Source: Xanthostigma xanthostigma (Eukaryota > Arthropoda > Insecta > Raphidioptera > Raphidiidae). From it: 64,000 bases of DNA. The position numbers and the translations under genes are program-made. The stretch is taken from positions 37,022,401 to 37,086,400 of the forward strand of contig OY754471.1 in assembly GCA_963575645.1 (NCBI GenBank), read 5' to 3'. The notes below the pieces were generated by a model that was not told the DNA's origin, did no database searches, and worked only from the letters and a program-made list of their open reading frames with translations. Positions 1 through 64,000 of the stretch are shown here, piece after piece. The number at the start of each line of letters is the position of its first letter. Position 1 is the first letter of the stretch.

Positions 1-27
1 AATTAATAAATTGATAATGTTCCTCCC

Positions 28-140
28 GAATATTTTCTTATGTAACTTTATAAAAATTTTATATGAATTTATAGATAGAAAATAGATTTCTTAAATGTAG
101 AAAAACCTCAGTCCGGATTTACCCGGGTGCAATTGTCTAT
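28..140. repeat. Dispersed AT-rich repeat copy with a Helitron-end-like tail
   Basis: About 80 bp here (around 28-108) match 6868-6950, sharing the words TATTTTCTTATGTAAC and TTTTATATGAATTTATAGA. It is followed by a CCGGATTTACCCGGGTGCAA stretch that resembles, in reverse, the 3' hairpin of the Helitrons ending at 2006 and 12761. I read it as an old fragment; family and orientation are uncertain. Confidence 0.4.
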
Positions 141-1087
141 TTTTGCACACTGCTCATCCCAATTTTGTAATGGCGTATAGCATATGTTACTTCTGAAAGT
201 ACAGACTATTGGTCACTGAAAGAATGATATAAATCGGATTATTGGTTCTTGAGTTTTAAGATACACACAAAATTTTCCTTTTTGCATTACTATAGATTTT
301 ATTTTTTGTTAAAACGCTCCAAACAATCAAAAGGCACTCATATATATATTTTACAGTTAGGAGATAATATAATGTTGAAAAACTCTATAAAGTTAAAAGT
401 TTAATGATAAAAAAAAAACAAAAGTTGATAAAAGAAATACGCGTGTAAGTGGTTTTTCAATTATGCTTTTTTTCTTTTCCTGTACGTTAATCATAAAAAT
501 ATTACAAGCAAAAGGAATATATTTATACTGACGATGAAGATTAAGTTTCTTTGAATAATACCAGAAATAAATCTTTGCCTTTTGTTAAGCTTTATTTTAG
601 ATATTTGTACACTTTTATAAAAGGAAATAGGTAGGTATTTTGTGGTTCAACAAATCGCATATACATCGATATTCATGTAGGTACTCATCCAAAAAGCTAT
701 GCGCATAGAATGAGTCAAGGTCACATCTGATTTGCGAACTTTCAACTGTTTTAATTTTTGGATCAGTGTCGATGGCGTCTATCGTTTGAAATTTGTAACT
801 GGGACAGTCTCTTTTTTAATTCGTGTTGTAATTTTTATTTTTACAATGTAAACACGGTTTCTTAATATTTATTTCAATTTTACCAGATAGTACGAACAAA
901 TTATTCATAACAAAAATAATATATTTTCTTTATACCTTGATCGAAAGTGCTTACTTTCGACATCAAATTTCAAGGCAGAAAGTCTAACATTTACTCCTTG
1001 GTGGGATTACATGCCCAAATGCGGAAAGATACGTACGTTCGGGCGGTCGTAAAGCAAAAACAACCAATCAACTGTTGTTTAGATGTC
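141..1087. other. Unassigned AT-rich DNA
   Basis: No open frame, inverted repeat or family match was seen. GC content rises towards 960-1140, just ahead of the candidate promoter and exon at 1088-1338. Confidence 0.5.
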
Positions 1088-1101
1088 GTTTCCATAGCAA
1101 C
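1088..1101. promoter_or_regulatory. X-box-like RFX binding site
   Basis: The 14-mer GTTTCCATAGCAAC fits the RFX-family X-box consensus RYYNYYATRRNRAC at every position. It lies about 155 bp upstream of the ATG at 1255, a usual distance for X-boxes of ciliary genes in worms and flies. A chance match is possible. The exact fit, the distance and a good splice donor downstream make this the best promoter candidate in the window. Confidence 0.45.
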
Positions 1102-1254
1102 CCTATTACATTTTAGCTAATTGTCGCGAACAGCTGTCATTTGTGTTTTTCCTTTTAAACTCAAAGCTGCAGCCTGCTTGGAATTTATCTGTGTTTTTAT
1201 GTAATTAATACGTAATTAATTAATGTATTTAATAAGGGTGCTTACGACAGAGGT

Positions 1255-1338
1255 ATGAAGAAAAATAGTATACACCACATTGGCCGAAAGTCCGATAACC
1301 TTGCCCAGTGCTTCACCTCAGACATCATGGCGCACAGG
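1255..1338 (+). CDS. Candidate first coding exon of a host gene, family not recognised
   Basis: From the ATG the frame reads 28 codons, starting MKKNSIHHIGRKSDNLAQCF and ending at R28. It then meets CACAGG followed by GTAAGA, a strong splice donor at a codon boundary (phase 0). The open frame continues into the putative intron to 1464, but that part becomes AT-rich and low in complexity. GC content in the exon is well above its surroundings, and an X-box-like site lies upstream. If real, this is the 5' end of a plus-strand gene, perhaps ciliary, whose later exons lie among or beyond the transposons. I do not recognise the protein and found no certain second exon. It could be an isolated fragment or a chance frame. 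Confidence 0.35.
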
Positions 1339-1683
1339 GTAAGAATATCACACTTTCGGCCCTTGTGGTGTAATAATATTAAGTCACTATCAATTTTTAT
1401 TTTTCAACAACTAACTAGAGTCGCATTTTATCTTAAAGCATACTATTTTCATTTCATAGCCTAGTAACATAGTGCGACTTGACAAGCGCTAAATTCAAAT
1501 ATCGCTAACAATTCGTTTATCTTGTAAAAATAATTATTTAGTTTAATATTTCACAATATTTATTTGTTAATAATCTTTCGAATAACCAATCCATACAACA
1601 ATATGATGAATTGAATTTTAGGCCATTACATGATTACATCAAAAACGAAGAAAGTGACTTTATGAGCTCGTTCTCTGTCGGGA

Positions 1684-2006
1684 CGCCGGAACGACTTCTT
1701 ATCGCCTCCTGTTCACACTACACGATAAAATTTTTGTAAATGTGTCTTGCTTGGTCCAACTTAGTAGTGACATCTGATAGAATTTACTCCAAGCTACTAG
1801 TTCAGAATTAAACAAAAAAAAACTGTTTTGGTACCAAGTAGTGACATCTGATACAATTCGCTCAAAACTATTAGTTCAGAAGCAAACCTTTTAGAATTTG
1901 TTAAAGCTAATAGTTCAGACGCCGCAGGGCCGCAAACGAAATACATTTTGATTTTTGAAGAATTGTATATCTATCGCACCCGGGTGAAACCGGGACCGGC
2001 CGCTAG
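1684..2006 (+). mobile_element. Helitron 3' part, non-autonomous
   Basis: The 3' terminus has the CACCCGGGTG/CCGGG hairpin sequence followed by CTAG and an outside T, as Helitrons require. The body has short direct repeats (GACATCTGATA, then CTATTAGTTCAGAAGCAAAC) also found in reverse at 45612-45800, so both belong to one family. The 5' start is not certain; 1684 is where similarity-like GC-rich sequence begins. Confidence 0.7.
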
Positions 2007-2445
2007 TAAATCATAAATTTTAACTGCCCAGATAAATATATCAAACACGAAATTTTCATATTTTTTGGTTACTATACTTCTTCAAAAAATCTGAACTCTG
2101 CATCATAATATTAAAAAATTACGAAGAGACCAGTGATTGGTCTGCGTAAATTACGAAAAATTGTTTTCACATAAATCGCGGTGTCCCTTATCAAAATTCG
2201 TTTCACTAAACTTGGATGACTTCAATAAGTTACCAACGTTAAGGTCCCATGTGGCTGCAAACCAGTTTTACATTTGTACAATGTAATATATAGGTACAGA
2301 CAGCAGACCTAGCAGAATCAAAGGATAAAGTGAATTTTTAACGAACGAAAACTTTTAAGAATAGATGGATTCTCTGAAATAACTCGTCAAACGAAACATT
2401 TTCAAAAGTTTTCTTTCGTATCTATAGTGTTTTCTATTAGTTTTT
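2007..2445. other. Unassigned AT-rich DNA
   Basis: Nothing recognisable was found between the Helitron end and the first Y-family sequence. Confidence 0.4.
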
Positions 2446-3117
2446 GACGTGATAAGTCTTATAAATTGATGAATCACCAATATTATAAATTGATAAAACA
2501 CCGGCTGCATGTACGAAAAAGTGTAACGTAACGTTCGTAACGCGTAACGCATAACGTTCCGCCTGACCCTGTGCGTGCTTTTTGCTAATTTCTCGCTCAA
2601 TTTAAATCAGAGCGGTTTGAAACCAGTCTTAAACGAAAGAGGAGAACATTTTACATAGATTTCGTATAACAGAATTTGCCTAAACAGTTTTTTTATACAA
2701 ATTTATATAGAAAAATATTTTATACAAATTTATATAGAAAAATAGCTGTATAAATGCAATGTTGTCTAATGCATGGCGCGACGCGGTCGGTTGTCTTTGT
2801 TTGCCGTACATGGAAATTAGAAGCAAACGTATGTCTTGTCTTAACATGAAAACGGCTGCATTTCTAATGTTTAATTCAATTTTTTGACATTAGTATATTG
2901 TGAAATGCAACGCCATCTAAGTTAAGTATTGGAATAACTAATTATTGTTAGAACATAATACTTTGTAAGTTGCAAACGTCACTTTTGACATTTCTTATCA
3001 TTCCGACACCAAGGATAAGCGGATTGAAACCAAATTTTGGGAGGTTTAGGTTATGTATTACGGAATACGTTATCACGTAAAACTATCGTCCGTAAACCGA
3101 CTTTACAGACAACCAAT
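2446..3117 (+). mobile_element. Y-family element split by an X-family fragment
   Basis: The left Y terminus (2446-2578) starts GACGTGATAAGTCTTATAAA and includes GAAAAAGTGTAACG and GTGCGTGC. The right terminus (3044-3117) runs from TTTAGGTTATGTATTACGG to ACAGACAACCAAT. The same two ends recur at 33603-34168 and, inverted, at 7916-8294. The interior 2588-3043 is a different repeat (X), also found at 27710-28080. I infer that X inserted into Y. Both ends carry ACGTGATAACG-type words in opposite orientation. Superfamily not recognised. Confidence 0.55.
2588..3043 (+). repeat. X-family repeat, left portion
   Basis: The sequence matches the inverse of about 27690-28075, including CGCTCAATTTAAATCAGAGC, the tandem TTTATATAGAAAAATA blocks and GCGGATTGAAACCAAATTTT. 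It contains an internal 31-bp tandem duplication around 2690-2745. Other copies start near its right edge at 8698, 26258 and 44940. Confidence 0.6.
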
Positions 3118-3325
3118 TTTTGAACAAATAATTTAGTGCAGGTGTTTCGTATGGAAAGCATGTATAACATTTTACGAATCTAATTTCAATAAAATATTAG
3201 AAGATTTTCTATTTTATTGAAATTATATTTAATTAGTAAAAAGACAAAAATAATTTAGGTTAAAAGTTATAAAAGCATGATACATGACTAAAAATCCAGT
3301 TAAAATCCAGATTTTTATAATATTA

Positions 3326-3844
3326 CTAGCTGTAACCCGCGACTACGTCTGCGTGGAATTTATTTTTTTTTGCACAGAACCCTAATTCTTTTTTTAAATT
3401 AAAAATAGCCTAAAAGTTACTACTTATAACATCGTCTGTCTGCCTATATAAACATGTGTGTTTATAATGTTCATATATTTGCAGCCTGTTAAATTCTATA
3501 TTATTATTTACCTTTACAGCCTAATAATATTGATTGTATTGAAAACGTACATTCCCAGTCAACATTTACCTATAGCTTTTAACAAAAGTGGAATTCGGGA
3601 CCAATACAATATTTCTGATTGGGTTTTGTACCTATTTCAATTTTTTATTGATTTGCATCGTTTTTTAAATAAGATAGGGTTTTCAGGCATTTTGCCTATA
3701 AACGGAGAGCATATATATATTTTCAAAATTTTTGTCTGCCTGTTTTTACCAGTGCCGTAACTAGCCTTTTATGCACCCTTTGCGCCCCGTCGTTTCGGAG
3801 ATTATCCGGAACAAACACACGGACCTTTTATTTATATGTATAGA
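3326..3844 (-). mobile_element. Non-autonomous Helitron
   Basis: On the minus strand it starts TCTATACATATAAATAAAAG and ends with a GTAGTCGCGGGTTACAG block followed by CTAG. The outside bases are A on the 5' side and T on the 3' side, the Helitron AT target. Length is about 519 bp. It has no coding capacity; small open frames inside are chance. Confidence 0.75.
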
Positions 3845-4270
3845 TAGATGGGTACAGAAACATAAACAGAAAAAAGTGATGAAAACTAAAAATTCGCTCT
3901 AGAAATCTTTAAAACTGTTCAATTACAGACTTAAGTTACAATTTTATTTATTTGTATTAATTGAGCTAACGTCTATATAATTCATAAAAAAAAACAACTC
4001 TCGCAGTAAGTGGATTTTATAATTCGTTACTATATATACAGACACAAGAGAATCCTTCTGAATTATAGGTAATATATTACAAACATACACTTCAATTTTA
4101 TTAATTTGTAAACATATCTATAAAGGCTTGTCTTTAAAAAGTTTGTTTTATCTTTATTTTATTTTCAAATTTTTAGTTACTGCAGCCTAATCTATGCATT
4201 TCTGATACCGGAAGAAAAAGATAATCCGCCATATTAAATTAAGAACGATATAACATATACTTATTCAATT
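3845..4270. other. Unassigned AT-rich DNA
   Basis: Only poly-A and TA-rich low-complexity sequence was seen. Confidence 0.4.
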
Positions 4271-4272
4271 TA

Positions 4273-4720
4273 GTGCAGGCAAATTAGATTTAGAATGTGT
4301 ATTAATTGTAGACAGAACTTTTATCATTGCAAACGGTAAAGGGGCTTATAATGAACGTAAAAAATAAAAATGTCCGGCCAGGGGCAGTAAAGGGTTAATT
4401 CGGGGGGGTCATAAAGGGGGCAAAATATCTTATAGCGTTTTCCAGCGAAACTTAATGTTCTATCAAAAAATGTTCTACAGGACAGTTGTAGAACATAAAA
4501 AGATCTACAACTTTCATAGAGGTCACTTTTTACTGTGATCTCAAAATGTCCGTGAAAAATGCAAAATGTGCGAAGAAAACGATTCTTTTGTTTTTTATTT
4601 TTCATTCCCTTTATTTTATTTTTTACGTTCATTATAAGCCCCTTTACCGTTTGCAATGATAAAAGTTCTGTCTACAATTAATGTTGGTCTTGGCTTCTAA
4701 ATATGCTAATTTGCCTGCAC
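4273..4720. mobile_element. TIR element (MITE-like), TA target
   Basis: The ends are GTGCAGGCAAATTAG and its inverse, each flanked by TA (4271-4272 and 4721-4722). Inside, arms of about 65 bp at 4307-4370 and 4614-4681 are almost identical inverted copies. A TA duplication points to the Tc1/mariner group, but the transposase family is not known. The near-identity of the arms suggests recent activity or gene conversion. Confidence 0.7.
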
Positions 4721-4781
4721 TAATTCCCTTGGCACCCGACATATATTTGAGTGTGATAATTAACCTAAACTTGACTAGCTG

Positions 4782-5393
4782 AAGGCCCCTTCACACCAGG
4801 CAGGATTTCGTGCTCGCTAGCTTGCTTGAAGTCTTGCAGGCTGCCATGCATGGTATCCTGCTTTGTGGTTGGTTGGAAGCACTTCTAGTTTCGCTTCACA
4901 CGCAGCTTGCTTGTTTGCTCGCTGCTTTGCTAGGTTGACACTTGACAGTTATATTTGAAATTTAAATATGGATATGATGGTTGAGCAAAGAAATAATTGC
5001 TACTATGATTTTAATAATGATTGATAAGCTTCGGGAGAGAAGAGAAAAATCAAAGCAAAAACTTATTTCTTGTCGAGTCCATTTACATTTTTATTTTACA
5101 ACTTTTGGCCCCATCGCTGTTCACTTGGAAGCTTTTCAAACAACACCATTTTAACGATTGTCAAACGATATCACGTGATAAAATACGACTCCATAATTGG
5201 TCAAATTCTCAAACTAGCAGTCAGCGCTGCATGAAAAATAGCACCCAAAATATCACCCAAATATAGAAAGATAGCGAGCAGCGGACCAATCAGTGACGTC
5301 ACATCGAACAACGTAACGTGCAAAGCTGCCTGCAAGACTCCAACTCCAAGCAAGCTAGTGAGAAGGAAATCCTGCATCGTGTGAAGAAGCCTT
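4782..5393. mobile_element. TIR element, CTTCACAC type
   Basis: The left end is AAGGCCCCTTCACACCAGGC. The right end reads inverted as AAGGCTTCTTCACACGATGC, and both continue into GCAGGATTTC and CTAGCTTGCTTG. Length is 612 bp. No clear 8-bp target duplication was seen. The style resembles non-autonomous hAT elements. It has no transposase reading frame. Confidence 0.65.
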
Positions 5394-6489
5394 AAGTTGC
5401 TAACAGGTAATGTTAAATAAAAGCTTGTAAAAACTATTTTACTATTCGTATATTTGAATTGCATCAGCCCAAATACAATGAACATTTACCTATTTATAAG
5501 ACTGTTATTTAAGCAAAAATATGAATTGTCTGTCGATCTTCTTTAAAAATGTTCTGCGTCTTTTGTTCAAGCAGCAGTGAATTTCTTTGAAATTCAAATA
5601 ATATTTGGAACTCGAAGAATATTTCGGTTATTTTATACATTGAACATAATATATTCCAATAATTCACAATTAACAGAACAAAGAGGACTTTATTTGTTTA
5701 AGTTGAACAATACAAATTCATTGTAAATGTTTTTGTTCAATGAATTGAGTAATTGTATGTACATATAGAATATTGTATATGTATTTGTCGACTAAAAACA
5801 AACAATGGCAACAAATAAATCCTCACGACTCGTGCGAGTAAATGAAGAAAAGATTAAACTTGGGAATAAATCAAAACCGTGTAGGCTAGGTGTTTTCCTA
5901 GTCTGTATTATAGAACTAATGTATTTAGACGACCCGCGTTGAGCGTGGACGTTTTGACAAACGAAACAAGTAATTTAAATAAACATATTTTTGAGTGAGT
6001 TAATGGATCATCTACGCTGGCTTGCACGAAGCATTGCCAAAAAAATTGATTTAACAATGACCTCGGATTGTGACAGTATTGATGTGAAACAATCTATTGG
6101 CGCTTTACTGCGATTCGTATGCTGTGACGCTCCATGTCGTCATGCCCCCTCGACGCCATCGCTTTCGACTCCCTTGTGTGTATGTGTGTGCGCGCGCGTA
6201 AGCAATACACTACCTTGCTTCTCTGTGTAAGTGCGTTTTTATATATTAGTAAGTCACATTATATGGTGAAATTTAGTTACAGGGCGAAATTTAGTTACTT
6301 AGATTTTTGCTTAAATTTGTTTCACATCTGCCAGGCGTCCCACGACAGCTCATTATTTTTTTATTATTTAGATACAGGAGCAGTCTAATGTCGTTGTGAA
6401 ACTCCCTCTCATATTGAACATTGATTGTACGATGAAGGAAGGTTTTTGGTTGAGGATCATAAGTAAATAAGCTTTACCAATGTTTCGCT
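5394..6489. other. Unassigned region with a GT/GC dinucleotide tract
   Basis: No supported gene. An open frame at 5991-6230 has a mixed amino-acid composition but no recognisable domain, splice context or start context. A purine-pyrimidine alternating tract (TGTGTG then CGCGCG) lies at about 6174-6199. Confidence 0.4.
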
Positions 6490-6534
6490 AGTGGCCAACG
6501 TTTCGAAAAATTTATTTTCATCTTCAGGGCCTCA
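6490..6534 (-). ncRNA. Hammerhead-ribozyme-like motif
   Basis: Read on the minus strand: stem I GGCC (6528-6531), core CTGAAGA (6521-6527), stem II GAAAA-loop-TTTTC (6505-6519), GAAA (6501-6504), then CGTT and the second stem I strand GGCC (6493-6496). This is the order of a type I hammerhead with a minimal stem III (ACGU), as known from Penelope-like retroelements. It lies in a region with no recognisable reverse transcriptase, so it would be an orphan copy. Confidence 0.5.
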
Positions 6535-6839
6535 AGCTGGTCGAAAGGTGGTAAATTGTTAAAACAACATACATGATCATATTATTATGGGTTAAAAAAT
6601 ATTAATATGAACATTAGATTGTACATTCAGAAAAAAATTACTGATTTCCGTTAAAAATTATTGCTTTTGAAGCTAAATTTTAATCAAAATGCGTAGGAAA
6701 ATGTTGTCTACAAGTGGTAATTATACAAAAATCTATGTTAAATACACATGTACCTACACAGTTTAAAAATTGTTTCAATTAATCAATTATTTTTCGAGCA
6801 GGATCTATTTCAAATTCTACAATGCTCTTCGTATTACTG

Positions 6840-6960
6840 TGTATTTAATTGATAAAATAACGGTTTTTTCTCAATATTTTCTTATGTAACCTTATGAAAA
6901 TTTTATATGAATTTATAGAGAAAAAAATGGACATTTCGAAAATGTAAAAAAAGTTACCAT
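6840..6960. repeat. Second copy of the AT-rich repeat at window start
   Basis: The words AATATTTTCTTATGTAAC and TTTTATATGAATTTATAGAG match 28-108 in direct orientation. Confidence 0.5.
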
Positions 6961-7504
6961 TTAGAAAAAAATGCATGTACATTGTACATTTCCGGTTGAG
7001 TTAATCTGGAGTTGAACAAAAAACGATTTATACTTTTTTGTATCTAGTAGGATAGACAAATTATTTCTTGTTACCACTTTCGATGAACGCACTATATATT
7101 ATGAGCGATAATCTTGAATCTCTAGCGAGCAATGTACCAAAACATCTATTTTGTAATTTTATAAAATGTCTGAACACAAAACAAAATGTCTCTTTTTGAT
7201 TATTGGCTTGAGCAGATATACATAATATGTACACATAAACATTAACCGCTTGGAAAACAATGATTAAAATACAAAGACACAATTGTGGAAAACAAAGATG
7301 GAAATAGCTACGTTTTAAGATAAAATTAAACCTAAATAATATAACGTATTATATACACGTATTTATAATGTGTGCATGTATATTGTATATGTACAATGGA
7401 CAAACATGACTTCCTTAATGTCAAGGATTAACCCTGTTTTAATTTCCTGTTCACTTTCCCCAGTTATCCTAAACTCGACGTCTCCCATTCGTTGCCTGTA
7501 TATA
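6961..7504. other. Unassigned AT-rich DNA
   Basis: No gene, TIR or family match was found. Confidence 0.4.
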
Positions 7505-7915
7505 CAGGGTGATTCCAAAGTTGACGTTATTCTTTCACCAGCGAATAAGGCTTCAACAAATAAGATTTTTTTTTCCTTTGGCGCTTTTTCGAAATATCAA
7601 CATCAACGGAGATACAGGGTGTCAATTTATTTAAAAATTAAAATTTATTTATAACTGCCAAACCACTCGAGATATTTAAGAAATATTTTGTAGGTGTCAA
7701 TAGCTACGTGGGAGGGAAATTATTCAATAAATAAAATATTTTTGGGTTGACCAGTGGCGCGCGTAGAAAAATTGTTTAATATTTTTAAGAAAAAAAATGG
7801 TACGCCACTGATTTTTCTAAAAATAAAAATTGTTTTTGAATTCCTTGGTCAATTCTAAAAAGAAAAGCTCTTTTATTATTTTATGGTACAGCGCACCGTT
7901 TTGGAGTAAAAAAAA

Positions 7916-8294
7916 ATTGGTTGTCTGTAAAGTCGGTTTACGGACGATAGTTTTACGTGATAACGTATTCCGCTCGAATATCATATTTAATAATACATTA
8001 CTGCGCTCTCGCTTGCACGCACAGGGTCAGGTGGAACGTTACACTTTTCGGAACGTTACACTTTTCGCAACGTTACACTTTTCGGAACGTTACACTTTTT
8101 CGTGCGTGCAGCTGATGTTCCATCAATCGGAACGTTACACTTTTCGGAACGTTACACTTTTCGGAACGTTACACTTTTCGGAACGTTACACTTTTCGGAA
8201 CGTTACACTTTTCGGAACGTTACACTTTTTGGAACGTTACATTTTTTCGTGCGTGCAGCTGGTGTTTCATCAATTTATAAGACGTTATCACGTC
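7916..8294 (-). mobile_element. Short Y-family element carrying a minisatellite
   Basis: Both Y termini are present in inverse order: ATTGGTTGTCTGTAAAGTCG at the left and CTTATAA...GACGTTATCACGTC at the right. The interior is mostly a 17-bp repeat array. It is embedded in the TIR element at 7505-8442. Confidence 0.6.
8033..8247. repeat. 17-bp minisatellite GGAACGTTACACTTTTC
   Basis: Four units (8033-8100) and seven units (8129-8247) are separated by a CGTGCGTGCAGCTGATG spacer; the same spacer type ends the array. Units carry the self-complementary AACGTT. Other Y copies at 2446 and 33603 hold only one or a few units, so the array expanded here. Confidence 0.9.
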
Positions 8295-8442
8295 AAACTT
8301 TGACACCCTAAAAACTAAAACTTTGACACCCTCTACCTCCGTTGATGTTGATATTTCGAAAAAGCGCCAAAGAAAAAAAAATCTTATTTGTTGAAGCCCT
8401 ATTCGCTGGTGAAAGGATAACGTCAACTTTGGAATCATTCTG

Positions 8443-8697
8443 TATATATTATATCAAAGGATACGTTATAACAATTTCAAGTTTGCAATTTTATAGTTCA
8501 TACACTTTTATTTATTGTCTTGTAATGTAATTTATATTCTTAACCATTTCAACATCACAAGTAAGGAATCGTCTAATTTACGTCAAAGTTCACTTTTCAA
8601 ATTTTTCAAATATTTTTTTCGTTTTGAAGTACCCTAAATCCAAAAAACATATTTTTGGAAAAATTCTGTGCGTTTGTTAGCCTGTAAACACGATACA
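8443..8697. other. Unassigned DNA between elements
   Basis: AT-rich sequence with no recognised feature. Confidence 0.35.
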
Positions 8698-9190
8698 GAT
8701 CAAACGGATGAGCGGATTGAAACCAAATTTTGAGAGGATATTTGATATGCAAATATGAAGAGACCTATTGTTTTTGGGGAGGAATATGCGCATGCGCAAA
8801 AGAGATATATGCTATAAAGGTGTTTTTATACAATAATGGTGTACTTTTTAAACAAATTATTATTCTATCTATTTCTACAAGTTTTGTAGAACTTTTTTTG
8901 TAAACTTTAGTTTCAGAAATTTTTTGAAAATAATAAAAATCTGTTGTTCTTTTGTTCTATAGATCTGTTAGATACTTGACAAGCATGCTTTGATTAACTT
9001 TTACATGACGTGATAACATAAATATTATATAGATATCCATGAAAACGAATAGCACATATAATATTTAATATTAGCCGTTACCCACGTCACCGCACGCATT
9101 AACAGGACTTTCATTTTCTTTTTTATAATATGTCAAATGTCAATATTTTTGAAATTGGAATGGTCCTGTCGCCCAATTACCTAGCTAATT
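8698..9190 (+). repeat. X-family repeat, right portion
   Basis: Starts at GAGCGGATTGAAACCAAATTT and runs through GCGCATGCGCAAAAGAGATA to CTGTCGCCCAATTAC. It matches the inverse of 25622-26258 and 44578-44945. A degenerate Helitron-like 3' end (CCGTTACCCACGTCACCGCA, in reverse) lies inside at about 9072-9095. Confidence 0.65.
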
Positions 9191-9209
9191 TTTTTTTTGT
9201 AATTTACAG

Positions 9210-9435
9210 CAGTTATATAGTTGATAATCAGAACACGATACACGTATCGGAATTAAAGGTAATTATTATGACAAAAAATTGTGGCAAAATAAAATTAGAC
9301 AATATGTTGCCCTCCGGTAATCAATACAATTTCAATGACATACCAGTTCATTACAGTCAAACCATGTTCAACATTGTCAAATTGAAACTATTCACAAAAC
9401 ATGTTATAGAGAGGATTTATTATGAAATAAAATAA
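9210..9435 (+). CDS. Exon-like frame after a good splice acceptor, unknown product
   Basis: A polypyrimidine run and TTTACAG end at 9209. The following frame (phase: one leading base) reads IVDNQNTIHVSELK, then KNCGKIKLDNMLPSGNQ and IPVHYSQTMFNIVKLK, to TAA at about 9433-9435, which overlaps AATAAA. The composition is protein-like and the stretch is absent from other repeats here. It could be a terminal exon, perhaps of the gene starting at 1255, though the phases do not join directly. An internal GTAATT at about 9259 could be a donor. No family recognised; chance is quite possible. Confidence 0.25.
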
Positions 9436-9648
9436 TACCGTTGGCTCATAAGTCATGAGTGTTGTGTCATTGTCATGATTGACAGGATTAATTACTCAAT
9501 CAAGTAATAGCTAATAAAAATTTGAAATATTACGTCAATCAACACTCGTGTAAAATAATACAATTTTGGATGTTAATTTGAATTTTGAAAGCTTTCCAGT
9601 ATCACACTTGGTCAAAACTGTTTTGTTAATATAATCCTTTGTGTAGTA
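9436..9648. other. Unassigned AT-rich DNA
   Basis: No feature seen apart from the first copy of the hAT target duplication at its right edge (9641-9648). Confidence 0.35.
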
Positions 9649-9923
9649 CAGGGGTTGGCAACCTGCGGCTCGCGAGCCACATGTGGCTCTTTCGATGCTA
9701 AGTTGCGGTTCTCCAGTTCAATACGCAAAAATTAATTAGTTTATTATAAAAACCCTTAAAAATTGTGCAATCGATCCACGTTTGAGTCGTTTATTTTAAA
9801 TCAAATATAGGTATATATGCAAATACTAAAATATTGAAGCAAAAGTTAGTGGCTCTTAAGAACTGGTAAATGTTATAAATTGTCAATTTTGGCTCTTTCA
9901 TCTCAAAAGGTTGCCGACCCCTG
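9649..9923. mobile_element. Non-autonomous hAT element, 275 bp
   Basis: Ends CAGGGGTTGGCAACC and GGTTGCCGACCCCTG are classic hAT TIRs. Flanking GTGTAGTA (9641-9648) and GTGTAATA (9924-9931) form an 8-bp target duplication with one mismatch. GGCTCGCGAGCC and GGCTCTTT words lie in subterminal positions. No transposase. Confident from structure alone. Confidence 0.9.
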
Positions 9924-10125
9924 GTGTAATAGTATGACGAGCGAGTCCTGAAACTAAAAAAACGGACAAACGCGAGTTAAGCTGCGAACACATTTCTATG
10001 TTCTAATGTGATGAAAATCTGAGAGCAAAGGATTTTCATGGCAATGCGAAATCGATAGTCCAGTTTTACTACTCCTTCACTGAAAATTACGATCATGGCG
10101 TCATTCGATTCGGAATGACATCTAG

Positions 10126-10341
10126 AAACTTTTTGAAAAAATTGAAGTGGGGGACGGAAAAATTACAAAAGTTATAAACAAAAGAGTAAAAAAAATAGAG
10201 GTGTTTGGTTTTTTAAGAATATCTCAAGAACTATTTCAGATATATGAAAACACAATCAAGATTCTGAAAGAGCAGGAAATTTCTTACGAAAAAATCCCAT
10301 CTTCCGGATTTCTACCACCAATATTTCTAATTTTAATTTAG
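10126..10341 (+). CDS. Short frame of unknown origin, possibly exon or LINE ORF1 scrap
   Basis: After a CTAG that could be a weak acceptor, the frame reads through KIEVGDGKITKVINKRVKK, ISQELFQIYENTIKILKEQ and ISYEKIPSSGF to a TAG at 10341. The pattern YENTIKILKEQEISY resembles the region of jockey-type LINE ORF1 proteins before the zinc knuckles, but the match is from memory and weak. It may equally be a host exon or chance. Confidence 0.2.
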   Translation, partial: KLFEKIEVGDGKITKVINKRVKKIEVFGFLRISQELFQIYENTIKILKEQEISYEKIPSSGFLPPIFLILI

Positions 10342-10459
10342 AAGTAAAAATAGGGCTAAACATTTTTTTAAATGAAATTTGCTTACCCAGAAAAGACTAC
10401 ATCTATCCCAAACTGCCCCAGATTACATGGCTAAAAAGTTATTTAACAGGCTGCCAGTG

Positions 10460-10908
10460 CAGTGTTGCCAGAACTTTTTTGTTTTGCGTACTAGATCAGG
10501 GTTGAAAAAAGTACTAGAATTTTTTTAAGATTTGCCAACCACAAATGACCTTTTTTTTAACAACCTGGCTTAAATAATTTTGTTGTGTGCACAATAATAT
10601 TGGAGAGCAAAAAAAAAAAAAACGAATGACCTTTTTTTTTAACAACCTAATTTCACAAATTTTATCGTATATGGGCACAATGTAGGAGAGCGAAAAAAAA
10701 GATCCTTGCATTTCCACAACAAAAAAGTCTTTTTTTGGTAATTTCCCTTTTTTCGTTTGTTGTGGTGGGTGTGTGGAGATTGGGTATTAAAAAGTACTAG
10801 ATTTGTTAAAAAGTACTAGATTTTTGCTTCAACGTACTAGCGTACAGAAAATGACGAAAAAGTAGGTACTAGATCTAGTACAATTATTGTACTAGACTGG
10901 CAACACTG
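10460..10908. mobile_element. Non-autonomous hAT element with CAGTGTTGCCAG TIR
   Basis: Perfect 12-bp TIRs CAGTGTTGCCAG / CTGGCAACACTG are flanked by a perfect 8-bp target duplication TGCCAGTG (10452-10459 and 10909-10916). Inside, GTACTAGA words are repeated near both ends, a likely subterminal transposase-binding motif. Length 449 bp, no coding capacity. Confidence 0.93.
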
Positions 10909-10916
10909 TGCCAGTG

Positions 10917-12044
10917 TCCATACCGGTTTTACCCCTAAAAAATTGAAAAATAAGCACAATATATACCTATGTGAATTTGTAAATTTTACTTTTGACGTTT
11001 TGTAATCAACTTAGTGATTTTTTAAATAAAATTCTATTCTTTTCTATAATAATGATCGATTGAAACGATATTATTTTTGTGAACTTTGTAAACATGTGTT
11101 TAACATACTTATTTTGCACAATTTCCCACTTTTTTCTACCCATTTTCATCATAATTTAGCTTGAAAAACAATTTTTGTAGATCAACCACTTGTTTTTCTG
11201 TTCGTACAATGTTATACTCTAATGATAGGAAGTTTTCACATTAGACTGCTTCTATACATCCATTAAAAATTGTAATTAATGATCACAATCTGAGGTCACT
11301 GTCGAATAATATTTTTTGAACATGCTTTCTGTGACCCAACAAAATTTTTAAAAATCAAAGAATACCGACACTTTTTTACGCACGTTTTTTCAGGGAACTC
11401 TACCCCTGCACCCTGTTCTCTTTTCATTTGCAAAAAAATAGTTATCGCAGCAACACTTCCGCGCGGAAAACTCTCCCCTTGCGTGAAATTCTGCCATCGA
11501 AAAATAACGATAAATGAAAACCTATACTGTTCCTGTGATCATTTATAATTAAGAAATAGTTTTTACAGCGAATTTTGTTATTTTTTTAATACATTAAAAT
11601 ACATTTTGCAACATAAATCTGTGTAACAGTTAATTAAAAGAGACAATATTGTTTAAAAAACTTGAAACTTACTTTTTGACTGCGGTGTACTATGTTACTT
11701 CCGGAGTAAATGTTTAGAAAACAAGTCCAGGAACCTCGGTATGACAGAATATTACAGTCTCAATTAGAAATAATTTACCACTATCACAATCACTGTACGT
11801 TCTAAAATTAAAAATTAGTAACTACAAAACTTAATAGGAACAACTGACAGCACACTATGAAAATCCGAAACTAAATTTTATAATTTGTTGAATGTAGAAC
11901 TGTATACCTATCTATTACATAACGAAGGACAGATTTTTACGAGTAAATACATGTTTTTTAATAAACTATATGAATAACCAGTACAGTACAGTGGGACCAA
12001 TTTTCTGTGAATTCTGTAAAATGAAAAAAGTAAAAATATCGATA
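10917..12044. other. Unassigned AT-rich DNA
   Basis: No supported gene or complete repeat. Short open frames have low-complexity translations. Confidence 0.45.
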
Positions 12045-12143
12045 CAGTTAGGGAGCTGACGTACAAAAAAATCAAGTCGTCCCAACTTTCTGCCGCCTGG
12101 TATATGAGCTGTTTAAGTAGGTAATTTAGAACATATTTTGTTA

Positions 12144-12761
12144 TCTATACTAATATATAAAGCTGAAGAGTTTGTTTGTTTGTTTGAACGCGCTAATCTC
12201 AGGAACTACTGGTTCAAATTGAAAAAAAAATTTTTTGTTGGATAGCTCATTTATCGAGGAAGGCTATAGGCTATATAAAATCAGGCTACGACCATTAGGA
12301 GCGGAGCATTAATGAAAAATGTTCCAAATGTATCTAAAAAATAAGCTTCTATTCAGGTGAAATGCACTAAGTATACTCATATTAGCGATGTAAGAATACA
12401 ACGCCGGCTAGCGCAATCGGTAGAGCACAAGACTGTCAATACCAGGGTCGTGGGTTCGAGCCCTACGTTGGGCGAATGCATTTTTATTTTTTTTTTTATT
12501 TTCTACATTGCTTTCTTCTAAGGCTTACATTAAAATTTATTTTAATTTTATTTAATTAATTAAAAAAAAATTATTAGTTAAAAAAAGTATAAATACTGCT
12601 TTTTATCGACAAAAAATTTTGAACGTTAACTCCGAATTCCGATCATCATGAAATTTGGACACAACATTCATTTCGGTAAACTAAGATGAATGTGTGTACT
12701 CCTGTTCCTCCCTTCCCCATTCGTTCTTTTACACCCGGGTGAAACCGGACGGGACCGCTAG
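12144..12761 (+). mobile_element. Non-autonomous Helitron carrying a tRNA-like gene
   Basis: Starts TCTATACTAATATATAAAGC and ends GGTGAAACCGGACGGGACCG then CTAG, between A and T. A terminal hairpin CCCGG/CCGGA-type stem precedes the end. A 73-nt tRNA-like segment lies at 12402-12474, followed by a T run. A second family member is at 16368-17103. Confidence 0.9.
12402..12474 (+). tRNA. tRNA-Lys-derived pseudogene inside a Helitron
   Basis: The sequence aligns end to end with metazoan tRNA-Lys: GGCTAGCGCAATCGGTAGAG (A box and D arm), GGGTCGTGGGTTCGAGCCC (B box and T arm) and a 3' GTTGGGCG acceptor strand. The anticodon loop reads CTGTCAA, so position 34-36 is GTC instead of CTT, and the anticodon stem is mispaired. 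A Pol III terminator-like T run follows within 20 bp. Probably not a working tRNA, but its internal promoter boxes look nearly intact. Confidence 0.75.
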
Positions 12762-13200
12762 TATTTTATATAGGCGGAATCTGGACCCATTTTAAGATAA
12801 CGGGGGGAGAGAAATCAAAAAAAAAACGTCGGCCTGACCGCTTGGTTTTGACGGTATAATTTATTTTTGGTGCTCCAAATTCTCGGAAAAATAGCGGCAG
12901 AAAAAATTTATGGACCATTTTTCCGTGCGTGAATAAAAAAAAAGAACCCTAACCGGATCTAACAAAATAGAAAATTTTCTATTCGATGTGTACATCGACA
13001 GAAAAATAATGGCAGAAATTTTTGTCTGGTCATTTTTTCGCAATTTGACGCCAAAATTGGATAAAAAATGTGAAAGATGGTAAAAAATGGTTAAAGTTTA
13101 AAAAAAATTCTGCTGCTTCGTTTTTACGTTCTGTTAGAGCCAAATGACCGGGAAATAACAGCGGCAGACATTTTTGACAAATTGCACCATCCCCAAGCCA

Positions 13201-13719
13201 CCGCTAAGAGGATGGACTTATGAATTGGCCTCCTCATTACTACTTTTCGGAACTGAGAGTTTATAAAATAGAGACGTCCTGGAAACGCCCTATGGACAAC
13301 ACGAACGGCATTGCTATACAAAATAGAATAGAATTCATTTCTCTCAAAATATACACACCGTATAATATAATAAACAGGTTGTACCTGTAGTGAAGGAGTC
13401 ATTATGAAATTGCGCCATTTTCAGGCTTACGATTTTTAGCGGTTGGTAATGTTTTTAAAAATATAGGTATAGGTATACCTATTATATATTTTTAAAAGAT
13501 GACTGACGGCTGAAAATCATTAGCTTGAGAAGTGTTTATAAATATTTTAGTGATAATTAAAATTATTCGTTTGTACAAGGAAAGCGCATTTAGTACATAA
13601 TTTTACTTTGACATCAATCTGACGCAGGCTATTTCACACTTCTCTCTGAAAATTATAACGTCTCATTTACGTTTTTCGCATCATGTGTCTGGGAACAATT
13701 TCATTTTTATTAAATATTT
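13201..13719. other. Unassigned DNA
   Basis: No recognisable feature. The minus-strand open frame at 13124-13402 lies partly in the W repeat and has no domain. Confidence 0.4.
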
Positions 13720-14045
13720 AAATGGCTAAAATAAACATGCATTTTCCATTCATAAAATTAGTTTTCAAAAAGGTTATTATTTTTTTAATAAAAATTAGCT
13801 TTCGGCGCAGTCGTTGAATTGTTAATAATGTTACAGTAAAGAAAAAAATTGGTATTTTAAGGGATGGATTAATTGGGGTTAAATTTTTTATTTTGTCCTA
13901 AAACAAACATAAAACTGTTAGTTTTTAGAGAGGTTATCATTTTTTACCAAAAATTCGCTCTTGGTGCAGACATGGGATTGTAAATATTATGCAGCTAAGA
14001 AAAAATTGGTATTTTAATGGATGTCACCACATGTGACGGTCGGTT
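13720..14045. repeat. Two diverged tandem copies of about 180 bp
   Basis: The words AAAAATTGGTATTTTAA, GGATG, AAACATAAAACTG/AAAATTAG and TTCGGCGCAG/CTTGGTGCAG recur in order in both halves. An old duplication of unknown origin. Confidence 0.4.
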
Positions 14046-15404
14046 TTTTAGACATTTTTTAGGAATTTTTTTAACGACCAATAAAAAGATAGAACTTTGA
14101 ATTTTTTATGATATAATTATTAATATTTCAGTAGTGTATAAAAAAATTTTCAAACATAAATCTCCACTCCGAAGACACCCATCTTGAGAAAAGGTTGTTG
14201 ACGGTCTTCAATTCTTCATGATTCCGACTGATTGGCTTATCTCAAATAAAAAAATTAAACGCTATTTTAATCTGTAAGTCTGTGGCAATAAGATGATCTA
14301 GGATTATTCGAAAATATTGAAAATTTAATAATTGACAGACTTGAAAATTAATTTGTAAATATCATGATTTTTTTCGATAATTTGGTGTCGAAAAAATAGA
14401 ACCACTCGGAATTAAAAAATTTGCCTGAAAAAAAGTCGACAATTTTACTTATTGAAAATCATTAATATTAACTATTTTTTCCATTCGATAAGTGTTCATT
14501 GTTAATGAAAAATTGTTAAAAATGTATTATATAATATTCCACTCTTTGTGGGCCCTTGACACTTGGAGACACATGGTTTAAGTCCTATTAGTCCAGCAGT
14601 TATACATCCCAGGTCATCATGCATTAGAAAAATAACCTACTATTTCTAGAACAAATTGGTCATGAATATGGGATATCACATGCTTTTGACAATAAAATTA
14701 TTTTCAAATATGACGTGTACCAGTACCATCGATCCGTGAATCCACAGCCTTTTCAAGTGGACAATTAATTTTTAAAATTGTGTACTTTATCAGTACATTC
14801 ATAATTAAAACTTCAAATATTTCTGTTCGAAATCTGAAGAATAAATAAAAATTAGTAATCTTTATACGTTTGATGTTCAAGTATGTGTATTTTCATTCCA
14901 ATCAAGTGAAAGCTTTACATCATTATGCTCTCGGATGGAATAGCTTTTGCAGTATAAAAGTATATAAATTGACTCAATTAACCGCCAACTTCAAAGATTT
15001 TGATTTTCAATCAGTCGGAATCTATCCACGCTAAAAGTGCGCGGCCGGCAGGCGAATTTAAACTTTCTTGAAAGCTTTTTAAGCATGTGTTTCACTGTTC
15101 ACTGTTCGCCGTAAAATTATATATTTTCTACAGCTACTTGTAAATTATAATGCTTCAACGGAATTGAATTCGTTATGCAAATGAGTTCAAAATGGCTGTA
15201 TTATATAAATATCCCGTGTCTCAGAAAGACATGAAAACAGTAGTTTATGTATCTCGTTTGTAAATGAAGATATACGAGTAACTGCCATGTTAAAACGGAA
15301 ACCATCGAGTCATAATATCATTAGTAACAGAATACCTACATACATACTATATTTGTCGTTGGTAGTTGGTACCTTTTACAAAAAGGCTGATTTTCACTAC
15401 ATAA
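14046..15404. other. Unassigned DNA with one inverted 17-mer pair
   Basis: GATTCCGACTGATTG at about 14220 and its inverse near 15010 could be remnants of old TIRs, but nothing else supports this. Around 15175-15215 there is a TATGCAAAT word followed by TATATAAATA; this is promoter-like but unlinked to any gene. Confidence 0.3.
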
Positions 15405-16272
15405 TCCATACTAATATTACAAATGCGAAACTAAGTCTGTCTGTCTGTCAATTGAACTGCGCCTATCATATTTTCGATATTGATATCCATACCAAGATTA
15501 TAAATGCGAAATTAACGTCTGTCTGTCTGTATGTTACGATTTCACGGTCGGACCGCTGGGCCGATTTTGATGAAATTTAATATGAAGATAGTTTGAAGCC
15601 TGGGGAAGGACATAGAATACTTTTTTCCAACATTCAATCCCTCTGGGGATGAAGTGAGGGTTGTAATATTGTATAAAGTTACGTTTTCATGATCGAACCA
15701 CTGGGCCGATTGTAATGAAATTTAATATGGAGATAGTTTAAATTCCGGGGAAGGAAAAAAACTTTTTTTTTTCAGAAATTAACCCCTGTGGGAGGTTAAA
15801 TGCCTTCTCATAAATTAAGGTTAAATGTCGGTGTTCCTGTACTTTTAATGTGAAATCTTGATGCGCCCAAATTGTATAATGGTACACGTTTACAAATTTC
15901 TCATCTGGGTCGAAATATTGTGAGGGCTATTATAATTAGTGGTAAATTTAAATGAGACCGTATTTAAATGCAACGAATACCAATTATACCAACGGATTTG
16001 TCTTTTTCCAACAATTTCCATTAAAAACTGCTTTCGGAACAACTATAAACAAAGCCCAGGGACAAACACTTAAAGTAGTTGGCATTCATTTAGAAAAAAA
16101 AACATGTTTTATCACTCAGTCAGATTTATGTGGCTTGTATCGAATCCACAAATCTTTATGTTTTAGCAAATGATGGTAAAACAAAACTAGAGTCTTGCTT
16201 GAATTTATGAATTTTTTAATCAATTATATTACACACTGATTTCATGCGGACGAAGTCGCGCGCAAATGCTAG
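15405..16272 (+). mobile_element. Helitron derivative with a helicase remnant, 868 bp
   Basis: Starts TCCATACTAATATTACAAAT after an A and ends GACGAAGTCGCGCGCAAATG then CTAG before a T. A second Helitron-like start (ATCCATACCAAGATTATAAA) lies inside at 15485, so two 5' ends are stacked. The body matches 61446-62250. It contains two to three repeats of GGGCCGATT...GAAATTTAATATG and the C-terminal part of a Helitron helicase gene. An internal deletion product of an autonomous Helitron. Confidence 0.88.
15854..16185 (+). pseudogene. Helitron Rep/helicase C-terminal fragment (Pif1-like)
   Basis: Conceptual pieces read NLDAPKLYNGTR, RIPIIPTDL, FPLKTAFGTTINKAQGQTLK and FITQSDLCGLYRI. These match the end of the Pif1-family helicase of Helitrons, where (L)PRIPLIPSD, FPVRLAFAMTINKAQGQ and CFSHGQLYVALSR are conserved. 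Stops and frame changes separate the pieces (for example TGA after the KFK block near 15955), and everything upstream of this domain is missing. Non-functional. Confidence 0.85.
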
Positions 16273-16367
16273 TAAAATTACCTCTACCCTCAACCGGCAA
16301 TAATTTGCGCTTGCCCCTTCAACATTCAAATACATTTTAGTACATTGAATGTTTACTAAAATATATA
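16273..16367. other. Short spacer between two Helitrons
   Basis: AT-rich, no feature. It separates CTAG at 16272 from the TC start at 16368. Confidence 0.4.
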
Positions 16368-17103
16368 TCTATACTAATATATAAAGCTGAAGAGTTTGTT
16401 TGTTTGTTTGGTTGAACGCGCTAATCTCAGAAACTACTGGTTCGAATTGAAATTTTTTTTTTGTTGGATAGCCCATTTATCGAGGAAGGCTATAGGCTAC
16501 ATAATATCACGCTACAACCAATTGGAGCGGAACATCAATGAAAATTGTTGCAAGATGTATCTCAAAATTAGTCCGTCCGACAAATATTATCAGGTAAAAT
16601 GCCTTTACTAAATATTGCAATATTAGCGCGTTACGTTTATAAGCCCGGATAGCTCAGTCGGTAGAGCGTAAGACTCTTAATGCCAGGGTCTTGAGTTAAA
16701 GCCCCACGTCGGCGAATATATTTTTATTTTTTTTTATTTTCTACATTGGTTTCTTCTAAGGCTTAAATTTTATTTTTTTTAATTTTATTACGACTAATTA
16801 AAATTAAATAAACCTAATTAATAGCTCATTTGAAAACTTTTACAACTATAGGTACCTACCTATATAAAAATAATTTTCTTACAGTGTTTTCAATTAAATA
16901 TTTATTATATTAAAAGAAATTTATTACTTAAAAAAAGTATAAAAACTGATTTTTAACGACAAAAACTTTTGAACGGTAACTCCGATCATTATGAAGTTTG
17001 GAAACAACATTCATCTCGGTAACCTAAGATAAATGTGCGTACTCATGTCCCCACTTCCCCATTCATTCTTTTGCACCCGGGTGAAACCGGGCGGGACCGC
17101 TAG
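16368..17103 (+). mobile_element. Non-autonomous Helitron carrying a tRNA-Lys-like gene
   Basis: Same family as 12144-12761: TCTATACTAATATATAAAGC start, GCACCCGGGTGAAACCGG hairpin, GACCGCTAG end, A/T target. It is longer (736 bp) owing to extra AT-rich sequence after the tRNA-like block. A tRNA-like segment sits at the same relative place as in the sister copy. Confidence 0.92.
16643..16714 (+). tRNA. tRNA-Lys(CTT)-like pseudogene inside a Helitron
   Basis: GCCCGGATAGCTCAGTCGGT begins an intact-looking acceptor, D arm and A box. The anticodon loop CTCTTAA keeps the CTT anticodon of tRNA-Lys. The T arm is damaged (TTGAGTTAAAGCCCC instead of GTGGGTTCGAGCCCC) and the 3' acceptor strand lacks one base. 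A T run follows. Compared with 12402-12474, each copy is damaged in different places, so the common ancestor was closer to a true tRNA-Lys. Confidence 0.8.
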
Positions 17104-17851
17104 TATATATATTTTTTTTTCTCTACCCCCTCTCCTCTCAAATCAATCATGGGGATTTCCTTTGCTGGCTCACTCCATACCAGGCCCAGCTCAGCTTCAA
17201 ATCTTAGTAACACCAGAAACTTTCACTTCAGAAATTGAATGTAGGAATTTTATTCCTGCAATCTAGCAACACTGATTGCAAATGACTGCCAACGAACGTT
17301 GACGAGGAGTATACTGAAACAATAGAAGGCGAATCAAACAAGTGCAAAACAAGACACGCTCCGGGTACAGTCAGCAGCAATAGCAGCGTAAATGCAGTTG
17401 ATTAAGTTGCATTCTGAGCATTCAGTTCAGGAACAGTCAGCACTGTGTAACTACGTGATATAAATGTTAATATATTATTATGTGTTGCGCTCAACTCAAG
17501 TATAACACCGACTGACGGCTTTATTTCAACTGAAACTTAACCGTGTAACGCCACCTGTGTAAATGAAAGATGACGAGCGGCAACCCACCTACCCAACAGC
17601 CACTAGACCTCACACACACACGCTCCACTGTTCGATCAATGACTACAGTGTCGTTACCTTTATTTGAACATAATATGAATGCATAGTAGAGTGACACCTT
17701 CAGAGCAGTGGAAAGGAATGCGACTGGTTTCTTATTTGTCACCAATGATTGAAGAGTGTGCATAGGTAACTCCCGTTGGCTTTGTTTACGCGAAGAGTTA
17801 AGCCGTCCGCACACGAAGCAACACGAAAGCAATTAATATGTGAGTTCCAAG
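17104..17851. other. Unassigned region of higher GC
   Basis: No repeat match except CTAGCAACACTG at 17262-17273, which resembles a lone hAT right end. A minus-strand open frame of 103 codons (17521-17832) has no recognised domain. A 5' region of a host gene or an old element are both possible. Confidence 0.35.
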
Positions 17852-17935
17852 TAGGGTTACAATCTCAAAATTTCAAATGTCCGGACAAAAAGCCGGACAT
17901 ATAAAAAAAAGTCCGGACATTTTAGTTACAAAATG
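17852..17935. mobile_element. Left-end fragment related to the hAT element at 19602
   Basis: TAGGGTTACAATCTC is followed by several GTCCGG/GCCGGACA words, the same start and subterminal motif as 19602-20176. No right end was found. Confidence 0.5.
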
Positions 17936-18319
17936 AAATAGTTAATTCCACGTATAATGCACGTTTTAGACGTTTCGAACAGTTGGTCTGGTCCGGCCGT
18001 TCCAAACGGACGGTTATTATTATTTTCTAAATAAACCTACAAAATAGTTTTAAAAGAACGTGAGCTGTTAACAAAGGTATCAAGTGTTAAAAAATACAAG
18101 AATTAATATGTTAAGAAAACTAGCGTTGAAGTAAAAAATGACTGTCTTATAGAAAACTATTTTTTCCCCAAAAGAGATTATTATTATATGTTTGATCTAG
18201 TTAATTGAGAGAAACAAAAGATTAATATTTAATATGCCCAAAGTAGATTCTTTTTAGTTGAGATGAGTCATGAGACTGACTAATTAGTTTAACTAGTTGA
18301 AATACTTCTATGCATATAA
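17936..18319. other. Unassigned AT-rich DNA
   Basis: No feature recognised. Confidence 0.4.
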
Positions 18320-18885
18320 TCTTTATATATAAAAATTACGTGTCACGTTGTTTGTCCGCGTTTGTCCTCGATGAACTCCTAAACTACTGAACCGATTTTA
18401 AATTTGATTTGCACACCGTGTGCAATTCGACCCAACTTGAAAGATAGGATAGCTTACATTTCAATTTATAGTCGCAATATTATTTTATTGCAAATTATTT
18501 GTCTATTCCTTGACAGTCATAATTATCTATTAGCTCCAGGATTGAGTGAATATTCAATAGATGGCGCAACGAAATTAACAACCATATAAGATGGCGATAC
18601 CTGTTGACTGGATTGAGTGAATATTCAACAGATGGCGCAACGAACTTAACAACCATATAAGATGGCGATACCTGTTGACTGGATTGAGTGAATATTCAAT
18701 AGATGGCGCAACGAACTTAACAACCATATAAGATGGCGATACCCGTTGACTGGATTGAGTGAATATTCAATAGATGGCGCAACGAACTTAACAACCATAT
18801 ATCTAGATCGAGGATGTAAAAAAACTGAATATCGTTTAAAACAAATGCTTTTTTTTCGAGCACGACGGCGCACGACGGCGCAGCC
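18320..18885 (+). mobile_element. Helitron 5' fragment with minisatellite
   Basis: After an A, the sequence starts TCTTTATATATAAAAATTAC and GTGTCACGTTGTTTGTCCGC, a very common insect Helitron 5' end. CTCCTAAACTACTGAACCGA follows. The 71-bp array at 18541 is part of it. No CTAG terminus is seen before the LTR fragment at about 18888, so the 3' end is missing. Confidence 0.7.
18541..18801. repeat. 71-bp tandem repeat, about 3.7 copies
   Basis: Units start at 18541, 18612, 18683 and 18754 with ATTGAGTGAATATTCAAYAG, GATGGCGCAACGAA and ACAACCATATAAGATGGCG. Copies differ by only a few bases, so the array is young. It is embedded in a Helitron fragment. Confidence 0.95.
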
Positions 18886-18887
18886 GG

Positions 18888-19247
18888 AGAATAATAACAC
18901 TAAACTACTATGTAAACAGAATATTTATATCTCACATATGTCTATTTATCTTGTAACGGTTATTTATGTCACTATATTTATTTATGTCGCGCACTGTTTA
19001 TTGTCACTGACATTGACTCGTAACTGACTGCACCGCTCGTTTATGTAAGTTCTTCAGCCGCATCGTGGAACATTCTTCTACGATTAGTACGATTCCGATG
19101 ACAATGAGTATAACAATACGCTTAACAATGCGCGCATTGTTGGCTATGAGGTTCATACAACAATGCGAGCACTTCCGACAACAACGCGAGCATTGTTGTC
19201 AACGCGGATCTGACAACAATGTACGTCTCCAGTGGCATCTTGTTACA
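18888..19247 (-). mobile_element. Fragment of a Ty3/gypsy-type LTR
   Basis: It matches the solo LTR at 52639-53170 over ACACTAAACTACTATG, TTTATGTAAGTTCTT, the ACAATGCGCGCATTGTTG palindromes and the CTCCAGTGGCATCTTGTTACA end. Fossil, partial; only the LTR was seen, with no internal genes. More diverged than its relative, so probably older. Confidence 0.6.
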
Positions 19248-19268
19248 CTATCGTATTGCTGTTGAATT

Positions 19269-19550
19269 GCTTTCGTCTTAGACGTACCACTTTCCGCTCG
19301 CATTAGAACCACAACAAAGTGGTCGTGTGCTGAAAGTACTAAATTGTATGGAATGTAGTGATAGCGCTCAGACTGACGACAATTTATGATCGGTGTCAAC
19401 AACAGTCGTCGTGCGTTGATGATATCGCCCACAATCAAAACTGTCGCACATGAACTGCGAGCCCACAAAACTGTTGATGGAAAGTGGTCGAGCTCAACCA
19501 CATTAGGACCACTGTTTTGTGGGCGGAAAGTGGTACGTCTGAGTTAAGGC
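19269..19550. mobile_element. TIR element with AGACGTACCACTTTCCGC arms
   Basis: The inverted ends GCTTTCGTCTTAGACG... and ...CGTCTGAGTTAAGGC share the 18-bp core AGACGTACCACTTTCCGC. Repeats of AAAGTGGTC and CCACAAAACTGTTG lie inside. Length about 282 bp. No transposase. Confidence 0.6.
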
Positions 19551-19601
19551 TTACCGTTTAATGTTACATCGTAAAAATTCACTGTCATCATTTTTTTCAT
19601 A

Positions 19602-20176
19602 TAGGGTTGCCAGGTCTCCAAACCAAATATCCGGACAGACCAGCCAGTTTGGCCGGACATTTGGGTAAAAAGGCCGGACAGCCTACATTATTGAGGATTT
19701 TGTCTCAGTATTAATAGGTACGACAAAAAAATTGTATGTAAAATCAAGCTTTTTTCATTATTACCACGAATCTTATTAAATTCTAATGAAATATAAATAA
19801 TATCGAATGCCAAATCAATTCAAGTACTAATTATTACTAATTAGCCAGTCATCAATCAAAATTAAATTCTAGATAAACATTTATCAACATTTAAAATTCT
19901 TATTAAATTCTAATGAAAGGCAATTGCACAAATAAGTCTTATGTACCTGCTATTACTTCCCAAAACAAAATAAAAAACAATCTAAACAAAACAAAACTTC
20001 TTTTCTTTAAGTTAATAAAAATCATTATTCATATTCGCCTGCGCTCGGCCACGCTCGACGCTCGCTCGTTTGCGAAATGTAAAAAGCTTAACAAAAGCCG
20101 GACACCGTTTATTTTAGCCGGACACGCAATCAAAGCCTAACTATGTCCGGCTTTATCCGGACGCCTGGCAACATTA
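19602..20176. mobile_element. Non-autonomous hAT element with GCCGGACA subterminal repeats
   Basis: Ends TAGGGTTGCCAGG and CCTGGCAACATTA; perfect 8-bp duplication TTTTCATA at 19594-19601 and 20177-20184. GCCGGACA and TCCGGAC words recur near both ends. Length 575 bp, no transposase. Confidence 0.9.
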
Positions 20177-20199
20177 TTTTCATAGAATGCCAAAAGAAG

Positions 20200-20510
20200 T
20201 ATAGCTTCAAAAATGAAATTAAGAACGGAAATTCCGTTGCAATTTTATATATCGGTTTGTTAAGAGGCAAAGCAGAATCGAAAGAACTAAAAAGTCTTTC
20301 AACAGTACTTGTTCTGTAATTATTATGCATAACATACTTCGTACACTTAACATGAGAGGTTTGCAATTGAAACTTATGACGTACGGCAGTAACTATAATC
20401 TACTGCACAGAGATGTTATAACAGAATTATGTAATGTGCATGACATGCCATCTGTAAAGCGTGAAAGCCTGAGTACTGTTATTGATTATGAGATGTATAC
20501 ATATTATTAT
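20200..20510 (+). mobile_element. Fossil gag fragment resembling BEL/Pao elements
   Basis: Short translated blocks such as LLRGKAESKELKSLSTVL and LLHRDVITELCNVHDMPSVK resemble the conserved region of BEL/Pao gag proteins (DUF1759-like), where a GKA-E-SLS block precedes a W-L--RY--KRLL block. Old and broken; no LTR, protease or polymerase was seen next to it. Family assignment is from pattern memory. Confidence 0.45.
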
Positions 20511-20605
20511 TATTATTATATGAGGCGTGCATTGTTAACTTTATGTACATAAAAACCATTTGATGTGTGCGAATTGTAAATAAATGAAATAATCGGTATG
20601 GAGAA

Positions 20606-21177
20606 CAGCGTTGCCAGACATCCCGATTTTGGCGGGACGTCCCGATTTTTAAATCAAAATTAAATGTACCGCGCGGGACAGGCTCAGCCCCGCTTTTCGG
20701 GGATAACTCGGGGATAACTTTAAAAGAAGTTAAATCTTCACAGAAATATCATGAATAAGTAATTCTTATAAATAATTATTCTCTTATTGTAAGTTGCAAT
20801 TTGTAACACTCACTCCACAGACTATTGTTTGAAACGCCATATTTTTCTAATGAATAAAAGTAAAACTTTTTTGATTTTGATTTCTGTTTTTTTTTAATTC
20901 TGAAGACGAATAAGACTCAACTATTTAACGATAGGGTAAATCTGATTTAAAATATTATATTTTATATTAAAATATATTTTCTATGGCTATTTTTGCTATG
21001 TACTGTCACGTAAACGTAATTTTAATTCAAATAAAAAGATAAATATATAGGTATTTAAAAACTTCTGATTATATACGTTTTTTTACTATGTCCCGCTTTC
21101 GACGAAAGAATCCCGCTGTTTTCACTCAAATAGTTCCAAAATCCCGACTTGGCAAAAAAAAAAAACTGGCAACACTG
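20606..21177. mobile_element. Non-autonomous hAT element with CCCGATTT/GGGAC subterminal repeats
   Basis: Ends CAGCGTTGCCAG and CTGGCAACACTG; target duplication ATGGAGAA (20598-20605) / ATGAAGAA (21178-21185). The TIR is the same type as 10460-10908, but the subterminal words are CCCGATTTT, GGGACGTCCCG and TCCCGCT. Length 572 bp. Confidence 0.9.
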
Positions 21178-21350
21178 ATGAAGAATCACACATGAATTCC
21201 ATAATTCAAAATCATTTTTACTAATATCAGAAAGCTCTGATGCCATACTTGACGATTGTTGTAAAACTACCGAGTCGTAGAGGTGATCCGTTTTTTTGAA
21301 ATATGTGGTTTACGATTTCTCGCGGCTTATAGATCAATAAAAGTAGTACT

Positions 21351-21508
21351 TTGTATAATAATTAATATTAAATACAATTTTTACTATTAATATTTTATCC
21401 AAGATGTGCGTTGTTCATTTCTTGACAATTTAACTCTGAAAAGAACAACGCACATCTTGGATTAAATATTAATAGTAAAAATTGTAATTAATAGTAATTA
21501 TTATACAA
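21351..21508. mobile_element. Palindromic MITE, 158 bp
   Basis: Arms of about 65 bp, from TTGTATAATAATTA through CAAGATGTGCGTTGTTC, are inverted around a 25-bp loop. An internal AT-rich indel distinguishes the arms. Confidence 0.75.
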
Positions 21509-21562
21509 AGCTTGAAGATCATGTCTACTAATTTTCAATGCACTTTCTAAATTGACGGCTTT

Positions 21563-21605
21563 ATATCTCTGAAGATGGCAAGAACACTGCCGAAACGTCA
21601 GATAT
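21563..21605 (+). ncRNA. Hammerhead-ribozyme-like motif
   Basis: Stem I ATATCT (21563-21568) pairs with AGATAT (21600-21605). The core CTGAAGA lies at 21569-21575, stem II GGCA/TGCC at 21577-21591, GAAA at 21592-21595, then CGTC with the expected cleavage after C 21599. Stem III would be the minimal self-complementary ACGU, as in dimer-forming type I hammerheads of Penelope-like elements. The most complete example in the window. Confidence 0.6.
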
Positions 21606-21839
21606 TATGTATGTTTTCAAAACCATTAACCGATTAACACCAAAATAGATTTGTAGTCGCAACAGAAACAAGCACTAAAAAATTATATAAAAAAAAATAA
21701 CAGTTACCTATAGAGAAATTCAGATTTATTTTCATTTTTATGAAGACTTATTAAAATGTCCAAGTGTGTAGGCTTGCACCTGGCTGACGCACGTCTTGTA
21801 TGTCTAGATCTCAGATTAATAAATGAAAGCGGCATAGCT

Positions 21840-22150
21840 TTGCTCACATTTTTTGCAGACCGCGACTAATCACATTCTAAACGACACCGGTGAAAACAAA
21901 TCTATATCAATGTTGTCAAACTGCAACTGATCATTGGATGATGTATTTACTGATAAAACATAGATAAATAGAAATGACACATCCAAGTCAGTTGTAATTG
22001 AATTTATCAACGATATAAAACAAATAAAATTTGAAAAAATCAGTCAGTTTGCAATCGACATTTTAATACTTTCCATTTTCTCTGAGACAATATTCGGTAG
22101 CGTTGCAAATTTATCAACCTGTAGCGGCCAAATTACCATGAAGATTCGGC
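21840..22150 (+). repeat. V-family repeat copy
   Basis: Blocks CACATTTTTTGCAG, CCGCGACT, TGCAACTGATCATT, ATAGAAATGACACA, AAGTCAGT and CGGCCAAATTACCATG match the element at 40220-41095 (in inverse order there for the outer part). Diverged; the palindrome of that copy is absent here. Confidence 0.6.
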
Positions 22151-23309
22151 ATTTACATTTACTACACCACTTATCTTGATTATGTTGAATATAACTAAGA
22201 CTAGATTGCGTTTATTATTACAAATATTATTTTAAAAAACTGTGTTTTCAATACCACTAGACATGATTTTATCCATCCTTCTACCGTTGTTACGTTCGTG
22301 TTTCATTGTATTAATATATAATTTAAATGCACATAACATAACAAAATAGAAATAACTATAATGGGTTTGGAAGGAGTATGTAAAAATAAAATGAAAAAAA
22401 AAAATCACCGTCACTGACCACTAGATGAGAACAGTCTGAAACAAACAAATCGATTGAAAGCAATCTGGGCTTACGTTGCGTGAACTTATATAGGTACAAT
22501 CTGTACTCAAAAGACAAAACTGTTTATGTTGAATTTTTTTCCTTTCAAGCCAATATAGAAGTGCGGAATGGCAAAATGACACGTTTTAAATGAGACGTTT
22601 TATGAATCTTACGTACCGAAAATGCAAGGTTTAGATATTCGTATATATTTAGATGCCTGGCTGAAACAATACGGTTTTTAGGGAACGCATTAGGTTTTAT
22701 TTATTTTCCTTCTATCCTCTGACATAAGGCTGATTGGGTCACGAAAATCGAGAATAGGCCACCATCAATTTGGTTGTCGTTGTATTGGGATCTCTTTAGA
22801 ATATACGAAGAACTATTCATTTTTACCTAAAATCCGACATAACCGTTTTTGCTTGCGAACCACTGATAGTATTTATATATATAAAACATATTTTCATCTG
22901 AAAATAAAAAAAGCAACATAAATTTTACATCAAATTTAATCATGTCCGTGTCAAAACAAATTACAAAAACAATCAATACTGACACAATACATCAGTGTAA
23001 CTGAGACTTTACTTCAATTTTTCAGTTCATTCAGCAGATTGAACTTTTAAATGAAAGAGCTTATCACTACATCCGTGGAAAAGAGAGAGAGGGCAATAAT
23101 ACATCTACCATCTCTGGGTGTGTTGTTAGTGGATTTATAATGTTCTGTACATTTGATATAGAATTGCGTTTGTATCTTTAAGGATAAAAATACAATAATT
23201 TATGTTTATAACAGGTTAACTTTTTAAATAACTCCTAATTAAATAAAAAGATTCCAGTCAGCTCAATCCAATGTTTTGTCTTTTGTTCGGCAGTATATTT
23301 ATAAAATCT
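22151..23309. other. Unassigned AT-rich DNA
   Basis: No gene or repeat structure recognised. Confidence 0.45.
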
Positions 23310-23317
23310 TATCGCTG

Positions 23318-23871
23318 TAGTGATGTGTCGCTTTTGAGCGAGGAGTCGTTCATAATGAACGACTCCCATTTCGGAGCGGAGCGAGTCGCTCTTTTTTTGT
23401 GTTTGACTCACTCCGAGCGCCATTGCTCTGTGCTGAGCTGTTCTGTACTGTTGAATTCGCACATTTATAGAGCGCACACTGCACAGACCACAGAGGCACT
23501 AATGAATTTTGCACGTACGGAGTTATCTTTGCTGTCTGTAAGTGTATTGTGTAATAGTACTTAGCTTACAGTGATTTAAACCATTCACATTGACGTTGTT
23601 GACAATATTGTAACAATAAAAATTATTATTGTTCAGTTTTTATTATACCTTATAGTTTATCCGAATCATATTAAAATGAGATCAGAGCTGAGTGTGTATT
23701 GTGCTGTGCAATGCTTCGTGACTCCTGAGCATGTATGATGACAGTTCACACCTTTGCAGACTGCACTCTTGTGTAGTGAGTACTGTCTAGTGTCGCTCCT
23801 TTGAACGACTCTTTAGTGAGCGGAGCGCAAGGAGTCAGCTCCCAATAAAGAGTCATGTGGACACGTCACTA
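23318..23871. mobile_element. Non-autonomous hAT element with TAGTGATGTGTC TIR
   Basis: Ends TAGTGATGTGTC and GACACGTCACTA, flanked by TATCGCTG (23310-23317) and ATTCGCTG (23872-23879), six of eight matching. GAGTCGTTC/GAACGACTC and GGAGCGGAGC words are repeated near both ends. Length 554 bp, no transposase; the open frames inside are shadows. Confidence 0.8.
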
Positions 23872-23879
23872 ATTCGCTG

Positions 23880-24575
23880 GGTGCATCGCCTACCGTCCGC
23901 AATTTTTCATGCTCTTATAACATTGTGTCAAATGAGCATTTTTCAAATTGTTGTAATAAATAATAATTAAATTATCGAAACCTTTAACTATCAAAATTTC
24001 TATAGCCAGTTACGCAGATATAGCACTGAAAAACATATTGAGTATAATTATTTTAAAAAAGTGACAAATGTTCGGCATCCTCTTCCCAGTCATAAAATTT
24101 GTTGACAACATTTTAAAACAGATGAATATTATTTACCTGCAAGTGTTTTTAAGGTTATTATGATCGTTTTGACGTTTGCATGCAGAAAGCAACAAAGTTA
24201 ACCTCATCATAACAGCTTGCATCAATGATTCTGTCTTATTTTACGACTGCATCAAAGTTATAGAATAGCCACTGCAGCTGTATTGATCGGGGAATGTTGT
24301 TTTTTAAACTTCGTTTTCCATCCACATTCAGCCAGAAATCTAATTTTATGTCAATAGTGTACACTCCAATTTCATTTCAGACCTATACATTTATAGATTT
24401 ATCTGTGCTTTCGTCCATATTGCGTCGAGAGTACTACTTATAGTCCAACTGAAAAACACCGACTCGATTTTGAAGTTGCAAACGTGTCTACCTACATGTA
24501 CCAGAAATGATAAATGGTCTAATTAACTATCGGTTGCTTGCTTTTATATACTATTCAGTATTCACTGTAGGTAAA
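23880..24575. other. Unassigned AT-rich DNA
   Basis: Nothing recognised. Confidence 0.4.
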
Positions 24576-24727
24576 GCAGGACCGGATTTATATTTTTAGG
24601 GGCCCGAAGCAGTTATAGAAATAATTCGACCTAAGTTAAGCGAATCCTAAAATCGAAGAATTAAATAATTTTACATAAATTATTTTCAATGTAATTGTTT
24701 TTTAAAGTAAAGTTTCTTATGATTAAA

Positions 24728-25493
24728 GGCCCATTTACATGATACACGGTTCTTGCCTGTTGCATACAATTAAATTAAAGCAATAATTGACTTGCATGGT
24801 CTAAACTCTAAACAACATGTAACATTTTTGGTCTGCTATACAAGTTTTGATTCATAACTTTCCTTGGTGTAAACATAATTTCTTAAGCAATGCTTGTGTT
24901 CAGCATGAGTGCAGTGTGTGAGGGTGTGTTAATCGTTGCTGCTCTTCTGGGGAAATAAATATTGAGAAAACGTCGTAAAAACGGTGTTGGACCAAAAAAT
25001 GGATAGCAAAGAAGGATTCTCCAAATTCCTGTGCAAATGCTACTAACGATTTTTATAATTTTTATTTTCAGCATCCCATGATTGCGATAAATTTCAATGA
25101 ACTTTATTAAATCAGACGAACCGAATTTAAACACTCGTTGACTCATATTTCAGCCTCTTCTTAAACGTTCAACACTTGAATGAAAAATTCGCAAACGCAA
25201 ATACGTGCAATACTTGAAGCAACCCGCCAATAAATGGTACACGTACGTACAAGTCTGTGTTTAGACAAAACAAGACTTGAAAGCAATAATCTGGTAAACT
25301 TAATTGTATTGGTGTAAACAAATTCACTTGCAATTATTTCTTGTACCAGATTTGCCTTCAATAATTGCATTCAATTTTATCCTGTGTAAACAGTTGCTTA
25401 CAATTCTTGAAGGTCAATAATTGCGCCAAATTTATTGCATGCAATTATTCCTCTTGTAGGTACAAGAAAATGGCATCATGTACTAAATGGGCC
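24728..25493. mobile_element. TIR element with GGCCCATTTA ends
   Basis: GGCCCATTTACATGATAC and GTACTAAATGGGCC are imperfect inverted ends. CAATAATTG and CAATTATT words recur throughout the first and last 150 bp, as subterminal binding motifs often do. Length 766 bp. No transposase. Confidence 0.65.
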
Positions 25494-25621
25494 TCTAAAG
25501 ATGAACGAGTGGTATCTCAAATCACCTAGAAATGAATGAAGTTGGGTCCACTTATTTCGTAATATAACTGAAATGTATAAGTACCTACCCAACCTCTCAG
25601 AACGGTTTACTAAATAGTTTA

Positions 25622-26258
25622 AAAATTTCAGCCAATTGGGCGACAAGACCATTCCAACTTCAAAATGTTGACATTTGTTATAGTATAATGAAGAAAATGA
25701 AATTTCTGATATCGCGTGAGGTGACGCGGGTAACGGCTAGTACTCAATATGATATTTGCTATTCGTTGCAATAATCACCTACATAATATGTTCCACGTCG
25801 TGTAAAAATTATTGACATTTGATATAGTATAATGAAGAAAATGAAATTTCTGATATCGCCTGAGGTGACGCGGGTAAAGGCTAGTACTCAATATGATATT
25901 TGCTATTCGTTGCAATAATCACCTACATAATATGTTCCACGTCATGTAAAAATTAATCAAAGCATGCTTAACAAGTTTATTTCTGACAGATCTACTAAAC
26001 AAAGAACAGCTGATATTTTTTTATTTTCAAAATATTTCCGAAATTATTAAGTTTAGAAAAAAATGTTGTTAACAAAACTTTCTTAAAAAAATAAATAGAA
26101 TAATACGCCGTTATGGAAAGTATACTATTATTATACAAAAAACACAGTTATAGCATATATCTCTTCTGTGCATGCGCCGATTTTCCCCAAAAACAATAGG
26201 GCTCTTTATATTTGCATACCAAACATCTTCCCAAAATTTGGTTTTCAGTCCTCTAATA
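25622..26258 (-). repeat. X-family repeat with an internal 144-bp duplication
   Basis: The inverse of 8698-9190, running from GCCCAATTGGCTGAAAT to the GATTGAAACCAAATTTT-type end. A 144-bp unit (from 25669 and again from 25813) is tandemly duplicated. Each unit includes GTGACGCGGGTAACGGCTAG followed by T, a Helitron-type 3' end in plus orientation. Confidence 0.65.
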
Positions 26259-26284
26259 GTTTGGATCTTATCATGAACTCTAGA

Positions 26285-26560
26285 AGATTGGTGACCAGAT
26301 TGTCCTGAGGAATTATTCCGCTCTTATCAATGTGTCTAAATTCTATAGATGGTCGTTCTCCTGTAGACTAGGGCTTTGCATTCGAACAGTAAATGGTTGG
26401 CTGTTTCGTCCTCCACTTTGCAAAATCTACACGATTCCTGACGTATCCCCATTATGTGTAGATGTTTTCTCAGGGGTGCATGACCGGTTAAGAGTTAGGC
26501 ATCCTCCTATTTCTAATATGTATTGCTGTGTAACAATCTGTACATAAACAGCAGTTTTGG
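26285..26560 (-). pseudogene. LINE C-terminal remnant with CCHC-like motif
   Basis: On the minus strand one frame reads LLTGHAPLRKHLHIMGIRQE, then SCRFCKVEDETANHLLFECK. The C-x2-C-x7-H-x4-C pattern after TGHxPLRxHLxxMG is the end of the second ORF of R1/jockey/I-group LINEs that carry RNase H. Stops interrupt the frame upstream (around 26500), and nothing of the polymerase is left. Compare 59237-60130, a separate copy of a related protein. Confidence 0.75.
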
Positions 26561-26767
26561 AACAGTTTAAAGTTGTTGCTACTACTTCATAGTATGCAGT
26601 AATGGACATATTTTTGTCTACGATTGTATACCTCATACATACTTAAGAACAAAATAAAGTTAGATCTTTAATTACAAAATTTGCAAGGTTTCCATGAATC
26701 AGGAGCCCCTACTAAGTTGGGGCTCTGAGCTACTGGTCATTTTACTTATGGGTAAATTCGGCCCTGC

Positions 26768-27180
26768 AGTATAGGTATAGAAATAAACACTTGTAGATAA
26801 AACTAGCGTAGTTGCAGAAAACTAAAAACTGCACTATTTCTATAAAACAAACAATTAAAATATAAAAAAATATTGTCTGCAGACACAAGTAATTCAAGAA
26901 TTACAAGGCGCGAAATTCTATAAAATATACCCCGGCGTTATGTTTGAAAATTGTTGTATATTTTTAACGACACTTTGAGCTTAATAATAATAATATAATT
27001 TAATTAACTTAATCTACGAAAAAAATTACAGTTGAAAATATTGAAACACAGAAAGGAAAAAGTCATTTTAATAATTTATTAATAATTAGTCACAACCAAC
27101 TTTTTTATAATTATTGCCCTAAATTATTAAAATAATTATATTTCCATTTTGGTACATTTCAATAAAAAATTTCTTTTTAT
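26768..27180. other. Unassigned AT-rich DNA
   Basis: Low-complexity AT-rich sequence only. Confidence 0.4.
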
Positions 27181-27184
27181 TATT

Positions 27185-28078
27185 ATTTTATTTTTCTTGT
27201 AATAACATATATCTCTGATGCGCATGCGCCGATTTTTCCCGAAATAAAATACAAAAATTTCTTGTAAAACAGATAGAATAATAAGCCGCTATGAAAAGTA
27301 TACCATTGTTATATAAAAAACGTTATAGCACATAATATCTCTTGCGCATGCGCCGATTTTCCCCAAAAATAAATTACAAAACTTTCTTGTAAAACAGATA
27401 GAATAATCAACCGTTATGAAATGTAAAGCATTATTATATAAGAAACGTCATAGCCCATATCTCTTTTGCGCATGCGCCGATTTTCCCCAAAAAATTTACA
27501 AAACTTTCATGAAAAAATAGATAAAATAATAAGTATTTTTAAAAACTATATTATTATTATATAAAACAACATTATAAAAGATATACTCTTTTACGCATGC
27601 GCCGATGTTCCCAAAAAACAATAGGCCACTTCATATTTGCATATCAAACATCCTCCCAAAATTTGGTTTCAATCCGCTCATCCGTGGTGTCGGAATGGTA
27701 AGAAATGTCAAAAATGACGTTTGCATCTGTCATAGTATTATGTTCTTATAATTAGTTATTCAAATTGTTAACTCAGAAGGCGTTGCATTTCACAAATATT
27801 TGAAATGCCATCCGTTTTTGAACAAATGCAATCGTTTTATTTTAAGACAGAACAAACGTAATCTTTATATTACCATATTAAACCGTGCAACAGAGAGAGA
27901 TAACCGAAAGATGTTTGCCATCGATTATATCAAATTGAATTTATTTCTAAATAAATTTGTATAAAAAACCTGTTTTGGCAAATTCTGTTGTACGAAATTT
28001 ATGTAAAATTTTCTCCCCTTTCGTTTAAGACAGGTTTCGAACCGATCTGATTTAAATTGAGTGAGTTATAAGCAAAAA
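27185..28078 (-). repeat. X-family repeat with a fourfold 124-bp tandem block
   Basis: 27690-28078 is the inverse of 2588-3043. 27185-27690 holds four head-to-tail units of about 124 bp, each with ATATCTCTT, GCGCATGCGCCGATTTT, CAAAACTTTCTTG and ATAGAATAATAAGCCG. Other X copies have one unit. Confidence 0.75.
27219..27603. promoter_or_regulatory. Four regularly spaced NRF-1-type palindromes
   Basis: TGCGCATGCGCC occurs at 27219, 27343 and 27467, with a one-base variant (TACGCATGCGCC) at 27592: spacings 124, 124 and 125 bp. TGCGCATGCGC is the consensus of NRF-1 (insect erect wing). Whether anything binds is unknown; single copies also occur at about 8785 and 26170 in other X repeats. Confidence 0.4.
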
Positions 28079-28333
28079 ACTTCGTTTTTTCTTTATTGCT
28101 CCCCTCTGGGGTCAAAATTCAAAAATCAGGCGACGTTAGGATTTAAGTTACCCGGAGACGAATCGAACAAAAAAAAGTTTTTTAAAATCGGTTAAGGCGT
28201 TTGGGCTGTACGCTGGATACAAAAAGCGTGACTCACAGATTCACAGACAAAGCGAGTACATATAAGGCGCTTTAGCTTACGCTAATCGCGCCTAAAAAAC
28301 TCGGGTCGCAGTGCGAAACCCTGCCGACAATAT
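28079..28333. other. Unassigned repeat-like DNA
   Basis: Contains phrases such as AAAATCGGTTAAGGCGTTTG and GACTCACAGATTCACAGAC, common in 3' regions of insect Helitrons and LINEs, but no boundaries could be set. Confidence 0.3.
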
Positions 28334-28789
28334 AGTGTATTTGCTAACACAGGCAGTGTAGCTTTATTACGTGAACTTTACTCTTTTGTTTTTGGTCAAC
28401 ATAAAAAATTTAACCCCTTAATACATCCCTTTCTTAATATAAATATTACTATCAATTTATCAAATTAAATCCACCCTTCACTATGTAAATCCATATCTAC
28501 AAACTGATGTTTTCATAAAATTTGTAAGTCCGGTCCTGTCGGGCCGATTTTAATGAAATTTTGACAGCACATTTTCATCTTTAATAGTATGTTAAATTTC
28601 AATTTTGAAACGATTCTGAAATATTTTTCGGTATTTTTGGGCCCAAAAAAATTTTTCAACCCCTAAAAACCACCCTTAAAGTGGTCCGATTGGGCCCATT
28701 TTAAATAGGCTTCGTGCGGTGGTGGATTCCAACATGTGGTCCAAATTTCGTTAAAATCGATTAACTCCTTCGAAAGTTATAGCCCGCAC

Positions 28790-28842
<53 letters not shown>

Positions 28843-28983
28843 CATACATATATATATAAACATTTCCAAAAATAGTGCCAAACGTCTTAGGAGGTTATGA
28901 AACGTCGAGAAATTTTGGTCCGACCCCTAGGTCCCGCCATCCGACCGACGCCAATAGTGTAAGTGCCTTATGGCAAATACACT
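28334..28983. mobile_element. Possible TIR element enclosing a TA microsatellite
   Basis: AGTGTATTTGC (28334) and GCAAATACACT (ends 28983) are inverted. The body holds TTTGTAAGTCCGGTCCTGTC and GGGCCGATTTTAATGAAATT, also present at 51830-51975. Short TIR and no clear target duplication, so tentative. Confidence 0.4.
28791..28852. repeat. (TA)n microsatellite
   Basis: About 25 TA units, then CATACATACATATATATA. Confidence 0.95.
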
Positions 28984-30453
28984 AATAAGGTAACACGTAA
29001 TTAACAGTGAAATATGTCTTTTCAGTTTTATTATTCTTTCGAACTAAAAATAAAGTCATGAAACTTTAAAAGAAGATTAAAATGTTTATAAACATTGTGA
29101 TTGATAACACTCTCGATAATAATGAACAGTTAACAAAGACAGAAGCGGTTCGTCTATGAGCGCTGTAGAGCTGCAACAAGCAAAATTTATGTACTTCATA
29201 ATTTTAGAATGAATTATATATAAATATATATATAATTAACCAATAGTGTAATAGTTAAACAATCAAAGCTAAAGTTTAACAGCCACTGGTAGACCATAAA
29301 AGTAGTGTGAGTTCTGCGTGGCAAACTTTCTTGCGTTCAGGCACTGTTCTGCGCTCCAAAGCAGCACATGAAACGTCATAATCAGGTACCCCCGATGTAC
29401 ACCATGCAACTCTTGACTCACAAGTTTGTAGTTTGTTCTCATATACATGGATGTCATTCATAATTCCATTAACAAATCGATAAAAAATTCAGCGTTTTTC
29501 CAAAAATTTATAACTTTTGAATTAGTTTTGATTAATTTTTGAAATATACTTAGAACCGTTTTCGAGATATTCTGGAATTTGCTCGTTTTCTTCATACGTG
29601 GTATACCTCCAGTATGTTAATTATGCCAATTTTTATTACAGAATTTTTTTCACTGTAAAAAAATTCATTTTTTTAAATAAAATCTAAGGCACTTTTATTA
29701 ACCTTATAATTCAATTTTATTAAATGTCTAAGAAAAAGCATTACTAATACCAAATATTTTGCAAAAGTTCAAAATGTGCAAATATATTATACAGTAAGTA
29801 CAAAAATTAACAAAATAAAATAAAGAATAAACGCAATAAAAAAAATCGAAAAATAATTATTAGCAAAATCTAGCTAGGTAAATATCAAAGCCTAGCAAAT
29901 ACAAATACATGCAAATACATTAATTAATAAAATTAGAGAAAATTAAAATGCTGAGGAATACGCTAAGAATTAACCAACAACACAGTCATATTGAAATTTT
30001 AAGAATCGATATTTGATAAATATCAGCTCGTAAAATATCAATTTGTCAGCTAGTTGCAGTTGATATCAATATAAAAAATTATATCTTGCTCTAATATTGT
30101 AAAGTAGCAATCACATATATTTGTCTCAACGAGTAGCAGTAAGTGATTTTCTAGTATCAGTGACTGAATCGAAAATAAATATTATTATTATTATTATAAG
30201 CGATATATCACAGCGCTAATAATAATATTTATTTTCGGCAACGACAGAGGTACTGTGTAGCCGCAGCCATACAGTAGCGAATAAAATAATAAGAATATAA
30301 TAACAATATAATAAAATAATAACAATATAACAGATAAATAAATAAATAAATAAAAGAACAAGTAGTTCAGGAAACTATACATAGGAACAAATCGAACAGT
30401 ATTGTCATAAAATTCACTGCACGAATATCAAAAATTGTGATTTTTTTAATTGT
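28984..30453. other. Unassigned AT-rich DNA with small microsatellites
   Basis: No gene. (ATT)n at about 30179-30198 and (AAAT)n at about 30330-30355. Two overlapping minus-strand frames at 29269-29461 have no recognised domain. Confidence 0.45.
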
Positions 30454-30580
30454 ATAGGCTGTGTGCACGGAGCCTATTAGCGCCGCTACTGGGTAATAGA
30501 GAATTATTGAACTCACTTTTTATGGAAATCGCGACATGTTTCCAAGGTGAATAAGTCAAAAACTTTAGTTGCTCGTCTAT
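30454..30580. mobile_element. Arm A of an inverted pair
   Basis: ATAGGCTGTGTGCACGGAGC, GCGCCGCTA, TTATTGAACTCAC and GACATGTTTCCAAGGTGA are the inverse of 33330-33460. Probably a TIR arm of an unknown element; its true partner is uncertain because the 33.4-kb copy lies inside another element. Confidence 0.55.
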
Positions 30581-30699
30581 TTGATTTCTACCCGCTGTTA
30601 AAAAATAAAAATCAAGTAAATAAAATTGTCGACCAATTTTTCTCAGACCATACGATATATTGACAAAAAATAATAAAAATACAAATCAATATAACACAA

Positions 30700-30742
30700 G
30701 ATGACGTTTCGATCCGGATTTGGATCTTCTTCAGAAATATCT
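30700..30742 (-). ncRNA. Hammerhead-like core, degenerate stem I
   Basis: On the minus strand CTGAAGA (30728-30734), a 5-bp stem II GATCC/GGATC (30711-30726), GAAA (30707-30710) and CGTC follow in hammerhead order. The flanking AGAT and ATCT could pair only with a bulge. Looks like an eroded copy. Confidence 0.4.
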
Positions 30743-31380
30743 AAAAAATATAAAAATTAATTAGTACCTATTATGTAATTTATTATCTAATAGATTGTAC
30801 GCAAGATTGAAACTTTGAATAAAAATCAATTTAAAAATCACCTGTATTGACCCGATAATGACAAATAATTATCTAAACCAAATTTATAAATAGCTTGTGA
30901 GTGTAGACATTACTCCAAATTAATTTTCAATTTGTATTCTGATACCATTCAACAGAATAAGTAACTGAAATATCTCTCCGAATTCAGTGCATTATCTAAA
31001 ATTCCAAAAAGTTTCTTAATAAAACATTTGATTTCAATATTTCTTCAATAACTTTCGTACTGATTCCTTTTTATCCACATCCTGTATTCACATAAATATT
31101 GTGCATGCTTCCACCTACCAAATCAGCAGAGCAATTTTCAGCGAATGTATTTTCCATCGAGACATATTGATCAATGGACGGGCACGTACGCCGTGTTCAA
31201 AAAGTACATAGATTTAAAGTATTGTCGCATCGACCAGCAAAACTTTTACAGCGCGTTTACAGGTATGTGATGCGCGCTAGTGTGGTAAAATATTATCGTT
31301 TAGAGAATAGCTTCTGTTGCTACATTGTTGAAACACCCATTGTTACATGTCTATATTAGAAAAATTTATTTCTCAAACAA
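30743..31380. other. Unassigned AT-rich DNA
   Basis: No gene or repeat recognised. Confidence 0.4.
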
Positions 31381-31454
31381 TGTCACCATCGGGATACGAA
31401 CCCCGAATCTTTCCACTATCGCGGCGGACTGAGTTACATTACTCCACAGTGACA
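31381..31454 (-). tRNA. tRNA-like sequence, inverted pair member 1
   Basis: Minus strand: acceptor TGTCACT pairs with GGTGACA. The T arm TCGGG/CCCGA surrounds GTTCGTAT, close to a B box, and TAACTCAGTCCGCC lies where a D/anticodon region would be. Not a standard tRNA: the T loop has 8 bases and no clear anticodon stem. Likely tRNA-derived repeat. Confidence 0.5.
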
Positions 31455-31612
31455 CAGTAAGGTCAATTCATCATTCCAATATAATTATAGCCATTTGTAA
31501 CTGTATATTTCATTATTATCGTTTAGTTTAATTAAAATAGCTCTCGCATGTAGTCGATTCTGTGGTGCATTGTGCTATATAGTATGAGAGAAATCAAAAA
31601 TTAACTGTCGTG

Positions 31613-31682
31613 GGCACTGTATAGTAATGTAACTCAGCCAACGCGAAATTGGTTGTTTCGGGTTCAAGTCCTGACAGTGACA
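31613..31682 (+). tRNA. tRNA-like sequence, inverted pair member 2
   Basis: Plus strand: GGCACTG near-pairs with CAGTGAC. The T arm TCGGG-TTCAAGT-CCTGA fits a B box, and GTAATGTAACTCAGCC is shared with the copy at 31381. The two lie head to head about 160 bp apart, with similar AAAAATTTA sequence beyond their 3' ends. Confidence 0.5.
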
Positions 31683-31849
31683 TTTAAATTTTTCTTATAT
31701 ATAAAGCCTTCTAAAATATTATGACTATAAAATCGTTTAATATTATGCTTTCACTAATTCAGCGAAAAAATATGCTGTAGTTGGAAATTTAAAAATTAAC
31801 TATTGTAAAAATAATAGAGCAAATAAAAATCTTTCTCTCGGTTTATTAG

Positions 31850-32049
31850 TTTAAGATAAGTATTGTTTTTGATTGGTTCTTACTCAAAATAAGCAGACAA
31901 ACTAGTACGAAAAATAGCCTGATTCTAATTTTGAAATTCATTTTGTGACCTCGCACGCAAACCCGCAGTGACGTCATTTCCATCCTCGTAGCCCGCGCGC
32001 CAGCCAACACAAGTCTAACGGAAAAACCATCCTCGTTTGCAGCGGCCTT
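31850..32049 (-). mobile_element. Half of a TIR element related to 47449-47905
   Basis: The right end reads inverted AAGGCCGCTGCAAACGAGG. GCAGTGACGTCATTTCCA and GATTGGTTCTTACTC match the inverse of 47510-47640. The opposite TIR is missing. Confidence 0.6.
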
Positions 32050-32624
32050 AATATAGTCCGGGCTGGCATTTTTTCCCAAAATTCCTTCAAATAACAAATG
32101 ATAAAATTGGGTCTACTTTGGAATCTATTTCTTCCTCTCGATTCCGAAATCGATTACTATACTAAGAATTATATACCTGACTACGATTAGATAATGTAAA
32201 TAAATAATTCTTGGACACTGCGTATTGTACGGAGAGGTCTACATTACATATTAAATGTCCAATTATAACGACATGAATCAGCATTTAACTCTTTATTAAC
32301 TCTCAGTGGAATTGTGTCTAATTAATTATTTAAAACACAGCACAGTTCGCTTTCATGAAAAATGTCAGGGTTAAAACGACCTCCGAAATCCCGATCAAAG
32401 GTAACCGTTGTTTTATCAATTTTTAAATTCTCATAGGTGTAGCTTTTCTAATTTACAACCGTACTACGGTCACTGGAGAGCCATTTATTTTCTAAATGTT
32501 CCGTAATATATTTTTTATTTGTATTCGAAAATAGTCCAAGACAACTTTCAAACGCGGTGTCGTTTAATAATGAAGGAAGATCTATTGACATAATATGATA
32601 ATAATTTATTATAATACAATATTA
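32050..32624. other. Unassigned DNA
   Basis: No recognised feature. Confidence 0.4.
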
Positions 32625-32790
32625 CTAACGGTCCGTCCCGGTTCACCCGGGTGCAAAAGAACATTAAAACATTAAAAGAACATTAGTACGTTTATCTTAG
32701 GTTACCGAGATGAATGTTGTGTCCAAACTTCATTGTGGTCGGATTTACCGTTCATAAGTTTTTGTCTGACGGACAAATTTTCAGGTTTAT
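32625..32790 (-). mobile_element. Helitron 3'-end fragment
   Basis: In reverse it reads GAACGGTAAATCCGACCAC, AACATTCATCTCGGTAACC and CACCCGGGTGAACCGGGACG, ending TTAG in place of CTAG. Same family as 12144 and 16368, 5' truncated and slightly decayed at the terminus. Confidence 0.75.
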
Positions 32791-32920
32791 ATATTATAAT
32801 ATGTATATAGATTACAGTAAAAATGTTCTCCCGGTTGATCTTGGATTCCCAGTATGGAGTTGGGCGGAGTATTACGAAACCAGAGTGAGTGGTAACTATG
32901 TAAAGTGAGTAGCGTATACA
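32791..32920. other. Short unassigned spacer
   Basis: No feature. Confidence 0.3.
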
Positions 32921-33576
32921 AGACTACTGAAAAGTATGAAACAAGGAAAAATTCTCATCTGAGAATAGCCGTGGTCGTATGCCATTTCATATATATGAAG
33001 CCCCTCTAGATGTATGGGCTATGTGCAGGGTGGCGGAGTTACAAATTTTTCGATGTTTGTGGTAAGCAGTAAGGGAAACTTCAAGCTCAAATTTTCCGTA
33101 TGTCAGTGAGAAATGTTTATTAAAAGTGAAAATAGTTATAATTTTATGAAGTTCTTTAATTACAAAGAAAACGTACGAAAACTAAGCAATCTGGAAATGC
33201 TTGTTGTGTTCCGGGCTGTTGTGCTGATAGCAATTTTATTTAAGTAAAATAAAGACCATTGGCGCCCTAATTTGACGTTCCGCTGTAAGTGTAAACAAAT
33301 CAACATCAGTTTTTCTAATTACATTTTTTTGACACATCATGGCCAAATAAAGTTTTTGACTTATCACCTTAGAAACATGTCACGATTTCCATAAAAAGTG
33401 AGTTCAATAATTCTTTATTACCATCTAGCGGCGCTAGTAGGCTTCGTGCACACAGCCTATAGAGCTTTATAATCGCTTACTACTGTTAAAATGTAATGTT
33501 TTGTTAGGGTAGGTGGCATATGACCACGGCTATTCGTAGATGAGAACATTTTTTTGTTCCATACTTTTCAGTAGTC
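32921..33576. mobile_element. TIR element B, about 656 bp
   Basis: Inverted arms 32921-32988 and 33514-33576 share GACTACTGAAAAGTATGAA, GAATAGCCGTGGTC and TATGCC over about 65 bp. The interior includes arm A copy 33330-33460. No transposase frame. Confidence 0.65.
33330..33460. mobile_element. Arm A, second inverted copy
   Basis: Inverse of 30454-30580, ending CGTGCACACAGCCTAT. It lies inside element B, so A and B are interleaved and not simply nested. Confidence 0.55.
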
Positions 33577-34226
33577 GAGTTTTACTTATTGAACTTATTT
33601 TTGACGTGATAACGTCTTATAAATTGATGAATCACCAATCTTATAAATTGATAAAACACCGGCTGCATGCACGAAAAAGTGTAACGTTCCTAACGTTCCG
33701 CCTGACCCTGTGCGTGCTTTTCTCGAAAACGGCCCTAACGATTTGGATGAAATTTACTGAAAAGGGATTTTGGGGGGCAAAAAATCGTTTAGCTAGGTCT
33801 CATCTCTTGAAAAAATCGTTTTCTTACAAATTTTATCATTATAAAAATCAATTTTTTGACGTATGAAAATACTTAAATATTGTAAGTAGGTTTTGGAATT
33901 TTATATAAACAGTGAAACAATTGTTTTATAAATATTATGACAGCTAATCTTTGAGACTTAAAATAAATACGAAAGAAAGAAAGTTAAAAAAACAATTATA
34001 TTATATGGTGAGTAATTTAAATAAATAAAATTAACCTAAATTTTAAGCGAAAGATGCAATATCATAGATTCGAATTATTATAATTATTATATAAATTTAG
34101 GTTATGTATTACGGAATACGTTATCACGTAAAACTATCGTCCGTAAACCGACTTTACAGACAACCAATTCTTTTTTTTGTTCCATACCTTTTAGTAGTCG
34201 AGTTTTAGTTATTGAACTTATTTTTT
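33551..34226. mobile_element. Y-family element flanked by 52-bp direct repeats
   Basis: Y runs 33603-34168, from GACGTGATAACGTCTTATAA to ACAGACAACCAAT. Just outside, TTTTTGTTCCATACTTTTCA...GAACTTATTTTT at 33551-33602 is repeated at 34174-34226 with about four differences. Such a long flanking duplication is odd for a transposition target; see findings. Confidence 0.6.
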
Positions 34227-34903
34227 TAGTGGGAAAGGGTTAAAAAAACGTATGCGCGGTCTTTGACTCCTATTATTTAGGCACCTAAGGACTTTAAAGA
34301 GCAAAGTGATACTTTGATTAAATAAACAATTAATGTCTGTCCGCTCTTGTTCATTAATTAACAGCGTGTAAGTGTTTTGTTGCAATAATGTGAAAGACGA
34401 CAATAAAGTTTTTTTTTGTACATCGATTACTACACGTCTGCGACGATCACGCGATAAACTTTGTCACAATGTTTAGCTCGACCGGGAATTTACAACAGTA
34501 GTAGCGTTGTGTCGTTGTTTTATACTCCTAGTCAAATAGTCAATCCTGTTGACTATTTAACGAACATTCGCAGTCCTTCGAGAATACAAAGATTTCAAAT
34601 GTTCTATTCATTTGTTTATTTTGAACAATCGCTTAAAATTTAAATGAAGGAAGATGTATATTTTATTAACGTTTTCCACAATACAAATTCATTCTCATTA
34701 GTGAATTACAGTTTCCAGACAATTACAGTGCGGTTCAGGAATTCACTTATATTTGTTATAGTTTTTAAAATACGTTTGCACTAAGGGTAGCTATTTCTTA
34801 GAAACTAGAAGAACGGGCTACATGCGGCCGGGTCGTGTTAAAGTTAGAAAGTTTTTGGTTGACAGTTGAACTCTTCAAGGTTACGCTAAATTAATTAAAA
34901 ATA
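34227..34903. other. Unassigned DNA
   Basis: No gene or repeat recognised. Confidence 0.4.
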
Positions 34904-35486
34904 GGTTCTACGGGGTATCTACGAACGACTGACCGTTGTAACCATATATTTAATACCCTCTATATTGCTAGCAAAGATCGGGAGAAAGACTAAAACACTA
35001 CGGTGCAGACATTTATACGTATGGCTTGCTTATTATACTCTGAGTCTTATGCGCATGTCCGTGAATGGATGCGCGTCAGTTGCAGCGTCAGTTTGCAAAC
35101 GGAACTAAGCTGTGAAAGGGAGGTGGCTTCATATATTTAATACCCTCTATATTGCTGGCAAAGATCGGGAGAAAGACTTAAACACTACGGTGCAGACATT
35201 TATACGTCTGTCTTACTTATTATACTCTGAGTCGCATGCGCATGTCCGTGAATGGATGTGCGTCAGTTGCACATGGAACTAAACTATGAAAAGGGGGTGG
35301 GTTGCTCTATTCCATTTACTAATTGCCCGACTACAGACGCGACACTTGCGCACAACAGGTCAAGTAAAAATAAAGAGATTTGCTGTCTCACTTCATGGGC
35401 CACGCTTCTACTTACGGCCACTAGCAATATAGAAGTTATATAATATATGATGGTTCTACGGAATATCTACGAGCGACTGACCGTTG
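34904..35486. repeat. 187-bp tandem duplication between direct repeats
   Basis: A unit starting ATATATTTAATACCCTCTAT lies at 34944 and again at 35131, with AAGATCGGGAGAAAGACT, ACACTACGGTGCAGACATTT and GTCCGTGAATGGATG in both. GGTTCTACGGGGTATCTACG...GACTGACCGTTG at 34906 recurs at about 35451. The outer pair could be ends of a small element, but they are direct and without TG/CA termini. Confidence 0.7.
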
Positions 35487-35782
35487 CAATGTGTTTTAAT
35501 ATGATTGGTTGAGAGAAAATGACAGTTGAAAAGTATGGGAATGTTATTGGTCATAGTGGGTGTGTACGGGCGAGTTTTGTTTGAGTATGGATGGTTTTAT
35601 AAAATATAGTTAGATAGTTGGAAGTGTAAGTTGTAGGTTAGAGGTTGAATGTTGAGCGTTGAAAGTTGCAGTTCGGATTTGTAAGTAAAGTTTGTGCAAA
35701 GTCGATATTGTTTATTTCAATTTTACTTCCATCCTGACAAGAGAAATAAATTAGGGAGATATAACAATTATTAGGTGTGTGA
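35487..35782. other. Unassigned DNA
   Basis: Contains runs of GTTGAAAGTTG/GAGGTTGAATG-like words; no gene. Confidence 0.35.
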
Positions 35783-36046
35783 TGGCGCCTCTACACTAGT
35801 GGCCATCATCGCCACTTACAGGCACTCACGATTGTGTAGAGGGCATATTCGTCGGTGCGTGGACATAATCGCCTGTAATCGGTTGATTGTCGGTACATCA
35901 AAGGAATGCGTGGCCAGCATTGTGCGCCCGTACACAAAATCGGACCGGCACGATTGTGTGGAGGGCTAGGCAACCATCGCGGCGATGATGGGCACTTATT
36001 TGAGTGGCGGTGCTGGCCAGTGCTGGCCACTTGTGTAGAGGCACCT
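35783..36046. mobile_element. GC-richer MITE, 264 bp
   Basis: Ends ATGGCGCCTCTACACTAGTG and the inverse of AGGTGCCTCTACACAAGTGG. CGATTGTGTAGAGGGC and CGATTGTGTGGAGGGC repeat inside, with several GCTGGCCA words. The target duplication is not clean. GC content is well above the neighbourhood. Confidence 0.65.
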
Positions 36047-36499
36047 TTAGATATAGATTAAATTATCAGAAGTGGATATTAATTTTATTATACATAACTT
36101 ACTTCACACTGTAATATAAACGTCGCAGTTTTTATGCAAGGACATCTGAAAACAGGTAGGAGAGAGTTCTGCATCGTCACCCAAAAGATTTTTTTAAGTT
36201 ATCACAAAATTATCAGTAGCTATCCATAAAAATAGAAGTTATTAATCTTGAAACAAATTTATTCGTTAGAATAAAATTTACTTTCAATTAACCAAGCAAA
36301 ATATCAGGTAGAAAAGTTAATTAAAGAATAAATATACACTGCACTATACTCCTTGCTCTTTTTGTTGAATATTTTGACGTTCACCAATAAAATCCAACCA
36401 ATGACATTAGTGTAAAAGTCAAAGTTTCACAAAATAATAATGTTTTATCCAAACCCAATTGTACACAAATCTTCCACTAGCTTTAATGTTTTACAATTC
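36047..36499. other. Unassigned AT-rich DNA
   Basis: Nothing recognised. Confidence 0.4.
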
Positions 36500-36770
36500 A
36501 CAAAAAGTTAATAAACAACACAAATAAAATCACAAGAGCAACTGTAGATATAATACTCCACGTTTACAGATTAGGTGATCTCTGTCATTATTTAATCAGG
36601 CAAATAAATATTTATATCCCCGAAGTAAGACAGAATAGATTTATACCTGCAGTAAACATAATTATGTTTGGTGAATTAAATCATCGCTATTTACTTGGAG
36701 GAATGGCTACCTGAGGAATAAATGAACCGAATAAATAACTACTTACGTTCGCTGAATTAGACAAATAATC
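36500..36770. repeat. Z-family repeat copy 1
   Basis: Direct copy of 43575-43850: CACAAGAGCAACTGTAGATA, TAATACTCCACGTTTA, AATAAATATTTATATCC and ACTTACGTTCG occur in the same order. Function unknown. Confidence 0.7.
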
Positions 36771-38274
36771 CATCGATATTATTTAAATTAGATGGAGTTC
36801 ATTTCAGTGCTTTAAAGTAGTTCATAGACTCATCGTGCATTAAATAAAAAGAGATGGTTTGTAGGCTGTCTTTATCAGCAACCTTTGTAATCAGCTCTGT
36901 TAAAAGTCAATCTTAAAAGGGACAATGTAGCGTCACCATCACGTTATTCTGAATCGAGCAAGGAGTAACTTAACGGCGAACTGTACAAAGACAGTGACAA
37001 AGTGACGCCTTTAACATGTTGATATGCAAGAACTCATTCTTTTCAAAAGGAATTTAATTTTATTGTGCGACTTTTTAGATGCTATTTAAAAGAAAGTTTA
37101 ATTTACTTTGTTTTCTTGTACGTTGTCGTTTCCTGCATAAAAACATGGAAGAAGTAAGGACTCACTGTGCACAATTTCTTTTAGTCTTTTTTATATTTTT
37201 TTTTCATTTCAAGTTTCATTTAAATTTGAATAATACAGTTTAACTTAGTATTTTAATATATATTAATCATTTCAATAGCTCCTAATCATTTCAGCTAACG
37301 GAATGTGCTCTGTTAACGCTTTGCGCACCAGCGCTAAATTTCGCTTAAACAAATAGTTATATCTAGGTTAATTTTGCAAGAAATTGATCTAAATTGTAAC
37401 CTAATGAATATGGGAGCGTTCTATGGAATGCAACCGTTTTTTAATTAATCCGAGTTCACAACAACTCCTAAAAAACTTAAAATCGCGCACAGCAGAATAT
37501 GTTGATTGGTATGTACGTACGTCAGAACTGTACAAACCGCAATTGTTGACGAATCGTCTTGGTTTATATTTTATTGACCTTGTTTAGTTTCAAACTGCAA
37601 GCCTATTTGAATTTTACCAAGTAGTCAAAAGTAGTCTTTTATAATGTAGCTAATTCAGCTCAAAAATCGCGTGTGCAATTTTCCTTTTGTTTTAGCGAAA
37701 TAAAATATAGCCTATTCTACTAAAGAAGTAGGTTTTTCAGTGAAACGATTTTTGAAATCGGTTAAACAGTTCTTAAGATTATCCACGTCAAAGAAAGAAA
37801 TAGTAGTGTAGATTCACACTAGCACATAAAAAATTTTAACATGCAAAAAAACAATAAATGTGAAAATTTGTGTTTTAGAACTTGTCTTGAATTGATCAAT
37901 TTTTTTATTAAATTAGTTGCTTCTCATGCATGAGTACACACTAGTTCAGTAAAGTAAAACAAAATTGGTCGCGCTATACTAATTCCTTAGTAAATCACTG
38001 TCTGTCAGTTGTTTTTTAAAGCCTACTTACTATTAGAAGTGACGTTTGTTCAAAAGTGAATAGTCGAAAATTTTGAAAATGAAGTGAAAAATAGTTTCAT
38101 TGGAGGTACGTGCAAAGAAAGCCATAATATAATATACTTCGTGCGTAATGGTTTTTTGACTATTAAAACTCGCAGGCGTTCAGTTTAAATCCATTACGAT
38201 ACTAGGTATATACAACTTACTATTTTGTATTGGAAGTTTGTATACTTAAAGCGTTTTTGACAATAATATAAAAA
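36771..38274. other. Unassigned AT-rich DNA
   Basis: No gene. A short GAAACGATTTTTGAAATCGG phrase at about 37740 is common in mobile-element tails, but no boundary was found. Confidence 0.4.
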
Positions 38275-38500
38275 AAATAAAATATAGTTTAAAAAAAACT
38301 AAAAAACACGCTTTATATCGGACTAAAAAGTAAAAAATAATTGTTTTAAAATAAGCTTAAAAAGCGTGGGGCGCTTTGTTCCACATTTTCGTACATCGAG
38401 CGCCCAACGCTTTTTAAGCTTATTTTAAAACAATTATTTTTTACTTTTTAGTCCGATATAAAGCGTGTTTTTTAGTTTTTTTTAAACTATATTTTATTTT
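38275..38500. repeat. Near-perfect palindrome, arms about 95 bp
   Basis: Arms at 38276-38370 and 38407-38500 differ by about one base and enclose a loop of about 36 bp (GCGCTTTGTTCCACATTTTC...). GCTTTATATCGGACTAAAAA is near the middle of each arm. Could be a very young foldback element or MITE. Confidence 0.9.
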
Positions 38501-38513
38501 TCACTTTTTAGTT

Positions 38514-39070
38514 TGAGGATCTATAAAAGAATTTATTAATCCTGGGGGTCCTAATAAGGATAATGGGAAACTGTTATCAAATTATTGCATTGTCATCGGT
38601 CCTTGATACGTATGCAAAGTTTCAAATTAATCAGACTTCGGGAAATTGGTGAAAATTATGCTCAAAGATTCCGTTACGGACATACATACATAGTTACAAC
38701 CCAAACTAATATAAAGCGTTTAATAATAAGGATAATGGGAAACTGTTATCAAATTATTGCATTGTCATCGGTCCTTGATACGTATGCAAAGTTTCAAATT
38801 AATCAGACTTCGGGAAATTGGTGAAAATAAAGCGTTTACTACAGAGGATCTATAAAAGAATTTATTAATCCTGGGGGTCCTAATAAGGATAATGGGAAAC
38901 TGTTATCAAATTATTGCATTGTCATCGGTCCTTGATACGTATGCAAAGTTTCAAATTAATCAGACTTCGGGAAATTGGTGAAAATTATGCTCAAAGATTC
39001 CGTTACGGACATACATACATAGTTAGTTACATACATACATAGTTACAACCCAAACTAATATAAAGCGTTT
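38514..39070. repeat. Tandem repeats of about 100-215 bp next to the palindrome
   Basis: Three copies of AAGGATAATGGGAAACTGTT...TCAGACTTCGGGAAATTGG start at about 38556, 38728 and 38886; the middle one is shorter. Each copy ends near TAAAGCGTTT, a word also found just left of the palindrome at about 38247. Copies are almost identical, so the expansion is recent. Confidence 0.9.
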
Positions 39071-39854
39071 AAAAATAGCGAGTTAATAGATATTTAATGT
39101 CTCTCAGTTTTTAGTTTGAGAACTGCAGTAATGTGAGGACGCAGTAACATTTGTTTCTTGTTTTGTTTTAACGACAGGCGACAATTGTTTAATTGGAAAC
39201 AATCAAAACTCCCGCCACATACTGCTGTCAACGACCCTTTAATTTTTTAAAAATTAGGAAACATTTTTCCGCTTGTTTCGATATTATGTACTTTATGCCT
39301 ACACTTGTTAACACGAACAAATCAAATTAATGTAGTATACAAGTTCTATAATTAAACGGACAAATTTTAAAATTGATATGTTCACAAATTGGAGTTTTGC
39401 ATGATGTGGCTTTCAAGAATTATTTTAGTTAAAATAAAAACCAAAGACTTAATAGTATATAAATGGACCTAGCATTCCCTATATTACCTACTTAATACAA
39501 TGTAGTAATGACAACATTCAATATGAGAGAAGCGCTTGTCTTTTTCTAAATACCAATACTTAGGCGATAGCATATTATAGGTGTTGTCTTTACCCATCGT
39601 TGCGCTAGCGCAACATTTCAAATGTGATTTTTTTTTGTTTTAATAATAAGGAATTAATTCTATGAAATGTAAGCCAGTCTCGAGAAGAAGAACTATAAGA
39701 GATGGATTCAAATTTTTTTAAATGTTTTTTTAAATACAAATACATATATTGGTTTTATTTTTCAAAAACTGCTAGTTGAGTCATCTCAAGGTCGACAGAT
39801 TCTTCAATCATAAAAAATATTATTGAAATAAAGCTATACTTTTTACACTGTATA
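39071..39854. other. Unassigned AT-rich DNA
   Basis: No feature recognised. Confidence 0.4.
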
Positions 39855-40015
39855 AGGCCTAGCACACATGAAGAGCGTTCAATTTCTATACAATTGTATA
39901 TAACTGTTTACATGATAACGCGCGTATCATATAAACAGTTCTATACAATTGTATAGAAACTGTAAACGCGCGTTGGGCCAACGCGCGTTGAACGCTTCTC
40001 ATATAAACTAGGCCT
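39855..40015. mobile_element. Small TIR element with AGGCCTAG ends
   Basis: Ends AGGCCTAGCACACATGAAGA and the inverse of TTCTCATATAAACTAGGCCT. Inside, CTATACAATTGTATA occurs twice and GCGCGTTGGGCCAACGCGCG forms a palindrome. It shares ends and the ACGCGCGTTGAACGC block with the 77-bp palindrome at 50138. Confidence 0.7.
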
Positions 40016-40219
40016 AAAGCTTAAGCAATATCTTATTTATGGTATAAACCCTTTTGTTGGACAAAACTAGTTACACGTGTTGTTTGTCTTAGACTTGAAT
40101 GGGGTTTATAAATCTTATATTGTTGATAAAATATATTTTAGGTTTGTTTAATCAAAATTAACATATAAAAACTTTGTCAAAAATATATTCTACACTTAAG
40201 GTAAAATGTCGTATTTACT

Positions 40220-41095
40220 TAATTAAATTAAATATTTATTAATGTGAAAAAAGAAAAAAAATGACATATATTTTGGCTGCCCCATCCAATATTTAATTAA
40301 TTAAATTATGTAATTGATAAATCATACATTAATAGAAATGACACAATCAAGTCAGTGGTTATTGATGTTATCAATGATATAGATAAAATAAATTAAAATT
40401 TGAAATAAACAGAGTTACTGTACATCCGATATTGCATTACTTTTCTTTTTTCTGAGCCGACATTTGCTAACGTCGCGTCTATCAATAGCAGCCAAATTAC
40501 CATGGAGACCACATAAGTATTATTTTATTTGAATATTTTTTTGGAACGGACGTTTTTTGTCGATTTTGCTGTGATTGAATATGTCTGTTTTTGATGAATT
40601 TAAAATTACTTACGATTTTTAAGAAAATTTGAAGATAATGTATGTAAGAAAACGCGAAATAATTATATTATTATAATTATTTAGCAAATGTCGGCTCAGA
40701 AAAAAGAAAAGTAATGCAATATCGGATGTACAGTAACTCTGTTTATTTCAAATTTTAATTTATTTTATCTATATCATTGATAACATCAATAACCACTGAC
40801 TTGATTGTGTCATTTCTATAAATCTATGATTTATCAATTACATAATTTAATTAAATAAATATTGGATGGGGCAGCCAAAATATATGTCATTTTTTTCTTT
40901 TTTCACATTAATAAATATTTAATTAATTATATATTATAAATACCAGCCGTACTAACGTCAAAAATAAAAACATAATTTAATGATCAGTTGCAGTGTGACA
41001 ACATTGAAATCGATTAATGTTTTCACCGAGTTCGTTTAAAATGTGATAAGTCGCGGGCTGCAAAAAATGTGGCCAAAGCTACATATATAATCCCT
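40220..41095. mobile_element. V-family element containing a large foldback (40220-40928)
   Basis: Arms of about 250 bp (40220-40479 and 40681-40928) are nearly identical inverted copies carrying ATGACATATATTTTGGCTGC, AATGACACAATCAAGTCAGT and GTACATCCGATATTGCATTA. To the right, 40975-41095 (CTGATCATT...CGCGGGCTGC, inverted) matches the start of the 21840 copy. The arms show few differences, suggesting recent formation. Confidence 0.85.
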
Positions 41096-41254
41096 TTTAT
41101 TTATTTATCTGAGATAACAAATATATAGCAGTATTTACTTATGGATTTCAAATTAAATAATCAATATTTTGTGTCTTTTTTCAATCACATTAGTACACGG
41201 TATTTCAGACATTTGACTCTCCAGGTCAGTGTCTAAATTATTTTTGAAGATAAC

Positions 41255-41600
41255 CGCATCGAATTCGTAAATGAGGGAGAGGCTATAATGGATTTATGAT
41301 CATAAATTCACTTTCTTGGGAGTGGCTTGGGGAGGGAGCAATTGGTCAAAAATTTCTGCCGCTGGTATTTCCTGGTCATCTGGCTTTAACAGAACCTAAA
41401 AACGAAGCAGCAGAATTTTTTTTTTAATTATAACCCTTTTTTACCACCTTTGGAATTTTTTATTCCCTCTATCTTAAAATGGGTTCAGATTCCACCTACA
41501 TCATATAAGAAAAAATGCTCTAAACTACCTAAATAGCATATGTTGGGACGACATGGTTTTTTTGCCCGTAGCTCCCTAATTATATATACCATCCGCATTT
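41255..41600 (-). repeat. W-family repeat copy without the Helitron
   Basis: Inverse of 12045-13200 minus the Helitron: CCCATTTTAAGATA, GAATCTGAACCC, CATATGTTGGGACGAC and GTAGCTCCCTAA correspond. The interruption point at 12143/12762 maps to continuous sequence near 41510. Confidence 0.6.
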
Positions 41601-42639
41601 GCGCATTATTAAAACGAGTACTAGAAAATTAATTAGATTTAATTTTAAATCTTGTATAATTCTCGAAAACAATAATTATGTATATCTCTGTGTAACAGTC
41701 ACATGCTACGACGATACGCACAAAAACATTTCCGGTAAACGGCAGTGATTCATCAATAAGTCTTAGAACTCTGACATTGCAGTGGCGCATCGGACAATTG
41801 CCCTGTCACTGAGTTGTGTTTTGTTTTGGTTCATGGACACACTTGTACATAACTGTGAGCCTGAACTAAATCATGATGACTCAGTGGTCACCAATCATGG
41901 CATTACAATATTAGACAATATCAGCCTAGAGAATGTAAAAATTAATCCAATCAACAATTAATTAACGTTCAAACTTTACGATGATTAAAAAAACTGTTTA
42001 TAAGATCGGCACCAATGTAGGAAGATGGGTCAAAAATTCAAAATGATTAAGTTTGTTATTTCAAAGAGATGTTCTCTTCAGTGATACACATCATATCTCA
42101 AATTTTAAACATTATGGACAGTCTCATTGTCGAAGAAATATAATTCAAAATATATTTTTAATACATACAATCAAATGGCAGTCAATGACATATAGAAATA
42201 AAACAACAAAAACTCATAAATATGTCATGATAGCCGATAGGATTAATTTAAAAAATAACTATATGCTATAATATATACATGTTCAAAGTTAATAAAATAA
42301 AAACTAAAACTTTTCCCTATACTAATAATGAGAAACTAATTAAATAAAACACATACATCCCGTTTTAGTGAGTTTTACGTAAATTCTCAATAAGTAAATG
42401 GTAACCGTGCTTGCGCTTCTCCACTTGTGTTCTCTTGAGTCTGTAGGTGGGCGTGTTTCTTGCACTAACCAATAATACACCAAGTGAAAGCAAGAGCAAT
42501 TTGTGTGTAAGTGAGAAAGAAAATGAAATGTTGCCAATACCTTTGTCCGAGTTGACATAAGTATCATCTCTGAATAAATCTAACGAATATATATTATTGT
42601 AGACACTGTATTTATTAAATTGGGAGGTTTCTGTATAAG
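41601..42639. other. Unassigned AT-rich DNA
   Basis: No supported gene. The plus-strand frame at 42053-42271 has no domain and no splice signals that I trust. Confidence 0.4.
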
Positions 42640-42870
42640 AACAGAATTTTCCCCGCACAGAGAAACCGTAATTCCTGTACCGGCCATCTTGTTGAATTTT
42701 TCTATGGTTTCCCTCAATAATTCCAGATAAATATCGAGATGGCTCCTTATTCAAGGCCATGGCCAATTACCTCCTATGCTCAAAATTTGCCTACCTTATC
42801 TTAATGTCCTAAAATTCCTTCATTCGCCTATTGCTATTAATTAGTTGAATTAGAAAAAAATATAGAAAAT
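42640..42870 (+). mobile_element. SINE body copy lacking the tRNA head
   Basis: CCTGTACCGGCCATCTTGTT, AGATAAATATCGAGATGG, CAAGGCCATGG, CTCAAAATTTGCCTACC and ATTCCTTCATTCGCC match, inverted, the body of the SINE at 57100-57397. It extends to AAAATAACGGGAAGTGTGAT, as there. 5' truncated. Confidence 0.65.
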
Positions 42871-43574
42871 AACGGGAAGTGTGATTGAAGGAAAATAGTA
42901 ATGGTGCAAATGGCGTCTGTTATGACTTATGACATAAAGTCGAGAAACGGACGTTAAACGCATTATTATTATTTATTATATTAAGAACAGTAACTCAATT
43001 TTTATTTAATTCTGGCTCGTTCTAATTAAGTTTGACAAGCACTGTTTGGCTATTCACAGTAAGTTAGCGATTTTCATGGCCAATGCTATCATCCGTTTAA
43101 ACCATTTTAAGTAATTGCGCCTCTCATTATTGTACATACCAAAAATTACACTTGAATCATTTTAAGTGAGTTTTATTAAGACGGTGTCTCTGATACAATT
43201 TAAACTTGTAACTAGTTAAAACGTTAAAAAAAATAACAAGGAAACAGACGTTTTTTATATATGTGTAATAAAGGAAGATTAAAAATACACCAGCCACATG
43301 TAGTCACCATGCTGACTTATGAATTATATTAATCAATGTTACTTCAATAAGGAGGTGTTAATGATCTTAAACTCGATTTAAAATAACGTAAGTTGCTGAA
43401 AGTATACAAGGTGCAATTGAATCGTTTAAAACTGATCAAGTGCGAATCGGACCCACTCACTGAGGACAAAAACCTAAAAAGTTGTAAAAAAGGCAAAAAC
43501 CATGCTTGCATTGTCCGTGATTGAATCAGAAACTTTGTACTGTCAACGTAGGCGCTCTTATCCCCTCAGACAAA
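42871..43574. other. Unassigned DNA
   Basis: No feature recognised. Confidence 0.4.
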
Positions 43575-43850
43575 AGGCTAATAAACAACACATAAATAAA
43601 TTCACAAGAGCAACTGTAGATATAATACTCCACGTTTATAGGTTAGGTATCATGATCTATGTGGCATTATTTTTTTATCAGGCTAATAAATATTTATATC
43701 CTCAAAGTAATACAGAATATATTTATACTCGCAGTAAAGACAATTATGTTTTGGTGAATTGAATTATTGCTATTTGTTTGGAGGAATAGCTGAAGAACAA
43801 ATGAACCAAATAAATATCTACTTACGTTCGGTAAATATGGCCATTAAGGG
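43575..43850. repeat. Z-family repeat copy 2
   Basis: Direct repeat of 36500-36770, about 85 percent similar by eye. Confidence 0.7.
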
Positions 43851-44577
43851 GAAAAAATATAAGGCAAATTTTGATTGAAGATATTCGGTTATATGAAACG
43901 CCCTGTATACATATAAAGACAAACTTTTTGAGACTTTATCGAAGTTAAAGTTTAATGTATATCAACAGAAAGTTGAAGATAATAAACACTGTTTACAAAG
44001 TTGTTTGCTAGTACCTTAAACTGGTAAATACAAAGTACCTACTTTCCAATTTAGGTAAGGAATTTAATTAGTGCTGTAAGGTTCAGCTATATGTACCCTT
44101 TGGCTGATTTATTCTCTAATGCCGAAAAACTTTTTAATGACAAGCAATGTTTGAAAAACATTGTAATTATGTATGCTTATTGATATTTATGTCACTCAGA
44201 TATAAAATAAGCTTCAACAAAATATTTTCTAAAGTGGGGTGCATGAGTTTCATTTTGCCTTTGCTGCGTTTTTAAGTTTCCAAATAAATCATCAAAACTT
44301 AACCAACAAGCACAACACTTTGAATATAATTTATTATATAAATAGAATCGCACGTTTTTATTTATTAGCTAGTATATTCTCGGCTTTACCCTCAATTCGT
44401 TTTTAATGAGATTTTGCTGCTTCCTGATTTGTAGCTTACATTTTAAGTTAGACTTCAAATTAAAGATTAATAATTATTGTTTTATAGAAATTAAGGCAAT
44501 AGTCCTCTACTTATGAGCAAACATAGGTACTGACATTTTTCTCAAAAATCCAGTTTTTCGGTATAATTAAACACATT
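43851..44577. other. Unassigned AT-rich DNA
   Basis: No gene or element found. Confidence 0.4.
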
Positions 44578-44945
44578 TAAAAAATTCCAGCCAATTGGGC
44601 GACGGGACCATTCCAACTTCAAAATGTTGACATTTGATAATTAGTAAAATAAAGAAAATAAAATTTCTGATATCTCGTGAGGAGACGCGGGTAATGACTA
44701 GTATTCAATATATTTGGTATTCGTTGCCATGGTTACCTACATAATGTTCCACTTCATGTAAAAAATTAATCAGACAGATCTACAAAACAAAAGAGCAGCT
44801 GATTTTTTTTATTTTCAAAATATTTCCGAAACTATAAGGTTTAAAAAAATTTTTTTCAACGAAACTTTCTTGAAAAAATGAATAGAATAATAAGCCGTTA
44901 TGAAAAATATACCTTACCAGTATTATATAAAAATTATAGCATCTC
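44578..44945 (-). repeat. X-family repeat copy
   Basis: From CCAGCCAATTGGGCGACGGG through GAGACGCGGGTAATGACTAG (the Helitron-like end seen also at 25.7 kb) to AGCCGTTATGAAAAATATAC. Joined directly to a SINE fragment. Confidence 0.6.
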
Positions 44946-45060
44946 GATATTTATCTGGAATTGTTGAGGGAAACCATGGAAAACCTCAACAAGATGGCCG
45001 GTACAGGAATTACTGTTTCTCGGCGAGAGGCAGCAGGAAGAAGTTCCAGAGTTAAAAAGA
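44946..45060 (-). mobile_element. SINE fragment
   Basis: ATATTTATCTGGAATTG, CCTCAACAAGATGGCCGG and TACAGGAATTACTGTTTCTC match 57255-57320 and, inverted, 42640-42740. Confidence 0.55.
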
Positions 45061-45495
45061 AAATAAATAAATTGTTAAGACAAGTGTAAATAAATAATGA
45101 AACAGAAAATAATGTTGATAATGATAAATTTAAACTATTTAAAAACATATTTTAATTTTTTGTTTTTACATTAATTATATTTTCTCTCTAAATAAGAATT
45201 CTATTCGGATAGGACGAGGTATTTGCAATAATTCATGTTTTTAATTAATTGAACTTGCGGTGAAGTTAGCTATAGCTCCCGATCATATTTTGAAGAAAAA
45301 ACTTAATATTCATAACCCTGATAAGCCGATTGTGTACATTAAAAAGAAGCTAAACAGAACAATAAAAAAGTAGAAAAGAGAAAAAAATTTAAAACCACAA
45401 TTTCCACGCAAAGGTAAAAGATATAATGTTTTCTACGTAATATTGTTTTACGTATTTATAAATATGTGTACGTTAGGTCCGACTAAGTGAATATA
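45061..45495. other. Unassigned AT-rich DNA
   Basis: No gene or repeat recognised. Confidence 0.35.
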
Positions 45496-45933
45496 AAGCC
45501 CATTTTAGACGGAAACAATTTGACATATTTAATATTTATATTATACTAGCGGTCCGTCCCGGTTTCACCCGGGTGCGATAGATATAACTCTGCAAAATGT
45601 ATTTCGTTTGCGGCCCGGCGTCTAAACTAATCGTTTTGTGCAAATTTTACCAGATTTGCTGCTGAACTAATAGCTTTGAGCGAATTCTAACAGACGTCGC
45701 CACTTGGTGCTAAAACAGTTTTTTGTTTGCTTCTGAATTAATAGCTTTGAGAAAATGCAATGTCGTTACATGTTACTAAAACCGTTCTTTTTTAAATACC
45801 GTATAATTACAAAATGTTTAATAAAAACTATCCTAAAGCGTAAGTTGCACCACGCATTTACAACATTTCATTAATAGGTTTAGTGGTTTTGGATATTAGC
45901 GCGGCCAAAATTGTGACACGAGAATTTTATATA

Positions 45934-46803
45934 CAGGGTGAGTCAGACCACCCGTATCAGTCGGTTTTTTCGAAAACGGTTAGTCGTAGAGAGTTGTCTC
46001 AAAAATCTGTATTTTAAAAGCCCTAATGAAGAATCGAATGGTGATATTTTTTCCCCCCGGAAAGATCGGCTTCCCTGTTAGTTTGCTCCGGAATGTTCAG
46101 AACTCCTGAATTTTAAATGGCACGATAGGTCGAAAGTGGTATTGTTGAAAAGAACTTTAAAAAATAAGCAAGTTTTGTAGGACATATTTTTTTCTTACTG
46201 CCACCCCTGTTAAGTAATATTCATTTGAAATTATTAAATTAACATGTCAGAATAACAAAAAAGTTGGCACTTAAAATCTAGTTACCTAATTAAACAATGT
46301 CACAATAAGTTTTCAATAATTGCAATTGTTTTTTTTTTGTCGGAAAATACTTCCAGGTACTCATAACATATCTAGAAGAGCTCTGCAGTATTTAGAAGTA
46401 AATTGAAGACAGTTTGAACATTTGTGACATTGTTTAATTAGGTAACTAGATTTTAAATGCCAACTTTTAAAATTAAGCTTGTTATACTTACATGTTAATT
46501 TAATAATTTCAAACGAATATTACTTAACAGGGGTGGCTGTAACAAAAAAAAATGTCCTACAAAACTTGCTTATTTTTTAAAGATCTTTTCAACAATTCCA
46601 CTTTCGACCTATCGTGCCATTTAACATTCCGGAGTTCTGTACATTCCGGAGCAAACTAACAGGGAAGCCGACCTTTCCGGGGGGAAATAATATCACCATT
46701 CGATTCTTCATTAGGGCTTTTATAATACAGATTTTTGACACAACTCTCTACGACTAACCGTTTTCGAAAAAAACGACTGATACGGGTGGTCTGACTCACC
46801 CTG
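45934..46803. mobile_element. Long-arm foldback of CAGGGTG type, 870 bp
   Basis: CAGGGTGAGTCAGACCACCC at the left and its inverse at the right; the arms extend for several hundred bases through GGAAAGATCGGCTTCCCTG and GTAACTAGATTTTAAATG-type words. TATA flanks both sides. The central part has GGTACTCATAACATATCTAG. It could be a Tc1/mariner-group MITE that grew by arm extension. Confidence 0.85.
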
Positions 46804-46810
46804 TATATAT

Positions 46811-46948
46811 GTCGCCGGGATATTGTCAAATCCGTGATATTGTAATTTAACTAGTGAATTCATAATTGCACGATTGACAAAGAGTCATGATATCATAATT
46901 TCACTAAGTGAAATTATAATATCACGGGTTTGACAATATCCCTGCAAC
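46811..46948. mobile_element. Palindromic MITE, 138 bp
   Basis: GTCGCCGGGATATTGTCAAA at the left, inverse GTTGCAGGGATATTGTCAAA at the right, with GTGATATTATAATTTCACT continuing. ATAT lies on both sides. Confidence 0.8.
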
Positions 46949-46992
46949 ATATATATATAGATAGTGAGTAGACTCACTATATATTATACCTA

Positions 46993-47423
46993 CTAGTGGT
47001 CCAGTCCGGCTTCACTCGAATTTGTTAATTGCCATCGTATTGGCCACCACGTAAAGAAATTTTATTTTAACGCGATAACTCTATTTTTGAAAGGTCAAAA
47101 AATTGTTTTTTAAAGTGATAAAATTTAATAGAAAACGAATTTTTACAGGGAAGACACCTACCTGAAACGATTTTTTGCTTCTCGAAACCCATTTTCATCA
47201 ATTTGCATTAAAAAAATCGTTTGCGAGAGTAGAATTATATATATTAACGTCGTCTCTCGATATAAAAATGTAAAACCAAACTGCCTTTGAATCCCGTTAA
47301 ATAAGGCTTTTAGTAAATCGTCTGTCTCACGTACTCAGCGATCTACCGATCGCTTTGATTGGTCCAGTCGTTTTCAAAAGATTTCAGTACAAACATATCA
47401 AACAAACAAACAATAATACTGGA
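46993..47423 (-). mobile_element. Second minus-strand Helitron remnant
   Basis: In reverse the 3' end is GAGTGAAGCCGGACTGGACC then ACTAG before T. TTGTTTGTTTGTTTG near 47400 in reverse suggests the 5' region. The hairpin is decayed and the exact 5' boundary is uncertain. Confidence 0.6.
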
Positions 47424-47448
47424 AAGGTTCGCCCGTCTAAATATTGTA

Positions 47449-47905
47449 AAGGCCGCTGCACACGGGCTGGAACCACTACTAGAAACACTGCTTGTACTTC
47501 TGCTGGCCGACAAACTGGAAATGACGTCACTGCGGGCTCGCCTGCTAACTCACAAGATAGGTTTTAAAATTAGAATAGGGGCTATTTTTCTTGTTAGGTC
47601 CTGTACTTGCTCTGAGCAAAAACCAATCAGGAACCAGTATCTTGTCACGTGGGAGACAAGAACGAACGCCCACAAACCAGCATGGCGTCATTCTGCTCAG
47701 ATTCAGACAACACACACGTTTTGCTCTGTGTTTATATTTGAACTGTCACTGCGTGCGCACCAGATCTATCCACAAATCAAGCTTGAAAAGACGTCCCGTG
47801 TGAAGCGAGCACATAAAAGCAATTAAGAAAAACAGCGCTGGAAAACTAGTAGTCAAATCTAGCAAGGAATCTAGCGGCAAATTCAGCCTCGTGTGCAGCG
47901 GCCTT
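47449..47905. mobile_element. TIR element, GCTGCACACG type, 457 bp
   Basis: Ends AAGGCCGCTGCACACGGGCT and the inverse AAGGCCGCTGCACACGAGGC. Internal CGTCACTGCG and GACGTCA words. Open frames crossing it (up to 155 codons) have no domain and are shadows. A half copy lies at 31850-32049. Confidence 0.75.
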
Positions 47906-47939
47906 TATATAACAAAATGTTTGCGTCTAAAATGGGCTT

Positions 47940-48747
47940 AAGCACATGTATCTTGTGGCATCATTATGAAACAGAGAGAAACAAAGTATTCATTCGAGCA
48001 TACAGAAAGAAAATAAAATAAATAAGAACGCCGGTATGTCCTGTATGTGTGTGTGTGTGTGTAGACTTCAACAGAAAAATGTTATGAAAATAATTTTTGC
48101 ACTGAACGCTTTATTATGAGAAAACTGCAAACAGCTTTCTTTTTTTTTCTGTATAAAACCTACCTAGTAAAAAGATGAAAATATATACAAGAAAAAATAC
48201 TACTTTTTTGTTCAGGAGCGGCAACTGTCGTATTTATCCGAGTGGTTGGGAATTGTTGCCGGTGGTGCTGGCAGTTGTATAGAAAACAAAGAACGACCGA
48301 AAAACAATGCTTGTTTTCGGGCCCTTGAATTTAGAACTGAATTAGGAATATGTCAAATGATTAGTTATGATTCGATTATGATTTATGACCATAGAAAAAT
48401 TATTTTTAGTTGAGATTTAGAGATACAGAGGTGGTCAAAGTGATCACCCTCCGTTCAGCAAGTGTTTCAATTTTTCGGAACTAATTTATTCATGCTAAAA
48501 AATATAAATTTTTTTAGGGTCACTGATTTATTTTTTAGCTTATCTCGAGTTTTGATCCATAGTTTTGATTGTTAGTATTAACTACACTGAGAAAAAAGCT
48601 GTTTGGGGCAACAAAATATTTAGACCAAACAAAATTTTTTTCAGGCAAACAAATGTAGTTTAACCCGGCCTCCTTTTGGCGTAAATATAAACAGGTTAAT
48701 TTATTATTTTAAATAAATTACGAATTTAATAGATATTAGAGTATATA
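47940..48747. other. Unassigned DNA with a (GT)n tract
   Basis: A short GT microsatellite lies at about 48044-48062. No gene recognised. Confidence 0.4.
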
Positions 48748-49514
48748 CAGGGTGTCCCATTAAGAATGGGACATAGAACAACCGCAGATTCTCCAATTCA
48801 AAATAAAACGATTAAGCGAAATATGCTTAGATAAAATGTTACTCGTTTCCGAAATACGGGGTGTTGAAGTTGAAAACTGAAAAATTATTAATGTCCATAA
48901 TTTTTTTAATACACCGTATAATTTTACTCAAATCGGCACACTTGTTAAATATCATAAAATGCACCTAACAATAAAAAAATTAGTTCAGTACGCTCTACCA
49001 GTGGCGTACGGCGGGAGTAAGTAATGCTTGTACCCCTTCTAAATGTTACGCCGCTGTTTAAATTTTAATTTTGACTATAATTTTAATTTTTTTGATATTT
49101 TCTAAGTCAATAATGTACACTTGTTAGTTTGTTGTAAAGTCATTGGTTTTCGAGATATTCGCAGTTAAAGATAGATACACATGTACTTTTTATTTGTATT
49201 ATATTATTAATAATATTCATTTTTACAATTTTGTCTTAAAAAAACTGCGAATATCTCGAAAACCAATGACTTTACAACAAACTAACAAGTGTACATTATT
49301 GACTTAGAAAATATCAAAAAAATTAAAATTATAGTCAAAATTAAAATTTAGACAGCGGCGTAACATTTAGAAGGGGTACAAGCATTACTTACTCCTGCGG
49401 TACGCCACTGGTAGAGCGAGTACAATTTTATCTAAGCAAATTTCGCTTAATCGTTTTATTTTAAATTGGAGAATCTGCGGTTGTTCTATGTCCCATTCTT
49501 AATGGGACAGCCTG
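48748..49514. mobile_element. Foldback/TIR element of CAGGGTG type, 767 bp
   Basis: CAGGGTGTCCCATTAAGAAT at the left and ATTCTTAATGGGACAGCCTG at the right; TATA flanks both. The arms run most of the length (GAATATCTCGAAAACCAATG in the centre), but the right arm lacks about 150 bp present in the left (48833-48985). An inner inverted pair CAGTGGCGTACGGC / GCGGTACGCCACTG marks a second layer. Confidence 0.85.
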
Positions 49515-50137
49515 TATAAAGATTTATTACAGACAGTAAAACCATTTTTGTAAAAAAAACGTTATTTTAATGGTCTATCAAAGTGTTAAGCAAACGACAA
49601 AATAAAAATATATTTGAAAAATAGATTGAAATAAAATATTGTTTTACTCCTACTTCAAAACTTTTTTATAACTTTAAAAACGATTTTCGGGTTTAAGCCA
49701 AGGATTTACTGATTATGTGGAAATTTAGAGTTTATATCTCATTTTGTTTCAAAGCTAAAAGACGGACGAACGGACAACTGTAAAGTTCCGTTAGATCCTA
49801 CAGTGCGAAACCCTAAAAAAATATTTTTATTTTATTAGCCACTGCTATGATGGTCTTACGTTTTTGGTAATAATAAAAACCACGAAAATATAAAACTGAT
49901 TTCCAGTGAATGGAATCCTTTAGAACTTTTTCTCTTATGAAATCAAAGAGTTTTAATTATTATTATTTAATACTTGAAAATTGATTTTAATTCTCGCTGA
50001 GACCGCCTTCACGCTTTTGAATTTTAAAACAAAACTGACTTTTATCGATTTTTAAACATGCGATATTTCACCTTTGACGTAATTGTGCAATTAATTATAA
50101 TTTGTTACACAATTAAAATTCGGTCTGAGATGGGCTT
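49515..50137. other. Unassigned AT-rich DNA
   Basis: No feature. Confidence 0.4.
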
Positions 50138-50214
50138 AGGCCTAGTTTATATGAGAGGCGTTCAACGCGCGTTGGACTAACGCGCGTTGAACGCCTCTCA
50201 TATAAACTAGGCCT
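50138..50214. mobile_element. 77-bp perfect palindrome, minimal mobile element
   Basis: Two 36-bp arms, AGGCCTAGTTTATATGAGAG plus GCGTTCAACGCGCGTT and the exact inverse, enclose only GGACT. The ends match the TIRs of the 161-bp element at 39855-40015, so this is probably an extreme deletion form of it. Confidence 0.85.
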
Positions 50215-51576
50215 GACTAATACTTTTATTATTTACACTATAATTTGTAAATAAAACGTGACGTTTAGTCCAAATAGATTACATTATCCAACCACAAATA
50301 TGTGTCTCAAATAGATTTTTTATAAACATGAAACGCTGACATTTGATTGTATCTTTATCATAATAAGTTATCATTAACGCTTTATGGAATTTTTATCACT
50401 GATATCAACTATTGAAGAATATATTTTTCAGCTTTACAAAACATGTAGTTAGATGTTTACTTTGAGAAGCCATGTTTAAAAGTTATAAACATATCGTAAT
50501 AAACAAGAAACATCACTTAAAAATCAGAAATCTTAAAAGAATCTATATTTTTGTTACTGTAATGATATAATGTGAAGTATTTTTTTAATTTTAATTTTCA
50601 ACGTACATTTATTTTTATGTTCACCGAGCCAATTCATGCTTTCATTGAAAGAAAAATAAAATTAAAACTTACAAAACACCTTTTCACTTTTAGTTTAAAT
50701 ACTCTTTTTTTGAAACTGTATAATTTAATATCACTATAAGTTAAAAATGAAAAGCTGTTTTGTATGTTTAATGTTTATTTTACTTTTTCTTAGCATAGAT
50801 GCTTATAATATTATCTATTTCAAAGTTAACGTTTTGAATACCTTTTCGTTGAAAACCTTATTATTCTCTGGACACTGTATGCACGTTACCCGACAAACAA
50901 TGATCTAGTAAGTTGTCCATATTGTCTGTGACAGCCAAGCGACAATTAAATTATTGCAATCCTCTAAATTCAGCTCTACTCATTGTCTATTCAATGAGCT
51001 GGTAACAAGGAATAAAGTTTGTTTAATGTAGGTATCAGGTCACTAAGTAATCTAGGGCAACGAAGAGGCAAGTAGCCTTGCTAGACAAGGGGCCTCTGCG
51101 AAATTTATTGAACCAGTAGCAATTTGTGGGATTACTTATACAAATACTCAACAGACTGTTAAAAGTTGGACCGGCAATCAGCATTTCGGGAGGGGGTTGA
51201 ACCCCCAAACCCCCCCTTGCCTACGACCTTGCTTCAATTATACTGCAACCACGAATGTTTTTGGTGTTATTGCGATCGCTTTTTTGGTTACATATTCGGC
51301 AATGAATGATTTCTCTTCAATCCTTTTAAATCACAGTGAGAATTCAACAAATGTACGTTAAAAATACAACGATACTTATGGTACATTGCTTACACCTGAA
51401 GTGGTGATTTAATAATGTATTCAATAAATTCCTGGAACGAGGCCAACCAATATTTTCTTGATATTGAATGTCGTTCGTAATTCCTATATTAAACGTACAT
51501 TGATTTCATTCATTTGAATAAATATAAGTATCTAATAGGTTTTTCAAAGAACTTCGTAAAGCGAATTTATAATTTA
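50215..51576. other. Unassigned AT-rich DNA
   Basis: No gene. A GGGGGTTGAACCCCCAAACC phrase at about 51190 resembles subterminal sequence of insect DNA transposons, but no partner end was seen. Confidence 0.4.
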
Positions 51577-52393
51577 CTAGCCGCTACCCGCGGCTACGCC
51601 CGCGATTGAGATGGAAATCGACTTTTGACATGCATATCAGGGGTTGAGGTATTGCACATATTTTGACAAACAATTTTATTTTTTTTTAATAAAAAGTATC
51701 CTATGTTACTTCTAATACCTTCAAGAGTGTATGTGCAAAGTTTCATGATGATCGGTTAAGTAGTTTTTGCGTGAAAGCGTAACAAACAAACTTACATTCG
51801 CATTTATAATATTTCGTTTTCATAAAATTTGTAAGTCCGGTCCTGTCGGGCCGATTTTAATGAAATTTTAATAGCACATTTTAATCATTACTAAAGGGTT
51901 AAATTTCAATTTTGAAACGATTCGGAGAAATTTTTCGGTATTTTTGGGCCCAAAAAATGTTTTCAACCCTTTCTTATTTTTCGTAAAAAATTTTTATTTT
52001 TTTTTAATAAAAAGTATCCTATGTTACTTCTAATACCTTCAAGAGTGTATGTGCAAAGTTTCATGATGATCGGTTAAGTAGTTTTTGCGTGAAAGCGTAA
52101 CAAACAAACTTACATTCGCATTTATAATATTAACTAGCCGCTACCCGCGGCTACGCCCGCGATTGAGATGGAAATCGACTTTTGACATGCATATCAGGGG
52201 TTGAGGTATTGCACATATTTTGACAAACAATTTTCTTATTTTTCGTAAAAAATTTTTATTTTTTTTTAATAAAAAGTATCCTATGTTACTTCTAATACCT
52301 TCAAGAGTGTATGTGCAAAGTTTCATGATGATCGGTTAAGTAGTTTTTGCGTGAAAGCGTAACAAACAAACTTACATTCGCATTTATAATATT
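51577..52393 (-). mobile_element. Cluster of Helitron copies in tandem
   Basis: On the minus strand, copy 1 (51577-51810) and copy 3 (52134-52393) each end in a CCGC-GGGTA-GCGG hairpin plus CTAG and T. Each starts near AATATTATAAATGCGAATGT. Copy 2 (51981-52132) lacks the 3' half. Between copies 1 and 2 lies 51821-51975, sequence shared with 28511-28660. The copies are nearly identical, so the duplication is recent. Confidence 0.8.
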
Positions 52394-52638
52394 AATATGA
52401 TATTAAATTATTAAAGTCATTTATTTAAAATGTAGATAGGTAAAGTTTAATGATACTAGTAGACAGTATATCTAGTTGCCCAATTGAACTTATTGCTCGA
52501 CATTGTATTTAAGACGAGGATCAATGAGATTTAATAGTCACGTGAATCATAATATACACTTGCCAAGAGAAAACTTAGCCCCTTCTTAGCTCCAATTTCT
52601 TTTTTCGGTATCAAACTTGACCCTTTTTGTATATATAT
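52394..52638. other. Unassigned AT-rich DNA
   Basis: No feature. Confidence 0.35.
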
Positions 52639-53170
52639 TGTAACAAAACTGTTGTTTATTGGTGACAAAGATATTTATTTACAGAAAGAAACGTTAAGAA
52701 AAACAAACTAAAAAGTACTTCTCTAATAATAATGGAACATGAAATAATAAAATAAATAATGAAAAACAAATGAATTCTAAAACAACTGTAACAACACTAA
52801 ACTACTATGAACACTGGTACACAGAATATTTATATATCACAGATGTCTATTAGTTGTCTCCATATTTATTTAGAACACATATTTTTTTATGTAACGCTCT
52901 GTTCATTGACACTGACTTTAGACTGACTGACTTGCTCTCCACGCTAGCGCTGTTTATATAAGTTCTTAGCCGCGTTCTCGAGCAATCTTCGGCATTCTAG
53001 AAGCTTCGGCATTCTAGAAGCTTCGGCATTCTTCCAAGCGGTTACGTTAAAAATTAGTGTAACAATACGCGCATTGTTGCCTATTCGGTTCCGACAACAA
53101 TGCAAGTATTGTTGTCTACGCGGCTCTGACAATCATACACTGCCGCCGCCTCCAGTGGCGTCTCGTTACA
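52639..53170 (-). mobile_element. Solo LTR, Ty3/gypsy type, 532 bp
   Basis: Minus strand begins TGTAACGAGACGCC and ends CAACAGTTTTGTTACA. The 4-bp ATAT on both sides (52635-52638 and 53171-53174) is the target duplication. In order it has ACAATGCGCGTATTGT palindromes, heat-shock-element-like motifs (52987-53033), a TATA box (52953-52960) and an AGTCAGTCAGTC initiator-like stretch. Two AATAAA signals lie near the 3' end (about 52655 and 52678). No internal region remains, as expected after LTR-LTR recombination. It looks structurally whole as an LTR; a second, older relative is at 18888-19247. Confidence 0.82.
52987..53033 (-). promoter_or_regulatory. Heat-shock-element-like motifs in the LTR
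   Basis: GAAGCTTCTAGAAT occurs twice in tandem, with GAA, TTC and GAA at the exact 5-bp phasing of HSF sites, plus flanking GAAG and CTTC half-sites. It lies 30-75 bp upstream of the LTR TATA box in LTR orientation. Confidence 0.55.
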
Positions 53171-53531
53171 ATATTTATGTTTTTAGTGGGATAACATATT
53201 ATATCAACAGACGATTAAAAAAAACATCAAATATCGCGAGAAAATTGGGTATACACAGAAAAAGTATAGGCTTGTTATATACTTATATGTATAATTTTAA
53301 AATTGTCTGTATTTAAATCAGTGTAAATATGAAAGCAAAAAACTAATTTATTTTATAACAAAGACTAGATAATATAACAGATATTTATAAAATGGAAATT
53401 GAATAAAACTGTGTAAGCGAGATGAAAAACACCAGTGAATAATATATTGTGTCGCGGTAAATAGTGTTCATTCCAGTACACTGTACATTAAGGGTCGGCT
53501 TAAGCCAAATTGTTAATTCCTAACTCTAAAC
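53171..53531. other. Unassigned AT-rich DNA
   Basis: No feature. Confidence 0.35.
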
Positions 53532-53792
53532 CAGTGATGTCAAGATACGGCGCGCGGGCCGCATCCGGCCCTCAAGCCATCTCAATACGACCCGCGACCA
53601 GGATTTTGGACGGCATTCGATGCCACTACGTATTTTTAAAATTGCTAATTTACCCTTTTTATTGCCTTTATATAACAATCGATTTAAACTAAATAAATAA
53701 TGATTTTAATTTAGTATAGGTATGTGTTTTAGTTTTTAATTTAGAGTCAGGCCCGCTAACACGCCCTTTAGAAAAAAAGTCTGACACCCCTG
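53532..53792. mobile_element. Non-autonomous hAT element, 261 bp
   Basis: Ends CAGTGATGTCAAGA and TCTGACACCCCTG; flanks CTCTAAAC (53524-53531) and CTCTAAAA (53793-53800), seven of eight. GCGGGCCGCATCCGGCCC near the left and GGCCCGC near the right are typical hAT subterminal words. Confidence 0.87.
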
Positions 53793-53800
53793 CTCTAAAA

Positions 53801-54140
53801 GACCGCGCACACTTGTCAAGCATAAAGTTGCGCAACCACCACATCACAAATCTGCAACCTGCACGATGTCGCACACTAGACCAGCATAAACCAGCACAAA
53901 CCAGCAAATTTTAGGGGGGTAGACATTTTTTTTTTCAGTGCAAATTAATTAATGAAAATGATACCCCAGTAGTGCACTAGATTGAGTCAGCACGGTTAGA
54001 CAGAAATTACAGGCGACCAACTGACGATCGTTGCTGGTTGCTGGTCTAATATGGACTACTCTGTTAAATAACATGATAAAATTATACGGGATACAAGGCT
54101 AAAACATTAAAACAATTTTTATTCACTAGAACATTATTTA
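53801..54140. other. Unassigned DNA with ACCAGCA repeats
   Basis: A short run of ACCAGCATAAACCAGCACAA-type repeats at 53880-53910; otherwise nothing. Confidence 0.35.
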
Positions 54141-54184
54141 TTGGTCTACGTTTCGGCAGTATTTCTTGTCTTCTTCAGGACCAA
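54141..54184 (-). ncRNA. Hammerhead-ribozyme-like motif
   Basis: Minus strand: stem I TTGGTC (54179-54184) pairs fully with GACCAA (54141-54146). CTGAAGA lies at 54172-54178, stem II GACA/TGCC (one mismatch), GAAA at 54151-54154, then CGTA with cleavage expected after the A. Same architecture as 21563-21605 but with an unrelated stem I sequence. Confidence 0.55.
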
Positions 54185-54511
54185 AAAAATCTGTGAAAAG
54201 TCACAAAATTAAAAACATGAAATAATTTAAAATCATTATTGTCAAATTAAATTTAATTATTTTGTTTTTAATTTTGTGACTAATGTAGCCATGACGTGCC
54301 GACAAGCAACCAAAGAAATTTAGTTGTCAAAAAAAGAAATCAAACGTAGATAAAAATAGTTGGCAAAACCAAAAGTGCACATCCCGCAAGTTTTCCACTG
54401 TACATATTATAATGAAAAAAAATTGAGAAAATAGTTTAAAAAAAAAAACAATTAAAAAAATAGAAAAAAAAATAAAAATAAAATGGAATAGAAAAAAAAA
54501 ATATTATTACT
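54185..54511. other. Unassigned AT-rich DNA
   Basis: A-rich runs, possibly the tail of the tRNA-derived unit at 54512. Confidence 0.35.
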
Positions 54512-54586
54512 TGGTGTCAGCGGGAATCGAACTCGGCACCTTGCTATTACTGGACTACGCGTTTAACCACTCGGCTATTCTGATAT
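54512..54586 (-). tRNA. tRNA-Leu/Ser-type-like pseudogene
   Basis: Minus strand contains TAGCCGAGTGGTTAAACGCG, a type-II-like A box/D arm, and GAGTTCGATTCCCGCTGACA, a B box and 3' acceptor strand pairing with ATCAG at the start. The anticodon region (GTAGTCCAGTAATAGCAAGG) does not fold normally. T-rich runs follow. Likely a tRNA pseudogene or SINE head. Confidence 0.55.
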
Positions 54587-54854
54587 CCCAGCTTGCGTTG
54601 TTATTATGGTATAGAAGTGGAGCAGTTATTCTACGTAATACACTACATTACAATAACAGTAATAGATATTTTTTTGTTTTTTTAAGGTTTTTTATTTTAA
54701 CTATTAGCTGTCAAAAATAATAAAATAAAACTGTTTATAAAAATTAAACTACTGAACACATTTATGTGAATTTAAATAGGGTTCTGGTCTGATAGTAAAC
54801 AAAGTGAATAAAATATAACCCAAGGCAATCCGACCAAAATTGCGATCTGTAGAG

Positions 54855-54910
54855 TCGTGACGTACGTACATACGTACATACGTACATCCGTACATACGTA
54901 CATACGTACA
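54855..54910. repeat. (ACGTACAT)n-type microsatellite
   Basis: Repeats of CGTACATA and CGTACATC produce the open frame that translates as repeated VRMYG.. blocks; not a gene. Confidence 0.9.
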
Positions 54911-55624
54911 GACCAACCGACAACTGCTGTTTGTAACTTTCAATTACAATTTTAATAGTATTTATGAACTCGAATTGATTTAAAAATGGTTCTGTTTTAT
55001 AGATCAGAATCTCCTCTTTTCAAAAAGCTTCAATTTGAATGGATTTCGTGTGAAATTAACTTAGATATAACTTCTTATATGAACGAAAGTCAGCTCAGAT
55101 GCTCAAAGCGATAATAAAGCACATACCGCTAATTTAGCGGTATGTGCAATAATAATTTTGATAATACATTGAGCGCCATGAAAATTTTTATATTTGTTAT
55201 TTGTTGATAGTCAATTGTTTTCGACATCTAGCATATTTTGAATTATTTCGATTTGAGACCTCAATCAATGCCCTGCCAACAATAATCTGTTGCGTGCCAT
55301 AGGTTCCCATCCCTGCTTTAGAATATAAACCGCAGGATTTGTGTATTCTGTTAAAGCCGAATGAGTGAGTTAAATTTTTATTTGAACCTTAAACCGCCCC
55401 TGGCTATTACAGCCTAGCATTTAAAACAATATACATAAAACAGTTCCGGACGATAATAATTGATAATATCAAGGATGGGCATGGATAGATATAATATGAT
55501 GATACGTTGCTGTTTTATTGTTATAGGTACAGTTCATACTACAATCAAAATAGTATTTGAAAACGATTTTATTTCGGTAACCTCTTTAACAGCTTAATAA
55601 TATTTACACTTTATCATTATTAAT
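54911..55624. other. Unassigned DNA with one small hairpin
   Basis: GCACATACCGCTAA and its inverse flank a single T at 55119-55147, a 29-nt nearly perfect palindrome. Otherwise nothing. Confidence 0.45.
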
Positions 55625-56431
55625 AAGGTCGCTGCACACGAGACTATTTTTCAAGGTATTTCTTACTAATTTCCTTATGGCTCAATGACTCGTAAAATGC
55701 TCTAGACAGTTGTACTATGTAGCATTGTGGCCGCAAGCTGCGGCACTATCGGGGGAATAGACAACTGAAGCCTCCCACGCACGGTATAAAAGATAATATT
55801 TTTAATCATTACCTATCGATTGAAAATTTGTCAAACGATAATTATTAATGATCTTTTATAAAAAAAAAAAAAACGTCAGCTGGCTGTACCTTGGTGGATG
55901 TTACGTCAGCTGATCATACGAACTTGACGAAATGAAATATGAATTCAGTCATTCCCTTTCACATAAAACTTTGTCAAAAGATAGTTTATATAATATTTAA
56001 AATAAATAAAATCGTCAGCTTTTCTGTATCAGCTGACAATCTTTCCCCCAATAAACAACCAGCTGACGATTTTATTTATTTTAAATATTATAAAAAACTA
56101 TCTTTTGACAAAGTTTCATGTGAAAGGAAATGACTGAATTGGAATTCATATTTCATTTCGCCAAGTTCGTATGATCAGCTGACGTAACATCCAACATCGT
56201 ACAGACAGCTGACGTTTTTTTTTTTATAAAAGATCATTAAAAACTATCGTTTGACAAATTTTCAATCGATAGGTAATGATAAAAAATAATATCGTTTTTA
56301 CCGTGCGTGGGAGGCTTCAGTTGTCTATCCCACCGATACTGGCGCAGCTGACGGCCACGATGCTATGTGGTACTACTGTCTAGACTCTAGAGCATTTACG
56401 AGTCATTCAGCCGTAAGGAAATGGACGACCT
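55625..56431. mobile_element. Large foldback element with GTCAGCTGAC repeats, 807 bp
   Basis: Arms of about 350 bp are inverted around 56030-56050: GTCATTCAGCCGTAAGGAAA, CTCTAGAGCATTTACGAG, TCGATAGGTAATGAT and GATCATACGAACTTG appear in both. GTCAGCTGAC or CAGCTGACG words recur six or more times. The left tip AAGGTCGCTGCACACGAG resembles the TIR at 47449; the right tip is AGGTCGTCC in inverse. Confidence 0.85.
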
Positions 56432-56452
56432 AAATATGTCGCTGGCTCTAGG

Positions 56453-56582
56453 CTATAAGACACTACGGGTAGGTTGAAGTGTGAGAGAGAGCGTAAATGG
56501 GCTGAGTTAAAGGGTGCTGCGGACTGCGGCACGATATACGCCAATATACTTCAACCTACCCACCCGCACTCACGTATAGTAG
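56453..56582. mobile_element. MITE copy related to 58277-58417
   Basis: TAGGTTGAAGTGTGAGAGAG, GCACGATATACG and GCACTCACGTATAGTA correspond, inverted, to the sister copy. The left end is decayed. Confidence 0.6.
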
Positions 56583-56650
56583 ACTGTAGTAATGTATACT
56601 TTCTGAATTGAGGAAGTTATTATACATAAAGACATCAGTATTTAGTGGTA

Positions 56651-56822
56651 AAAAAAAAATAGAGAATAGTTACTTCTTACCACAACAAGTTTCGAGAGCT
56701 ATGCTCTCATCTTCAGCAATACACTAGTTTAATGTATTGCTGAAGATGAGAGCATAGCTCTCGAAATGTACATCCACTAATAAACTTGTTGTGGTAAGAA
56801 GTAACTATTCTCTATTTTTTAT
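56651..56822. repeat. Palindrome carrying two hammerhead-like cores
   Basis: AGAGAATAGTTACTTCTTAC, CACAACAAG and the CTGAAGATGAGAGCATAGCT block are present in both orientations around CACTAGTTTAATG. Cores: minus 56690-56716, plus 56740-56770, each CTGAAGA, GAGAG-CATAG-CTCTC, GAAA. A head-to-head duplication of a Penelope-like terminus is a plausible origin. Confidence 0.7.
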
Positions 56823-57099
56823 TAGATTCAAACCACAGTGCTCCTAATATTTTTGTTAGTATTTAGTGGTGTAAAGCAAAATACATGAACATATCAAAAA
56901 ATAATTTTAATTATTAAAAAATTATAGAGTAAATATCAACGGAGGGAGAGGGGAGGTCCCAACTCATACGTACTACCGAATCTCACCAAGAGGAAAGGAA
57001 TACAGATTCTCACCGATTTGCATGATTTCATCTTACACGGCAAATTGGCGAACAAATAATTTATTTAAATAATAAAGCATTTAAAGTCCGTTTCCATCT
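56823..57099. other. Unassigned DNA
   Basis: No feature. Confidence 0.35.
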
Positions 57100-57397
57100 A
57101 TCACACTTCCCGTTATTTTCTACATTTTTAAACTTTTACTTAATTAATAGCAATGGGCGAATGAAGGAATTTTTAAGAAATTAGGATAATGGAGGCAAAT
57201 TTTGAGCAGAGGAGTTTGACAGCTAATCGACCATGGCCTTGAATCAGGAACCATCTCGATATTTATCTTGGAAAATTTCAACAAGATCGCCGGTACAGGA
57301 AATACCGTTTCTCGTTGAAAAAGTCCCAGCCACATCTGCCCCCGCCGGGATTCGAACCTAGTACCTCCCGAATGCGAGTCTAGTGCTCTCACCACCA
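57100..57397 (-). mobile_element. tRNA-derived SINE
   Basis: Minus strand starts with a tRNA-like head (57397-57337): GGTGGTGAGAGCACTAGACT (A box) and AGGTTCGAATCCCGGCGGGG (B box). The body follows with ATTTCCTGTACCGGCGATCT and GATAAATATCGAGATGG, ending near AAAATAACGGGAAGTGTGAT. Headless copies at 42640-42870 and 44946-45060 confirm a dispersed family. It has no coding capacity; mobilisation would need a LINE partner. Confidence 0.75.
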
Positions 57398-57814
57398 TTC
57401 TTAAAATATAATGATATTAGGTATGAAAACTAACAATAACCAGTAACAAATTTACATAACGCATGGAGTTCCGGTGCTGCACGTATAAATTAAAAAAAAA
57501 ACAAATTTAATAATTGCACGTACAAAAATACGCCATAAATAATATGCTGCTGTAGTTCTGTAAAGTAAATTACTTTGGTGTAATGCTTTACTATAACTAC
57601 TGCGTGTGTCAATTTTCAATTATTAAATTTTAGAGTTTAATAAAATAAAGTTTTATTAATATCTTTTGTGTGGGGATGTACATCAGAACTTTTATAGCTT
57701 ACACTAAAAATAATATAGTTCTAAGCGTCTTTCAGACATGGCGTACCTATATCTGTCATTCATTCACTCTGAATATAATATCACCATGGCATTGTCACCG
57801 ATTACAGGTATAGT
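57398..57814. other. Unassigned AT-rich DNA
   Basis: No feature. Confidence 0.35.
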
Positions 57815-58045
57815 CCAAGAGCTATCAAACATTTTTGGGTAGGTATTTGAGGTAACGTGAAAATTTGTGTAACACTTTTTTTGTAATGTCTGAACACAAA
57901 ATCGAAGACCTGGCTGAACGGTAGTAGAGCCTAGCCATACTAAATTTAGTATTTATCTAAATAAAAAATAAATAAGCCAGATCATTTTGTCGGGTTTAAA
58001 TGTCTGCCAGGCCGCGGTTACAAAAGTGTTGTAGCAAGTTTTGTT

Positions 58046-58268
58046 ACATTAACTCTCTCTCTCTTTTTTTGTAATATTGTCAAAATTAGTTTTCCTTAGC
58101 TACGCTGGAAAAATGACTGTTGTTAATTTTTTGGAAAAATTTAATTGATTAATTTCTTCTTTAGAGAAGACATTTTAATTTTTCCAAACAACAACATTCA
58201 TTTTTCCAGCGTAGCTAAGGAAAACTATTTTTGACAATATTACAAAAAAGGAGAGAGAGAGTTAATGT
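58046..58268. repeat. 223-bp palindrome (inner layer)
   Basis: ACATTAACTCTCTCTCTC, TTGTAATATTGTCAAAA and TTTCCTTAGCTACGCTGGAA are inverted around TTAATTGATTAATTTC. Arms about 95 bp, with few differences. Confidence 0.85.
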
Positions 58269-58276
58269 ATAGTGTC

Positions 58277-58417
58277 TATTATACGTGAGTGCGAGTAAGA
58301 CGCTACGGAGAGGTTCAAGTGTGAGATAGAACGTATATCGCACCGCAGCACACTTAACTCAGTTGTTGTCTTACACTTCAACCAACCCTTAGCCTCTTAT
58401 TGCACTTACGTATAATA
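58277..58417. mobile_element. MITE, 141 bp
   Basis: TIRs TATTATACGTGAGTGC / GCACTTACGTATAATA (one mismatch); internal AGGTTCAAGTGTGAGATAGA and ACACTTCAACC. It lies directly beside the inner palindrome. Sister copy at 56453-56582. Confidence 0.8.
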
Positions 58418-58700
58418 TTCCCAGTTTTGAAACCGCTTAGTTGATATTTTGATAGGGCTTATTTATTTTTTATTTTATTAAATACTAAACTATAAGGTAA
58501 GTATTTAAATTTCAAAATGCCTCAAGAACTTTTTTTGCAAATCAAATTTCGCAAAGGTAAAAATATCCACGGCTTGGCTAGGCCCCACTATCTTTCAGCC
58601 ACGTTTTCTTTTTTGTGTTCAGAGTGTTACATACACAAATTTTCACGCTGCCTCAATTTCCTACCCACAAATGTTTGATAGCTCGCATACAAGTAGGTAT

Positions 58701-59236
58701 GGGCTTTCGTGATTTGTGTTGGTAACAATTTTTTTAAGACGGAGATTGTAGATTATAAACTTTCGAGAACTTAACTCATTAGCGTCTGTAAAATAAAACA
58801 GCATCAAAACGAAGCTTGTACCATTGCACAAACACAGAAATTCGTTTTCCGTAAAATTCCTGCTTTAGCAATAGTAAAATGTCGTGTAAAATCCACTTTT
58901 TTGCCGTCTTGGTTTAAATAAAAAAAAACGGCTGGACCAATTTTGATAAAATTTGTTTCGAATCAAATCACGTCCCGATTGACACCATAACAAAGTCGAT
59001 ATAATTTTTAATTCGCGAGATATTGTGTAAAATCTACTTTTTTTGAAGTATTTTTGTTAAAAAAAAAAAACAAAAACAATTGGGATGATTTTGAAAACAT
59101 TTCGTTCAGATCATACTTCCGTTAATACGTGTCGACTGGCACCTTAACTTAGTCGATATCTTCTTTTATTCTCGAAATATCGTCTTCGAAAGATATGACC
59201 ACGTACGTACGTACGTACGTTCCGTACATACACACA
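58701..59236. other. Unassigned DNA with an (ACGT)n tract
   Basis: CGTACGTACGTACGTACG at about 59203-59220 lies just before the LINE remnant. Confidence 0.45.
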
Positions 59237-60130
59237 CATCCGGATTACCGGGACATACTCGGAGAGATCAACTGGTATACAGATGGATCCAGAACCGAGC
59301 AAGGAACTGGAGCCGGTATATATAGTGTAATGAGGAATCCTAAACTCAGCATTCCACTTGGACGATACTACAGTCTTTCAGGCAGAAGTATATATGCTAT
59401 ATGAAAACAATAGGAGGAAATACAAAAATAAACGGATCAGGCGTCACTCAGGCGCATCTCAAGGGTGACATCAAAGCAGGTTTGGAAATGATTGGGAAGA
59501 ACTTAGAGTTCGGGCAGAACACAACAAAGTAACTTTATTGTGGGCACTCTGGAATCGAAGGCAACGAAGAAGCTGATGAGCTGGCAAGGAAAGGATCGTC
59601 AACTCCATACATTCCCAGAACCTGCCCTGGGAGTGTCCAAAAGCACAGTACGGGGTCAAATAAGCGAATGGACCAAAAATCAGCACAAGACATACTGGAA
59701 TCAAATTTCCGGGCAGCAAAATGGCAAGACTTTTATTAAAAGGCCCTCCCGAAAGATGAATGAAGAACTACTACAACTCACTAGTAACAATCTTTGTCTC
59801 GTGGTAGGCCTCCTGACAGGAAATTGTGCTCTGAAAGGACATCTCCAAAGAATCGGACTGTTTAACGGGAACTTAAAGTGCAGACAGTGCAATAAGGAGA
59901 CGGAAACAGCGTATCATATTCTGTGTGAATGCGAGACTTTGGATCGTAGAAGACAGATAATTAATCAATGGACAATGTTGAATGAATCGAGAAAACTATA
60001 TCAATCACCCAGTCCACAGACTACACAAGCTAGTGCAAGGAACGAGGATACTGGGCCGAGTGGTATAAGGAGCACAATAAGCCCAAGAGGCTACGGTGTT
60101 CCCGGTGACAAGCCGACTCTCGTTAAATTA
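59237..60130 (+). pseudogene. 5'-truncated LINE: RNase H and C-terminal zinc motif
   Basis: Conceptual blocks in order are INWYTDGSRTEQGTGAGIYS (RNase H first motif, with the catalytic D), GHSGIEGNEEADELARKGSS (late RNase H motif with E and D), GVSKSTVRGQISEWTKNQHK, LVVGLLTGNCALKGHLQRIG and CRQCNKETETAYHILCECET (C-x2-C-H-C motif). This is the C-terminus of the second ORF of the R1/I/jockey group LINEs that carry RNase H. The blocks lie in different frames: a stop near 59402, another near 59530 and a shift near 59615-59630 break it. The reverse transcriptase domain is absent. The 257-codon frame from 59540 is thus a shifted start followed by genuine LINE sequence up to about 60000. Confidence 0.88.
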
Positions 60131-60470
60131 AAAAAAAAAACACACACACGCATACAAAGAAATATTTATTTGAAGAGTTCAGACGTTAATGAAAGTTTTG
60201 ATTTTCAAAAATTGTTTAAAAATAATGTGGTGAGTTTGAAACACAAACATTTTGAATTCAATTTTCGGATCCATTACAATAAGTTCTCAATGTACTGGGA
60301 AGTTGATAAATGATTTTTGACGATTTTTAGTGCGGGTGTACCTATATTTTATAGTGCGCAACATGGAACACTCGCTACCTGCATATTTATAGTACGTGAA
60401 ATTCTATGCAGCAATAAACTGAAGAGCGTTGTAAGTGTCACTCCATAGTCGATGGGTGAGCACTGCATAT
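60131..60470. other. Unassigned DNA after the LINE
   Basis: An A-rich tail, CACACACACGC, then no feature. The left hAT target duplication is at 60463-60470. Confidence 0.4.
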
Positions 60471-61265
60471 TAGACGTGTGTCGATCGATCATTTCTTGCG
60501 ACCCGGGTCGATCGCGACCCACAGGTTAAGTGATCGTATCACAATGTTTCGATCGTTTGATCGATCAGCTTGTACCTATTAGACGTGTGTCGATCGAACA
60601 TTTCCTGCGACCTAGGTCGATCGCAACCTACAGGTTAGGGGATAGTATCACAATGATTCGATCGTTCGATCGGCTGTCTGAGTACCTATTTCATTTCTAT
60701 ACGAGTTACCATTGACCTGTTGATGTAATTTTCTGCGCTAGCTTGTTTGTACGAAAGAAAAACTTACCATTGAACAGAACAATGAGGCTTTTATTTAACT
60801 CGACTCAAATTACTTATATAAAATAGATAATGAGATACGATAAATTAACACCAAGTAGGTATTTTAAGATTAAATTAATGTTTATATCTATTTTATGACA
60901 CTATAGGTTATGATTAAGAAATAAAACTTGAGAATTTTTTTCGGGTTTTAAAGAACTTCTTTTTGCACTTATTGTCATTCCAGCTTTGGAAAAAAATCGT
61001 TCGCATGGTACAGATGTAGCATTCATTCAAGTGATTGTTGTATGTTATTATGACTCACGAGTCACGACTCTACCATAGAAATTCATCATTCAATCACTCG
61101 GTCACGCTCTGTCATCTATTCCCTGTGGCTCTTTGGTTGCTATTGAGCTGACGATCGACTCGAGACCGAACGATTGGATCTTGTGAGATTCAGTGATTCA
61201 ATCACTCAGTCACGGGTGGTGATCGAATCAAAACGATTCGATCAATCGCGATCGACACACGTCTA
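60471..61265. mobile_element. Non-autonomous hAT element with a duplicated left end, 795 bp
   Basis: Ends TAGACGTGTGTCGATCGATC and the inverse GATCGACACACGTCTA; perfect 8-bp target duplication CTGCATAT (60463-60470 and 61266-61273). The first 109 bp are tandemly repeated, so a second copy of the left terminus starts at 60580. GATCGA, TCGATCG and GACCCGGGTC words crowd both ends. Confidence 0.93.
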
Positions 61266-61273
61266 CTGCATAT

Positions 61274-61445
61274 ACTAGTACCTAATTTGAGAACACGCGA
61301 TGTGGAAGTGGGAGAGAGATTTGTGAAATTCGTGATTCGTGAATGTGACGAGCCATCATTTTAAAAGCTACACTTGTACAATTGTGCATATACCGTGTGA
61401 TTTATAAATATTAAAGTTTCGATCAAGTCGATTGACAAATATTCA
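61274..61445. other. Unassigned spacer
   Basis: No feature. Confidence 0.3.
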
Positions 61446-62250
61446 ATTGAACTGCGCCTATCACATTTTCGATATTGATATCCATACCAAGATTATAAAT
61501 GCGAAATTAACGTCTGTCTGTCTGTATGTTACGCTTTCACGGTCAAACCGCTGAGCCGATTATGATGAAATTTAATATGGAAATAGTTTAAACTTTGGGG
61601 AAGGACATAGGCTACTTTTTTTCAAAATTCAACTCCTATGGGGATGAATTGGGGATTGTAATACTGTATGAAGTTATGTTTTCACAACGAGACTGGTGGG
61701 ATGATTGTGATGAAATTCAATATGGAGATAGTTTAAACTCTGGGGAAGGACATAGGCTACTTTTTTTTCAAAATTCAACTCCTATGGGGATGAAGTGGGG
61801 ATTGTAATACTGTATGAAGTTATGTTTTCCCGCGAGACTGTTGGGATGATTGTGATGAAATTCAATATGGAGATTGTTTAAACTCTGGGGAAGGACAAAA
61901 ACATTTTTTTTTTCAAAAATTAACCCTTAATGGGGCTAAATGCCTTCTCATAAATTAAGGTTAAAAGTGGATGTTCTGGTACTTTTAATGTGAAATCTTG
62001 ATGTACCCAAATTGTGCAATGGTAAGCGTTTACAAGTTTATCATCTGGGTCGAAAAATTCTTAGGAGTATTATAATTGGTGACAAATCTAAAAGACACAG
62101 TGTGTTAACGCCACGAATACCAATTATACCAACGGATTTGCCTTTTCAATTTAAAAGATTACAATTTCCATTAAAAACTTGTTTCGGAATAACTGTATGC
62201 AAAGCCCAGGGGCAAACACTTAAGGAGGTTGAGGCGTTACAGTCCCAACC
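61446..62250 (+). mobile_element. Helitron fragment related to 15405-16272
   Basis: Shares CAATTGAACTGCGCCTATCA, the GATATCCATACCAAGATTAT internal start, GTCTGTCTGTCTGTATGTTA, the GGGGAAGGACATAGG repeats (here three of about 130 bp) and the helicase segment. It ends abruptly in coding sequence at about 62235; no CTAG terminus. Confidence 0.75.
61994..62234 (+). pseudogene. Helitron helicase C-terminal fragment (Pif1-like)
   Basis: One open frame reads NLDVPKLCNGKRLQVYHLGR, then RIPIIPTDLPFQFKRLQFPL and FGITVCKAQGQTLKEVE, a clear match to the Helitron helicase end. A TGA stands just before it at 61991-61993. After EVE the reading runs into unrelated sequence, so the final VALSR motif is lost. 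Better preserved than the copy at 15854. Confidence 0.88.
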
Positions 62251-64000
62251 AAAAGTAAGTCGAATTAAAAATCTGAACTTTTCCAAAATAAATTATTACA
62301 AAAGGTTCTAAGTCGATAATACCAATAATTATTGTCATAAAGGCATAAGTAAATCATTTTTTTAATGGACTAATTTTTAATTTTTTTGTAGCTGTATTGC
62401 GCCTGTACTGTAACAAATCCTCGTTGAATTATTTCCGAGATTTTAGTCTAGAACTGAAAAATCATAGAATTGTATAAAAACATAATAGTTTTGATTTTTG
62501 TTTGGACAAAGACAAGGAAATGGTCTGTAATTTCCAGTAAAAATAAGAACAGCCAACAATGATGAGATTAAAGTAAACCGGAAAATGAATATTAATTTGA
62601 TACAAAGCTTGCCATTAGAGAAATTCCTAAGCGCTCAACAAAAAGACGGACTTTGCAGAGACTGTAATGTACATAATTATGTATGCATGCATATAACATA
62701 CGTACATATATGTTACATATATAGATTGCTAACGGGTGGCAAAAAGTAAAGAAGTGTCGTATTTTTTTTTAATTTCAAACCATTGTGTAATTTACTGTAA
62801 TTCGTCTTAGTACTCCAGACAGTTCGACCTAGATTAAAACCGGACAAAAGATTCAGGAGCGGATCTAGATAGTGTCTAATAGGGCTTAAGCCCTGAACCC
62901 CCAAGTGTCAACGGCCCACCAAAATTAATTTATCAACATAGAATTTTTATATGTTTGGATGAATTTTAATTTTTTTTTTGGTAAATTTTGACTATGTTTC
63001 GGGTAAATTGTGGAAGAAGTACCGCACTTGTCGACACATTTACCTGTGAGTAGCCTAGAAAGACACTTCTCCCGCTACCACATCGCCTTTGATAATGTCT
63101 ACCGGAGTTGTAGACGAAACGTCCGGTAGAAATACCAATAGACCACGGCATACAAGCCCGGAAACCAAGATTTGGATCAACACCGGCCGTGAAAGCCTTC
63201 ACACTTGAACATAGTAGCTTTTCTTAATGCAAAGAATTTAGTGTAGGAAGGGCAGTTGTGAGGTCTTGCCTAGGGCTCCCAAAAAGCTAGTGACGGCCCT
63301 GCCTAACACATCTAATATTAACTAATTAACTAACGAACAATGATATTTTTTGATCCCCCAGTATTATTCGTATACAGTAGGTATGTATATAGTAGAGTAG
63401 ATATGAAACTGTGTAATGTGTGGTAATTATCTTCCATATACTCGTGAAACTAAAAGAGAGTAATTACAGAACTCTAACATTTGTAATGAAAAAATACCTA
63501 TTTTGTTACAGTGTTGCTATTTCCGCACTACGTGTCACATATACTTTTAACACACAAACATTAAAAATTTGTAATAAAAGTGTTAGAATAAGACCAACAC
63601 TATTTAATATCGTCTGAAATAATAATATTAAAAAATCTGGTAAGCGCGTTTTGGACACAGGATTCTGTAGATTCGTATGACGTATTTATGAGCTATTTAA
63701 CGGCCACAATCGTTGTTTGACAAATATGACAACTTAAAGGTGGCACTTCACATGGCTATTTGTGTTCGCTATTGGGTGTTTGTTGTATTTGGCAAAATAT
63801 ATGACGTTCAAGACAAACATGCAAATAGAGGCAAATACGACCATACAAACATTTGGCAGCAGAACGCAAGATTCAAAATTCCAGGAATTTTAGCACTATT
63901 TCATTGTCCCAATTCATTTTCAATAGTAACTGTTCCAGTTCTCGCTCACAGCACAGACACAAAAATACTGCACGTCCGTACAGGTTCACGGCGCGTGCGC
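62251..64000. other. Unassigned AT-rich DNA to the window end
   Basis: No supported gene. A GTCTAC/GTAGAC stem followed by GAAACGTC at 63097-63123 resembles a decayed hammerhead. A GGCACTTCACATGG phrase at about 63742 resembles one end of a CTTCACAC-type TIR element whose other end would lie outside the window. Confidence 0.4.

Follow-up and report, generated by a model that had tools for sequence, protein, structure and literature searches.

A minimal type I hammerhead motif of the Penelope-like kind in the genome of Xanthostigma xanthostigma

In the minimal hammerhead ribozymes of Penelope-like elements (PLEs), stem III is typically reduced to a self-complementary ACGU. These hammerheads are reportedly the subject of work by Cervera and De la Peña in 2014 and by Lünse, Weinberg and Breaker in 2017. 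As far as the available portions of two reports go (PMC7761336, PMC6155905), they are type I hammerheads without a proper helix III, which are dispersed in thousands of copies over animal genomes, lie in some cases within the pseudo-LTRs of PLEs and possibly form dimers. Regarding the elements themselves, Arkhipova et al. 2013 (PMC3846280) describe, in the portions available, inverted pLTRs of which one may optionally carry a tail of 31 bp, while the corresponding portions of Frangieh et al. 2024 (PMC11167929) report two start sites of the reverse transcriptase (RT) that bound a tail, with no difference between strands.

The locus considered here lies in a stretch of 64,000 nucleotides of X. 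xanthostigma (the window), and it was compared with the own genome (623 Mb in 28 contigs). The explanation that best fits it, with a probability of about 92%, is that the motif at 21563-21605 is the minimal type I hammerhead of a PLE, located in the 3' (pseudo-LTR) part of a decayed insertion that lacks the RT.

The motif and its locus

A sequence-only reading of this DNA had described a hammerhead-like ribozyme built of CTGAAGA, a 4-bp stem II, GAAA, CGTC and the hexamers ATATCT/AGATAT. All these parts are present base by base on the forward strand, as read directly from the letters, although a T at 21576, between CTGAAGA and stem II, had been overlooked, and the motif is not alone in the window. 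Its parts are the following:

21563..21605, +, the whole minimal type I hammerhead-like motif (sequence; 48.4 bits and E 3.7e-11 with the covariance model of its relatives, this same copy being among the 22 rows of the model)
21563..21568, +, 5' strand of stem I, AUAUCU, pairing with 21600-21605 (sequence; stem I covariation across families)
21569..21575, +, core CUGAAGA, C3 to A9 in what we take to be the numbering of the hammerhead literature (sequence)
21576, +, extra U without a stem II partner, between core and stem II (sequence)
21577..21580, +, 5' strand of stem II, GGCA (sequence; stem II pairing over 22 rows)
21581..21587, +, loop of stem II, AGAACAC (sequence)
21588..21591, +, 3' strand of stem II, UGCC (sequence; stem II pairing over 22 rows)
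21592..21595, +, GAAA (sequence)
21596..21599, +, CGTC, which with the preceding A gives the self-complementary ACGU (reduced stem III), and then C17 (sequence)
21600..21605, +, 3' strand of stem I, AGAUAU, predicted 5' end of the cleaved RNA (sequence)

Self-cleavage is predicted for this motif after H17, that is, after 21599. The copy holds the CUGANGA and GAAA core of the minimal PLE type I hammerheads, but its stem II does not directly follow CUGANGA, as one extra nucleotide intervenes. Since a one-nucleotide insertion falls within known hammerhead alignments, according to the accessible part of PMC10085705, this nucleotide is not treated as defining. Folding of 21563-21605 by itself yields a z of -1.04, with 21 of 200 shuffles folding equally well, and in its weak minimum-energy fold G12 is taken up by the extra U. 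Folding of the single sequence being uninformative, the case for the motif is built on its relatives and not on energy. Judged by its letters and by those relatives, the motif at these positions is real, and is a minimal type I hammerhead of the kind published for PLEs.

Searches with Rfam models did not recover it. The window holds no Rfam hammerhead, either at gathering score or at E <=10, and the 14 other weak matches found at E <=10 are not hammerheads. In the own genome, RF00163 matches two places at 33.6 bits, below its 34-bit cut-off, among 73 of 81,843 candidates scored, and RF00008 none among 68 of 71,102; the gathering threshold of neither model was thus reached in the window or among the genome candidates scored. 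Because only these candidates were scored, canonical hammerheads may still occur elsewhere in the genome. The absence of an Rfam hammerhead match was one of two outcomes that the sequence-only reading had named as speaking against itself; the other, genomic copies with random substitutions in the core and no compensation in stem I, did not occur.

In the window, the core pattern CTGANGAN{4,30}GAAACGTC occurs twice (mean 0.00 in 100 shuffles), and the covariance model built from the relatives finds six copies at E up to 1 (21563+, 6491-, 30697-, 54141-, 56734+ and 56683-), the one at 56734 being identical in letters to the L064 row of the model. The remnant around the motif and the other copies can be listed as follows:

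21302..21352, -, left arm of a head-to-head insertion, made up of the family's 3' tail in inverted orientation (by eye against L002 and L010/L014)
21349..21510, no strand, inverted repeat (arms 21349-21421 and 21438-21510, complementary at 95%) that makes up the interior of the head-to-head remnant
21537..21607, +, arm on the right side of the remnant, the stretch common to relatives (the best other genome match spans 25-95 of the query)
6491..6533, -, motif of family G2 with short tail; no partner arm found (model match)
30697..30740, -, second motif, belonging to family A1, within a short-tailed solo copy truncated at its 5' end (pattern and model match)
54141..54184, -, motif of another family (model match)
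56637..56870, no strand, head-to-head pair of a recent PLE family, with short left and long right tail (model match; tail classing)
56683-56722, -, motif of the recent-family pair, shortened after GAAA
56734-56775, +, motif of the recent-family pair
56637-56649 / 56858-56870, 13-bp target duplication of the recent-family pair

The left boundary of the remnant was set by eye, and on the right side the tail is missing beyond 21607. L002/L003 on contig C12 form a head-to-head counterpart that is more complete. At the window locus (21302-21607) only the inverted layout is seen, by eye, and no target duplication was found. No trace of RT or EN was detected in the window with the L061, L070 and L051 queries. 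We read this locus, from its arrangement, as one decayed, RT-less head-to-head PLE insertion. The wording "orphan or non-autonomous unit" chosen by the sequence-only reading is replaced here by that of a decayed 3' fragment, one of many.

Several other features of the window deserve mention. The pair at 56637-56870 is a complete miniature head-to-head insertion and a clean example of the layout. The A1 copy is a solo 5'-truncated PLE copy of ~202 bp (30604-30829, minus strand) with AATAAAAATCAA at both borders, repeats (30604-30615 / 30818-30829) which were spotted by eye with no control. At 59507-60313 (+) there is a stop-to-stop open frame of 268 aa with a stretch that is cysteine-rich by eye. 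Tandem arrays are found at 18539-18801 (71-bp units), 25668-25955 (144), 27205-27617 (125) and 61558-61918 (145).

Relatives, covariation and neighbouring reading frames

The 208-bp neighbourhood of the motif is similar to 24 places of the own genome, the window's own included, whereas the motif itself has thousands of relatives: exact matches to CTGANGANGN{3,32}CGAAACGT amount to 16,319 (8140 + 8179), against 8 (5 + 3) for the reversed control pattern. The core form without the extra nucleotide matches at 71 places (35 + 36; control 4 + 3 = 7), many of which resemble, by eye, point changes or deletions of the same families. From a set of collected loci, 89 distinct motif-plus-flank sequences in 18 clusters were obtained. 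The extra nucleotide after the core is A in 43 of these copies, T in 43 and G in 3, and one of this kind is present in nearly all copies. Position H17 is T in 65, C in 16, A in 7 and G in 1, so that 88 of 89 carry the non-G expected at the cleavage site.

Covariation was assessed in a 22-row alignment of hand-chosen representatives (22 of 31 listed, one of them replaced), in which the recent family is represented by L064 instead of the shortened window copy, and the L064 and L061 rows are offset by a single column close to stem I. A cluster without stem II (the second match in L030) was excluded from this alignment and retained in the 18-cluster counts. The CUGANGA/GAAA core is invariant save N7, largely because the search pattern required it. 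Covariation of stems I and II reaches 0.948 in the 22 rows, compared to 0.226±0.039 in shuffled alignments, none of 500 of which attains that value, and slid structures, the only means by which kinship among families was handled, give at most 0.158. In the two-stem structure, 88.6% of the cells are paired and 75 of 176 are changed on both sides. Two of five measures, namely the number of pairs changed on both sides and that of further pair types, are not distinct from the shuffles (347 and 64 of 500). Pairing amounts to 97.7% in stem II, whose first G-C pair is imposed by the search pattern and hence uninformative, and to only 79.5% in stem I. Among the 18 cluster representatives, pairs 2-5 of stem II and 1-3 of stem I are each reached by 0-1 of 500 shuffles. 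Both stems thus carry compensatory changes genome-wide, which bears out the hammerhead-like character proposed for the motif. As for the minimal stem III, ACGU is found in the window copy and in 20 of the 22 rows, the exceptions being L064, with AUGU, and L061, without the G. A variant with a longer stem II region (CTGAAGAGGGCCATGGCTTGAGCCGAGATGGCCGAAACGT) occurs in L047, and strings resembling it turn up on several contigs.

A Pfam GIY-YIG search of the own genome yielded at least 37 matches (150 of 521 candidates scored), from which 30 loci were cut out. The motif lies near GIY-YIG in 24 of them, including L051, L057, L058, L060, L061 and L062 (L060 and L062 being one place), and the locus search found none in six (L052-L056 and L059). 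In L063-L080, a recent PLE family with frames of up to 804 aa, CTGAAGATGAGAGCATAGCTCTCGAAATGTA or a near copy is present in 18 of 18 loci, with core letters changed in L066 and L070. RVT_1 together with GIY-YIG was found for L061 and L070; L061 holds an unbroken 578-aa frame (RVT_1 3.6e-11, GIY-YIG 1e-5), and its motif, with an altered ACGT, has its core 386 nt past the stop codon. Among L001-L050, GIY-YIG traces upstream of the motif appear only in L025 and L026. The link between the motif and an RT plus GIY-YIG frame is thus seen in relatives and not at the window locus, and it supports the Penelope kind suggested earlier. In the L063-L080 family, ACGU is replaced, within GAAAUGUACAU, by a palindrome of 8 nt (AUGUACAU), which may provide a longer stem III in the dimer.

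Head-to-head insertions, their tails and their joins

Among the first 100 places listed, 21 neighbours lie less than 2 kb apart, 19 of them head-to-head (minus/plus) and 2 direct (plus/plus), and none of these 21 is tail-to-tail (plus/minus) or minus/minus. At core distances of 120-150 nt there are 737 minus/plus pairs versus 51 plus/minus, with 3 each in the controls. Thirty pairs were examined: of the 30 that the list gives for C1 up to 25.9 Mb, 27 were taken, and three later ones were added; the C1 pairs left out are two without the motif, by eye, and C1:21614263. Together with L034 and L040, 20 of 32 pairs show a target duplication score of at least 10, compared to 1 of 300 flank swaps, a control scored in one direction where the pairs took the better of two. 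With both directions scored in the control, a second set gave 11 of 13 pairs against 1 of 132. Credible duplications measure 9 to 17 nt, mostly 11 to 14, as scored with up to one mismatch. Head-to-head pLTRs, a tail and a short target duplication are found together in relatives and at 56637-56870.

The arms end, in five families, at two sites ~33 nt apart, with a few shorter; the limits of the tail classes were set after viewing this distribution, and the five arms used as reference are necessarily long. The 45 head-to-head rows comprise 39 long/short (38 loci, L077 and L078 being one), 4 long/shorter, 1 short/shorter and 1 cut by the locus edge, with no long/long or short/short pair among them. 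Twelve further pairs are all long/short. Hence, all 50 loci in which each arm terminates at one of the two tail sites combine a long and a short arm, six other pairs being unclassable. The 33 solo arms (21 short, 11 long, 1 between) may in many cases have a partner beyond the locus. This exclusive rule of one long and one short tail is an addition here; it is not stated in the portions seen of PMC3846280 or PMC11167929, and may already be in print. It constrains how PLEs prime reverse transcription on both target strands. The L021 pair, with two subfamily labels, was considered as proof of two templates and was dropped, since its left arm is only tail, largely common to both subfamilies.

A mechanism can be proposed in which stems I and II and the CUGAAGA/GAAA core would form a hammerhead in the RNA and would cut after C21599. 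A dimer held together by the self-complementary ACGU, or assistance from the element's protein, would probably be involved. The reverse transcriptase would start at one of the two sites ~33 nt apart, whose distance downstream of the cut is ~50 to 120 nt according to the family, once per nicked target strand, and would read back through the motif. On uncut RNA, it would copy on into the upstream gene, while on cut RNA it would run off at the cut site, leaving a short stub. The arms that span the motif read unbroken through the cut site, which implies that their RNA templates were uncut there, in agreement with the anole element, for which the available text of Frangieh et al. 2024 (PMC11167929) gives unprocessed RNA as the main substrate and a cutting that needed protein. 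Stubs starting at the cut site would be what a cut template leaves. This suggests that the ribozyme competes with, rather than enables, copying of the upstream gene.

In family G2, 45 head-to-head joins were counted by eye within the searched distance, 32 of which coincide with the four letters that directly follow the predicted cut (exactly GGCC in 29, a one-letter variant in 3) and 2 with ACGT, whereas 3 join strings hold no family letters inside. Twelve of the 29 GGCC joins were examined: their flanks are all different, all 12 are long/short, and 10 have a duplication score of at least 10, L117 and L122 scoring 9. In family A1, the 39 join strings, 3 of which look like chance palindromes (control 4), are joined at a variety of positions. 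Maximal arm starts fall most often on the cut boundary, with 22 of 78 arms (6 of them in the three chance-like strings), followed by ACGT (12) and the TCCGGA position (9).

One reading of these starts is that they are in vivo footprints of hammerhead cutting in short head-to-head PLE insertions, the ribozyme acting as a length switch. The other, to which we give even odds, is that arms begin there only because GGCC (in G2) or AT/GAT (in A1) help two cDNA ends to anneal. Such annealing would fit with GGCC being itself a palindrome, with joins at palindromes off the cut site among the 39 A1 strings (ACGT 6, TTCGAA 2 and TCCGGA 3, exact), and with contexts that recur among rows called non-palindromic, such as AATTACAA in 4 rows, which suggests shared microhomology. 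However, once the palindromic joins are removed, the boundary estimates still peak at the cut site in both families, with 36 in A1 versus 17, 18.5, 0, 0 and 7 at 1-5 nt further, and 15 in G2 versus 5.5, 0, 3, 1 and 5.5, for the 76 of 95 A1 rows and 30 of 60 G2 rows kept and under assumed fixed base frequencies. In addition, L127 seems to be a solo stub starting exactly at the cut site, with an 11-bp border match including one mismatch, although its duplication score of 8 is within the 5-9 of other loci.

L127 belongs to the 12 of 30 A1 rows without retained letter that were examined individually by eye. Among the others, L126, L128, L129, L130 and L134 join the opposite arm, and L123, L125 and L131 join other DNA without clear duplication. 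Of the remaining three, L133 does not look element-like, L132 shows an intact neighbour copy instead, and L124 looks like an internal deletion. Because microhomology at the post-cut letters is a real confound, the footprint reading is put forward tentatively, with clearly less than even odds. If it were true, fossil insertions would record how often the RNA was cut. The genome holds at least hundreds of short insertions with readable ends, and the question would be countable by sequence alone in any PLE-rich genome.

The origin of the pairs themselves admits another explanation, namely that, as Arkhipova et al. 2013 (PMC3846280) proposed for an antisense template in the portions available, one cDNA primes itself, instead of each target strand serving as a primer. 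The frequent palindromic joins at the centre and the nearly identical arms of some pairs would be in line with it. Nevertheless, in each of the 50 classed loci the ends of the two arms lie at different sites, which would be expected from one priming event per target strand, and both strands are cut and extended by the purified anole protein (PMC11167929, in the part available), which makes self-priming rather unlikely.

Identity of the motif and comparison with known systems

Several observations count against the minimal PLE hammerhead as the identity of the motif, namely the lack of an Rfam hammerhead match, the absence of stem III in the monomer, the extra nucleotide after CUGANGA, the weak minimum-energy fold, the six GIY-YIG loci in which no motif was found, the missing RT or EN trace, right tail and target duplication at the window locus, and the pairing of only 79.5% in stem I. 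In addition, no reads starting or ending at the cut site are reported for the anole data in the accessible text of Frangieh et al. (PMC11167929). The alternatives fare far worse. The occurrence of copies as inverted pairs with target duplications would also be expected from a hairpin that belongs to the termini of a DNA transposon or MITE (a terminal inverted repeat) and is a feature of the DNA, not an RNA device; this is disfavoured and very improbable, given that the motif lies roughly 50-120 nt inside the ends, the spacing of paired motifs goes from 51 to 1141 nt and varies, by eye, within one family, the two ends differ by the ~33-nt tail, RT plus GIY-YIG frames are found near the motif, and H17 avoids G.

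Equally hard to credit is a conservation of the motif as the protein-coding start of the PLE reading frame, with accidental stems. The reading frame of the anole element does start at stem II (PMC11167929, in the part available), and the window copy has an ATG at 21575, but the differences in length among motifs are not multiples of three, A stands for U in 8 of 18 cluster representatives, which hence have no ATG, and the stems covary with many double changes (the 75/176 cells). A canonical retrozyme hammerhead, a non-autonomous tandem repeat with circular RNA, shares the type I layout and the low GC, and is the least probable of all, as no tandem array (repeats of 150-450 bp with a canonical hammerhead) covers 21563-21605, there is no full stem III, and the arms carry PLE-like tails head-to-head.

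Taken as a minimal PLE hammerhead, the motif can be compared with the systems described so far, to the extent that their published accounts were available. With the minimal PLE hammerheads it shares the type I layout, the reduced helix III, the thousands of copies and the PLE pseudo-LTR setting, and what may set it apart is the single A/U that nearly all copies carry between CUGANGA and stem II. Metazoan non-LTR retrozymes (Cervera and De la Peña 2020, PMC7229834) likewise hold type I hammerheads in animals and are suspected to use the PLE machinery; here, however, there is no tandem unit and no full stem III, and PLE-like tails are found instead.

The Poseidon PLE of Anolis (PAc; Frangieh et al. 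2024, PMC11167929) has in common with the elements described here the RT plus GIY-YIG frame, the hammerhead, and two RT start sites bounding a "tail", which is of 30-40 bp in PAc. Unlike in PAc, where the frame starts at stem II, the ATG at that place in the recent family meets a stop after three codons (by eye), and the tails are exclusive, with one long and one short per pair. The Penelope of Adineta vaga (Arkhipova et al. 2013, PMC3846280) likewise exhibits head-to-head inverted pLTRs, short target duplications and an optional 31-bp tail. Its duplications are of 8-10 bp where given, compared to mostly 11-14 nt as scored here, and in X. xanthostigma each of the 50 classed loci has the tail on one arm and not on the other, and the short pairs number in the hundreds, with 737 at one spacing.
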